Shown here one piece after another: positions 1-43,771 of a DNA stretch of 43,771 nucleotides. The stretch's first letter is position 1; each line of letters opens with the position of its first letter. The stretch is from Planctomycetales bacterium (GTDB taxonomy: Bacteria > Planctomycetota > Planctomycetia > Isosphaerales > Isosphaeraceae), in the NCBI GenBank assembly GCA_027459775.1, contig DAIDHE010000238.1:1-43771 (forward strand), read 5' to 3'. Under the pieces are notes generated by a model, which was not told the DNA's origin, did not search any database, and saw only the letters and a list, made by a program, of their open reading frames with translations. The position numbers were made by a program, and so were the translations under genes.

Positions 1-219
1 GCCGGCGGCGTGGTGGTGAGCTATTTCGAGTGGGTCCAGAACCTTCAGCACTTCCGCTGGCCGCTCGAGCAGATTCAGCGCGAGGAAGAGCGCAAGCTCG
101 TGGACGCCTTTGGCGAGGTCCACGACCTCGCCCAGCGCAAGTCGGTCACCCTCCGCACGGCGGCCTTCATGAAGGCGATCGCCCGGGTGGGCCGGGCGCA
201 TGTGCTGGGCGGGATGTAG
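1..219 (+). CDS. Glutamate dehydrogenase, C-terminal end (partial)
   Basis: Only the last 72 codons are in the window; the frame is open from base 1 and stops with TAG at 217-219. The opening residues read AGGVVVSYFEWVQN, which matches the signature near the C-terminus of Glu/Leu/Phe/Val dehydrogenases, where the consensus is close to AGGV-VSYFEW-QN. The remainder is the C-terminal helical segment that packs back on the Rossmann domain. The enzyme would interconvert glutamate and 2-oxoglutarate plus ammonia in the cytoplasm. NAD versus NADP preference cannot be judged because the nucleotide-binding domain lies outside the window. It converges on the small basic gene with a 17-nt gap. Confidence 0.88.
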   Translation, partial: AGGVVVSYFEWVQNLQHFRWPLEQIQREEERKLVDAFGEVHDLAQRKSVTLRTAAFMKAIARVGRAHVLGGM

Positions 220-236
220 GCCGGGGTCGCGATCGC

Positions 237-380
237 TTACAGGCCGCGTCCGCCCAGGTGCTTGGTCTTGCTGGGGTTGCGCTTGCCGTGGATCTTCCGC
301 CGCCGCCCCTTGGCCACCGGCGAGCTGTCGCAGCGCTTGCGCCACTTGTATCCCTTGGAATGGCGCGTCTTGGTCTTCAT
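237..380 (-). CDS. Small, very basic 47-residue protein, possibly ribosome- or nucleic-acid-associated
   Basis: A 47-codon ORF from ATG (378-380) to TAA. About 40% of residues are K or R, in clusters such as KGRRRKIHGKRNPSKTKH, with a Gly-rich end. This composition is like small ribosomal proteins of the bTHX or bL35 class, but I cannot assign it to a named family and see no zinc-binding cysteine set (one Cys only). The ATG was chosen because a good sigma70-like promoter lies about 70 nt upstream; longer in-frame starts would lie upstream of that promoter. It is convergent with the glutamate dehydrogenase gene. Existence as a gene is likely; function is unknown. Confidence 0.65.
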   Translation of the reverse strand: MKTKTRHSKGYKWRKRCDSSPVAKGRRRKIHGKRNPSKTKHLGGRGL

Positions 381-447
381 GATCGACAAAACTCCAAGGC
401 CCCGCATCCGGGGCCGCTTGTTCGCAATAACGCAAATTCGAGGTGCT

Positions 448-476
448 ATTATCAAGCACACGCCCCACGTCTGCAA
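448..476 (-). promoter_or_regulatory. Sigma70-like promoter for the 47-residue basic protein
   Basis: On the minus strand: TTGCAG (471-476), a 17-nt spacer, then GATAAT (448-453). Optimal spacing and good boxes predict a start near 441 and a leader of about 60 nt before the ATG at 380. Confidence 0.6.
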
Positions 477-567
477 GACGAGCTTGAGAGTCGCGGCCGC
501 CGTACATGACGACCAGCCGAGCGGCCCCTGCCCTTGACTCTCGTGATCGAGCGAATCGATGATCAAA

Positions 568-954
568 TCAAGGGGTCTCAATGTCGAGTGAACTCCCCTC
601 GGGCTTGACGTCGAAGACCTTCTGAACAGAGGGCGAAGCGCCCTTCGTGACTCGGCCGGGTATCGCTAGCGTCACACGGTTTTGCCCGTTGAGCATCTTG
701 ATTTCCTGAGTGAGGTCGGGGCGAATCTCGGCGGTGCGCGCCGGCGCCGACCGCCGGTTGATGTTGGCGGGGTCGAAGATCACCTGCCCTCTCTTGATGG
801 GCCGGCCCTTTTCCGTCACGCGCCCCGTGACGACGGCCTCGGTGAGCGAGGATTCCGCGTGACGCCCAGCGCCGCGAGGGATGGCCGAGATCCCCCCAAG
901 CAGCCCCTGTGAACTGGCGATGAGCAGAGCGAGACAGTGCAGCCGGATTCTCAT
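568..954 (-). CDS. Small secreted carboxypeptidase-regulatory-like protein
   Basis: 128 codons from ATG (952-954) to TGA. The N-terminus ([21 protein letters not shown]) looks like a short signal peptide without a clear lipobox. The mature part begins [19 protein letters not shown], the start of a carboxypeptidase regulatory-like (transthyretin-fold) beta-sandwich; it continues with a DPANINR segment and ends with a short strand reading [12 protein letters not shown]. In planctomycetes such proteins commonly follow genes for DUF1559 prepilin-like proteins (general knowledge), and a decayed DUF1559 fragment does lie just upstream on the same strand. It is probably exported and structural; no catalytic motif is visible. 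It may itself be losing selection together with the fossil. Confidence 0.7.
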
Positions 955-988
955 CTCGACTCGGCCGGTCCTCGCGGACCCTATGGAG

Positions 989-1144
989 GGCGTCGTGATC
1001 GCCGTGAAACGCCAGCCCGATCTGCTTGAGGCTGTTCAAGCACTGCGTCCGTCGCGCGGGTTCCCGGGCCGCCTGCACCGCCGACAACAAGAGCGCGATC
1101 AAAACGCCAATGACGGCGATCGCCACCATCGCGATTTTAAGGGA
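989..1144 (-). pseudogene. DUF1559 prepilin-like gene fragment
   Basis: About 50 residues in one minus-strand frame read [20 protein letters not shown] followed by [17 protein letters not shown]. This is the N-terminal helix and the following segment of DUF1559 (prepilin-type cleavage/methylation) proteins. The GFTLIE cleavage signal is missing: the equivalent stretch reads [11 protein letters not shown]. Homology stops after the AFHGDHD segment, where a full protein would have some 250 further residues. It is therefore truncated at both ends. No functional product is expected. Confidence 0.7.
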
Positions 1145-1288
1145 ATTCTTGACGGATATGTGAGGAATAACCAACACGACATTGTTCCAGAATGAAACAA
1201 GCCAGGAACAATGTGACGTCGGAGTGTTTCCGTTTAACATGTCCATGGCCCTTGGTATGCAGGCCCAAGCTCACCAGGACAAATCCTC

Positions 1289-1384
1289 ATGGCCGCGGAC
1301 GGACGCACGGACGCTGTCATTGACTCGTCGACGCTCATCAACTTCCTGAAGATTGACCGAGCCGACCGATTGGCCCGTCATCAC
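1289..1384 (+). pseudogene. N-terminal fragment of a PIN-domain gene
   Basis: From ATG at 1289 about 32 codons read like the start of a PIN-fold nuclease: a short polar leader, then AVIDSSTLINFLKIDRAD and a Leu-Ala-Arg-His stretch. The D in VIDSSTLINFL fits the first metal-binding aspartate of PIN domains. Similarity ends near base 1385, and the frame then runs on only as the antisense of the large minus-strand gene, so the other active-site acids are absent. I take it as a toxin-like gene truncated at or near the 3' end of its neighbour. Confidence 0.5.
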
Positions 1385-1426
1385 CAGTTATTGAACCGTC
1401 GCTCTTTCGTCCTCAATCTCCCCGAT

Positions 1427-4400
1427 TCAAACCTTCGAAGCCTGAGGCGATTCCGAGCGGCGGCCCAATCCGCCGTCGGGGCTGGCGTCGGGCTCGGGGT
1501 CGCCGGGCTCGGGATGTTGGTAGCCGCCCAGGCTCCAGACCAGCTCGCTGTTGTGCTGAAGATCGAGCATCGTCAGGCTCTGGACGGCCCGCAAGACCAG
1601 GATCTGATCGCTCCAGAGATCGGTCCGCAAGAGCACCTCGTGCATCCGGGCCTTGACCGCGGCCCACGGGTCAGCGCCCCCCTGCCCCAGCACGACCTTG
1701 ATCCAGCCCCGGACGATCCGGCGATGGGTACGGAGGTAGCGCGCCACGCGGCGCCTGCCGACGTCGTCGAGGACGGGAAAGCATGGAAGGGTGAACAAGT
1801 CGGCGTCTGGGCGCTTCACACGATGCACGGGCCGCCACAGCCTGCGCAGCCGGAGCACCGGGTCGGGAAGGCCCGGAGGAAGCCCGTCGGCGTCGTTCTT
1901 GCGTTCGGCCGACCACGCGATCACACGCTCCAGGGCCTCGATCGAAAGCGCCAGCGTGGCGATGTCGTCGTGGTCCAGCACGCACGCCGCCGTGAGCGCG
2001 CGAAGCGACTCTCCGCCGCGATTGGCCAGATACGGGATCTCGGCGGCGAGGTATTCGCCCAGGCCCTCAAAGTGGAACCCGAACCGCTTGAGCCAGAGCC
2101 GCACCCACTCGAGCCGCTTCTTGTGCAGCCGCCGCGCTTGCTCGGCCACGATCCGGTCGCGGCGGGTCGCCCGGATATAGTCGAGGTCGACCTCCATGAG
2201 CGCGGGCGCGGCAAGCGCCGCCGGCGCGGTCGGCAAGGCCAGCCCCACATACTCGACGTCGAACCGCGCCCGCAACCAGAGCGAGCTCATGAAGATCGGC
2301 TTGCGCATCCGGTGGATCTTGCGCAGGGCCGCCCAGTAGGTGTCGGCCGGGATCAATTCCTGGCGATCGACCTGGGGATGCAGGATCTCGCGTACGAGCG
2401 CCCGCACGCCCTTGAGCGCATGGATCACCAGCCAGCCAGCGCCCCTGGCGAGCACGAACGGCAGGAACAACATCCGCCCCCCCGCCAGATGACGGTGATA
2501 AAGGGCGAAGAGATTGATCGTGCGCGCCGAAAGAGGCAAATCATGAAGCGGGAAGCTGCGAAACGCCCTGCGCACGTTTTGCTCGCGGTCGCGGCGGGCG
2601 AGCTCGGCGACCTGGGGGCCGAACCGGGCCTCGATCTCGGCCTCGCGGAGCGGGTCGTCGGCCATGAAGTCGACCGCCGTGAACTCGACCGTCTCCAGAA
2701 ACTGAAGCGCCTCCCGCCTGCGCAGCGCGACCCCCGCCTGCGCATCCGCCGACCCCAGCCCCGCGTGCTCGCTCGCCGGCTCAGGCAGCCACACATCGCC
2801 AGGATCGATCTTGAGCCGCCCCGCCAACCACCCGCGATAACGCTCGCGGATCGGCGCTGGCGAGCACGCCAGCCGGTCGATGGGGATCGCATTCCGATTG
2901 TAATCGAGGATCAAGATGGCCGTCTCTTGCACGAGCAGCCGGGTGATGTAGTTGAACCACAGATACGGCCCGCCAAGGAGCCCGCCGGCGCGGCTCAGGT
3001 CGAGCCGGTCGAGCAGCCGGCTCTCGCCCAGCAAGTGCCCCAGGTGGCTGCGCCTGAGATTCCCCAGCGCGAGATTGCCCAGAAGCTGCACCGTCGCCTT
3101 GGTGTCCGAGCGATGGAGCGGCGAGCCCTCGAGATAATCCTGATACAGCAAGCGGACGTTACGCAGAAACGCCAGCTCGCGATTCTCGAACAAAAAATGC
3201 GATTGCGTGTGTTGATCTTCATCCTTGGACGGCTCGATCGGATCGGGGACGCGGTCGTCGGAGGCGCGCAAGCGCAGCTCGGGGTCGATCACGCGCTCGG
3301 CCAGGAACTGGGCGTCCTGGTCCCTGCGGCGGTTCTTGAGGGTCTTGGTGTGGGTTGCGAACTGGGCCTCGACCACCCGCTCGCAATAGTCGGCCGACTG
3401 GTTGGCGATCCGCCGCAGCCAGCTCCCGAGCGCCCAGAGGGCCAGGCAAATCACGCCCAGGATGATCACCGGCCAGCCCATCACGATCTGGATCTTGTCG
3501 ACCAATCCCCGCAGCGGCCGCAGGAACCCGGCGGCCCGCACGATCAGATAGACCATCAAGAACCCGCCCCCAAGCCACAACAGGCGTTTGGCCGGGGTCC
3601 GGGTGGCGCTCACGATCGCGCCCCCCAGGCGGTCGAGAAACACCGGCGGCGAGAGCGTCCCCTGCAAGTCGGCCAGGAAATAGACCAGGTCCAGCACCCG
3701 CTGAATCATCTGGCCGGCGTGGTTGGCGGCGAGCGCGACGGCCTCGGCGGGGCTCCGCTCGCGATACGCCAAAAGCTCGCGCGCCCACGGCAGCCTGCGC
3801 ACGCCGGGGATGTTGAGCATCCGTAGATAGCGGTCGGCGGCGGCGACGAACGCCGGGCCAGCGCTATCGAGCAACCGCTCGGGCGTCATCTGGATCAGCC
3901 GCTCGACGACGGCTTCGATGGGGATCTCACGGGTCTCGGCGGTCGCCAGCTCGAGGGCGCTCGACGCGGGCTCGAGCCGGGCGGCCCGCGCCTCGAGGTC
4001 GCTCAAGATCCGCCCCGTCACGACCAGCCGGGCGTTGCGATCGAGCCCAGGCGCGAGCGCCAACCGCGCGTGCTCGAGCTCCGACCGGATCGCACGCAGC
4101 CGATGACGGTCGCGCGATTCCGGGCGCTGGGCCTGAAGCGGCTCGAAGAGCACGATGTTGCGATTGAGCAAACCCGCCAGCCGGCCCACCACCCGGTCCG
4201 AAAGCCGCAACAGCACCAGGCCCACTCGCACCAGCCGCACGATCGGCAACAGCACCCGCAAGAACCGCAGCATCCGCGCCCAGCGGCCCGCGGCCGCCAG
4301 CCCGCTCGAAAGCCCCCCCTGCGAGCCCGCCGCGAGTAAGTCGAGCTCGATCTGATGGCTCAGAAAGCCAAACGGCAGCGACGCCGCCAGGTCGACGATC

Positions 4401-5839
4401 AAGTGGTCGAACAAGAACCCGAGCCGATCGGGCGTGAGAATCAGCTTGAGTGTGAATTCGATCAAGAAAAAGGATGAAAGCGCGAGGTCGATCCCGCCCA
4501 GGAGGCGATGCTCGGCGGGCGAGAGGCCGGCCAGGCGGGTCTGGGCGACGACGAGCTCGAGGACGATCATGCCGCAGAGGGCGATGATCATGACCAGGAC
4601 CAGTGAGTCGAGCCGCCGCGCGGCCGACCGCCCGAGGAGCGCCTCCAGTCGCGCGGCCAGAAGCTTTTCGCGCCAATCCGCGCGAACCCGCCCGCGGAGC
4701 CGCCGGGCCGCGCGGGCCGCGCGAACGAGCCGGGCGTGGGCGGGCGGATCCGCGGCGCCCAGGCCGTCCCCGGTCGCTCGCTCGATCCGCTGGCAGGTCT
4801 GGGCAATCCGCTCGACGTCGCGCTCGAGCAATTCGAGCCGGGCGACGGCGTGCCGCCGCGGCAGATCCTCGATGAACGCCGCGGTCTCGCCAAGCTCGTC
4901 GCGCACGAGCTGCACGATCGCCTCGCAGTGGTCCGCCTGCTCGTGGGGCTCGAGAAGGTCGAGCCGGCCCTCGACGGCGACCGCGAGCTCGGTCCGCCGC
5001 GACTCGAGCCCGCCGCGCCAGTCGGTCGCGGATACGGCGGGCGCGCCCGCCCCGACCTTCGAGCGCCCCGCCGCCGCTTCGCGCTCGTCGATCTCGAGGG
5101 CGGCCGCCTGAGCCTCGAGCCGCGTCAGGTGCAGCCTGCTCCGCCAGGCATCCTCGATCGACTCGGGCTCGAGCGCGCGCTCGAGCTCGATCTTACGCCC
5201 GAGCAACAGCCCGCGCAGTCGATCGCAGCCGGCCTGTAGGTCCGCTTCGCGGGGGTCTGGCCTCCCTTTGTGATCCTTCTCAAGCGTTGACTTGAGCCGG
5301 GCGAGCTCGACCTCGAGCGCCAGGGCCGGCGGATGAGGCGGCTCGCGGTCGAGCCGAGCGATCAAGACCGACAGCCAGTCGAGGTCGGCCCTGAGTCCCT
5401 CGATCGCAAGCGCGATCGTGAGCGGACCCTCGGCCGCGCTCGTCGAGAGCCCGCGGACGGCCGCCTTCGTTTCGCCCAGCCAGCCGCGCAGCCGCGAGGC
5501 GACCAGGCCGCGGCCAGGGCTTCGCGGCTCGAATGCCCCTGGGTCGCCCTCGACCGCTGCCTCGAGATCGATCAGCCGCTCGGCGACGGCCTCGCGCAGC
5601 GCCTCGCCCTCCGCGTCCAGCATGCGGCGGTCGAGCCTGCGCCGAAAGCGCAGCCCGTCGTCGACGGCGTCGAGCCGCTCGGCGAACAGCCCGGGGCCGT
5701 CGGCCGCGCGGCCGAGGCTCTCGCTCTTTCGCAGCCATTCTCGTGCCTTCTCGATCACGTCGCTCAAGCTCGCTGCTCCCCGGCGGGCGTCGACCAGACC
5801 TACGATCGCGGCAACGAGCGCTCGAAAAATCGGAGCCAA
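1427..5839 (-). CDS. 1470-residue membrane protein with a pore-less voltage-sensor-like domain
   Basis: Unrecognised large protein. Residues 1-400 are soluble, Arg/Glu/Leu-rich and probably helical or coiled-coil. Residues about 408-555 look like a voltage-sensor domain: S1 (LVLVMIIALCGMIVLEL), S2 with the FFLIEFTLKLI pattern of the charge-transfer centre, S3 with FDHLIVDLAASLPF, and an S4 of arginines every third or seventh residue (RMLRFLRVLLPIVRLVRVGL). No pore helix or selectivity filter follows. A second hydrophobic pair sits near 750-810 (WLGGGFLMVYLIV; PVIILGVICLALWALG). Residues 810-1470 are soluble with no domain I know. The only in-frame start at the 5' end is TTG at 5839, inside the end of the dipeptidase gene (40-nt overlap), so the start is uncertain. 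Likely inner membrane; function unknown, perhaps voltage sensing coupled to a cytoplasmic module. Confidence 0.8.
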   Translation of the reverse strand: MAPIFRALVAAIVGLVDARRGAASLSDVIEKAREWLRKSESLGRAADGPGLFAERLDAVDDGLRFRRRLDRRMLDAEGEALREAVAERLIDLEAAVEGDPGAFEPRSPGRGLVASRLRGWLGETKAAVRGLSTSAAEGPLTIALAIEGLRADLDWLSVLIARLDREPPHPPALALEVELARLKSTLEKDHKGRPDPREADLQAGCDRLRGLLLGRKIELERALEPESIEDAWRSRLHLTRLEAQAAALEIDEREAAAGRSKVGAGAPAVSATDWRGGLESRRTELAVAVEGRLDLLEPHEQADHCEAIVQLVRDELGETAAFIEDLPRRHAVARLELLERDVERIAQTCQRIERATGDGLGAADPPAHARLVRAARAARRLRGRVRADWREKLLAARLEALLGRSAARRLDSLVLVMIIALCGMIVLELVVAQTRLAGLSPAEHRLLGGIDLALSSFFLIEFTLKLILTPDRLGFLFDHLIVDLAASLPFGFLSHQIELDLLAAGSQGGLSSGLAAAGRWARMLRFLRVLLPIVRLVRVGLVLLRLSDRVVGRLAGLLNRNIVLFEPLQAQRPESRDRHRLRAIRSELEHARLALAPGLDRNARLVVTGRILSDLEARAARLEPASSALELATAETREIPIEAVVERLIQMTPERLLDSAGPAFVAAADRYLRMLNIPGVRRLPWARELLAYRERSPAEAVALAANHAGQMIQRVLDLVYFLADLQGTLSPPVFLDRLGGAIVSATRTPAKRLLWLGGGFLMVYLIVRAAGFLRPLRGLVDKIQIVMGWPVIILGVICLALWALGSWLRRIANQSADYCERVVEAQFATHTKTLKNRRRDQDAQFLAERVIDPELRLRASDDRVPDPIEPSKDEDQHTQSHFLFENRELAFLRNVRLLYQDYLEGSPLHRSDTKATVQLLGNLALGNLRRSHLGHLLGESRLLDRLDLSRAGGLLGGPYLWFNYITRLLVQETAILILDYNRNAIPIDRLACSPAPIRERYRGWLAGRLKIDPGDVWLPEPASEHAGLGSADAQAGVALRRREALQFLETVEFTAVDFMADDPLREAEIEARFGPQVAELARRDREQNVRRAFRSFPLHDLPLSARTINLFALYHRHLAGGRMLFLPFVLARGAGWLVIHALKGVRALVREILHPQVDRQELIPADTYWAALRKIHRMRKPIFMSSLWLRARFDVEYVGLALPTAPAALAAPALMEVDLDYIRATRRDRIVAEQARRLHKKRLEWVRLWLKRFGFHFEGLGEYLAAEIPYLANRGGESLRALTAACVLDHDDIATLALSIEALERVIAWSAERKNDADGLPPGLPDPVLRLRRLWRPVHRVKRPDADLFTLPCFPVLDDVGRRRVARYLRTHRRIVRGWIKVVLGQGGADPWAAVKARMHEVLLRTDLWSDQILVLRAVQSLTMLDLQHNSELVWSLGGYQHPEPGDPEPDASPDGGLGRRSESPQASKV

Positions 5840-6879
5840 TTCCCGTGAAACACGTCGTCAACGGCCGCGCTCGAATAGCCCCGGGCGGTCAAGATCGTGT
5901 CGAGCTTTTGCAGGTCCGAGATCCGGTCGAGCCCCGTCGGCGTTTGCTCCGTCCCGAACCCGCCGTCGAGGTCGCTGCCGATCGCCGCATGATGCGAGTT
6001 CCCCGCAAGCTGGCACACGCGGTCGATGTGATCGGCGGCCGCCGCGATCCCCACGACCTCCCGACTGGTCCGGCCCCGCACCCACCCCGGCGCGAGCATC
6101 CAGGCGTCGAACGCCGCCCCGATCACCGCCCCGCGCTCGATCAGAAGCTTGATCTGATCGTCGCTATACTGCCGGCCGTCGTCGACGAGCGCCCGGCAGT
6201 TGTTGTGGCTGGCGAGGACCGCTCCACTGAAGGCGTCCAGGGCCTGGAAAAAGCTCGTGTCGGAAAGATGCGTCGCGTCCAGGATCATCCCCAGGCGCTC
6301 GAACTCCTTGAGAAGCGCGAGCCCGTCCGCGGTGAGCGGCCCGTCGCCGCCGGTGCCGACCGCGTACCGATTCGCCCCGTAGTGCACCAGATTGACCGAG
6401 CGCAGGCCCATGCTCCACCAGGCTTCGACGTGAGCGATGTCGACGATCGGGTCGGCCCCTTCCATCGCCAGGATGTAGCCCAGCGGCTGGCCCGGCGACC
6501 ATGAGCGCCAGTGCGAATCGAGCTCGGCCGCCGTCGTGATCCGCCGCAAGAGCCCCCTGCGCTCGAGCAGCTCGTAATAGTAAAGCTGGCCGCGCGCGAT
6601 CGCCGAGGCGGCGTCCTGGTTGACAAAGTCCAGCGAGAGCCGGCTCTGGCCCGAGAGCGTTCGAGCCTGCGGCCGAGCGCGTGAAAGCAGCGTCGCCTGG
6701 CAGGCCGCGATCTGGCCCCTCTCCATCTCGGGCAGCGTGGTCGTCGCCCGCCCACGCCCGGGATGATCCGTCATCGCCGCGTCGATCGCGTTCAGGGCGT
6801 CGAGGTCGAGCGTCAGGTCGCGGTCCCAGGAAAGAGCGTTCCAGGCGAGGTCAAGGTGTCCGTCGAAGAGTCGTCTCAT
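5800..6879 (-). CDS. Membrane dipeptidase (peptidase M19, renal dipeptidase family)
   Basis: 359 residues from ATG (6877-6879). The N-terminus has DGHLDLAWN, the HxD zinc-ligand motif of M19 enzymes. Further family marks are DATHLSD, then VLASHNNCRALVDDGRQYSD, a GxVIGxAFDAWM stretch, and AIGSDLDGGFG near residue 310. M19 enzymes use two zinc ions to hydrolyse dipeptides, including D-amino-acid-containing ones. No signal peptide is seen, so a cytoplasmic enzyme is likely. The length is normal for the family. The ribosome-binding site is weak. The 3' end overlaps the large voltage-sensor-like gene by 40 nt, suggesting co-transcription. Confidence 0.9.
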   Translation of the reverse strand: MRRLFDGHLDLAWNALSWDRDLTLDLDALNAIDAAMTDHPGRGRATTTLPEMERGQIAACQATLLSRARPQARTLSGQSRLSLDFVNQDAASAIARGQLYYYELLERRGLLRRITTAAELDSHWRSWSPGQPLGYILAMEGADPIVDIAHVEAWWSMGLRSVNLVHYGANRYAVGTGGDGPLTADGLALLKEFERLGMILDATHLSDTSFFQALDAFSGAVLASHNNCRALVDDGRQYSDDQIKLLIERGAVIGAAFDAWMLAPGWVRGRTSREVVGIAAAADHIDRVCQLAGNSHHAAIGSDLDGGFGTEQTPTGLDRISDLQKLDTILTARGYSSAAVDDVFHGNWLRFFERSLPRS

Positions 6880-7062
6880 GGGCGTCCGAGGTTGGTATTC
6901 CGGATTGAAGTCGACCGGAACCGAGCAATCGCATTCGCGCGGGGCCGGTCAGTGATTCGTGAGCGGGGGGCGGTTCTTGGCATCCCCGGGGGATTATGTT
7001 ATCCCGAATCAGCCTTGAACCCAAGCAAACCCAAGACCCAGCGCCCCGGCGAAGGGAATCGT

Positions 7063-8454
7063 ATGACGGAACAGAGTGCGCCTAGCAGGCACGAGACGCC
7101 CAACTCGAAGCCGCGATGGCTCGAGCGCCTGGGCCTGGGCCGCCCCGAGCTCCGCGCCTGGGCGCTCTATGACTGGGCCAACTCGGCCCTCGTTTGCACC
7201 ATCATCACGGCGGTTTTCCCGATCTATTACGAAAAGGTCGCCTGCGCGAACCTGCCGTCCAAAGTGGGGGCGCGCTATTTCGCCAGCTTCACGACCCTGG
7301 GGATGGTCTTGATTGCCGTCGTCTCGCCGTTCCTGGGCGCGGTCGCCGACCTTCGCGGCGGCAAGAAAAAAATGCTCGGCGGCTTCATGGCCCTGGGCGC
7401 GGTCGCCGTCGCGGGAATGTTCTGGATCCACACCGGCGACCTCGCGCTGGCGTCAGCGCTCTTCATCCTGGCCAACATCGGGGCCAACGGCAGCTTTGTC
7501 TTTTACGACGCCCTCTTGCCCCACATCGCAAGGCCCGACGAGGTCGATCGGGTCTCGACAGCCGGATACGCGCTGGGCTATCTGGGCGGGGGTGCGCTCC
7601 TCACCCTGAACCTGGCCTGGATCCAGCGCCCCGATCTTTTCGGCCTGCCGTCGGGCGCGAATCTCACCGAGGCCCAGGCGACCCTCCCGTCGCGGCTGGC
7701 GTTTCTGTCGGTCGCCCTGTGGTGGGTGCTGTTTTCGATCCCGCTCTTTCGCCGCGTCCCCGAGCCCCGCCTGCCCGGGGGAAAACCAGCCCCCGAGCCG
7801 CTGGCCGCCACGTTCGCGCTCGCCTTTCGCCGCCTGATCGAGACCGGCAAGACCCTGCGCCAGTATCGCCAGGCGTTCCTCATGCTGCTCGCGTTCTTGA
7901 TCTATAACGACGGCATCGGCACGATCATCCGCATGGCCGCGATCTACGCCTCGGAAATCGGCATCGATCAAGGAGTGATCATAGCAGCGATCTTACTCGT
8001 CCAGTTCGTCGGCATTCCGTTCGCGTTCTTGTTTGGGATGCTGGCCGGCCGGCTGGGCGCCAAGCGCTCGATCGGGCTCGGCCTCGCGGTCTACACCGGC
8101 ATCTGCGTGTTCGGCTGGTTCATGACGACCGCGACGCATTTCGTGATCCTGGCGATCCTGGTGGGGGCCGTCCAGGGCGGAACGCAGGCGCTCAGCCGGT
8201 CGCTGTTCGCGAGCTTGATTCCGCGGGACAAGTCGGCCGAGTTCTTCGGCTTCTTCGGCGTCGCCGAGAAATTCGCAGGCATCTTCGGGCCCGCCCTGTT
8301 CGCGATCATCAGCCTGGCGACCGGCGAGAGCCGGGGCGCGATCCTGTCGGTGATCGGATTCTTCGCCGTGGGCGGGCTGCTCCTGTCGCTGGTCGACGTC
8401 CCCCTGGGCGAGCAGCTCGCCCGCGCCGACGAGGCTCAGGTCGAGAGCATCTAG
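7063..8454 (+). CDS. MFS transporter, UMF1 / Atg22-like family
   Basis: 463 residues. ATG at 7063 is preceded by GAAGGGA at a good distance, and the sequence then enters the conserved ELRAWALYDWANSA motif, the hallmark of UMF1 (vacuole-effluxer Atg22-like) MFS proteins; longer in-frame starts upstream have no such support. About twelve hydrophobic segments follow, with the cytoplasmic loop GAVADLRGGKKKML between helices 2 and 3 and a matching half-repeat FGMLAGRLGAKRS. Family members are putative effluxers of amino acids or other small solutes; the substrate here is unknown. It converges on the phosphatidylcholine-synthase-like gene with a 26-nt gap. Confidence 0.88.
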   Translation: MTEQSAPSRHETPNSKPRWLERLGLGRPELRAWALYDWANSALVCTIITAVFPIYYEKVACANLPSKVGARYFASFTTLGMVLIAVVSPFLGAVADLRGGKKKMLGGFMALGAVAVAGMFWIHTGDLALASALFILANIGANGSFVFYDALLPHIARPDEVDRVSTAGYALGYLGGGALLTLNLAWIQRPDLFGLPSGANLTEAQATLPSRLAFLSVALWWVLFSIPLFRRVPEPRLPGGKPAPEPLAATFALAFRRLIETGKTLRQYRQAFLMLLAFLIYNDGIGTIIRMAAIYASEIGIDQGVIIAAILLVQFVGIPFAFLFGMLAGRLGAKRSIGLGLAVYTGICVFGWFMTTATHFVILAILVGAVQGGTQALSRSLFASLIPRDKSAEFFGFFGVAEKFAGIFGPALFAIISLATGESRGAILSVIGFFAVGGLLLSLVDVPLGEQLARADEAQVESI

Positions 8455-8480
8455 GGCCTGTCCTCCTTCTGAAACAGCCT

Positions 8481-9323
8481 CTAGGCCCCCGGTTCGAGCT
8501 CGATCTCTTCCATCGGCTCGGGTTCGCTTTGAGAGAGAGAGCGCGCCGCCTTGGACCAGTAGGCGATGCTGATCGCCCACGACACGCCCAGGTAATACGC
8601 CGGGTAGTAGAGTGACAGATAGGTCAGCCGCAGGGTCTCGGGGTCAAGACTCCGGTCGGTCCCCCGCGGCAGCCGCCAGAACAGGATGAACACGAGAATG
8701 GTCCAGGGGATGCTCAGGAACGTGGTCGCCCGGTTCAAAAGCCCGGGCATTGAAGGATAGAGATGGCGGGTCGGCACGAATGTGAGGATGGCCAGCAAGA
8801 GCACGATCCCCAGCGACATCCATGGTCCCAGCGGCAGCGCGTAGAGATAAAACGCGACCACGTTCCAGAGCGAGGGAAAGCCCAGGAAATAGCCGTCGGG
8901 CGTCTTGGCCTCGACCTGGCAAAAACCGTAAACGCTCGCGAGGGCGGGGAAGATCAACCAGCCCTCCCATCCCTCGGGCAGGATCTGGGCGCGATAGATG
9001 AGGAGCAGCGGCAGAAACGTGTAGGTGAGAAAGTCGATGATGTCGTCGAGCCGGCGGCCGTCAAAGCTGGGAACGGCCTCTTTGATGCGAACCCGGCGAG
9101 CGAGCGTGCCGTCGGTCGAATCCACGATCGTCGCCGCGGCCATCAGCAGGAACGACCAGCGAAAAGCGTCCGGGCCGCCGTGAATGATCAGCGCGGCGAT
9201 GAGCGCGGCCGCCACCAGCCCGAGGGCGGTGTAGCCATGCACGCACCAGCCCAGGAACCGCTGGAGCGAGCCCGCCGGCCGACGGGCCTTCTTCCCACGC
9301 CGACGTTTCTTGAGTTCGAGCAT
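8481..9323 (-). CDS. pcs: CDP-alcohol phosphatidyltransferase, phosphatidylcholine-synthase-like
   Basis: 280 residues, ATG at 9321-9323. Residues 68-97 carry the full CDP-alcohol motif: D68, D71-G72, A75-R76, then G89, D93 and D97. The spacing between AR and the second G is 12 residues, longer than in PgsA/PssA-type enzymes and like that in bacterial Pcs (…VKEAVPSFDGRRLDDIIDF). About eight hydrophobic segments fit an inner-membrane enzyme. Pcs joins CDP-diacylglycerol and choline to give phosphatidylcholine and CMP. It is the last gene of a run with an APC permease (2-nt gap) and a PMT-like methyltransferase. The Lys/Arg-rich N-terminus is cytoplasmic by the positive-inside rule. Head-group specificity is inferred. 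Confidence 0.8.
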   Translation of the reverse strand: MLELKKRRRGKKARRPAGSLQRFLGWCVHGYTALGLVAAALIAALIIHGGPDAFRWSFLLMAAATIVDSTDGTLARRVRIKEAVPSFDGRRLDDIIDFLTYTFLPLLLIYRAQILPEGWEGWLIFPALASVYGFCQVEAKTPDGYFLGFPSLWNVVAFYLYALPLGPWMSLGIVLLLAILTFVPTRHLYPSMPGLLNRATTFLSIPWTILVFILFWRLPRGTDRSLDPETLRLTYLSLYYPAYYLGVSWAISIAYWSKAARSLSQSEPEPMEEIELEPGA

Positions 9324-9325
9324 CC

Positions 9326-10837
9326 TTACCAGTCTCCTCGACAGAGCCCATCGTCCGCCGCGTGATCGGCGAGCACCCCGGTCCGTCCCCGCTTACGCAC
9401 TCCATAATAAATCATTCCGACCAGGGTCAGCGAGCCCGTCGCGAGCGGGGCCGCCCAGCGGGCAAGCGCCCCCGAGCCCTCGACGGCCGCGCGCGGCCAG
9501 CCGATGTTCACCACGACGAAGCATCCCCAGGCCACCGCCGCCAGGTTAACCACAAGCCCCCAGCGGCCCAGCGAGAAGTAGCGCACGGTCTTCGTTGGCG
9601 GGGGCTCGCGGCCCGCGAGCCGCTCGAGTAGCTGGGGCGCCGTCGTCATCAGATAGGCGAGATTGGCCCACACCACGGCGACCGCGCAGACCGTCTCGAT
9701 CACCCTGGGAAAGTTGATATTGGCCGCGAGGATGGCCGCCGCGAGCACGCCTACGATCAGCACGGGGCGGGCGGGAGCCCTGGTTCCCTCGGCGACCTGG
9801 GCCAACCAGGCGGAAAACGGCAGTGCGCCGTCGCGCGCCATCGCGAAGATCAGCCGGGCGGCCGCGCTCTGCACCGCCAGGGCGCACACGCACACGGCCA
9901 GCACGGCCGCACTCAAAATGGGAAGGCCCAGGCTCTCGCCCAGCACGCCCCTCACCAGATAGGGTAGTCCGCCCGTGATCCGCCCGAGCGCGGGGTCGCG
10001 GGGATCGGCGGCCGCCATCAGACCGCACAGAATGAGCAAGCCTCCCGCCAAACCCGCCGCCATGAGCGCCCGCAGAATCGCCCGAGGCGCGTGCCGGCGG
10101 GGCGACCTGGTCTCCTCCGCCAGCGAGCCGGCGGTGTCAAACCCATAAAGCACATACGACGCCGCCAGCGACGCCGTCAAAAGCGCAGGCAGCGCCGACT
10201 CCGTCCCGGCCTTCGCCTCGAAGAGCACACCCGGCCCCCGCCTGAGATGGGCCGCCAAAAGGGCGATCAAGATCGAGACCCCCACGAGCTCAAGCGCGAC
10301 CCCAACATTGTTTACCGCCGCCAGAACCCGCACGCCCGCCAGATTCACGACCGTGGTGAGCGCGATCAGTCCGCAGCCCAGAATCACCGCGTTCCGGCCG
10401 TCCGCCGATTGGCCCGCCCCCACGAACTGAAACCAGGGCGCGATCTGGGGGAGCGTGGTCTCGAGCGCGAGCGCGACGGCGGCCAGGCTCACGATTGCGC
10501 ATCCGAGCGCGATCCAGCCCGTCGCCCAGCCCCAGCCGGGGCCGCTGATCCGGCTCGCCCACTGGTACACGCCCCCCGACAGCGGATACCGCGCGGCCAG
10601 CTCGGCAAAGCAAAGGGCGACCGTCGTTTGACCCAACAGCACGACAGGCCAGGTCCAGAAAAACGCCGGCCCGGCCGCGGCCCAGCCGACATGGAACATC
10701 TGGAAGACGCCGGTCAAGATCGAAATATAAGAAAACCCCGCCGCGAACGACGAGAACCCGCCCAGCCCGCGGTCGAGCGATGGCCGGTAGCCGAACGACG
10801 CCAGATCGACCGCGTCGTCGGTTGGTTTCCCGCGCAC
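9326..10837 (-). CDS. APC-superfamily amino acid / choline permease
   Basis: 503 residues, GTG start at 10837 preceded by AAGGGGCGAG. The N-terminus (LASFGYRPSLDRGLGGFSSF, then SYISILTGVF) and the AELAARYPLSGGVYQWA segment resemble the GABA/choline branch of the amino acid-polyamine-organocation superfamily (the group with yeast Uga4 and Hnm1). A further family segment is YVLYGFDTAGSLAEETRSP, which fits the helix-6 region with its Glu-Glu pair. About twelve transmembrane helices. The substrate could be an amino acid, GABA, ethanolamine or choline; the flanking PMT-like and Pcs-like genes make choline or ethanolamine attractive, but this is inference. Confidence 0.85.
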   Translation of the reverse strand: MRGKPTDDAVDLASFGYRPSLDRGLGGFSSFAAGFSYISILTGVFQMFHVGWAAAGPAFFWTWPVVLLGQTTVALCFAELAARYPLSGGVYQWASRISGPGWGWATGWIALGCAIVSLAAVALALETTLPQIAPWFQFVGAGQSADGRNAVILGCGLIALTTVVNLAGVRVLAAVNNVGVALELVGVSILIALLAAHLRRGPGVLFEAKAGTESALPALLTASLAASYVLYGFDTAGSLAEETRSPRRHAPRAILRALMAAGLAGGLLILCGLMAAADPRDPALGRITGGLPYLVRGVLGESLGLPILSAAVLAVCVCALAVQSAAARLIFAMARDGALPFSAWLAQVAEGTRAPARPVLIVGVLAAAILAANINFPRVIETVCAVAVVWANLAYLMTTAPQLLERLAGREPPPTKTVRYFSLGRWGLVVNLAAVAWGCFVVVNIGWPRAAVEGSGALARWAAPLATGSLTLVGMIYYGVRKRGRTGVLADHAADDGLCRGDW

Positions 10838-10865
10838 GGGCTCGCCCCTTGATCCGCGTGGGCTT

Positions 10866-11669
10866 TCAGTACGACGCGGTATAGACGCCCCACTTCATGT
10901 CGCCGTTCTGGCAAAAGCCCACCTTCATCGCCCAGCGCTCGACCAGGTAATTCAGGTCTTTCTCCGAGAACGCCGTGAGGAATTCGGCCCGGTTGGTCCT
11001 GAGCCGGTCGGCCTCGGTCTTGAGGATCTCGATGAACCGGGCGGTGGAGTCGTCGACATGGACGTCGTGGAAGCCAGCACCCTCGAGAAGCGCTCCGTAC
11101 TGGGCGGGCTCGACGACGTGATAGCCGGTGTTCTTGATGTACTCTTCAAAGGCCGGGCTGGCCGGGGTTTTGCCGCGAGCGTAGTCGGTGATGACCAGCC
11201 GCCCGCCGGGCGCCATCAGGCCATGCAGGCAGGCAAAGAGCCGCGGCTTGTCGGGCACGTGCATGAGCGCGTCCCGGCTCCAGATGATGTCGAATTTCTC
11301 GGGAAACTCGGCCGTCAGGACATCGCCCAGGATCGAGACCACCTGGTCGCCGAAGCCCTCGCTCTGGGCGCGTTCGACGGCGATGGCGATCATTTCCTCG
11401 GCCAGATCGATACCGGTCACCCGCGCCCCATATGTCCGCGCGAGGTGAAAGGCCGCCCCGCCGATCCCGCTGCCGACGTCCAGAACCCGAGCGCCCGGCT
11501 TGAGCGCACCGCCCAGCCGCTTGCAGAGGTCGTCGGTCGTGCCCGCGCCTCCGGTGCTGACATAGCCGGGGCCGAAGATCATCTCATAGCGCAGAATGCT
11601 GGTCCGGCTGTACTGGCCGTTGTTGTCGAACTTGGCCGGGGCCGCGGCGGCGGCCTGTTGCGTCGTCAT
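10866..11669 (-). CDS. Phosphoethanolamine N-methyltransferase-like SAM methyltransferase
   Basis: 267 residues, ATG at 11667-11669. Class I methyltransferase: motif I VLDVGSGIGG at 62-71 and the acidic GID at the end of strand 2 (87-89). It has PMT-specific marks seen in the Plasmodium enzyme: NNGQY (Y20), YEMIFGPGYVSTGG (28-41) and SRDALMH (131-137). Y20 and H137 align with the Tyr/His catalytic dyad of PfPMT, and the C-terminal EFLTAFSEKDL…W…K…WG pattern also fits. PMT methylates phosphoethanolamine stepwise to phosphocholine with SAM. A related sarcosine/dimethylglycine methyltransferase is the main alternative. It is the first gene of the run leading to the permease (28-nt gap) and the Pcs-like enzyme. 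Confidence 0.8.
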   Translation of the reverse strand: MTTQQAAAAAPAKFDNNGQYSRTSILRYEMIFGPGYVSTGGAGTTDDLCKRLGGALKPGARVLDVGSGIGGAAFHLARTYGARVTGIDLAEEMIAIAVERAQSEGFGDQVVSILGDVLTAEFPEKFDIIWSRDALMHVPDKPRLFACLHGLMAPGGRLVITDYARGKTPASPAFEEYIKNTGYHVVEPAQYGALLEGAGFHDVHVDDSTARFIEILKTEADRLRTNRAEFLTAFSEKDLNYLVERWAMKVGFCQNGDMKWGVYTASY

Positions 11670-11762
11670 GGATTGGCTCTGCTTGCGGTTGCTTCAAAAG
11701 GGGATCACTCTCGGTCCTCGGACGATCGCGCCCGACGAGCCCCCCATGCGGTCAATCGTCCC

Positions 11763-11793
11763 ATAGTATGAAGCGTTCCCCGCGAGAAAGCAA
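11763..11793 (-). promoter_or_regulatory. Weak candidate promoter for the methyltransferase-permease-Pcs run
   Basis: On the minus strand TACTAT (11763-11768) is preceded, after a 19-nt spacer, by TTGCTT (11788-11793). The boxes are fair but the spacer is longer than optimal. It lies about 95 nt before the PMT-like start. No better candidate was seen in 11670-11800. Confidence 0.3.
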
Positions 11794-11942
11794 ACACAGC
11801 GACCCCCGCGGGCGAGTGGGTCGACCTGGCGCTGGCCGCGATCGGCGGCGTTCAAGGCATGCGCCTACGAGCCTCGCCAGCTCTCTGAAGGCGATTCCTC
11901 GCATTGGTTTCTGGATAGAATCAAGCGCATGGCCCCGCGACC

Positions 11943-12065
11943 GAGCTGATTGACGTCGACCCGCGTTCGTTGCGCTTGCCGCCCTCCAGCCTCTCGGGGG
12001 CTGATCCTGTCGACATGAGATCGCCCGGAGCGAGTTACCCGACAGTTGGGGAACGACTGCCATGA
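11943..12065 (+). pseudogene. Fossil ParB-like ORF upstream of the 71-residue gene
   Basis: This frame reads ELIDVDPRSLRLPPSS, then LSGADP, like the N-terminal segment of planctomycete ParB-like proteins as I recall them. It then jumps directly to a short ending (PTVGERLP, stop TGA at 12063-12065), so the middle of the domain with its catalytic motif is missing. In-frame TAG at 11916-11918 and the lack of an ATG also argue against expression. The stop overlaps the next ATG as ATGA, the trace of a translationally coupled pair. The rest of 11670-11942 shows nothing recognisable apart from the weak promoter. Confidence 0.4.
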
Positions 12066-12277
12066 TCGATCCTGTGCGTAGCGAGATCCTGCAGGTTCTA
12101 GCCGAGCTCAGTGAGGCCGCTCCCGAGGTGCGACTGGGCCAGCTCATGGCCAACCTTTCGTACCTGGCCCGCGGCCTATCCAGCGAGGCGATCTGGAACA
12201 TGGAAGACGAGGAGCTGCTGGCCGTTGCCCGCGAGCATCTCGAGCCATGGCGCTCCCACAGGGGAGCTACCGCTTAA
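12062..12277 (+). CDS. Small acidic helical protein of 71 residues
   Basis: ATG at 12062 with a GGGGA 10-11 nt upstream; TAA stop. The protein is Glu/Leu/Ala-rich and predicted all-helical, with a central LGQLMANLSYLARGL and a conserved-looking IWNMEDEELLAVAREHLEPW. No cysteine, signal peptide or membrane segment. I recognise the pattern as a planctomycete-type small protein but know no function. Its ATG overlaps the stop of the decayed ParB-like frame, suggesting it was once the second gene of a coupled pair and has outlived its partner. Confidence 0.65.
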   Translation: MIDPVRSEILQVLAELSEAAPEVRLGQLMANLSYLARGLSSEAIWNMEDEELLAVAREHLEPWRSHRGATA

Positions 12278-12329
12278 ACCACGCTTGATTTCCCCTTCAG
12301 CGACCGGCGCTTCGGGAAACATCCCTTGA

Positions 12330-12518
12330 TCACATTTGCCGCTCGCAGGTCGTCTTCCCCTTGAAGCTGAAGGGAATGTTCCGGCCGGCGAGCGCCTCCA
12401 GGGCGGCCTCCGGAATCAGATGCTCCCCGGTCCGCAAGACGCGGCCCGAGAAACGGCCGATCAAGAACGCCAACGCTCGCTTCTCTGTTTCGCGGTCCGA
12501 AAACGTGACGGTCACCAT
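12330..12518 (-). CDS. Small hypothetical protein, 62 residues
   Basis: From ATG (12516-12518) to TGA. The sequence begins MVTVTFSDRETEKRALAFL and ends with a PEAALEALAGRNIPFSFKGK segment. It has an amphipathic helix followed by a possible strand, an arrangement that reads like a small alpha/beta protein. No motif allows a function. An in-frame ATG 13 codons upstream is possible, but the extra residues look random. The Shine-Dalgarno is weak. It lies 85 nt downstream of the DinB gene on the same strand and could be co-transcribed. Confidence 0.5.
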   Translation of the reverse strand: MVTVTFSDRETEKRALAFLIGRFSGRVLRTGEHLIPEAALEALAGRNIPFSFKGKTTCERQM

Positions 12519-12603
12519 CGTCCGAACGCGGCCCGGTGTAGCGGTGGGCCCCGCCATGCGAGGCCCACCTTGCCGACCGTCCTCAATCGAACATCAACCA
12601 ATA

Positions 12604-13092
12604 TCAGAATGCCACTGGCAGCTTCAGAGCGCGCCTGACGGCCACGAACTGGCCCGAGTGGTTGAGCGAATGCATCGCGACCATGTTCAGGATCGCGCCC
12701 ACGGTCGGCGCGAACTGGGGCAGCTTGCCGTTCCGGGTGTCGTCGAGATCGGCGTCCGAGACCGAGTCGAGAATGTCCAGGATCACCTTGCGCTGGGCTT
12801 TCAGCAGGTCGAGATAGGCGGCCTTGGTCAGGAACCGCGAGTCGTCGCCGGCCTGTTCCTTCATCGAGTGGGCGGCCTCGAATCCCGCGGGGAACTCGGG
12901 CGAAGCGCCGGGCTTCAAGAGCTCGGCGAACATCCGTTCGGCCGAAATCATGTGGCCAAGCTGAAGCGCGATCGGGTTCAGGCCCTCGACGGGCCGGATC
13001 TTGAGATCGGCGTCCGAGAGACCCTCCAGGTAAGCGTTCAGGATAAAATCCGAGGTGTTGATCGAATTGCGAATGACGTCCTTGGGACCCAT
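12604..13092 (-). CDS. DinB-fold (YfiT-like) protein
   Basis: 162 residues from ATG (13090-13092), with a GGAG about 10 nt upstream; the in-frame extension to 13140 lacks a site. Four-helix-bundle pattern typical of the DinB/YfiT group, with candidate metal-binding histidines in LQLGHMISAERMF and MHSLNHSGQ (H-x3-H). DinB-fold proteins are metal-dependent enzymes, often thiol transferases or damage-inducible proteins; the exact reaction is unknown. It lies 69 nt downstream of the beta-propeller gene on the same strand, so co-transcription is likely. Confidence 0.8.
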   Translation of the reverse strand: MGPKDVIRNSINTSDFILNAYLEGLSDADLKIRPVEGLNPIALQLGHMISAERMFAELLKPGASPEFPAGFEAAHSMKEQAGDDSRFLTKAAYLDLLKAQRKVILDILDSVSDADLDDTRNGKLPQFAPTVGAILNMVAMHSLNHSGQFVAVRRALKLPVAF

Positions 13093-13161
13093 CTGTGAAA
13101 GGCTCCGAACGGAAAGGTTGAAGAGAAAACCACCCGGCAACGAGCTCGAATACGTCGATCC

Positions 13162-14256
13162 CTAGCGCGCGGCCGCCTTCGCGTCGGGCGCGACGGGGCT
13201 GGGCCGATAGTCGGCGATGAAGAGCTGGCTCTTGTGGTCGGCGGTCCGCCCGCTCGAGGTCCACATGAGCCGCCCGCCGTCCGGGCTGAAGACCGGCAGG
13301 CCGTCGAATCCCTCGTGATAGGTCACGCGCTCCTCGCGGCCCGACTCGACGTCCATGAGATAGAGCTCATAGTTCGAATGGCCGTGCTTGCTGGTCGCGT
13401 AGATGATTTCCTTGCCGTCGGGCCGCCAGTACGGACCCCAGTTCACGAACTCGTTTTGCGTGAGCGCCCGTTCGGACTTTCCATCGACATCGTTCATATA
13501 AATCTGCAACAAGTCGTCGCCGCGGCGATCGCTGCGATAGATGATTCGCTTGCCGTCGGGGGAAAAGAACGGGCCGCCGTCGTAACCCTTGGAATGGGTG
13601 ATTCGCCGGGGGTTCTTGCCGTCCGCGTCCATGATGTAAATCTCGCCGTCGCCGTCGCGAAACGACGTGAAAACAATCTTCGATCCGTCCGGCGAATAGC
13701 TCCCCTCGGCGTCGTAGCCGGGCGCGTCCGTGAGCCGGACCAAGTTCGAGCCGTCCAGATTCGCGCTGAAGATGTCCATCGAGTCAGGAAATTCCCAGCG
13801 ATAACGGGCGGTGCGGCTGTAGGCCGGCCCCTTGGGCGGCTCGACGTCGGTGCTGGGGCTCAGGTGCGTCGAGGCGAAAAGAATCGACTTGCCGTCGGGG
13901 TGAAAGTATGAGCAAGTACAGCGGCCCTTGCCGGTGCTCACCATCTTCGCGCTCGAGTCGGCCTTGAGCGCGCCCAGGAAAATCTGGTAACCGTCCTCGT
14001 CGGGCTTGGGCTGGTGAAAAATCGCCGGCGCGGTGTGCGGGACGGCCTGGAAGATGATCGAGCCGCCGTCGGGGCTGAAATAGCCCTCGCCCGCCTTGGC
14101 CAGCCCGCTCGTCGCCTGGCGGATGTTCGTGAGCCGACGCGATTCCAGCCGCGCGACTTCCTGGTCGGAAAGCGCGGGCGCTTGCCCCTTGGCCGACGGA
14201 TGCTGGCCCAAGAGCGCGAGCGCCAGCAGAAAGCTCGATCCCGCCGCGAAAACCAT
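13162..14256 (-). CDS. Secreted TolB-like (PD40) beta-propeller protein
   Basis: 364 residues; ATG at 14254-14256 preceded by GGGAG. A short N-terminal hydrophobic stretch (SSFLLALALLG) fits a signal peptide. Then at least six PD40 repeats: FSPDGGSIIF, FHPDGKSILFA, YSPDGSKIVFTSFRDGDGE, FFSPDGKRIIYRSDRRGDD, WRPDGKEIIYATS and FSPDGGRLMWTSS. This makes a WD40-like beta-propeller similar to TolB. Such proteins act in the periplasm or at the surface in binding roles. No TolB N-terminal domain and no peptidase domain is present. Divergent from the cobalamin adenosyltransferase gene across 178 nt. Confidence 0.85.
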   Translation of the reverse strand: MVFAAGSSFLLALALLGQHPSAKGQAPALSDQEVARLESRRLTNIRQATSGLAKAGEGYFSPDGGSIIFQAVPHTAPAIFHQPKPDEDGYQIFLGALKADSSAKMVSTGKGRCTCSYFHPDGKSILFASTHLSPSTDVEPPKGPAYSRTARYRWEFPDSMDIFSANLDGSNLVRLTDAPGYDAEGSYSPDGSKIVFTSFRDGDGEIYIMDADGKNPRRITHSKGYDGGPFFSPDGKRIIYRSDRRGDDLLQIYMNDVDGKSERALTQNEFVNWGPYWRPDGKEIIYATSKHGHSNYELYLMDVESGREERVTYHEGFDGLPVFSPDGGRLMWTSSGRTADHKSQLFIADYRPSPVAPDAKAAAR

Positions 14257-14434
14257 CAGGAAGACTCCCAGAAACGAAACCGGTTCGCCGCTCCAGCCGC
14301 ACTCGCCGAACCCTGGCCCGAGCGAGTAGGCACTACTCGAACGCTGATCGTCTGCCTAGTATATGCGGGAGGTCAAGTGATCGCCAATGCCCGCGCTGGC
14401 GGTCCTCGAGAATTCCGGTCGCGGTCCACGGGGA

Positions 14435-14992
14435 ATGCTTGTGAAGATTTATACCAAGACGGGCGACGACGGCACGACCGGCGTTCTGGGCGAGCGGCGG
14501 CTCTCGAAGGACGACCCACGAATCGATGCTTATGGGACGGTCGACGAGCTCAACGCCGCTCTTGGTTTCGCGCGGGCGCTTGGGCTGCCGGACGCGATCG
14601 AGCCCGTGGTCGCCCGGATTCAGGACGAGCTTTTTATCGTCGGGGCGGCGCTCGCCGATCTCTCGGCCCAGGGCCGGTTTCGCGCGGCCCTCACGGATCG
14701 CCACATCGGCTGGCTCGAGCGCACGATCGACGGATTCGAGGCCGGGCTCGACCCGCTCGCTCAGTTCATTCTGCCGGGCGGCTCGCCCGCGGCCGCCCAG
14801 CTCCATCTCGCACGCACCGTCTGCCGCCGTGCTGAGCGGCTCGTGGTCGAGCTCGGGCGACGACCCGCGGAAGAGGTTCCGAACGTCATCCTCGTTTACC
14901 TGAACCGACTCAGCGACCTGCTGTTCGTGCTGGCCCGCGAGGTCAATCGCCGGGCGGGCCTGGCCGACGTTCCCTGGAAGGGACTTTCATGA
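14435..14992 (+). CDS. PduO-type cob(I)alamin adenosyltransferase
   Basis: 185 residues. ATG at 14435 is chosen because the family begins close to VKIYTKTGDDGTTG and an ACGGGGA site precedes it; a 16-codon extension upstream looks random. The N-terminal KTGDDGTTGVLGERRLSKDD loop binds ATP, followed by AYGTVDELNAALG and, near the C-terminus, CRRAERLVVEL, all PduO-type marks. The enzyme transfers the adenosyl group of ATP to cob(I)alamin to form coenzyme B12. Its last four bases ATGA are the start of the SDR gene, so the two are translationally coupled. Confidence 0.92.
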   Translation: MLVKIYTKTGDDGTTGVLGERRLSKDDPRIDAYGTVDELNAALGFARALGLPDAIEPVVARIQDELFIVGAALADLSAQGRFRAALTDRHIGWLERTIDGFEAGLDPLAQFILPGGSPAAAQLHLARTVCRRAERLVVELGRRPAEEVPNVILVYLNRLSDLLFVLAREVNRRAGLADVPWKGLS

Positions 14993-15756
14993 CGACCACG
15001 AGTGAGCTCAAGGGCCAGACCGTCCTCATCACCGGCGGCCGCAGGGTGGGCGCCGAGCTCGCGCTCGAGCTGGCCGAGCGCGGGGCGAAGGTCGCGATGA
15101 CCTACCGATCGAGCCGGCAAACGATCGAGGAAACCATCGCGGCGATTCGCGAACGAGGCGGCCAGGGACTGGCCCTGGCCGCCGATCTCTCCGACCCGGC
15201 CCAGGCGGCCCGCGCGGTCGATGAGACGGTCCAGACCCTGGGCGGGCTCGACGCCCTGGTCAACATGGCGAGCGTCTTTCGCCGTACGCCATTTCTTATG
15301 CTCACATCCGGTGATTTCGACGACATGATCGCGGCCAATCTGGCCGCTCCCTACCACACGGCCGTCGCGGCGGCCCGAGCCATGCTCGAGCATTATCGCA
15401 TCGATGGACGCCAGCGCAAGATCGTGAACATTGGCGATTGGGCGACCGAGCGCCCCTACAAGGATTATCTTCCCTACCTGGTCGCCAAGGGGGGCCTTGC
15501 CACGATGACTCTGGCCCTGGCCAGGGAGCTCGCCCCGGCGGTCGCGGTCTCGATGGTTCAGCCCGCCATGATCGACCCGCCGCCGGAATTCAGCGAGCAA
15601 GACAAGCTGGCCGTCCTCAAGCAAACGCCGCTCGAGCGATTCGGCTCGGCCGCCGACGTGAACCGCCTGGTGCTGTATCTGCTCGAGGGTACGCATTTCG
15701 TCACCGGTGCGTGCTTTCGAGTCGACGGCGGGCGGTTCCTGGGCGCCGACGGCTGA
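14989..15756 (+). CDS. Short-chain dehydrogenase resembling pteridine reductase 1
   Basis: 255 residues, ATG at 14989 overlapping the previous stop. Rossmann N-terminus LITGGRRVGAELALELAERG (TGxxxVG), NMAS in place of the usual NNAG, and a YxxxK pair at Y163/K167. The residue 13 before the Tyr is D150 rather than the SDR serine. The D-x12-Y-x3-K spacing is that of Leishmania PTR1 (Asp181/Tyr194/Lys198), and the NIGDWATERP segment also fits PTR1/FolM proteins. Likely NADPH-dependent reduction of a pterin or folate; substrate inferred. It converges on the MMPL gene with a 19-nt gap. Confidence 0.85.
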   Translation: MTTTSELKGQTVLITGGRRVGAELALELAERGAKVAMTYRSSRQTIEETIAAIRERGGQGLALAADLSDPAQAARAVDETVQTLGGLDALVNMASVFRRTPFLMLTSGDFDDMIAANLAAPYHTAVAAARAMLEHYRIDGRQRKIVNIGDWATERPYKDYLPYLVAKGGLATMTLALARELAPAVAVSMVQPAMIDPPPEFSEQDKLAVLKQTPLERFGSAADVNRLVLYLLEGTHFVTGACFRVDGGRFLGADG

Positions 15757-15775
15757 GCCGCTCCAAGCCGCTTTC

Positions 15776-18559
15776 TCAATCAGAGATCACCACATATTCG
15801 CGCAGGCCGCGCTTGATCTTGATCCGCGGCGAGAGCACCTCGCGGGTGCGCCGCAACAGCCAGTGGCCGCAGGGGGCCAGCACCGGCCGCACCAGCACGG
15901 CGTCGACCAGAATGCCGACCGCGAGCGCGAATCCGAGCTGCCGCAGCGAGCCCAGCGGGCTGGTGAGGAACGAGGCAAAACTGCACGCGGTGATCGCCGC
16001 CGCCGAGGTGATCAGCCCGCCGGTGTGACTGATCGCGAGGATGATCCCCTCGCGAAGCCCGCGCTTGCGCGACTCCTCGGAGAGCCTCGTCATGAGGAAC
16101 ACGTTGTAGTCGACCCCCACGGCCACCAAGAGCACAAACAGGAAATAGGGCGTTTTCCAGTCGAGCCCCTCGGCCCCGAGCAAGGTGACGAACACGATGT
16201 GGGTCGCGCCCAGGGCAAAGGCGTAGGTCAGGATCATGGTCGCGACCAGGTTGGCGCACGCGAGCGGGTCGCGGATCGCGGCCAGCAAGACCAGGAACAC
16301 GCCCAGCGGGACGATGATCCAGCTTTGCATCTGGTCGGCCGTCGTGAGCGCCCGGATGTCGGCCGATTCGGCGTTGGCCCCGGCGATCCGGGCCGTCACG
16401 CGGACCCCCTCGTATTCGCCCAGATAATCGGTCAGCCGGCGTCTCAGGGTCAGCACCTGGTCCATGGCCGCGTGCGAAAAGAGCCGGTTCGTCTGGGTCA
16501 GGTCGATGCGGGCGCGGCGGCCGTCGGCGGTGATGTAGGCGTGAAAGCCGCGGAGCAACTCGGGGTTCTCGTCCACGGTCTGTTCGTTGATCAGGAGCCG
16601 ATCGAGCGCCCGCCGGCCCACGGGATCGGTCAGGATCGCGGTCATCTCGCGGTGCGCCCGAGCCGCGCCGGCGGCGATCCGGCCCACCCCCTGAACGGCC
16701 CGGCCCAGGTCGCGAAGCATCGTCTCAGGCGGCTTCTCGCCGGCTGGCTTCGCGTCCTTCGCGCTTGCCGAAGAAGCAGCGGGCGCGGAGCGAGTCGTGG
16801 GGGTCGCCAGCGACGAAAGCGCTCGGCCCAGCCCCGGAATCCCCAGCGCAGTCGCACCCAGCTCGCCCAGGCCCACCATTGATCGGGCCGACTCCGTGCT
16901 CGCCCCCTTGTCGTCGCCGTTCGACGTCCGGGCCACCCCGGAATCCTGCTTGGCCACGGGCTTGGCCCCCGTGAGCGAGAGGCCCGTTTGCTTCTCGAGC
17001 CAGAGCGCGGCCCGCAGCTTGGCCGCCCCTTCGCTGAGCCCCTTTTGCAGCTCGCCCGCGCCGGCCTCGATCTGCACAAAACCCTGGTCCACCACCCCCA
17101 GCCGCGACGCTAGCCGCGCCCGCTCGAGCGGCTCGGCGCTCCCCAGGGGCTGCGTCGCCGAGCGCACTTCCGAAAGCATGCGTTGATGAGAGAGCAAGCG
17201 GCTCACGTCGTCGATCATCGCCAGCCCCTCCGACCGCCGGAGATCGACGTCCGACTCCAGAACCACCGTCAGGGGCGCGAGCATCCCGGGGTCGAACTTG
17301 GCGGCCGTCAGCCGAAAGTCGACCGTGGCCGGCGAATTCGCCGGCAGCTCCGCGAGCAGATCCTGAATGAAGTGGGTGCGCATCCCCACGATCGAGAGCG
17401 GGAGCATGGCCAGGATCGTGAGCGCCCAGCTTCGTAGCGGCCGGGCCATCGCGAGGCGGCCGATCCGCTCCCACAGTTCGCGCGAGCCGCCCGCCAGCCC
17501 TTTGAACGCCCCCGGACGCGCCCGCGCCAGCAAAACCAGGAGCGCGGGCGTGAGCGTGAGCGTCGCGACCAGGGCCAAGGCCAACGCGATCGCCACGCTC
17601 GGGCCCGTGCTCGAAAACAGCTTGAACCGCGTCGTCCCCATGAGCAGCAGCCCCACGATGATCGTCCCCGCCGAGGTCGCCAGGGGCTTGGTCGAGCGCG
17701 ACAACGTCACGCGCATCGACGCCACCGGATTCTCGGGGTTCAACCGCTCCGCGTAGCGCCACGACAAGAACAGGCAAAAATCCGTGCCGGTGCCAAACAA
17801 GACGGCGATCAGGAACAGCTCGACCAACGGCGAAAGATCCCAGCCCAGAAGCATCATCCAGGCCAACACCCCGCGCGCGACGATCAGGCTCGCGCCAATG
17901 GTGACGAGCGGAACCAGGGCCAGCCAGATCGAACGGTACACGATCAGCAAGACCACCAGCAGCAACAGGACCGTGGCCACGGCGGCTCGGTCGAGCGAGG
18001 TCTGGACGTTCTTCATGTATTCGCGGCCGATCACGGCGTCGCCGGTCCAGCGCGCCTGAAGACCGGCCGGAATTCCGGACTCGACGGTCTGCTTTTCCAG
18101 CCATGCGACGGTCTCGTGCGCGCCCGGGGCCACGAACGAACTGGAGAGCGCGACCACCACCAACTGAGCCGTGTGATCGGCGCTGACGAGCCGGGCGGCG
18201 GTCTCGGGGGCCGAGTTCGGCCCCAGCACTCGCAGCACGTCGGCCGGCGCCTGGTCGCCGCCAATCCGCTGGGCGAGGTCGGCCGCGTACCGGCGATCCT
18301 CGTCCGTCAGACCCCCAGGGCGGTAGAGCAGAGCGGCCGCCATCGACGAATACGCCTGCTCGGGCCAGCAGTGGTTGAGCAAGAGCGCGGCCTGCCGGCT
18401 CTCGGCGTCCGCCGCCAGCATCCGAGCTTGACCCTCGGCCGCCAGCCGCGTCAGATCGGGCGCGCACAGACCCACGAAGGCCGCCAAGGCCGCCCACACT
18501 CCCACGATCCACCACGGACCGCGCCCGCCGAGAAACCGCGCTCCGTCGAGTCGAACCAC
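15776..18559 (-). CDS. MMPL-family RND exporter
   Basis: 927 residues. GTG at 18557-18559 is preceded by GAGGGGGAGCG at proper distance and leads into VVRLDGARFLGGRGPWW; an upstream in-frame GTG adds 36 random-looking residues. Two half-repeats: one hydrophobic start helix, a large extracytoplasmic loop, then five or six helices each. Key MMPL motifs are GTGTDFCLFLSWRYAERL in the first half and AVGVDYNVFLMTRLSEESRKRG in the second, both with the Asp of the proton relay. A long loop between halves is Ala/Gly-rich. MMPL proteins export lipids, hopanoids or drugs by proton motive force. Substrate unknown. A promoter candidate lies about 240 nt upstream. Confidence 0.9.
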   Translation of the reverse strand: MVRLDGARFLGGRGPWWIVGVWAALAAFVGLCAPDLTRLAAEGQARMLAADAESRQAALLLNHCWPEQAYSSMAAALLYRPGGLTDEDRRYAADLAQRIGGDQAPADVLRVLGPNSAPETAARLVSADHTAQLVVVALSSSFVAPGAHETVAWLEKQTVESGIPAGLQARWTGDAVIGREYMKNVQTSLDRAAVATVLLLLVVLLIVYRSIWLALVPLVTIGASLIVARGVLAWMMLLGWDLSPLVELFLIAVLFGTGTDFCLFLSWRYAERLNPENPVASMRVTLSRSTKPLATSAGTIIVGLLLMGTTRFKLFSSTGPSVAIALALALVATLTLTPALLVLLARARPGAFKGLAGGSRELWERIGRLAMARPLRSWALTILAMLPLSIVGMRTHFIQDLLAELPANSPATVDFRLTAAKFDPGMLAPLTVVLESDVDLRRSEGLAMIDDVSRLLSHQRMLSEVRSATQPLGSAEPLERARLASRLGVVDQGFVQIEAGAGELQKGLSEGAAKLRAALWLEKQTGLSLTGAKPVAKQDSGVARTSNGDDKGASTESARSMVGLGELGATALGIPGLGRALSSLATPTTRSAPAASSASAKDAKPAGEKPPETMLRDLGRAVQGVGRIAAGAARAHREMTAILTDPVGRRALDRLLINEQTVDENPELLRGFHAYITADGRRARIDLTQTNRLFSHAAMDQVLTLRRRLTDYLGEYEGVRVTARIAGANAESADIRALTTADQMQSWIIVPLGVFLVLLAAIRDPLACANLVATMILTYAFALGATHIVFVTLLGAEGLDWKTPYFLFVLLVAVGVDYNVFLMTRLSEESRKRGLREGIILAISHTGGLITSAAAITACSFASFLTSPLGSLRQLGFALAVGILVDAVLVRPVLAPCGHWLLRRTREVLSPRIKIKRGLREYVVISD

Positions 18560-18798
18560 GATACGCTCCCCCTCGCTCCAGCCCTGGCACTCGCGATCGC
18601 TCAAGCCGGCTTCAGGCCGATCGTCACCAAGAATCGATCGCCGATCCCCGGCCGACCCACGAACCACGGGGGCCGCGCGATCTCAAGTTGCCTCGCCTAC
18701 CGCTCCACCGCATGCGAAACCGCGCCCGCGCGCCGACAACCCAGCTCGCCGCCGACACGTCGGAAAAGGCGATGCATCCCACCTATTTCGTCTCATTC

Positions 18799-18826
18799 AC
18801 TATAGTGCATTTCGTGGAGGGATCAA
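18799..18826 (-). promoter_or_regulatory. Candidate promoter with palindromic -10 region for the MMPL gene
   Basis: On the minus strand TTGATC (18821-18826), a 16-nt spacer and TATAGT (18799-18804). The -10 lies inside the perfect 10-bp palindrome CACTATAGTG (18798-18807), a possible operator. The leader to the GTG at 18559 would be about 230 nt. The rest of 18560-18880 holds nothing else I recognise. Confidence 0.45.
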
Positions 18827-18880
18827 GAAGAAAGGCGCTAGTCGGTTCGCATGCGTGAATCTTGATCGCGCATCGGCCCG

Positions 18881-20215
18881 TTAATTTCCATCAACCGAGG
18901 TCGCGCGGCCGGACTCGGGCGCCGGCGCGACCGGGAGCGCCAACAGCGGCCGCGAGAGGGCGGTGAGCGGGACCAAAAGCGCCGAGTCGGACGCGGCAAC
19001 GGGAAATAGCGTCTTGATGAGTCCATGAACATTGGCCGCCCCCTCGGGAGCTGACAGCAAAGGCGCCGTCGCGCCGGCCAGGACGACGTCCGGGGCGAAA
19101 TCAGGGCCGAGCGCCCCATGGATCTGGATCTCGCCCAGCGCGGTTACCGTGAACGCGAAGCCCAGGGCGCGAAAATCAAGATCGGTCCTGCGCGCGATTT
19201 GTCCCTTGAGCCGTGGCGAGGGGCGAAATCGCATCTCGCGGCTGAGAGCCTCGAGGAGCCCGACCCCGATCGAGCCCGATTCGGCCGTGAGCTCGCCCTT
19301 GACCTCGATCCAACCCGGACCCTGTGCCCCGCGATCGCCCCAGCGCGCGCTCGCGACCTTGAGGCGGGCCCGGCCGCTCAGGTGCTGGCCGGGAAACCGC
19401 TTGCCCACGAGCGCGCCCAGATCGACGTCCAAAAGCGAGCCCGAGAACCGGGCCTCGAGCCCCCCTGCCCCGGCCTTCTTGAGCTCGAGCTCCCCCATGA
19501 CGGTCGCGCGCGGGCCCAGCCATTCTGGAGCATCGAAAAACGCGGACAAGGCGCTCGCCGGCAGCGGCGGGCCCTCGATGGTTTTCACGTTCAGCGTCGT
19601 CGTGATCGGCTCCGTTCGGCGGTCGCGCGTGAGGATCGCCTCGCAGCGGGCCGTCGTTCCCGATCCAGGCGCGGCCAGCGCGACCCTGAGGGTCGCGCTT
19701 TCACGCTCGATCACGCACTCGCCGGCCAGATCCCGAACGACCGCCGCGCCGTCGCCGGTTCCCAGGTCGAGCCGGCACGTCGCCGACGAAAAGCTCACAT
19801 GTTCATAAGATAGTCTACTCAATTGAGCGAGCAGCGCCGCCGTTTGCGCGAGCGCCTCGGCGGGCGAGTCCGCGCGGAGGGCCGGTTCGTCGAGCCGGAT
19901 CGTGAGCTCGCGATCGACCCATTCGAGCTCGACGCTCTCGGCGCGCGCCAGCTCGGCGAGTCGTCCGCCGCGCGGCTCCTCGCGCCTGAGCACGAGCCCC
20001 CGGCCCCGCACCTCGCCCGGCCGCGGGTATCCCACCTCGCGCAAACTGACATGCATCCCCAGCCGGCGACCGAGCTCGACCTCGATGTCGCGCACGTGAC
20101 CCGGCCGATTGATCCGCCACGCCGTCAGGCCGACGTAGGCCGTCGGCACGACCGAGACCAGCGCCAGTACAAGGGTCGCCAACCCTTGCCGAACAGGGCG
20201 AGTCAGGGAAACCAT
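18881..20215 (-). CDS. Membrane-anchored AsmA-like protein
   Basis: 444 residues. ATG at 20213-20215 is chosen for the GGGAGG five bases upstream; an ATG seven codons earlier has none. One N-terminal transmembrane helix (GLATLVLALVSVVPTAYVGL), then a long extracytoplasmic region. Stretches like DIEVELGRRLGMHVSLREVGYPRPGEV, then a GELELKK…GLEARFSGSLLDVDLGALV segment and a GLGFAFTV-like strand repeat, are reminiscent of AsmA/TamB-like beta-rich lipid-handling proteins. That assignment is loose; planctomycetes carry many such proteins without known function. It is upstream of the MMPL gene on the same strand but 321 nt away with a separate promoter candidate. Confidence 0.7.
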   Translation of the reverse strand: MVSLTRPVRQGLATLVLALVSVVPTAYVGLTAWRINRPGHVRDIEVELGRRLGMHVSLREVGYPRPGEVRGRGLVLRREEPRGGRLAELARAESVELEWVDRELTIRLDEPALRADSPAEALAQTAALLAQLSRLSYEHVSFSSATCRLDLGTGDGAAVVRDLAGECVIERESATLRVALAAPGSGTTARCEAILTRDRRTEPITTTLNVKTIEGPPLPASALSAFFDAPEWLGPRATVMGELELKKAGAGGLEARFSGSLLDVDLGALVGKRFPGQHLSGRARLKVASARWGDRGAQGPGWIEVKGELTAESGSIGVGLLEALSREMRFRPSPRLKGQIARRTDLDFRALGFAFTVTALGEIQIHGALGPDFAPDVVLAGATAPLLSAPEGAANVHGLIKTLFPVAASDSALLVPLTALSRPLLALPVAPAPESGRATSVDGN

Positions 20216-20305
20216 CCACGCCTCCCAGCCAATCATCACGCTTGGGCTCAATCCGTGCCGCCATGGCAGGATAGACCAAAAGGGGATTTTGCTCAATGAA
20301 GAAAA

Positions 20306-20325
20306 GCCCGCGGGATCCCGCGGGC
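20306..20325 (-). terminator. Perfect 20-bp palindrome with a T-run on the minus strand
   Basis: The sequence GCCCGCGGGATCCCGCGGGC is fully self-complementary. Read on the minus strand it is followed by TTTTCTT, the form of an intrinsic terminator. It lies between divergent genes, upstream of the AsmA-like gene, so it would act either on antisense transcription from the cytochrome region or as a leader element. Confidence 0.4.
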
Positions 20326-20392
20326 GCTCGGGCTTACGGGGTGCGCCACCCTCTCGCCCGGCGAGGCCGTGCCGGTCGCGGTCGCGGCCGTC

Positions 20393-20398
20393 TATAAT
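20393..20398 (+). promoter_or_regulatory. TATAAT box ahead of the multihaem cytochrome gene
   Basis: A perfect TATAAT stands in an otherwise GC-rich stretch about 55 nt upstream of the chosen start. The hexamer 17 nt upstream (TGCCGG) is a poor -35, so an activator or another sigma factor may be needed. Confidence 0.4.
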
Positions 20399-20455
20399 TG
20401 GTCCTGAATGAGCACGGGGCATCGATGTCCATCTGGAGTCGAGCGCGGGATGGTA

Positions 20456-22192
20456 ATGCGAACGGGATCGCGGGCAGGCGCGATGGGGCTTTTGGGCGGC
20501 GCCGCGATCGCGCTCGCCGCGGGGGTCTTCCTGCTGTGGCCCAGGCTCGAGAGTCCCCGCGTGGGCTCGGGCTGGAGTGCCACGCCCAGACCAGAAGGCG
20601 CTGCTTCCGCTCGCCGGCTTGAGCGAGCCCAGTCGGCTCAATTCGCCACGGCGGGCCAGCGCCTGCTCGAGCAAAAGCGGCTGGTGCTGGGCTGGGCCGC
20701 GCTCGAGGGGGCGCTTCGGCTCGACCCGGCGAATACGCTCGCCCGCAAGGCGCTCGACGCACTCGAGAGCCAGGCCGCATTGGCCGTCGGCGCCGAGCGA
20801 ACCGCCTTGGGCGAGGCCGCCGGACGCGTCGAATCCATGCTCGGGGTCCAGGGAGGAGAGCCCCTCGCCGTCCTCGCCCTGGGCCTCGCCGAGGCCGCAC
20901 GATCGGCCGACGAAGAGCTCGAGCTGCTCGATCGTCTCGAGTACCTGGACCACAACCGTCTGCAAGCCGTGACGAGCCCGGGCGAGGCCATCAAACTGGT
21001 GGCTCGGCTCATGCTCGAATGCGGTCGAACGGACGACGCGAAGCGACTGCTCGAGTCCCTGGCAAAACAGCCCAGCGCGGCGGGCGTGGTCGACCGCGAG
21101 GCCTACTGGCTCCTCTCTCGCGTCCATCTTGCGCGTGACGAAGACGACCTGGCGGACGCCGCCCTCGAGAAGGCGGACGGCTGGGGCGAGGGCGGCGCCG
21201 AGCCCGCGCCGTTCGTCGGCTCGCGCCAGTGCGGCGAGTGCCACCGGACGCTCACCCGGGAACAGCAGCATCGCAGTCGCCACGCCTTGACGCTGGCCCT
21301 GGGCGGGTCGCTCAGCCAGGCGCGGCTGCCCGCGGCGCCCGTCCCTGACCCCAAGATCCCTGGCCTCTCGCATCGTTTCACGCGCCAGCCGAGCGGTCGG
21401 ATCGACGTCGAATCGCGAGCCCGCGAGCGGGTCGTGAAGGCGGTCGTGGACTACGCCGTCGGATCGGGCCGGCACGGCGTCACCATGGTGGCCCGCGATC
21501 AAGCGGGGGTCGAGCGCCAGTTGCGAGTCTCGTATCTGGGCTCGATCGACGGCTGGGGCGCGACCAAGGGAATCGACATGACCACCCGCGAAAACGGCGA
21601 GCTCCTGGGACGGCCCCTTCCCCCCGAGACCGTAAGCCGCTGCCTGCACTGCCACGCGACCTGGTTTCGCGCCGTCGACCTCCGCGTCGCCGGTCCCCGC
21701 GGACCCGAGGCGCTCGATCACGGCATCGGCTGCGAGCGCTGCCACGGCCCAGGCCTCAATCACGTGAAGGCCGTCCAGACCGGATTCGCCCAGTCGGCGA
21801 TCGCGCTCGGAGCGCGCACGCCAGCCGCCGCTCGACTCGCTTCGTGCTATGAATGCCACGCCGCCGACGGCACCCTCAAACCCAGCGACCCCGAATTCAC
21901 CCGCGCTCAGGGAACCACCTTCAAGTACAGCCGATGCTACATCGCGTCCAGGGACCGCTTCGATTGCACCACCTGCCACGACCCTCACCAGATCCTCGAC
22001 GAAACCGCCGCGCATTACGAATCCCGCTGCCTCACGTGCCACGCGGACGGCTCTGCCGGCGCGACCCACGCCCCGACCACGTGTCCCGTCAATCCGCGCT
22101 CCGGCTGCATCGCCTGCCACATGCCCAAGATCGACGATCACTCGCGTCTTAGCAAGCATACGGATCATCACATCCGAGTTCACCGCGATTGA
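20456..22192 (+). CDS. Seven-haem cytochrome c with N-terminal helical/TPR-like region
   Basis: 578 residues if ATG at 20456 is used; ATG at 20450 is equally possible. A single N-terminal hydrophobic helix (GLLGGAAIALAAGVFLLW) anchors or exports it. Residues about 50-240 are helical and TPR-like. Then seven CxxCH haem sites: CGECH 259, CLHCH 396, CERCH 426, CYECH 464, CTTCH 504, CLTCH 525 and CIACH 551. The segment FVGSRQCGECH starts a cytochrome c554/c'-type (PF13435-like) domain, and CHMPKIDDHSR closes it. Haem would be attached in the periplasm. Such proteins carry electrons or act in nitrogen or sulfur redox reactions; no specific partner is encoded here. Paired with the TPR gene 117 nt downstream. 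Confidence 0.88.
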   Translation: MRTGSRAGAMGLLGGAAIALAAGVFLLWPRLESPRVGSGWSATPRPEGAASARRLERAQSAQFATAGQRLLEQKRLVLGWAALEGALRLDPANTLARKALDALESQAALAVGAERTALGEAAGRVESMLGVQGGEPLAVLALGLAEAARSADEELELLDRLEYLDHNRLQAVTSPGEAIKLVARLMLECGRTDDAKRLLESLAKQPSAAGVVDREAYWLLSRVHLARDEDDLADAALEKADGWGEGGAEPAPFVGSRQCGECHRTLTREQQHRSRHALTLALGGSLSQARLPAAPVPDPKIPGLSHRFTRQPSGRIDVESRARERVVKAVVDYAVGSGRHGVTMVARDQAGVERQLRVSYLGSIDGWGATKGIDMTTRENGELLGRPLPPETVSRCLHCHATWFRAVDLRVAGPRGPEALDHGIGCERCHGPGLNHVKAVQTGFAQSAIALGARTPAAARLASCYECHAADGTLKPSDPEFTRAQGTTFKYSRCYIASRDRFDCTTCHDPHQILDETAAHYESRCLTCHADGSAGATHAPTTCPVNPRSGCIACHMPKIDDHSRLSKHTDHHIRVHRD

Positions 22193-22309
22193 TCCCGGTC
22201 CGCGCGCGAATGCGCCGCACTTGTCGTCTGGTCCGTGAATCGTGATGATCGATTGCCCGGAGACGTCGCCTCGATCGGCCGAGGCCGGCGGGCGGACGAA
22301 CCAGAATCC

Positions 22310-23629
22310 ATGAAAACCCTGCCATCGTCCCCGACCGCCGACGATCCGACCCGGAACGCCGCGGGACCGCGCCCACCCCGGCGGTTCCTGGTTCTCAAGC
22401 TCGTGCTGGTGCTGGTCGCCCTCGCGGCGGCGGCGTCTTTCGCGTATCGCCAGGCCTCTCGGCGGGCGCTGGCCCTGCCCGTACGCCAACTGTTCGACGC
22501 CGGTCACTATAACGAGGCTCGCAAGCCCCTCGAGCGCTGGTCGCGGCTCGAGCCCGACTCGGGCGAGGCGGCCTACTATCGTGCGCTCCTGGCGCTGGCC
22601 GATGATCGACCCCGCGATGTCATCGAGGCCGTCAGTCGCGCGCGCGGGCTCGGTTTCGACGCGAGCCGGCTCGATTGCCTGGCCGCCATCTTTCAAGCCC
22701 GCGCCGAGCGCTTCGCGATCGCCGAGCCGGCACTCACGGCCGCCTATCAGGCCCAGACCCCGCCCCAAGCCTTGGTCGCCAAGGAGCTGGCACGGATCTA
22801 TCTCTCGACCTCCCGATTCGGCGAGGCCGCCGCCATGATCGAGCGCTGGCGGGTTCTCGCTCCCAACGACCCGCAACCTTATCTCTGGCGCAATATCGTC
22901 AGCGCCCGCACGCAGCCCGAGAGCGCGATCATGATCCAGAACGATCGGGCCGCACTCCGGCTCGACCCCAACCTCGACGAAGCCCGGATCGGGCTCGCCA
23001 GCGAACTCAGCAAGGAGCGCCGCTTCGACGAGGCCAGAGCAGAATACCTGACTTATCTCAAGCGCAATCCCGGCAACGCGGAGGCGCTCAGCGGGCTGGC
23101 CCGCAATGCCTTCCAGCAAGGCGACCTTGATGCCGGCGTGAGCTATTACGAGCAGGCGCTTCTGACCGCCCCCCGCGAGCAAGAGGCCCTCATCGAGCTC
23201 GCCAACACCGACCTCCGCATGGGCCGATTCGCGTCGGCGCGCGACCGATTCAAGATCCTGATCGAGCTCGAACCGTACGCCCCCGAGCACCGTTCGTCCT
23301 ACGCGCGGGCCCTCAAGCGTCTGGGGGACGAAGCCGGCTTTCGCCGCGAGAACGCCGCGGCCGAGCGGCTGCTCAAGGAGAACGAGGTGATCGCCCAGCT
23401 CCAGTACAACCTGCTCCAAGCCCCGGACGACCTCGATCGCCGATTCGCCCTGGCCAGGTGGATGCTCGACCACGGCCGCACGGCCGTGGGGCTCCAGGGG
23501 GCGAACGAGATCCTCCGTCTGAACCCCAACCACGCGGGGACGCACCGGATCCTCGCCGATCACTACGCCCAATCGGGCGACGCCGGCCGGGCCAATTATC
23601 ATCGCCTGCGAGCCGGCCAGACCCGATGA
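22310..23629 (+). CDS. Membrane-anchored TPR protein
   Basis: 439 residues. ATG at 22310 is preferred over an in-frame ATG at 22235 because the hydrophobic segment LVLKLVLVLVALAAAASFA then sits near residue 30 after a polar leader, as usual for a type II anchor. The rest is a chain of tetratricopeptide repeats, for example LFDAGHYNEARKPLERW, then RFDEARAEYLTYLKRNPGN, AFQQGDLDAGVSYYEQAL and GRFASARDRFKILIEL. Extracytoplasmic scaffold by topology. It follows the seven-haem cytochrome on the same strand and probably helps assemble or present it; this pairing is inference. Confidence 0.85.
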   Translation: MKTLPSSPTADDPTRNAAGPRPPRRFLVLKLVLVLVALAAAASFAYRQASRRALALPVRQLFDAGHYNEARKPLERWSRLEPDSGEAAYYRALLALADDRPRDVIEAVSRARGLGFDASRLDCLAAIFQARAERFAIAEPALTAAYQAQTPPQALVAKELARIYLSTSRFGEAAAMIERWRVLAPNDPQPYLWRNIVSARTQPESAIMIQNDRAALRLDPNLDEARIGLASELSKERRFDEARAEYLTYLKRNPGNAEALSGLARNAFQQGDLDAGVSYYEQALLTAPREQEALIELANTDLRMGRFASARDRFKILIELEPYAPEHRSSYARALKRLGDEAGFRRENAAAERLLKENEVIAQLQYNLLQAPDDLDRRFALARWMLDHGRTAVGLQGANEILRLNPNHAGTHRILADHYAQSGDAGRANYHRLRAGQTR

Positions 23630-23958
23630 GCCCGCGCGACGAAACCAGTCGCGGACAACCGCCGCCATGGACATCGCCAGCGCGCGGGAGTGCTCGGGTT
23701 CCACATCGCCGAAAAGTTCAGGGCGTGTCTGGCGATTCACCATCTCGCTGGGAAAATCCAACCGGCTCATGTCTCTGGTCCTTCGATCGTCTATACTTTA
23801 TGGCAGTCTGGCGACTGGCCCGAGGGCCGACTTGACGAGCAACGCGACTTCCAAGATCCAGGCTTTGCATCTTGGCTCCTCGACATGGGCGAGAATGGCG
23901 ATGGCAATTCGCGGGTCAATCAACGTAGCGGCGAGCCCTTGAGGAGCTGGAGGCAGTC
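23630..23958. other. Gene-free interval (329 nt) of uncertain content
   Basis: No recognisable gene. One plus-strand frame (GTG at 23690 to TGA at 23960-23962) is open for 90 codons and its stop overlaps the next GTG as GTGA, which would allow coupling to the DUF6338-like gene, but the sequence resembles nothing I know and its codon use is poor. Base composition here is visibly less GC-rich than in the flanking genes. Confidence 0.4.
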
Positions 23959-24687
23959 GTGAATTGGCTTGCAAAGGACTTGCCTTCTCTGGTCTTGCTC
24001 TTAATGCCAGGCTTCGCGGCGGCTGGTGTGTTCTACACCTTGACCGCTCATCCCAAGGCCTCGGAGTTCGAGAGGGTCGTCCAGGCGCTGATCTTCACGG
24101 TGATCCTAAAACCGCTCACGGCCATGGCCCAGTGGCTCTGTTTGTGGGTAGGTCGGCTCGTCTCGTTGGGCGTCTGGTCACAGAATGTGGAGACCGCGGT
24201 CTCCCTGGTATTCGCTGTGCTTCTAGGAGTGGCGTTCGCCTGGACCGCCAACAAGGACCATCTTCACCGCTGGGCTCGAAAAAAGGGATTGACAGCAAAC
24301 ACGTCATACCCATCAGAATGGTACTCGGCCTTCTCTCGAATGATGGTCGAGGAAAGGTGGGTCGTCTTGCACTTCACGGACGGGCGCAGGCTTTATGGCT
24401 GGCCTGAGGAATGGCCGGATGAGCCGTCGAAGGGACACTTTGTCATCGATCAGCCCGAATGGCTTCTCGAAAGTAATCAACGAGCTCCTCTGTATCGCGT
24501 CGAGCGAGCTCTGATCCCCGCCACTGACGTTCGAATCGTGGAGTTTCTCAGGCATGACAAGGAAGTGACGGCCCCACCGGAAGAGCTCAATCGCGTTGAG
24601 AGCCTACTCAAGCAAGAGCAAGAAAGAGAAGGAGAAAGCCATGGGAGTGAAAGCGCCCCAGCCGGCCCCGAATCGACCGGAGAATGA
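23959..24687 (+). CDS. DUF6338-like membrane protein
   Basis: 242 residues from GTG at 23959, with GGAGG six bases upstream. Two or three hydrophobic helices in the first half: LVLLLMPGFAAAGVFYTL, ALIFTVILKPLTAMAQWLCLW and VSLVFAVLLGVAFAW. Then a soluble domain reading WVVLHFTDGRRLYGWPEEWP, followed by a GHFVIDQPEWL segment and a charged C-terminus. This layout (membrane part, SEFE near residue 37, and the YGWP…WP motif) matches what I know of DUF6338; the biochemical role is unknown. The gene is less GC-rich than its neighbours, a sign of transfer. Its last 47 nt overlap a second gene in another frame. Confidence 0.75.
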   Translation: MNWLAKDLPSLVLLLMPGFAAAGVFYTLTAHPKASEFERVVQALIFTVILKPLTAMAQWLCLWVGRLVSLGVWSQNVETAVSLVFAVLLGVAFAWTANKDHLHRWARKKGLTANTSYPSEWYSAFSRMMVEERWVVLHFTDGRRLYGWPEEWPDEPSKGHFVIDQPEWLLESNQRAPLYRVERALIPATDVRIVEFLRHDKEVTAPPEELNRVESLLKQEQEREGESHGSESAPAGPESTGE

Positions 24688-24817
24688 GAAACGGGGCTAT
24701 CAGGGACCAGGGCCAAAGCCCCCGACGGAATTATCCAAAGCGGGTTCCGAGGGGGCTGCCATGAACACCTCGAAACCCTCGCCGCCTCCTCCGTCGCCCA
24801 AGCCCCCAAAGCGGTAG
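24641..24817 (+). CDS. Proline-rich micro-protein overlapping the DUF6338-like gene
   Basis: 58 residues from ATG at 24641, preceded by the strong Shine-Dalgarno GAAGGAGAAAGCC. The protein begins GVKAPQPAPNRPENEKRGYQ, has a GPGPKPPTELSKAGSEG centre and ends in SPPPPSPKPPKR, so it is disordered, Pro/Lys-rich and has no membrane segment. It starts inside the end of the DUF6338-like frame and continues 130 nt beyond it. The ribosome-binding site and the biased composition are the main support. A possible partner or tail module of the membrane protein; function unknown. Confidence 0.6.
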   Translation: MGVKAPQPAPNRPENEKRGYQGPGPKPPTELSKAGSEGAAMNTSKPSPPPPSPKPPKR

Positions 24818-24919
24818 AAGGGCTACTCGCCCTTGCGTCGAGGCCGGAGTGACTGGCGAAAGGGCAACCGAGAGCCGATTGCGATTGCGTCTCCGTGCCA
24901 TGCTCATGTATGAATCTAA

Positions 24920-26080
24920 TCACTGTGACTTCTCCTCGCCCCAGTGGGCCAGCCGTTCGCGGTTGAGGGCGTGGAGGGCTTCGAGGGCGGTTTTGATCGC
25001 GTCCAGGCTGGTGCCGACGTATTTTTCGACGATGGCGGCGGCGATTTCGAAGGCGACGACGTTTTCGACGATCACGCTGGCGGCGGGGACCGCGCAGACG
25101 TCGGACCGTTCATAGACGGCGGGCTGAGGAGTCTTGGTGGCCATGTTGACCGAGGGGCCGCGGGCGGCCAGGGTGCTGATCGGCTTTTTCGCGGCTCGTA
25201 CGACGATCGGCTCGCCGTTGGAGGTGCCCCCCTCGATGCCGCCGGCGTTGTTGGTCGGACGGCGGAAGCCCAGGCGGCGATCGTCGGGCGGGTGGTCGGG
25301 CTCGTAGGCGACGGGGTCCATCACTCGCGAGCCGGGCCTGCGAGCGGCCTCGACGCCCAGGCCGATCTCGACGGCCTTGATCGCCTGGATGCTCATCACC
25401 GCCGAGGCCAGCCGGGCGTCAAGCTTGCGATCCCACTGGGCGTGGCTGCCCAGCCCGATCGGACACCCCGTCACCACCGTCTCGACCACCCCGCCAAGCG
25501 TGTCGCCGTCCTTGCGGGCCTGATCGATCGCGGCGATGATCGCCGCGTCGGCCGCGGGGTCGAGGCTGTAAACCGGGCTCAGGTCGCGAACGCCCTCATC
25601 CAACGCGGCCGGTCGAGCGACGATTCCGCCGATCTCACGAACATATCCAAATATCGTGATTCCAAGCTCATGTAAGAGCAGTTTCGCGAGCGCGCCCGCC
25701 GCGACCCGGGCGGCCGTCTCGCGGGCGCTGGCGCGCTCGAGCACCTGGCGAATGCCCGTCTGGTAGTTGATCGCGCCGGCCAGATCGATGTGGCCGCCGC
25801 GCGGTGCGCTGGGCTCGGTGAGCCGCTCGAGCTTGGCGTCCTTGTTGATCAAGCGCAGGCTGATAGGACCGCCGGTCGTCACCCCGTGAAACGTGCCCGA
25901 CTCGACGATCACGCGATCGGTCTCGATCTGTTGCCGCTTACCGCGGCCGTAGCCTCCCTGTCTGCGCAGCAGCTCGTGGTCGATCAGGCTCGTGTCGAGC
26001 GTGATCCCCGACGGGAATCCCTCGACGATCGTGGTGAGCGCAGGCCCGTGCGATTCGCCGGCCGTCAGATATCGCAGCAT
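24920..26080 (-). CDS. aroC: Chorismate synthase
   Basis: 386 residues, ATG at 26078-26080. Starts [15 protein letters not shown] and has [44 protein letters not shown] and [18 protein letters not shown], all hallmarks of AroC. The enzyme converts 5-enolpyruvylshikimate-3-phosphate to chorismate using reduced FMN, the last common step to aromatic amino acids and folate. Length is normal. It overlaps the end of purC by 16 nt and ends the run with indoleamine dioxygenase and purC. No terminator was seen after it. Confidence 0.96.
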
Positions 26081-26985
26081 GGGTCGGCTCCCGCCCCGAG
26101 CGCATGGCCCGTCAGGCGTTCGAAAGCTTCAAGGTATTTGCCGCGGGTCCGCTCGACGACGTCCGCGGGCAAGGGCGGCGGCGGGCTGGCCTTGTCCCAG
26201 CCCGACGCCTCGAGCCAGTCGCGGACGTATTGCTTGTCAAACGACGGCTGCGGCCCGCCCGGGCGATACAGATCGAGCGGCCAGTAGCGGGAGCTGTCGG
26301 GCGTGAGCACTTCATCGACGAGCAGCAATTCGCCGTTCAACAGATCAAAGCCCCACTCGAACTTGGTGTCGGCCAGGATCAGCCCGCGCTCGAGGGCGAC
26401 CTCGGCCGCCCGCTGGTAAATCGCGAGACTCCTGGATTGTAACGTCGCCGCCAGATCCGCGCCGACCGCGCCGGCCATGACCTCGAGCGAGACGTTCTGG
26501 TCGTGGCCCGTCTCGGCCTTGGTCGCCGGCGTGAAGAATGGCGCGATCCGGGCGCTTTCCACGAGCCCCCGCTCGAGCCGGACGCCGCACACGGTTCCCG
26601 AGGCTCGATACTCCTTCCAGGCGCTCCCCGACAGGTAGCCGCGAACGACGCATTCAAAGGGGACGACATGAGCCTTGCGCGCGATCATCACGCGACCCCT
26701 GAGCACTTCCCGTTCGGACTCGGTCAGGTCGAGGCCGGCCTGGTCGACGTCGGTCGAGATCAGATGATGGGGAACGCCGAGCAATTGAAACCAGAAGACG
26801 GACAGGCTGGTCAGGACGCGGCCCTTGTCGGGAACGGGGGTGGGCAGAACCCAGTCGAACGCGCTCAGGCGGTCGGTGGCGACGATGAGCAGCCGGTCGC
26901 CCAGGTCGAAGACGTCGCGGACCTTGCCCCGGCGAACCGGAAGGTTCGCCCGCGACAGTCGGGTTTCCAAGAGCGGCGTGTTCAT
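26065..26985 (-). CDS. purC: SAICAR synthetase (phosphoribosylaminoimidazole-succinocarboxamide synthase)
   Basis: 306 residues, ATG at 26983-26985; the frame is open further upstream but that part would lie in the dioxygenase gene. It has [20 protein letters not shown], the SAFD motif, [17 protein letters not shown], the ATP-grasp-like DTKFEWG and [12 protein letters not shown]. It ligates aspartate to CAIR using ATP in de novo purine synthesis. The length, about 300 residues, is that of the longer (eukaryote-like) PurC branch. The 17-nt gap to the dioxygenase gene and 16-nt overlap with aroC make an operon likely. Confidence 0.96.
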
Positions 26986-27002
26986 GAGAGAGCGTCTCGG
27001 AT

Positions 27003-28082
27003 TCAGACGAGTTTGTGGGCCGTGGTTTCGTCGATCAGTTGGGCGAGCCACTCGAGATAGGGCGTGCCGCCGGTGCCGCGGGGGTCGCGGACGTGGGCCG
27101 CGATGTAGCGCCTGGCGAATTCGAGATGGGTTTCGCGAAACGCGGCCAGGGCGTCAAGGGCGTCGTTGTAGGGTGCTTTCTCGACCAGGCCCCGGGGGTC
27201 GGGCATGCGCTCGATCCGCTCGATCCACCCGCGATGCTCGCGGGGCATGAATCGACGCATATCCGCAAGATGATTGGTCAGCATCGAGGGTTGGTGGGGG
27301 ATCTTGAGGAACGCGACGATGCTGGGGACGAGGCTGCTCTGCGCTCCGGTCTCGCCGCGAAAGTCGAGCGGCGTGGAGTCGATCCCCTCGTAGACCACCC
27401 CCTCGAAAAAGCGGATGTAGGGGCGAAACGTCTTGTAGTAGAGCGCTGGGTCCATCCGTTCGGGGATGCGGCGGAGGGTCTCGACCTGGGCCCAGAGAAT
27501 GCGCCCCATTCGCGCCACGGCCGCGGTCGCCGCCGCCTGGTCGCCGGCGGCGAGGGCCGCGGCGGCCGCTTCGATCGCCTCGAGCAACCCCTGGCCCAGG
27601 GCCTCGATCTCAACGTGTACCAGGATGAACCAGTGCTCGTCATAAAGATGTACGAAATTTTGGATTGTATCGATATTCCCGAGCGCCACCGGCCCGGCGG
27701 GGTCGAACCGTTTCCAGTTGTAAAGCGCGTAGCCGTCGTACGAGAGGATCGGCGGCCGATCGAGCCGGCGGCAGACGTCGCACAGGGGCGCCGCGATGTT
27801 GCGTGGCAAGAGCGCCGACGGCTCGAGCCCGACCTGATTGACGTAGGCCGAGGCCAGGAAACCCACTCGAACGTAGTAGAGCCTGAGCGCCCGGACGTCG
27901 CCAGCCGGGGGCGGCGGGATCTCGAGCTGGCGCGCGAACTTGCGAAACGATTTGTCGACGAGCAGGCTGGGCAGGTCGCGGCCGAGCTCGTCGAGCCGGG
28001 CGAGGGCGGCGTCGTGGGGGAAGCCGGCCAGGGGATCCTCGGCCGGCAGAAAACCCCGCTCTCGCATGGGGGCTTGCGTCAT
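27003..28082 (-). CDS. Indoleamine 2,3-dioxygenase
   Basis: 359 residues. ATG at 28080-28082 follows CCGAGGCGATCGCC; an upstream GTG (28106) adds eight codons without a site. The sequence has [16 protein letters not shown] and [14 protein letters not shown], typical of the IDO family. Near the end FRETH provides the proximal haem-binding histidine (about H319), and PRGTGGT matches the GTGGT loop of IDO. The enzyme opens the indole ring of tryptophan with oxygen to give N-formylkynurenine, feeding NAD synthesis or catabolism; it needs haem and air. It is the first of three tightly spaced genes with purC and aroC. Confidence 0.93.
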
Positions 28083-28128
28083 GGCGATCGCCTCGGGTTC
28101 GGGCACGACCCCGCGTGGCGCGGAGGGG

Positions 28129-28731
28129 TCATTTATCGACGATCTCGAGAAACGTGTCGTGGAGAAAGATCCAGTTGGACGGGGCGGCCGAGATCGGTCC
28201 GTTCATGCCGAAGATGGCGATGCTGTAGACCTTGCCCGGCTCGGGGTCCTTGAGCTCGACGCGGTTGGGGGCGTTGAAGCCGGCGACGATCGCCTCGCCC
28301 CCCTTGCCGGGAGTCCGTGGCAGCTTGCCATCGACCCAGACCTCGCCGTAATCGTCGACAGCGGTCTGGAAAAAGACCCGCTTGCCGGCGGCCTCGGGGG
28401 GGATCGTGATCTTGACGCGATACCAGCAGAAGCAGACCTGGCCGGTCGACCGCGCGTTCTTGAGCGTCTCAGGGGCGACGACCTCCCACTTGGCGTCGTC
28501 GAAATCGGGGCGCTCGGCATGGGGCGTGATGTTATAGGTCTTGTTGGGCTTGCCGTCGGGCCCCTTGCCGTCGACCTCCACGATCTTGACGTCGTGATAG
28601 CGCCATTCCGCCTTGACGGCGGCCGCGCCGGCCTTGGTGCGGAGGTCGATCTTCTTGGACTTGGTCTGGGCCGACGCCTGGCTCAGAAACCCAGTCGCGA
28701 TCAAGGTCGCGGCGAACAACACGATCCGCAT
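28129..28731 (-). CDS. Secreted beta-sandwich (galactose-binding-like) protein
   Basis: 200 residues; ATG at 28729-28731 with CGGAGC nine bases upstream. Signal peptide MRIVLFAATLIATGFLSQAS followed by an AQ cleavage region. Mature segments: WRYHDVKIVEVDGKGPDGK, a FDDAKWEVVAPETL segment, CFCWYRVKITIPPEAAGK, FQTAVDDYGEVWVDG and GFNAPNRVELKD. This is the jelly-roll layout often found in front of SMP-30/gluconolactonase-type proteins; here it stands alone with no catalytic domain. Exported, perhaps sugar-binding; function inferred. It lies 72 nt downstream of the C45 hydrolase gene and 46 nt before the dioxygenase gene. Confidence 0.75.
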   Translation of the reverse strand: MRIVLFAATLIATGFLSQASAQTKSKKIDLRTKAGAAAVKAEWRYHDVKIVEVDGKGPDGKPNKTYNITPHAERPDFDDAKWEVVAPETLKNARSTGQVCFCWYRVKITIPPEAAGKRVFFQTAVDDYGEVWVDGKLPRTPGKGGEAIVAGFNAPNRVELKDPEPGKVYSIAIFGMNGPISAAPSNWIFLHDTFLEIVDK

Positions 28732-28803
28732 CGGAACACGCTCCGGGTGACACACGAGGGAGGGCCAGGGGGGCTTGAAAACGAGGCTGTAATCGCGGGA
28801 CGG

Positions 28804-30024
28804 TCAGGGATAGAGGCTGGCGGCCTTGGTCGGCGCGGCCGGGGGCGGAGGAATCACCGTCGCGGACGGGTCGGGGGCGTGCCTGAGCAGCCCGCGGAGC
28901 TCATATTCGTGATACGGCTGCTCGGCGGCGGGCTTGCCGTCCTTCGAGGCGTTGGCGACCCAGAAGCGGGTCGTCGTCGTTTCAAACAGCACGCTGTGCA
29001 GGTTGGACTTCATCGCGACCGGCCGATCCATGAGCCGCCGGGCCGATTCGGCGTCGAACGTTCCCAGGCCGCTCTTCACGCGCTTGACGAGCTCCTTGTA
29101 GCGATCGCCGGCCGAGAGCACGACGGCGTCCTTGACGGCCTCGGGGAGCTTGGGATGGCTCGCGCCCATGGCCACGACCTCGAACACGTTCCAGGAGGCC
29201 TCCATCCCCACCGCCTTGCCGGTCGCGCCGTCGGCCATCACGAAATAGTATTCGCAGGTGCGGGGATTGTCGCGGAAGACCTTGAGCCCCTCCTCGAGCG
29301 AATCGGCTTGCTCGAGCACCATCCGCATCAGGAACGCCATCGGCACGCCGTCCCAGTGGCCGACGCCGCCGCCCCCCATCTCGCCGATCGAGATCCGCTC
29401 GGCGTTCATGCCCGTCACCGAGCCCACGAAGCCCGCGTACGTCACATTCACGAATGGGATTTTGTTGCGCGGCGACGCCACGGTCAGGACGGCGTGCTCC
29501 TGGAGCTTCCAGTCGCAGGAGTAATCGAGGATGCGACCGTGATAGAGCTTGCCGTTCGTGGTCGCCGAGCCGGCCAGGGCGAACCCCGAGCAATGGAAGA
29601 GCTCGGGGATGAAGTTGGCGACGACGATGTCCATGAAGGGAACGCCGGACCCGTCGGCGACTCCGCGCATCTCTTCATAGTAGCGATCCGGGACGAACTT
29701 CCGTTGTCGCGAGGCGATGCCCTTGATCACCTGCTTGGGGTCGAGCAGCTTGATCCCGCCCTTTTCGATCTTGATTTCCTTGGCCTTGACATCGAACAGA
29801 TACCGCATGTTCTCGCGGATATCGTCGCGCAGAAGCGCCCCCTGCTGATAGCCCATCTCGTAGGGCTCGCCGGCGACGTGGAGCACGCGGCAGCCGTCGA
29901 TCTCCTCGAGAAAGCCCGCGCCGCAGCGGGCGATGGTTCGCGACTCGCCGGCAAAGGCCCAACCCGGCAGCCCGCCGACCAGGATCAGACAGAAACCCAC
30001 CACCCTCAGCGTCGTTCGCCGCAT
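28804..30024 (-). CDS. C45-type Ntn hydrolase / acyltransferase (secreted)
   Basis: 406 residues; ATG at 30022-30024 after GAGAGGAGATCGAGCC. Signal peptide VVGFCLILVGGLPGWAFAG. The key motif ELFHCSGFALAGSATTNGK places a cysteine at residue 145, followed by LYHGRILDY, like the nucleophile of autoproteolytic C45 peptidase / acyl-coenzyme A:6-aminopenicillanic acid acyltransferase proteins. The first 144 residues would be removed as a propeptide on self-cleavage. Further Ntn-type segments are NVTYAGFVGSVTGMNAERISIGEMGG-like strands and a conserved NP-R pair. Substrate unknown; members hydrolyse amide bonds. 196 nt downstream of guaA. Confidence 0.8.
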   Translation of the reverse strand: MRRTTLRVVGFCLILVGGLPGWAFAGESRTIARCGAGFLEEIDGCRVLHVAGEPYEMGYQQGALLRDDIRENMRYLFDVKAKEIKIEKGGIKLLDPKQVIKGIASRQRKFVPDRYYEEMRGVADGSGVPFMDIVVANFIPELFHCSGFALAGSATTNGKLYHGRILDYSCDWKLQEHAVLTVASPRNKIPFVNVTYAGFVGSVTGMNAERISIGEMGGGGVGHWDGVPMAFLMRMVLEQADSLEEGLKVFRDNPRTCEYYFVMADGATGKAVGMEASWNVFEVVAMGASHPKLPEAVKDAVVLSAGDRYKELVKRVKSGLGTFDAESARRLMDRPVAMKSNLHSVLFETTTTRFWVANASKDGKPAAEQPYHEYELRGLLRHAPDPSATVIPPPPAAPTKAASLYP

Positions 30025-30220
30025 GGCTCGATCTCCTCTCTCCACCCGCCCACTCCCAGACTCGCGCCCCGTATCACGATGAATTTATCCCAAGACGGCC
30101 TGAAGATCCAATCAACTTTGAGCGATTCCGCCTTCCGCTCGCACTTGCCGGCCGGTTACACAGGCGCACGCGGCAGCGTCGCTCCGGGGCGCGACCACCG
30201 GGCCGCCCCGCTCGCGGCGG

Positions 30221-31783
30221 TCATTCCCACTCGATCGTGCCGGGCGGCTTGCTGGTGATATCGTAAACGACGCGGTTGACGCCTCTTACGCTGTTCGTGA
30301 TACGGGTTGAGACGCGCTCGAGCAGCTCGTGGGGCAAGCGCGACCAGTCGGCGGTCATGAAGTCGTCGGTATCGACGGCCCGGATGGCGACGACGCTCTC
30401 GTAGGTCCGCCCGTCTCCCATGACGCCGACCGACTGCACGGGCAAGAGCACGGCGAACGCCTGGGCGGTCCGCCGCTCGAGGCCGGCGGCGGCGAGCTCC
30501 TCGAGAAAGATCGCATCGGCCTGGCGCAACACGTCGAGCCGGGGCGCGGTGACCTCGCCCAGGCAGCGGACGGCAAGTCCCGGGCCGGGGAAGGGATGCC
30601 GCCACACAAGGCTTTCGGGCAGCCCCAGCTCGAGCCCCAGCCTGCGGACCTCGTCCTTGAAGAGGTCGCGGAGTGGCTCGACCAGCTCGAACCCCAGCTC
30701 GGCCGGCAGGCCGCCGACGTTGTGGTGGAGCTTGATATTGGCGGTCGGGCCGTCGACCGCCCCGCCGCTTTCGATGACGTCGGGATAGAGCGTCCCCTGG
30801 GCCAGGTATTTCGCCCCGGGAATCGTGCGGGCCTCGTCGCGAAAAACGTCGATGAACACCCGCCCGATCCGCCTGCGTTTTTCTTGCGGGTCGACCACGC
30901 CCCTGAGCGCCCCCAGAAACCGATCGGCCGCGTCGACGACCCGGAGCTCGAGCCCATGCCGCCCGCCAAACGCCTGTGCGACGGCCTCGCGCTCGCCCAT
31001 CCGCAAGAGCCCCGTATCGACAAACACGCAGACGACCCGCGGCCCGATCGCCCTGGCCAGAAGGGCCGCGCACACCGCCGAGTCCACCCCGCCCGAGAGG
31101 CCGCACACAACCCGCTCGTTCGGGCCCACGCGGTCGTTGACCTGAACACAGGCTTGTTCGAGAAACGCCCCCATGGTCCAGGTTCTGGGGTTGCCGCAGA
31201 TGCTGTCCAGGAAATTCGCGAGGATCGTGCCGCCGGCGGGGGTATGGGAGACCTCGGGATGGAACTGGAGGCCGAAGATTGGCCGGCTGCGATGGCGGAC
31301 GGCGGCGACCGGGCAGGTGGGCGTGGCCGCCAGTGGCAGGAAATCGCCGCCAGGATCGAGAATCTGGTCGCCGTGGCTCATCCAGACGGTCGTCTGCTCG
31401 AGGACCCCGCGAAACAGCGGATCCTTGGGATCGAGCACACGGCATTCGGCCCGGCCGAATTCGCGAGCGGGCGCGGGCTCGACGCGGCCGCCGAGCACCT
31501 TGCACGCGACCTGCATGCCGTAGCAAATCCCCAGGATCGGCAGCCCCAGGTCAAAGATCGCCGGGTCGCAAAGGGGTGCGCCCGGCTCGTAGACGCTCGC
31601 CGGGCCGCCCGAGAGGATGAGGCCCAGCGGGTCAAGCGCGCGAACCCGCTCAGCGCGGATGTCGTGCCGCACGATCCGGGCGAACGCCTGCTGTTCCCGC
31701 ACCCGCCGCGCGATGAGCTGCACGTACTGTGCGCCAAAGTCGAGCACCAGGACTGGACGCTCGGTGAGAGAATCTTCCGCCAT
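30221..31783 (-). CDS. guaA: GMP synthase (glutamine-hydrolysing)
   Basis: 520 residues from ATG (31781-31783); the frame is open further upstream but the extension resembles nothing. N-terminal glutamine amidotransferase: DFGAQY at 15-20, the nucleophile loop GICYGMQ with C87, and [11 protein letters not shown] with H175/E177. ATP-pyrophosphatase domain with the P-loop [11 protein letters not shown] at about 228-238. C-terminal dimerisation domain [13 protein letters not shown] and [11 protein letters not shown] end. It converts XMP to GMP with ATP and glutamine ammonia. Ribosome-binding site is weak. No purine riboswitch-like hairpin was recognised in the upstream region. Confidence 0.96.
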
Positions 31784-32760
31784 CAGCGTCTTTCGCACCA
31801 ATCCACCTGGGAAAAACAGCCGGCCCGCCAGTGCACGCCGAATCGAATAGCTTATCAGCCCACCGGGCCGGCGAGAATGCCGCTCGCAGGCGTTTCCAAT
31901 TCCTGGCGGCGACTCGTGGAGCTGGTTCTGGGCTCGACGACGCCGTCGGCATTCGGATTCCGGGCGACGAACCCTGGCGTTGCCGACGATGGCATTTTTG
32001 GCAGTTTTTTGGGCGAGGCTTTTGATCCTTTTTTCCGCCGCGGCAGGCTCGAAACGACGCCTGGGCTCAGGAAAGGGCACGTCAAAAACGCGGGGTGTGC
32101 CATTCCTCCGGACCTTGATTCCGAGGCTGGCGGCCAACGAGTTGTGTGGGGACAGTGCCATGACGAGCGTCCTCGAAACGAGTGGATTCTTCAAGACCGC
32201 CGCTGGGCGCGCGAATGCCGTGAATCAGGACGGGACGACGAACCAGGCGTGCAAGTCGTCGGACAGGCGGCGCGAGACGGCGAATCGATCGGGCCGCCGG
32301 CGCGGCGAAACGCGCGTTCGACCGCGCTGGGCGATGATGGACGTGCTCTTGGCCAGTTGTGATTGGCTCTCATCGATCGTGATTGACGACCTCATCCATC
32401 AAGCTAACACCGGTTCCGGTTCCCGTGATTGCAACCGCTGCGGATTCCCCCGATTCCGCAGCGCAACTCGCTATTTTTGAACGAGTTAAGAAATCCGAGA
32501 AAACTTTCGGGCGCTCCATTGTGGCGCGCCCGGCGCCCCGAAACCCGACGTGAACTCGCCGCGGATGACGTAAGTTCGGGCAAGATTCCTTGAGCCACGG
32601 ATGAAACACGGGCCGAACACGGATGGGAGTCGATCGGAACTCGTGACGAACGAATACACATATCCGTTTCCTTCAATACATCTGATGAACCAGGGGCGAT
32701 TCGGCTTTCCTGACGCGGGTTCGCCCGCACTTGGAAACCGGTTCGCCTGATCCGTGTTCA

Positions 32761-32880
32761 ATCCGTGGTTCATCCGCGAACGCCACGGATCGCGAGTAGG
32801 ACGATCCTTGCGTTCGCCTGATCCGTGGTTCATAAACGCCCGCCACCGATCGCGAGTAGGACGATCCTTGCGTTCGCCTG
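32761..32880. repeat. Two tandem copies of a 60-bp unit
   Basis: 32761-32820 and 32821-32880 match in exact 60-bp register, for example CGCGAGTAGGACGATCCTTG in both; a dozen bases differ around positions 14-28 of the unit. A partial third copy starts ATCCGTG at 32881. Confidence 0.85.
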
Positions 32881-32900
32881 ATCCGTGTTCAATCCGTGTT

Positions 32901-33023
32901 TCATCCGTGGCCAAAACTCCTGATCCGTGGCTAAACACCCTGATCCGTGGCTAAACACCCCGATCCGTGGCTAAAGAACCCCGATCCGTGGCCAAGGAAC
33001 CCCGATCCGTGGCCAAGGAACCC
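32901..33023. repeat. Six tandem copies of a 20/21-bp unit
   Basis: Units beginning at 32901, 32921, 32941, 32961, 32982 and 33003 follow the pattern TGATCCGTGGCTAAACACCC; later copies are 21 bp with GGCCAAGGAACC. The array stops 71 nt before the stop codon of the M56 gene. The units lack palindromic structure and are too uniform in spacing without unique spacers to be a CRISPR. Confidence 0.85.
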
Positions 33024-33094
33024 TGATCCGGCTGGTGATCTGTTAGCCTGGTTCGCGATCCATCCGTGGCGAAATGGCCCTGGTGCTGGGCGGT

Positions 33095-36000
33095 TCAGTT
33101 CGTGGGCGACTTGACCCGGACGTCCCCAAGGTCGAGGGTCTGGCCCGTGGCGAGGCTGAAATCCCGCCAGCGCTCGACGTTCTGACCGCACTCGGGTGCG
33201 TATTCGTAGATGCGATAGGTCGCGCCGGGGATCATGTCGGGCAAGGAAACCCGGCCCTTCTCGTCCGAGAGCCGCGGCCGCCAATAGTTCCGGCGGTCGA
33301 TGTTGGCATACGTCTCCTCGTTCGCGACGAGGGCGTTGTGCTCTTCGGCGGTCAGGGATTGGGAAGAGTAGTCGAGCCCTGGACCAGGAGTGGCGACGAT
33401 CTGGAGGTTGAGCGTGCTCTTCGCCACGGCCCGGCCTCGCTGGTCGACGAGCCGCGCGGTCGCCGCCCCGCAGGGCGTGAGCGTCACGGCCAAGGAACCC
33501 GCGGCCGCCATCGCCGGGGTGACATCGACCGTGGCGCCCCAACCATGCTCGGAATCGAGAAACCAGCACGTGACGGGCCGGTCGACGGGCAGGCCGTGGA
33601 GCTCGAACCGGCCGTCGCGGACGGGGATCGTGAAATCGCCGCGCCACGAAGTGTGGTACGGCGAGATGGTGAGCACGGTGATGATCTCCGCGCGCTGGAC
33701 GGCCTGGCCGGCCGGCCCCACGACGCGGCCGACGAGCGTGACGCCTCGTTCCAGCGGCACGTCGATCAGACGCGGTTCCGGCCCCGGCTTGACCTCGAAA
33801 GGCACGATCGCGTGGGCGTAGAGGCGTCTGCCGCCAGGCTTGCCCTCGGCGAGCTCGCGGCTTCCCATCATCTGGTGCACGTAGTCGGCGGTCGGTCCAT
33901 AAACGAACAGGCATCCCTTGCCAGGTGGGACGGCGATCGCATACCGGCCGTCAGCGCCGCTTGGAACGGCGGCCAACCAGCCGGCGACCGTCCCCCGAGC
34001 GCCGACCGCGCTCGAGCGATCCAGCTCGTGGTAGACGCTCGACCCGGCCAGCGGGCGGCCGCTGCCACGCTCGGTGATCCGGCCAGTGAGCAGCACTCCG
34101 CGAGCCGCGCCGAGATCGACCTTGCGGCTCGAGACGCCGGCCTCGTTCTCGAGGTCGCGCACGACGATCAAGTAGGGCGACCCCGCTGGCGGATAAACGA
34201 CGATCCGCAGGTACTTCCCGGGCGCGGAGTTGGCTGCGTACCGGCCGTCGGCGTCGGTGCGGTATTCGTAATCGTTGGTGATCCCTCGCCTGACGCCGGT
34301 CCCGACCTGGACGATCGCGCCGCGCAGCGGCTCGCCGGAGTCTGCGCACGTGACGCGGCCGGTGACGCGGAATGCCGGTTGCAGCGCCAGGGCGGCCTGT
34401 TTTGGCCCGTTGGTCATGTCGGTCTCGAGGGAGAGCCGTTGGCGGGCGAAGCGTGGGTCTTGCACCAGCAGGCGGATCCGGAGCCCGCGCCCGAGCCCGG
34501 CGATCCGGAAGCGGCCGTGGGCGTCGGTCTTCGTCGGCTGGGGCCAGACGCCCTCCAACCCGGCGGGGACCGTCGTGTGAAAGTTCAGACCGTCGAAGCC
34601 GCCAACCTCTTTCTTGACGACTCCGACGCTTTCGACTTGCACCTCGACATCGGACGCGGGCGCTCCCCGCTCGCTCGTCAGCCGGCCCTCGACGACCTTT
34701 TCCGGCCTTAGTTTCAGGTTCACCGAGGGTGATTCGGCGTCGCGATCGAGCTCGGCCCACCCCAGCCCGAAGCCCGGCGCCAGGGCCAGGACATACGCCT
34801 CGAAATGAGTGACGTTCGACGTCGGTCGCGTCTCGAGCCGAAACCGTCCGTCGGCGTCGGCCTGCGCGCCGCCAAGCGATTCATACTGATCAGCGGCCCG
34901 AGCGCTCATGAGCGCCAGCTTGCGCCGACCCACCACGGCCACGCGCGCGCCCGCCGCGGGGCGGCCATCGCCGTCAAGAACGCGGCCCGAGACGATCATC
35001 GTGGCCGACCGAACGCCGGCGGTCGTTTTGACCTTTTCGCCCTGGTCGCCGCCCATCGACCAGGCGCTCAGCCGCGCCGACGAAATGGGAAGAATCAAGG
35101 CCGTCGCCGCCGCGAGCAGCAGACACGCGCCGCGACGGCCCACGACCCGGCGATCGCGGGAACCGTCGAGGATCGCGCGCAGCCGACCTTCGATTTGCGA
35201 GTCGCGGGCCATCGGCGCCGCCGCGGCCGCGAGCCCGCGAGGCGCGCGAAGCGCCCGAGCCACCTCGAGCAGATGCCCGGCGTAGTCCGCGGCCCGCGAC
35301 CCGGACTGGAGCACCAGATCGTCGCAGGCCCGCTCGCGCTCGATCATCAGCCGCCGCGCGGCCGCCCAGGCCAACGGGTGAAACCAATAGAGGGCGCAGG
35401 CGAGCTGGGCGACCAACTGGGTCAGGCAGTCGCATCGCTTGACGTGGGCTAGCTCGTGCAAGAGCACGTCGCGCAGCAGTTCGCGGGGCCATTCCTCGGC
35501 CCCGGCCGGCACGAGGATGAGCGGGCGCAGCACGCCCCAGGTCATCGGCGAAGTCGCGCCGTCGCCCCGCAGCACCACCACGCGCCGCCAGAGGCGCGGC
35601 GACGCGCCGAGCTGGGCCGTCAGATCGACCCAAGGCCCGTCGACCAGCCGGGTCGATCGCCGGCGAAGCCGCTGGAGCCGCCCCTGGCCCACGAGCATCG
35701 AACCGAGCACGGCCACGGCCCCCACGCCCCAGACCGCGGCCAACCACGGCGCCCAGGATCGCGCGAAAGCCCCCGACCGGTCGGACGTCGTGGGCAGCGC
35801 GAAGCGGCGTGTCACGGGCGCGATCCCGGCTGGCGGCTCGTCGATGACCATGCGGTCAGCCTGCAGGGGAGCGGGCGTCAGCGCCACGGGCCATGCCGTC
35901 GGCTCGGCCGGAACGGCCATCCGCTGGTCGAGCCCCGCGACGAGCAGGACCGGAATCCGCCACGCAGGCAGGGCCAAGGTCAGCGCGGGCATGACGAGGG

Positions 36001-36181
36001 CCGCGGTCAAGCCCACGGCCCACGCCATGTGGCGCACGGCCGCGGACGAGCGCCTCAAGCAAGCGCACGCCAGGCCCGCCGCGGCCAGGACGAGCGTGGC
36101 CCTCAAGACGATCTCGAGCGCGAGCATCCACCACGAACCGACGCCGGAGGAAAGCAACACCAGATCGATGAGCCTTTTCAT
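33095..36181 (-). CDS. M56 (BlaR1-like) membrane protease with carboxypeptidase-regulatory-like repeats
   Basis: 1028 residues. ATG at 36179-36181 follows AAGGAGGGG; a TTG two codons upstream is too close to that site. The first 330 residues are BlaR1/MecR1-type: several transmembrane helices, RHMAWAVGLTAALVMPAL, and the zinc motif HELAHVKRCD at 242-251 with ERERACDDLVL. A last helix (LLLAAATALILPIS) leads to about 600 extracytoplasmic residues of six carboxypeptidase-regulatory-like repeats, each starting like SGRVLDGDGRPAAGARV, VEGRLTSERGAPASDVEV, VTGRVTCADSGEPLRGAI and LVGRVVGPAGQAVQRAEI. The penicillin-binding sensor of true BlaR1 is absent. The stop of blaI-like is two bases upstream; it probably cleaves or inactivates that repressor on a signal. 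Confidence 0.88.
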   Translation of the reverse strand: MKRLIDLVLLSSGVGSWWMLALEIVLRATLVLAAAGLACACLRRSSAAVRHMAWAVGLTAALVMPALTLALPAWRIPVLLVAGLDQRMAVPAEPTAWPVALTPAPLQADRMVIDEPPAGIAPVTRRFALPTTSDRSGAFARSWAPWLAAVWGVGAVAVLGSMLVGQGRLQRLRRRSTRLVDGPWVDLTAQLGASPRLWRRVVVLRGDGATSPMTWGVLRPLILVPAGAEEWPRELLRDVLLHELAHVKRCDCLTQLVAQLACALYWFHPLAWAAARRLMIERERACDDLVLQSGSRAADYAGHLLEVARALRAPRGLAAAAAPMARDSQIEGRLRAILDGSRDRRVVGRRGACLLLAAATALILPISSARLSAWSMGGDQGEKVKTTAGVRSATMIVSGRVLDGDGRPAAGARVAVVGRRKLALMSARAADQYESLGGAQADADGRFRLETRPTSNVTHFEAYVLALAPGFGLGWAELDRDAESPSVNLKLRPEKVVEGRLTSERGAPASDVEVQVESVGVVKKEVGGFDGLNFHTTVPAGLEGVWPQPTKTDAHGRFRIAGLGRGLRIRLLVQDPRFARQRLSLETDMTNGPKQAALALQPAFRVTGRVTCADSGEPLRGAIVQVGTGVRRGITNDYEYRTDADGRYAANSAPGKYLRIVVYPPAGSPYLIVVRDLENEAGVSSRKVDLGAARGVLLTGRITERGSGRPLAGSSVYHELDRSSAVGARGTVAGWLAAVPSGADGRYAIAVPPGKGCLFVYGPTADYVHQMMGSRELAEGKPGGRRLYAHAIVPFEVKPGPEPRLIDVPLERGVTLVGRVVGPAGQAVQRAEIITVLTISPYHTSWRGDFTIPVRDGRFELHGLPVDRPVTCWFLDSEHGWGATVDVTPAMAAAGSLAVTLTPCGAATARLVDQRGRAVAKSTLNLQIVATPGPGLDYSSQSLTAEEHNALVANEETYANIDRRNYWRPRLSDEKGRVSLPDMIPGATYRIYEYAPECGQNVERWRDFSLATGQTLDLGDVRVKSPTN

Positions 36182-36183
36182 GA

Positions 36184-36573
36184 TCAAAGCCCCTCCTTGC
36201 GGGCCTGGTTGATGAGGCGGGAAAGGCGGTCAAGGTCTTCCTCGGTCAGGTTCGCGTCGGGCGCGCCCAGCAACGCGGCCACGGCCTGGGCCGTCGACCC
36301 CTCGAAGAACGTCCGCACCAGCCCCTTGAGGGCCGATCGCCGCGCCTTTTCACGAGGCACGGTTGGCAAATAAACATAGCGCGGGCCGTCTTGCACATGC
36401 CGCAGACGCCCCTTCACCTCCAACACCCGCAGCAAGGCCCGCACCGACGAGTAACTGGGCGGGTCGGGCAACGCCTCCAGCACGTCGCCGACCGTCACGC
36501 GGCCGAGTCGGTAAACGACGTCCATGATTTGCCGCTCGCGGCGGCTGAACGGGTCGTGCGTGGTCTTGGCCAT
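36184..36573 (-). CDS. BlaI/MecI/CopY-family repressor
   Basis: 129 residues; ATG at 36571-36573 with GAGGGGGGA ten bases upstream. Winged helix: RRERQIMDVVYRLGRVTVGDV, then PSYSSVRALLRVLEVKGRL (recognition helix) and a wing reading RHVQDGPRYVYLP. The C-terminal half holds the dimerisation helices (ALKGLVRTFFEGST, AVAALLG, LTEEDLDRLSRLINQARK). The FFEGS region is near where BlaR-type proteases cut BlaI. It represses its own operon; a dyad and promoter sit 70-110 nt upstream. Paired with the M56 protease (2-nt gap), the standard sensor-repressor arrangement. Confidence 0.92.
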   Translation of the reverse strand: MAKTTHDPFSRRERQIMDVVYRLGRVTVGDVLEALPDPPSYSSVRALLRVLEVKGRLRHVQDGPRYVYLPTVPREKARRSALKGLVRTFFEGSTAQAVAALLGAPDANLTEEDLDRLSRLINQARKEGL

Positions 36574-36642
36574 CGAGTCGGATCCCCCCTCGCGCCCGCC
36601 GCGAGCCGTCCCAGCGGCCCCAGCGTTCGAGTGCGAATTCTC

Positions 36643-36655
36643 TAGCACACTGCTA
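36643..36655. promoter_or_regulatory. Dyad operator TAGCA-N3-TGCTA for the BlaI-type repressor
   Basis: The 13-bp dyad TAGCACACTGCTA sits directly downstream of the -10 box and over the expected start point (near 36649). A bound dimer would block RNA polymerase. The form is like BlaI/MecI dyads though not the staphylococcal TACTACA consensus. Confidence 0.6.
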
Positions 36656-36684
36656 AAATTACAGCATGCCGATCCGGACGTCAA
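36656..36684 (-). promoter_or_regulatory. Promoter of the BlaI-M56 operon
   Basis: On the minus strand TTGACG (36679-36684), exactly 17 nt, then TAATTT (36656-36661). Leader of about 75 nt before the ATG. Confidence 0.65.
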
Positions 36685-36780
36685 GGGCCGATTCCATGGA
36701 TCCTTGAACCTGGCGCCCATGCAAGCCAGAGCACTCGAGGGTGGAAAGACGAAGCTCCCGATCGCTCTGTCTTTCATGTC

Positions 36781-36827
36781 GTTCGCATTTTGCGAACACT
36801 CGCGTCGACCGTTCGTATTCCGCGAAC
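36781..36827. promoter_or_regulatory. Paired inverted-repeat operators upstream of higBA
   Basis: Site 1, 36781-36797: GTTCGCA-TTT-TGCGAAC, perfect seven-base arms. Site 2, 36811-36827: GTTCGTA-TTC-CGCGAAC, five-base perfect arms. The two are 30 bp apart, three helical turns, so both face the same side of the DNA. They end 36 nt before the toxin ATG. The layout fits a HigA-type HTH dimer binding twice for autorepression. Confidence 0.6.
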
Positions 36828-36863
36828 CACCATGGCTTCTAAAGTCGATACGAGGAGCAGCGG

Positions 36864-37238
36864 ATGCGGGTGGTCTCGAAGGCTCGCCTGCGACAGTTCT
36901 GGGGGCTTACGGGCCACCAGGACGCCGGGGGGCCGCTCCGGGCGTGGCATACGCACGTCAACAGCAAGACGGTCTCCTGGCGATCCTGGGGCGATGTGCG
37001 GGTTTCGTTCGGCGGCGCGAACATCGTGGGCGACTGCACGGTGTTCAACGTCGGCGGCAACAAATACCGGCTGATCAGCTGGATCCGGTACGCGGCCCGG
37101 AAGGTCTTCGTCCTGAAGGTGATCACCCGCGGCGAATACGACGCCGGCGCGTGGAAGGGCGAATGCGGGTGTTTTGGCGCTCCTCCACCCAGGAAGCCAG
37201 CGCCAAGCAAGCGGCCCACAAGCGGGAGGCGATCGTGA
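36864..37238 (+). CDS. higB: HigB-family toxin (mRNA interferase)
   Basis: 124 residues from ATG at 36864, with GAGGAG six bases upstream. It begins MRVVSKARLRQFW, then PLRAWHTHV, DVRVSFGGANIVGDCTVFNV, GGNKYRLISWIRY and RKVFVLKVITRGEYDAGAWK. These are the blocks of the HigB family, a RelE-like ribosome-dependent endoribonuclease fold; family length is usually about 95-100 residues, so the last 20-25 residues (Pro/Arg-rich) are an extra tail. Basic and histidine residues of the family are present. Toxin first, antitoxin second, the usual higBA order. The GTGA stop-start overlap with higA couples translation. Confidence 0.88.
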   Translation: MRVVSKARLRQFWGLTGHQDAGGPLRAWHTHVNSKTVSWRSWGDVRVSFGGANIVGDCTVFNVGGNKYRLISWIRYAARKVFVLKVITRGEYDAGAWKGECGCFGAPPPRKPAPSKRPTSGRRS

Positions 37239-37666
37239 CGGCGAAGACGAAATTCCGCCTGAAGGGGGCGGGTCGTGTCTCCTATCCGAGGCTGGTGACG
37301 GCCTTTCCGCTCGCTTCGATCGGGTCCGACGAACAGCTCGAGGAAGCCCAGAACGTCATGGACCAGCTTCTCGCCCAGGGCAAGCTCAAGGCCGGCGAGG
37401 AGATGTACCTCGACGCGCTCGGCGACCTGGTCGCCGCTGGCGAGGACGAACACCACGCCATCGAACGCGGCTCGGACGCCGAGATGCTTCGCCATTTGAT
37501 GGAAGCCAAGGGTGTCACGCAAGCGCGACTGAGCCGGGACGCGGCGATTCCCAAGTCCACGATCTCCGAGGTTCTGGCGGGGAAAAAGCCCATGAGCCGA
37601 AGACTGATTCGTAAGCTCGCGGACGATTTCCAGGTGGACGCGAGCGTGCTCGCGGCCGGTTTTTGA
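37235..37666 (+). CDS. higA: HigA-family antitoxin with C-terminal HTH
   Basis: 143 residues from GTG at 37235, overlapping the toxin stop (GTGA) and preceded by GCGGGAGGC; longer in-frame starts lie inside higB. Residues 1-80 form a HigB-binding N-terminal part rich in acidic residues (EEAQNVMDQLLAQGKLKAGE, then AAGEDEHHAIERG). Residues about 88-143 are an XRE-type HTH: MLRHLMEAKGVTQARLSRDA, then PKSTISEVLAGKKPMSRRL and IRKLADDFQVD. It would neutralise HigB and bind the paired operators upstream. Confidence 0.88.
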   Translation: MTAKTKFRLKGAGRVSYPRLVTAFPLASIGSDEQLEEAQNVMDQLLAQGKLKAGEEMYLDALGDLVAAGEDEHHAIERGSDAEMLRHLMEAKGVTQARLSRDAAIPKSTISEVLAGKKPMSRRLIRKLADDFQVDASVLAAGF

Positions 37667-38392
37667 CTTTTGCAAGGGGGCGCGGTGAGCCGCGACCCAA
37701 GCATCGGACCACCCGAGATGGGAATCCCTCGGGCGCATGATCCAACGATCGCGTTTGTGGACATCCGCTTTCCGCCGCCGATCCTACGACTTCCGCCATT
37801 ACGCATGGAGGCGCTGGCGCCACTTGCCCGAATCGGTTTGTGGGCGTCTGGAATCGATCCGAATTCGAGATTTACATGTCGGATCCCGATGGGGCTCGAG
37901 CGTATCCGCGGAGCTACGCGTCCTTTCTGGAACACCACAACGTTCCCCCAAGGGTGCGAAGCTCCCGGATATTGACCGTCGAGAGCCTGTGAATTGCCAG
38001 GGGCCCACTTTCCGCGGCGTGCCCTCCACCGCCGGCCCAGCTACCATAGAATCCATGTTTGACAACATCTGACTTCATCGCATGATTCGGTTTGTGGGTG
38101 TCTGGAATTGCTTCGAGGGTAACGGCCGGAATTAACTCGCTGGCGCTTCGGGCTTGTATGGCTTTCCGCGTTTGGCCGGGCGCTTGCTTCCGGCGATTCA
38201 CTCGCTGGCGCTTCGTGCTTGTATTCCGACGACCGCGACGGCTCGAAATACAAGCACGACGCGCCAGCGAGTGCATTCCGGGGGAAAGCGATGTGCTCGT
38301 TCGCACTCCTCGTATGCACGAGTGTGCGAATCTGCTTAATCAGGGCGATTTTGGTCCAGGGCCAAACCCCACTTCCGAGCCGTGACGAAGCA
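37667..38392. other. Gene-free region with short repeats (726 nt)
   Basis: No gene is recognisable. It holds a 21-bp direct repeat (CGGTTTGTGGGYGTCTGGAAT at 37834-37854 and 38088-38108, 20 of 21 identical) and a palindromic repeat block listed separately. A TTGACA (38059-38064) with no gene downstream is probably chance. Confidence 0.6.
38135..38273. repeat. Palindromic dispersed-type repeat with an extra direct copy
   Basis: A hairpin has arms 38199-38225 and 38247-38273, 26 of 27 bases complementary, with a 21-nt loop. The left arm reads CTCGCTGGCGCTTCGTGCTT, then GTATT. A direct copy (ACTCGCTGGCGCTTCGGGCT, then TGTAT) lies at 38135-38159. I recall this motif as common in intergenic DNA of planctomycetes. 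Confidence 0.8.
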
Positions 38393-40651
38393 CTACATGG
38401 TCCATTCCGACTCGAGCACTCGACCCAAACCGCCCCCCTCGGTGGTCGGTCCCCAGACGAAGTCGCCGGCCTTGTCGATCAGACCAACCCAGTCGCCCCG
38501 TCGCACTTCCGCCAGGCCATGCTCGAACGGTTTGACCTGGTCGAACTGGGGCGCGATCGCCCAGCGCCCCTCAGGGTCAATGAACCCGTGAATCATGGAC
38601 CCGCAAGTTTCACCGAACGCGGCGGCGGCCAGGCCTTCGGAGAAGGGCTCGACGTCTCGATAAGGAAGTTCCCGCAAGACCCGGCCGGCCCGGTCGATGA
38701 GAAAGCTGGTCGCGCGCCATTTCCTTCCCCGGCGCGTCACGACGGCAACGCCGTCCTTGAAGGCCGTGGCCCACTTCCATTTCAGCGGAATGACCCGCTC
38801 GCCGCTTTTGTCGATGTAGCCGGATCGCATGCGATAGGGAGAGCTGCCCAGCCATACGACCGCCAGACCTTCCGAGAACGAATGAAAACCGTTGTAATCG
38901 CCGGGGATCAGAAGACGGCCCGCGCGGTCGATCGAGCCGTACTTGAAGGCGGCGATCCTTTCGGCGCCGGCCACGAGGGGGTCGGGTTTCATGGTCCAAC
39001 CCGTGCACACGACGGCCCGACCCTCGCGAAAACCATCGGCCTGGGTCCACTCGGCCGGGATGACGACATTCCCTGAACGGTCGATGAAGCCCCGCCGCGG
39101 GGCGCACGACCAGACGTCGCCGCTGTTGTTTCCCAGGTCTGGGGGGACTTGATATCCGGCCAGCCCCTCGGCGAACGGGGTCACCGAATCGTGCACGGGC
39201 TCGATCACGACCCGACCCTCGCGATCGACGAAGCCCCACTTGTTTTGCTTCTTCACGGCCGCCAAGCCCTCGGAGAACAGCTTGATCTCGTCCCAGGGAC
39301 TCTCGAAAACCTCGCGACCGTCGCGGTCGATCACGAAGGTGGATCCTTCGTCGTCGCGGACGACCGCCCTGCCGTCGATGAAGGGCTCGCCCCACGCGAA
39401 CCGCGTCTGGAGGACAAGCCGGCCCTGGCGATCGATGTAACATTGCTTACCCTGGCTCGTCACGGCGAAGAGCGGTTCGTCATCGGCGATCGGTTCGGTT
39501 CGCCGGGGCGGAATCGCCGCGCGCGGGACCGTGATCGAGCCCGCGGCGATGCGTTCGATCGCCTCCCGAACGCGGTCGGCTTCAGCGGTTCGGCCCTCGA
39601 TCGGACCTTCGATAAATTGGAGCAGGCGAGGCAATGCGGCGCGCGCTCGCGGCCCATACTGGCCGAGCGCTGTCACGGCGGCGTCGGGCAAGCTCTCATC
39701 GTGAAGGAACTCGGCCCAGTCGCACACCGCGATCAGCAAAGGCACGAACCGTTCCGGGTCTGGCGTCAGCGTTCCGAGCGCGTGCGCGGCCGCGCGCGCG
39801 ATGTAGCCGTTCGAATCGCGGATCGCGGCGTCGAGCACGTCGAGGAATTCAGGCAAGGGAGCGCCCTGCTCCGCGAGCGCGTCAATCATGCGGGATCGCT
39901 CCGCCTCGTTGCCCCCCTGGAACGTCAGCAGGTCGCCGGCCGCCGGCTGTGCAGCGGCCCCGATGAACTGCATTACCTCCATCGCGGCCAGTCGCGCTTG
40001 ATCGCCGCCATTCGCCAGCATGTCGCGGAGTGCGACAAGCACGCGGTCGTCGAACCGGCTCGCGCTCGCCAGCGCCTGCGCCAGGCTCGACGGCCACTCG
40101 GAGATCCCCTGGTTCCGCAGCTTTTCCAGGAGCTTCGGCACGGCGCCCACAACGGCCGGGCCGGCGTGCGCCAGCACGAACCGCAGAGCTCGGTCGCAAT
40201 CGTCATCGAGAGTTCCCAGGGCTTCGATGATCGGGCCGATGTGCGGATCGATCCGCTCGCCCGCCAGCTCGAGCGTTTTCCGCAACCGATCGACGGCGAT
40301 CATATTGTCAAAGTCGAACGCCGGGGGGCTCTCGCCCGTGGCGACGGCTTCGCGATAGTCGCGGTGATGGACGCGTTGTTGCCAAAGCTGCTCAAGGAAC
40401 CGCTCGATCCATGCTGGAATCAGCGTCTCGAGATCGTTCTCGAGCGTCGCCAGGGCGGCTCGATCGGCCTCGAGCCGACGAGCGGCGGCATCTCGCCCAG
40501 GGTCGCTCGGCTCGTGATCCGGGGCGTTTCGTTCGGCGTCTAATCCTCGCAACGCCCGGGCGGCCGGGGCGCAGCCTTCCGGCTCGGCCAGCCGCCGGAG
40601 CCATTCCGCATGGTCTCGGACGCGTTTGTCCGCATCGTCCGGCGAATTCAC
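38393..40651 (-). CDS. WG-repeat protein with HEAT-like N-terminal half
   Basis: 752 residues. GTG at 40649-40651 is preceded by GAGGGA five bases upstream; the frame is open to a TTG at 40753 with no site. Residues 60-370 are helical HEAT-like repeats (for example VVGAVPKLLEKLRNQG, DERVL-like helices and YIARAAAHALGTLTPDPERF). Then about eight WG (KWG) beta repeats, such as WGFVDREGRVVIEPVHD, GFIDRSGNVVIPAEW, GSIDRAGRLLIPGDY, GYIDKSGERVIPLKW and GFIDPEGRWAIAPQFDQVKP. No signal peptide. WG repeats form beta-propeller-like scaffolds of unknown binding partner. Its stop lies next to the repeat-rich region. Confidence 0.85.
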   Translation of the reverse strand: MNSPDDADKRVRDHAEWLRRLAEPEGCAPAARALRGLDAERNAPDHEPSDPGRDAAARRLEADRAALATLENDLETLIPAWIERFLEQLWQQRVHHRDYREAVATGESPPAFDFDNMIAVDRLRKTLELAGERIDPHIGPIIEALGTLDDDCDRALRFVLAHAGPAVVGAVPKLLEKLRNQGISEWPSSLAQALASASRFDDRVLVALRDMLANGGDQARLAAMEVMQFIGAAAQPAAGDLLTFQGGNEAERSRMIDALAEQGAPLPEFLDVLDAAIRDSNGYIARAAAHALGTLTPDPERFVPLLIAVCDWAEFLHDESLPDAAVTALGQYGPRARAALPRLLQFIEGPIEGRTAEADRVREAIERIAAGSITVPRAAIPPRRTEPIADDEPLFAVTSQGKQCYIDRQGRLVLQTRFAWGEPFIDGRAVVRDDEGSTFVIDRDGREVFESPWDEIKLFSEGLAAVKKQNKWGFVDREGRVVIEPVHDSVTPFAEGLAGYQVPPDLGNNSGDVWSCAPRRGFIDRSGNVVIPAEWTQADGFREGRAVVCTGWTMKPDPLVAGAERIAAFKYGSIDRAGRLLIPGDYNGFHSFSEGLAVVWLGSSPYRMRSGYIDKSGERVIPLKWKWATAFKDGVAVVTRRGRKWRATSFLIDRAGRVLRELPYRDVEPFSEGLAAAAFGETCGSMIHGFIDPEGRWAIAPQFDQVKPFEHGLAEVRRGDWVGLIDKAGDFVWGPTTEGGGLGRVLESEWTM

Positions 40652-40831
40652 GATGTCCCTCGCATTCGCTTTTGGAGACTTGCTTTCCTGTCGAATTTCC
40701 GTGTTTATGAAGATCACTGATTGTGTTGAACTCAGGCCGCCATGAACTGACAATGTTGTAACAGACCGTGTGGGCGTTGATGAATTGCGTTCGTGTCACT
40801 CACGACGCGTCCGGCAGTAGCCTGGCCCGCG

Positions 40832-41146
40832 CTACAGCGAGGCTGGGACGTCGGGCTGGGCGTATTCTTCAAGGATCGCGACCGCGTCGAGAGCGAGCCA
40901 GCGCTGTTCTTCGGCATGGAGATTCCGCGATTGCCGCCCGTGGGGGTCGCGCTGGGGATACTCCCTGATCAGGGCGCGTTTCGCCTTGATGAGCGACAAC
41001 GCCGCGAGCCGCAGCTTTTCGGCCTCGTGGGCGACGCGAGTCGCGCTCTCGCCGGCCTTGACGGCGGCCTGAAGCCGGCGGAGTCTCTTTTCCAAGAGAT
41101 TTCGCTTCCGAACCGGCTCGGAATGTTCCGAGACCCACGCGGGCAT
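40832..41146 (-). CDS. Small coiled-coil protein, 104 residues
   Basis: ATG at 41144-41146 with GGAGG nine bases upstream; stop TAG. The sequence opens MPAWVSEHSEPVRKRNLLEK, then long charged helices (LRRLQAAVKAGES, AHEAEKLRLAALSLIKAKR, HAEEQRWLALDAVAILEEYA). Heptad-like spacing suggests a coiled coil. No known family. Codon use matches the neighbouring genes. The rest of 41147-41376 shows nothing. Confidence 0.6.
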   Translation of the reverse strand: MPAWVSEHSEPVRKRNLLEKRLRRLQAAVKAGESATRVAHEAEKLRLAALSLIKAKRALIREYPQRDPHGRQSRNLHAEEQRWLALDAVAILEEYAQPDVPASL

Positions 41147-41376
41147 TCGGGCTGGCCTCCAAGGACGACCAAGTGGAGATCAAAGGGCGACAGACGCGCG
41201 CCCCACGCTTGGCGCAGGAACGATGGGGCGCGCATCAGCCGCGTTTTGCCGACACGCTCGCGGCGATTCAGGTTCACGAGCTCGTTGCCAGCGAACAACT
41301 CAAAGGGGGCAGGACTCAGAGATGCGAGCAAATCAACCTGACCCTCTTATTGACGCCGTCCGGCAATAATGAGTCC

Positions 41377-42234
41377 TTAACCCTTTGATTCGTTCGCGGC
41401 GAGCTCGGCGGCTCGGCGGGCGGCGGCGAGGACGGCGTCCATGAACGCGCCGCGGACCCCGGCTTGTTCGAGCGCGTGCAGACCGGCGATCGTCGTGCCG
41501 CCGGGCGAGGCCACCTGGTCCTTGAGCACTCCCGGGTGCAGACCCGTCTCGCGGACCATGCGGGCGGCGCCCAGCACGGTTTGCGAGGCCAAGAGCGTCG
41601 CCACGTCGCGGGGCAGGCCGGCGCGGACGCCGCCGTCCGACAGGGCCTCGATCATGAGATAGACGAACGCCGGCCCGCTCCCCGAAAGACCCGTGACCGC
41701 GTCCAGGAGCGATTCGGGCACCGCGACCGCGACGCCAACCCCCTCGAGCAGCGACTTCACCAGGGCCTCGTCACGCGCGGTCGCGCCCGCGCACAACGCA
41801 TAGGCCGACGCCCCCTGCCCCACCAGCGCGGGCGTGTTTGACATGACCCGAATCACCCGACACTCGCGGCCCAGACAACCCGCGATCGTCGCGATCGTCG
41901 TACCCGCCGCGACCGAAACGATCAGATGATCGGACGTCACCGCCGGGCGCAGGCCCTCAAGCGCCTGGGCCATCGTCTGGGGCTTGACCGCCAGCACGAT
42001 CACGTCGCACTGGCAGGCGACCTCGGGATTGGATTCGACCACCACCACGCCGCTCGAACCCGCCAGCGCGGCCCGCGCGGCGGGCGAGGGATCGCTGGCC
42101 GTGATCGAACCCGGCTCGGCCAGGCCGGCGCGGATCATTCCCTCCACAAGGGCGGTCGCCATCCGCCCCGAACCGATAAAGCCCCAACGCGGCCGGGCTT
42201 CGGATCGGCCCCCTTTTTTCGTCGTTCGCGCCAT
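41377..42234 (-). CDS. proC: Pyrroline-5-carboxylate reductase
   Basis: 285 residues, ATG at 42232-42234. N-terminal Rossmann WGFIGSGRMATALVEGMI, then DVIVLAVKPQTM and VSVAAGTTIATI. The C-terminal ProC signature is split across GLSGSGPAFVYLMIEALSDG and LKDQVASPGGTTIAGLHALE. It reduces pyrroline-5-carboxylate to proline with NAD(P)H. A short Lys/Arg-rich leader (about 15 residues) precedes the core. Normal length. It is divergent from the unknown plus-strand gene with 182 nt between. Confidence 0.95.
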   Translation of the reverse strand: MARTTKKGGRSEARPRWGFIGSGRMATALVEGMIRAGLAEPGSITASDPSPAARAALAGSSGVVVVESNPEVACQCDVIVLAVKPQTMAQALEGLRPAVTSDHLIVSVAAGTTIATIAGCLGRECRVIRVMSNTPALVGQGASAYALCAGATARDEALVKSLLEGVGVAVAVPESLLDAVTGLSGSGPAFVYLMIEALSDGGVRAGLPRDVATLLASQTVLGAARMVRETGLHPGVLKDQVASPGGTTIAGLHALEQAGVRGAFMDAVLAAARRAAELAANESKG

Positions 42235-42416
42235 CGTCGACTCGCTCGGTCCCGCGATCGCCTCTTCCGTCGCCCACTCGTGATAGAAGGGTATGCGGGC
42301 CCCGCCCGAGACGCAAGCCGCGGCTCGACCCGCCTCCGTGTCTTTCCATCACGAACGGGGGATGGTGCGTATTAAAGGGGATCTCGCGCGCGAGAGGCGG
42401 GCGAACCGCGGCGGCG

Positions 42417-43553
42417 ATGACGGAAACAGGCGAATCGAAACAAGAGACCGAGCCCATGGGATTCTGGACAAGGTGGTTCGCGGCGTGGTCGCGGTCTCCG
42501 TGGGGGCCGGGCGCTTCGATTCTGGAGCTCATCCGCGCCTGGGACGGCAAAGAAACCCTGGTGCTTCCCGACGACGCGGTGGAGTCGAGCTCCAATCTGC
42601 GTTTCGCCCCCGGGGCGCTGGACGGGATCGCCACGCACCACATGGCGCCAGGCGAAGGGAGCAACCAGGACGAACGGGTCCAGGCGATCCTCGCCGCGGT
42701 GGTCGCGGCCGGCCGGGTTGGCAAGGGGCGCGCCCGACGAGTGCTTATCCCGCTCGCGATGGACGAACGGGTCGCCACGTATGCCGACGCCCTGATCGGG
42801 GCCCTCGCCCGCGAGCCCACGGCGGTTCTCGAGCCGCTCCGCGATGGGGCGCGCTGGCTGGTCAAGACGGCGATCCATAACGAGCCCCTCAAGCTGGGGA
42901 TTCTCTTGCTGGGGTCGACCGGGGCGCAGGGGGACGTCGAGCTGTTGCTCACGCTCGCGCGGCACGACGAATTCACGCTTTACGCGGCCGTGGCCGCGGG
43001 CAATCTGCTCCCCGACCCGACCGACGTCTGGTGGACGATGGCGCGAAACGTCCACGGATGGGGCAAGATCCATGTGGTCGAACGGCTCTCAAGACGAGTC
43101 GACGACCGCCCGGATGTTCAGGATTGGCTGATCCGGCACGGATGCGAAAACACCGTCATGCCCGAGTATCTCGCGTGCTTGTGCGCGCGAGGCGGCCGGC
43201 TGGCCCAGGCTCTCGAAGCCGGCCGGGCCGACGACGAGCTGCTCGACGGGGCCTGTCTGATCTTTCGGGCGCTCGCCGGCGAGGGGCCCGCCGAGGGTCT
43301 CGACGCCTACGAGGACGGCATCGCGGCCGCGCGGGCTCTGGCCGGGCAGCTCGAAGGCCGATGTGATTCGCGCGGGCGAATCGGTGCGGTCTCGGCACTT
43401 CATGAATGGCTGGAGAGCCCCGAGCCAGGCTCGAACCAGAGTGAGGGCGTCTGGCTCGAGCGCGAGGCCGCGGGCTGGACGCCCCAGGTTCGCGCGGAAC
43501 TGGCTGCGCGATGCCAGGGCATCCTGCGATCCCGCGGCGGCGCGGGGGTCTAA
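42417..43553 (+). CDS. Unknown soluble protein, HEAT-like, 378 residues
   Basis: Start ATG at 42417, or ATG at 42456 (MGFWTRWFAAW); neither has a strong ribosome-binding site. No signal peptide or membrane helix. The middle is a chain of hydrophobic helices in HEAT-like rhythm (VLIPLAMDERVATYADALIG, LGSTGAQGDVELLLTLARHD, FTLYAAVAAGNLLPDPTD), including PLRDGARWLVKTAIHN. One Trp-rich stretch reads VWWTMARNVHGWGKIHVVER. I know no family. Codon use and length support a real gene. Confidence 0.75.
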   Translation: MTETGESKQETEPMGFWTRWFAAWSRSPWGPGASILELIRAWDGKETLVLPDDAVESSSNLRFAPGALDGIATHHMAPGEGSNQDERVQAILAAVVAAGRVGKGRARRVLIPLAMDERVATYADALIGALAREPTAVLEPLRDGARWLVKTAIHNEPLKLGILLLGSTGAQGDVELLLTLARHDEFTLYAAVAAGNLLPDPTDVWWTMARNVHGWGKIHVVERLSRRVDDRPDVQDWLIRHGCENTVMPEYLACLCARGGRLAQALEAGRADDELLDGACLIFRALAGEGPAEGLDAYEDGIAAARALAGQLEGRCDSRGRIGAVSALHEWLESPEPGSNQSEGVWLEREAAGWTPQVRAELAARCQGILRSRGGAGV

Positions 43554-43680
43554 TTGCCTGGCAAAGAATGAGAATCGGTTAATTGGACCATTCACGCAGG
43601 CCCTCCCAGGATTGCGCCCTGGGCTGAACTCTCTCAGAGGTCGTCTAGAAAGCCATGGCAAAAGATGTTATGGCGGCGTC

Positions 43681-43771
43681 ATGGACGCCAGAAACAGGTA
43701 CGACACGGACGTTTCCGATGCCGAGTGGGCTCAGCTCGTGCGGGTGATTCCCGCACCCAAGCCCGGCGGCA
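43681..43771 (+). mobile_element. 5' end of an IS5-type transposase gene (partial)
   Basis: The reading from ATG at 43681 is MDARNRYDTDVSDAEWAQLV, then RVIPAPKPGG, and runs off the window. This is the DUF4096-type start of IS5/IS4-group transposases, whose consensus is near YPSDLTDAQWALIEPLLPPPKPGGRP. The catalytic DDE residues lie outside. The left inverted repeat may lie around 43637-43655 (GAGGTCGTCTAGAAAGCC); this cannot be tested without the other end. The stretch 43554-43680 otherwise shows nothing. Confidence 0.7.

Follow-up and report, generated by a model that had tools for sequence, protein, structure and literature searches.

The gene on the reverse strand at positions 1427-5767 of the window (the whole 43,771-nucleotide stretch of planctomycete DNA analysed here) probably encodes a voltage-sensing effector without an ion pore, to judge from its sequence, its predicted structure and the analogy with known voltage-controlled proteins. 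Sequence and predicted structure show a Kv-type sensor whose gating-charge ladder and charge-transfer centre are intact, no pore domain, a later transmembrane hairpin of two helices, and large all-helical N- and C-terminal regions, which go with the sensor in each complete family member that was examined. We give about an even chance to the broader claim that in this family, as the first among prokaryotes, a non-channel effector is driven directly by membrane voltage, the protein being a voltage receptor spread across the planctomycete phylum whose cytoplasmic domain is new. The features are listed below; residue numbers throughout follow the first-pass annotation, which counted from a 1470-codon ORF in which the TTG start is residue 25.

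1427-5767, reverse strand: coding sequence, TTG start, 1446 amino acids (residues 25-1470); homologues start at the same place
4655-5767, reverse strand: N-terminal region (residues 25-395), entirely helical and less conserved than any other part
4160-4654, reverse strand: voltage-sensor domain (VSD), S1-S4 and the following helix (residues 396-560), assigned from Ion_trans, PDB profile and structure alignment
4541-4609, reverse strand: S1 (residues 411-433), with acidic residues at positions 411 and 428 and no conserved acid in mid-helix
4433-4498, reverse strand: S2 (residues 448-469), with D451, F458, E461 and K465 in a charge-transfer pattern
4349-4417, reverse strand: S3 (residues 475-497), with D483 (D/E in all) and P489 (in all)
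4205-4306, reverse strand: S4 (residues 512-545), with R519, R522, R525, R528, R535, R538 and R545
3596-4159, reverse strand: helical stretch joining S4 to TM5 (residues 561-748, about 190 residues)
3515-3586, reverse strand: TM5 (residues ~752-775), from hydropathy in 47 homologues
3416-3484, reverse strand: TM6 (residues ~786-808), with near-invariant G795, C798, G805 and W807 and a short loop before it
1505-3337, reverse strand: C-terminal conserved all-helical region (residues 835-1445), with many invariant R, D, N and Y
2390-2476, reverse strand: hydrophobic helix (residues 1122-1150), possibly membrane-associated; median Kyte-Doolittle (KD) value 1.67 over 19 residues in 46 homologues
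5800-6879, reverse strand: upstream Peptidase_M19 (membrane dipeptidase) gene, a conserved neighbour among close relatives only

The reading frame at 1427-5839 on the reverse strand is present, intact and conserved in relatives. The first-pass annotation had taken it whole, as a 1470-residue protein overlapping a dipeptidase gene, and both points call for revision. By sequence comparison, the true start is almost certainly not at 5839; it is the TTG at 5767, which is preceded by GGGGAG. This codon was chosen because the nearest homologue, whose frame is open for just six codons 5' of the same TTG, has no other start there; other homologues have a GTG or TTG start at the same place. With this start the protein has 1446 residues and the overlap disappears, the gene starting about 32 bp past the stop of the Peptidase_M19 gene. 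An 845-residue ORF on the opposite strand (1289-3826, forward) was dismissed as probably an effect of high G+C content and third-position bias, the reverse-strand protein being the conserved one.

The dipeptidase neighbour was considered as a functional clue and rejected, as it is conserved solely in close relatives of the window. Neighbouring genes vary between clades, and the comparison of gene neighbourhoods found no neighbour conserved phylum-wide; therefore no function is drawn from them. Elsewhere in the window, all on the reverse strand, lie a possibly degraded or frame-shifted DUF1559-type (prepilin-like) gene at 568-1246, in which only the first 28 profile positions match and the remainder is split over two overlapping frames; a 1629-residue ORF at 18881-23770 without a Pfam match; a 1030-residue ORF at 33095-36187 with a BlaR1-type M56 peptidase domain and carboxypeptidase-regulatory-like domains; and a 786-residue ORF at 38393-40753 that has WG repeats and weakly matches HEAT repeats.

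Sequence and model evidence agree that residues 396-560 are a genuine S1-S4 voltage-sensor domain belonging to the VSD superfamily. All the marks that the first-pass annotation had placed at about residues 408-555 (S1, the S2 pattern, the S3 aspartate and the S4 arginines) are present. In the protein of the window S2 reads F458-L-I-E461-F-T-L-K465 and S3 carries D483 and P489, so that the charge-transfer centre (an aromatic residue and an acid in S2, an acid in S3) is in place. The charge-transfer pattern that had been read in S2 thus stands, but its wording as FxxxEFxLK does not; FxxE(F/V)xxK/R describes it better. S4 reads R519-WA-R522-ML-R525-FL-R528...R535-LV-R538, with four every-third arginines (519, 522, 525 and 528) followed by 535 and 538.

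Profile searches point the same way. Ion_trans scores 25.8 bits in the profile search of the window's genome, above the gathering cut-off, and slightly below the cut-off of 25 in a plain hmmscan (22.4 bits). This gene is the sole Ion_trans match in that genome, which is about 90% complete, and the profile matches 16 of 17 full-length homologues, with E values down to 8e-10. A profile of the whole protein finds the sensors of voltage-gated channels in the PDB (Kv2.1 at 7e-8). When the profile is confined to residues 395-562, 130 PDB sequences match at E <= 0.01, with a best E of 4e-10; the 60 of them that were listed are Nav, Kv, HCN, CaV and hERG channels, matched over S1-S4. The isolated KvAP sensor (1ors) is matched at 1e-6.

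Structure prediction gives a four-helix sensor bundle, as the first-pass reading implied. In a model of residues 25-575 (mean pLDDT 82.8) S1-S3 reach 84-94 and most of S4 63-84, and the S3-S4 loop is low; a model of residues 375-1452 is of moderate confidence (mean pLDDT 69.0). VIA-align favours VSDs: S1-S4 channels or sensors make up 46 of its 50 listed entries, and most of these align across residues 386-544. Kv4.2 reaches Z 10.9 (5.4 A over 138 residues), Kv3.1 Z 10.1, and the isolated sensor of Ci-VSP Z 10.1 and 9.6 (4g80: Z 9.6, with 120 of 128 residues at 3.2 A). The Kv1.2 chimera, Nav1.7 and CaV3.3 are also among the matches, as are TRP channels. The separate model of residues 25-575 aligns with Nav1.7 sensors over model positions 379-526, corresponding to residues 403-550. 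The comparison with known voltage-sensor folds had a divided outcome: Foldseek returned no match at E <= 0.001 with either model, whereas VIA-align found sensors at Z 8-11, a range reachable by chance for helical bundles, although the ranking itself is VSD-specific. A few long-helix proteins also returned by VIA-align (vinculin, SUR1) were taken as common helical arrangements, these alignments having probed mainly the VSD.

The sensor residues are conserved across the phylum. Among 45 non-redundant relatives, every sequence has an acid at positions 451, 461 and 483 and a proline at 489, and 96% have a basic residue at 465; in the set of 47 members E/D461 and D/E483 occur without exception, and position 458 is F in 35 and L in 12. 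Arginine occupies S4 columns 513, 516, 519, 522, 525 and 528 in 65, 82, 96, 62, 93 and 86% of the 45 relatives, respectively, and columns 535, 538 and 545 in 93, 100 and 93%. Six successive every-third columns rich in arginine (513-528) were reached in none of 2000 column shuffles. Each of the 58 members examined carries five or more basic residues in S4, and in 30 of these members six or more stand in a run at every third position; the rest are irregular, with an S4 short by 3-10 residues in several members or a broken every-third register. In L057, L063, L067, L107 and L116-L118, S4 lacks 3-10 residues or more, with R538 and D548 kept. As far as sequence can tell, most members have the S4 pattern of a working sensor, but the variation is real. 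Since S4 is shortened or irregular in some of them, the gating charge must differ between members or be low in some, and the shortened forms offer a natural series on the amount of gating charge that is required.

This variation could be taken to mean that S1-S4 is a static relic, a Kv-derived membrane anchor or assembly domain that does not move under voltage. Besides the short or irregular S4 of some members, such a reading may draw on the replacement of F458 by leucine in a quarter of them and on TRP channels, which have domains of this kind and are also aligned with the model. TRP-type domains lack most of the S4 arginines. Here, however, six every-third arginine columns, R535/R538 and the counter-charges persist phylum-wide, and an anchor would not need them. 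We therefore regard a static domain as unlikely.

No pore helix or known filter follows S4 in the protein of the window, as the first-pass annotation had it, and the two hydrophobic helices that it saw near 750-810 are TM5 and TM6. Both have a hydropathy above 1.6 in 98% or more of the 47 members. The PDB profile matches end at S4, and the S5-P-S6 pore with filter of the voltage-gated cation channels is not found. The same VSD profile also finds an ordinary Kv channel in a related genome, L021 (6e-12); in that channel, by contrast, the sensor is followed by S5, a pore and TVGYG. It is nonetheless conceivable that the protein is a six-helix channel in disguise, in which TM5-TM6 would serve as S5-S6 and form an oligomeric pore whose filter is unusual, with the 190 residues after S4 as an insertion. 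Its four plus two transmembrane helices are indeed ordered as in voltage-gated channels, and TM6, with its near-invariant residues, extends into a long helix, a common trait of S6. Yet the stretch from G757 to G795 measures 33-41 residues in almost every member and leaves about 10-15 between the helices, too little for a pore helix plus filter; none of the 47 members has a K+ filter motif, or a filter of the TxGYG/TxExW type at a plausible place; and a profile of the C-terminal part finds no channel. A hidden pore is accordingly an improbable explanation.

A VSD without a pore is also the layout of Hv1, and the first-pass annotation had offered a proton-channel-like sensor as one option: the sensor itself would conduct protons and the cytoplasmic regions would regulate it. 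In Hv1 the selectivity aspartate lies in the middle of S1. According to PMC4429351, Hv1 depends on an aspartate for its selectivity, and a conserved S4 tryptophan is a further Hv1 feature (PMC10377628). In the planctomycete family no acid is conserved in mid-S1 (412-427) where Hv1 requires its aspartate, and the invariant Hv1 tryptophan is absent from S4, W520 occurring in a few close relatives only. The two absences disfavour conduction of the Hv1 type, which would also leave a very large conserved C-terminal region without explanation; we consider it highly improbable. A voltage-gated enzyme, the other option first put forward, may still apply.

The long C-terminal stretch, for which no family had been assigned at first reading, is conserved as would be expected of an active domain. 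From residue 565 on, 27 columns are invariant in 43 sequences with identities down to 27-28%. Many of these columns are R, D, N or Y, with motifs such as HRSDTK, DYN and RKIHRMRKP, and many of the best conserved positions fall within residues 835-1445. This part of about 880 residues (43 members) gave chance-level matches only in Pfam, NCBIfam and PDB sequences, as did the whole protein against PADLOC and PHROGs. The searches revealed neither a catalytic domain nor a known enzyme family in it, and those in Pfam and PDB showed no PTEN-like phosphatase domain after S4. Helix 1122-1150 is weaker than TM5 and TM6, being hydrophobic enough for membrane contact or crossing in about half of the members; it could bring the last 300 residues to the opposite side of the membrane. 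At the other end, the N-terminal region is shorter in some relatives, with ORFs of about 1200 residues.

Matches were found in 69 of 392 evenly drawn Planctomycetota genomes (57 of 266 genera). About 55 of the 69 match the large protein, whose relatives occur in roughly a seventh of the genomes sampled; the rest are mostly short ORFs of about 260-360 residues, matched through the VSD and presumably ordinary channels. Within the class, the C-terminal part is present in 32 of 298 genomes, in one at E 6e-4 only. Eleven further members were picked mostly by their C-terminal part (L113 and L119, whose longest ORF is antisense, were left out), and all eleven carry the VSD, which indicates that sensor and C-terminal part are inherited together. 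Indeed, no form without VSD or without effector was met among the complete members examined; the apparent exception, G241, was set aside because its sequence stops at a contig edge. No relatives were found on plasmids or viral contigs. A scan of genomes from all phyla returned Planctomycetota or unnamed MAGs only, a result that covers two strict peptide patterns and does not prove absence from other phyla.

How such a protein might work can be proposed from these elements. The sensor would sit in the inner membrane with both the N- and C-terminal regions in the cytoplasm, as the arginine-rich ends and the analogy with known systems suggest. Upon a change in membrane potential, the S4 arginines would pass E461, D483 and F458. 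S4 is predicted to form a single helix, about 50 residues long, that reaches into residues 545-565, and the movement of S4 could be passed through the 560-750 segment to the TM5-TM6 hairpin and on to the C-terminal domain, whose interaction or activity would be switched by it.

A 2023 review concluded, after database searches, that a K+, Na+ or Ca2+ pore accompanies every prokaryotic VSD (PMC10377628), and the pore-less examples named in the available portions of a 2024 voltage-sensor review (PMC13095418) are eukaryotic only. No paper on planctomycete voltage sensors was found among the open-licence papers searched, and within that literature the present family would be the first exception to the rule. 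A conserved bacterial exception would mean that the coupling of the sensor to a non-pore partner also arose in bacteria. The family suggests that in Planctomycetota membrane voltage controls targets other than channels, and it would supply a direct molecular candidate for bacterial membrane-potential signalling. It may also offer a new coupling partner for engineered voltage-controlled proteins, and its orphan region of about 880 residues a defined target for structural work.

With Kv channels and KvAP the planctomycete protein shares the S2 FxxE(F)xxK/R, the S3 D-x5-P, the every-third arginines and the 7-residue step to R535, together with the profile matches to the Kv2.1, Kv3.1, Kv4.2 and KvAP sensors; it differs in having neither S5-P-S6 pore nor K+ filter. 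Hv1 and TMEM266 likewise consist of a pore-less S1-S4 domain with cytoplasmic ends, but the planctomycete protein lacks the mid-S1 acid and the S4 tryptophan and carries very large conserved extra regions. TMEM266 is the nearer of the two, since it senses voltage and is not known to conduct, according to PMC6392501 and PMC13095418. The sperm Na+/H+ exchanger SLC9C1, as described in PMC13095418, is another case of a VSD controlling a non-channel protein, although the planctomycete protein has no exchanger or cyclic-nucleotide domain. The closest working analogy is with the voltage-sensing phosphatases (Ci-VSP, TPTE), in which a pore-less S1-S4 sensor is also joined to a non-channel module. The putative effector is a different one, all-helical and much larger in place of a PTEN-like phosphatase, and the planctomycete protein, which is bacterial, adds a large N-terminal helical region and the TM5-TM6 hairpin to this plan.
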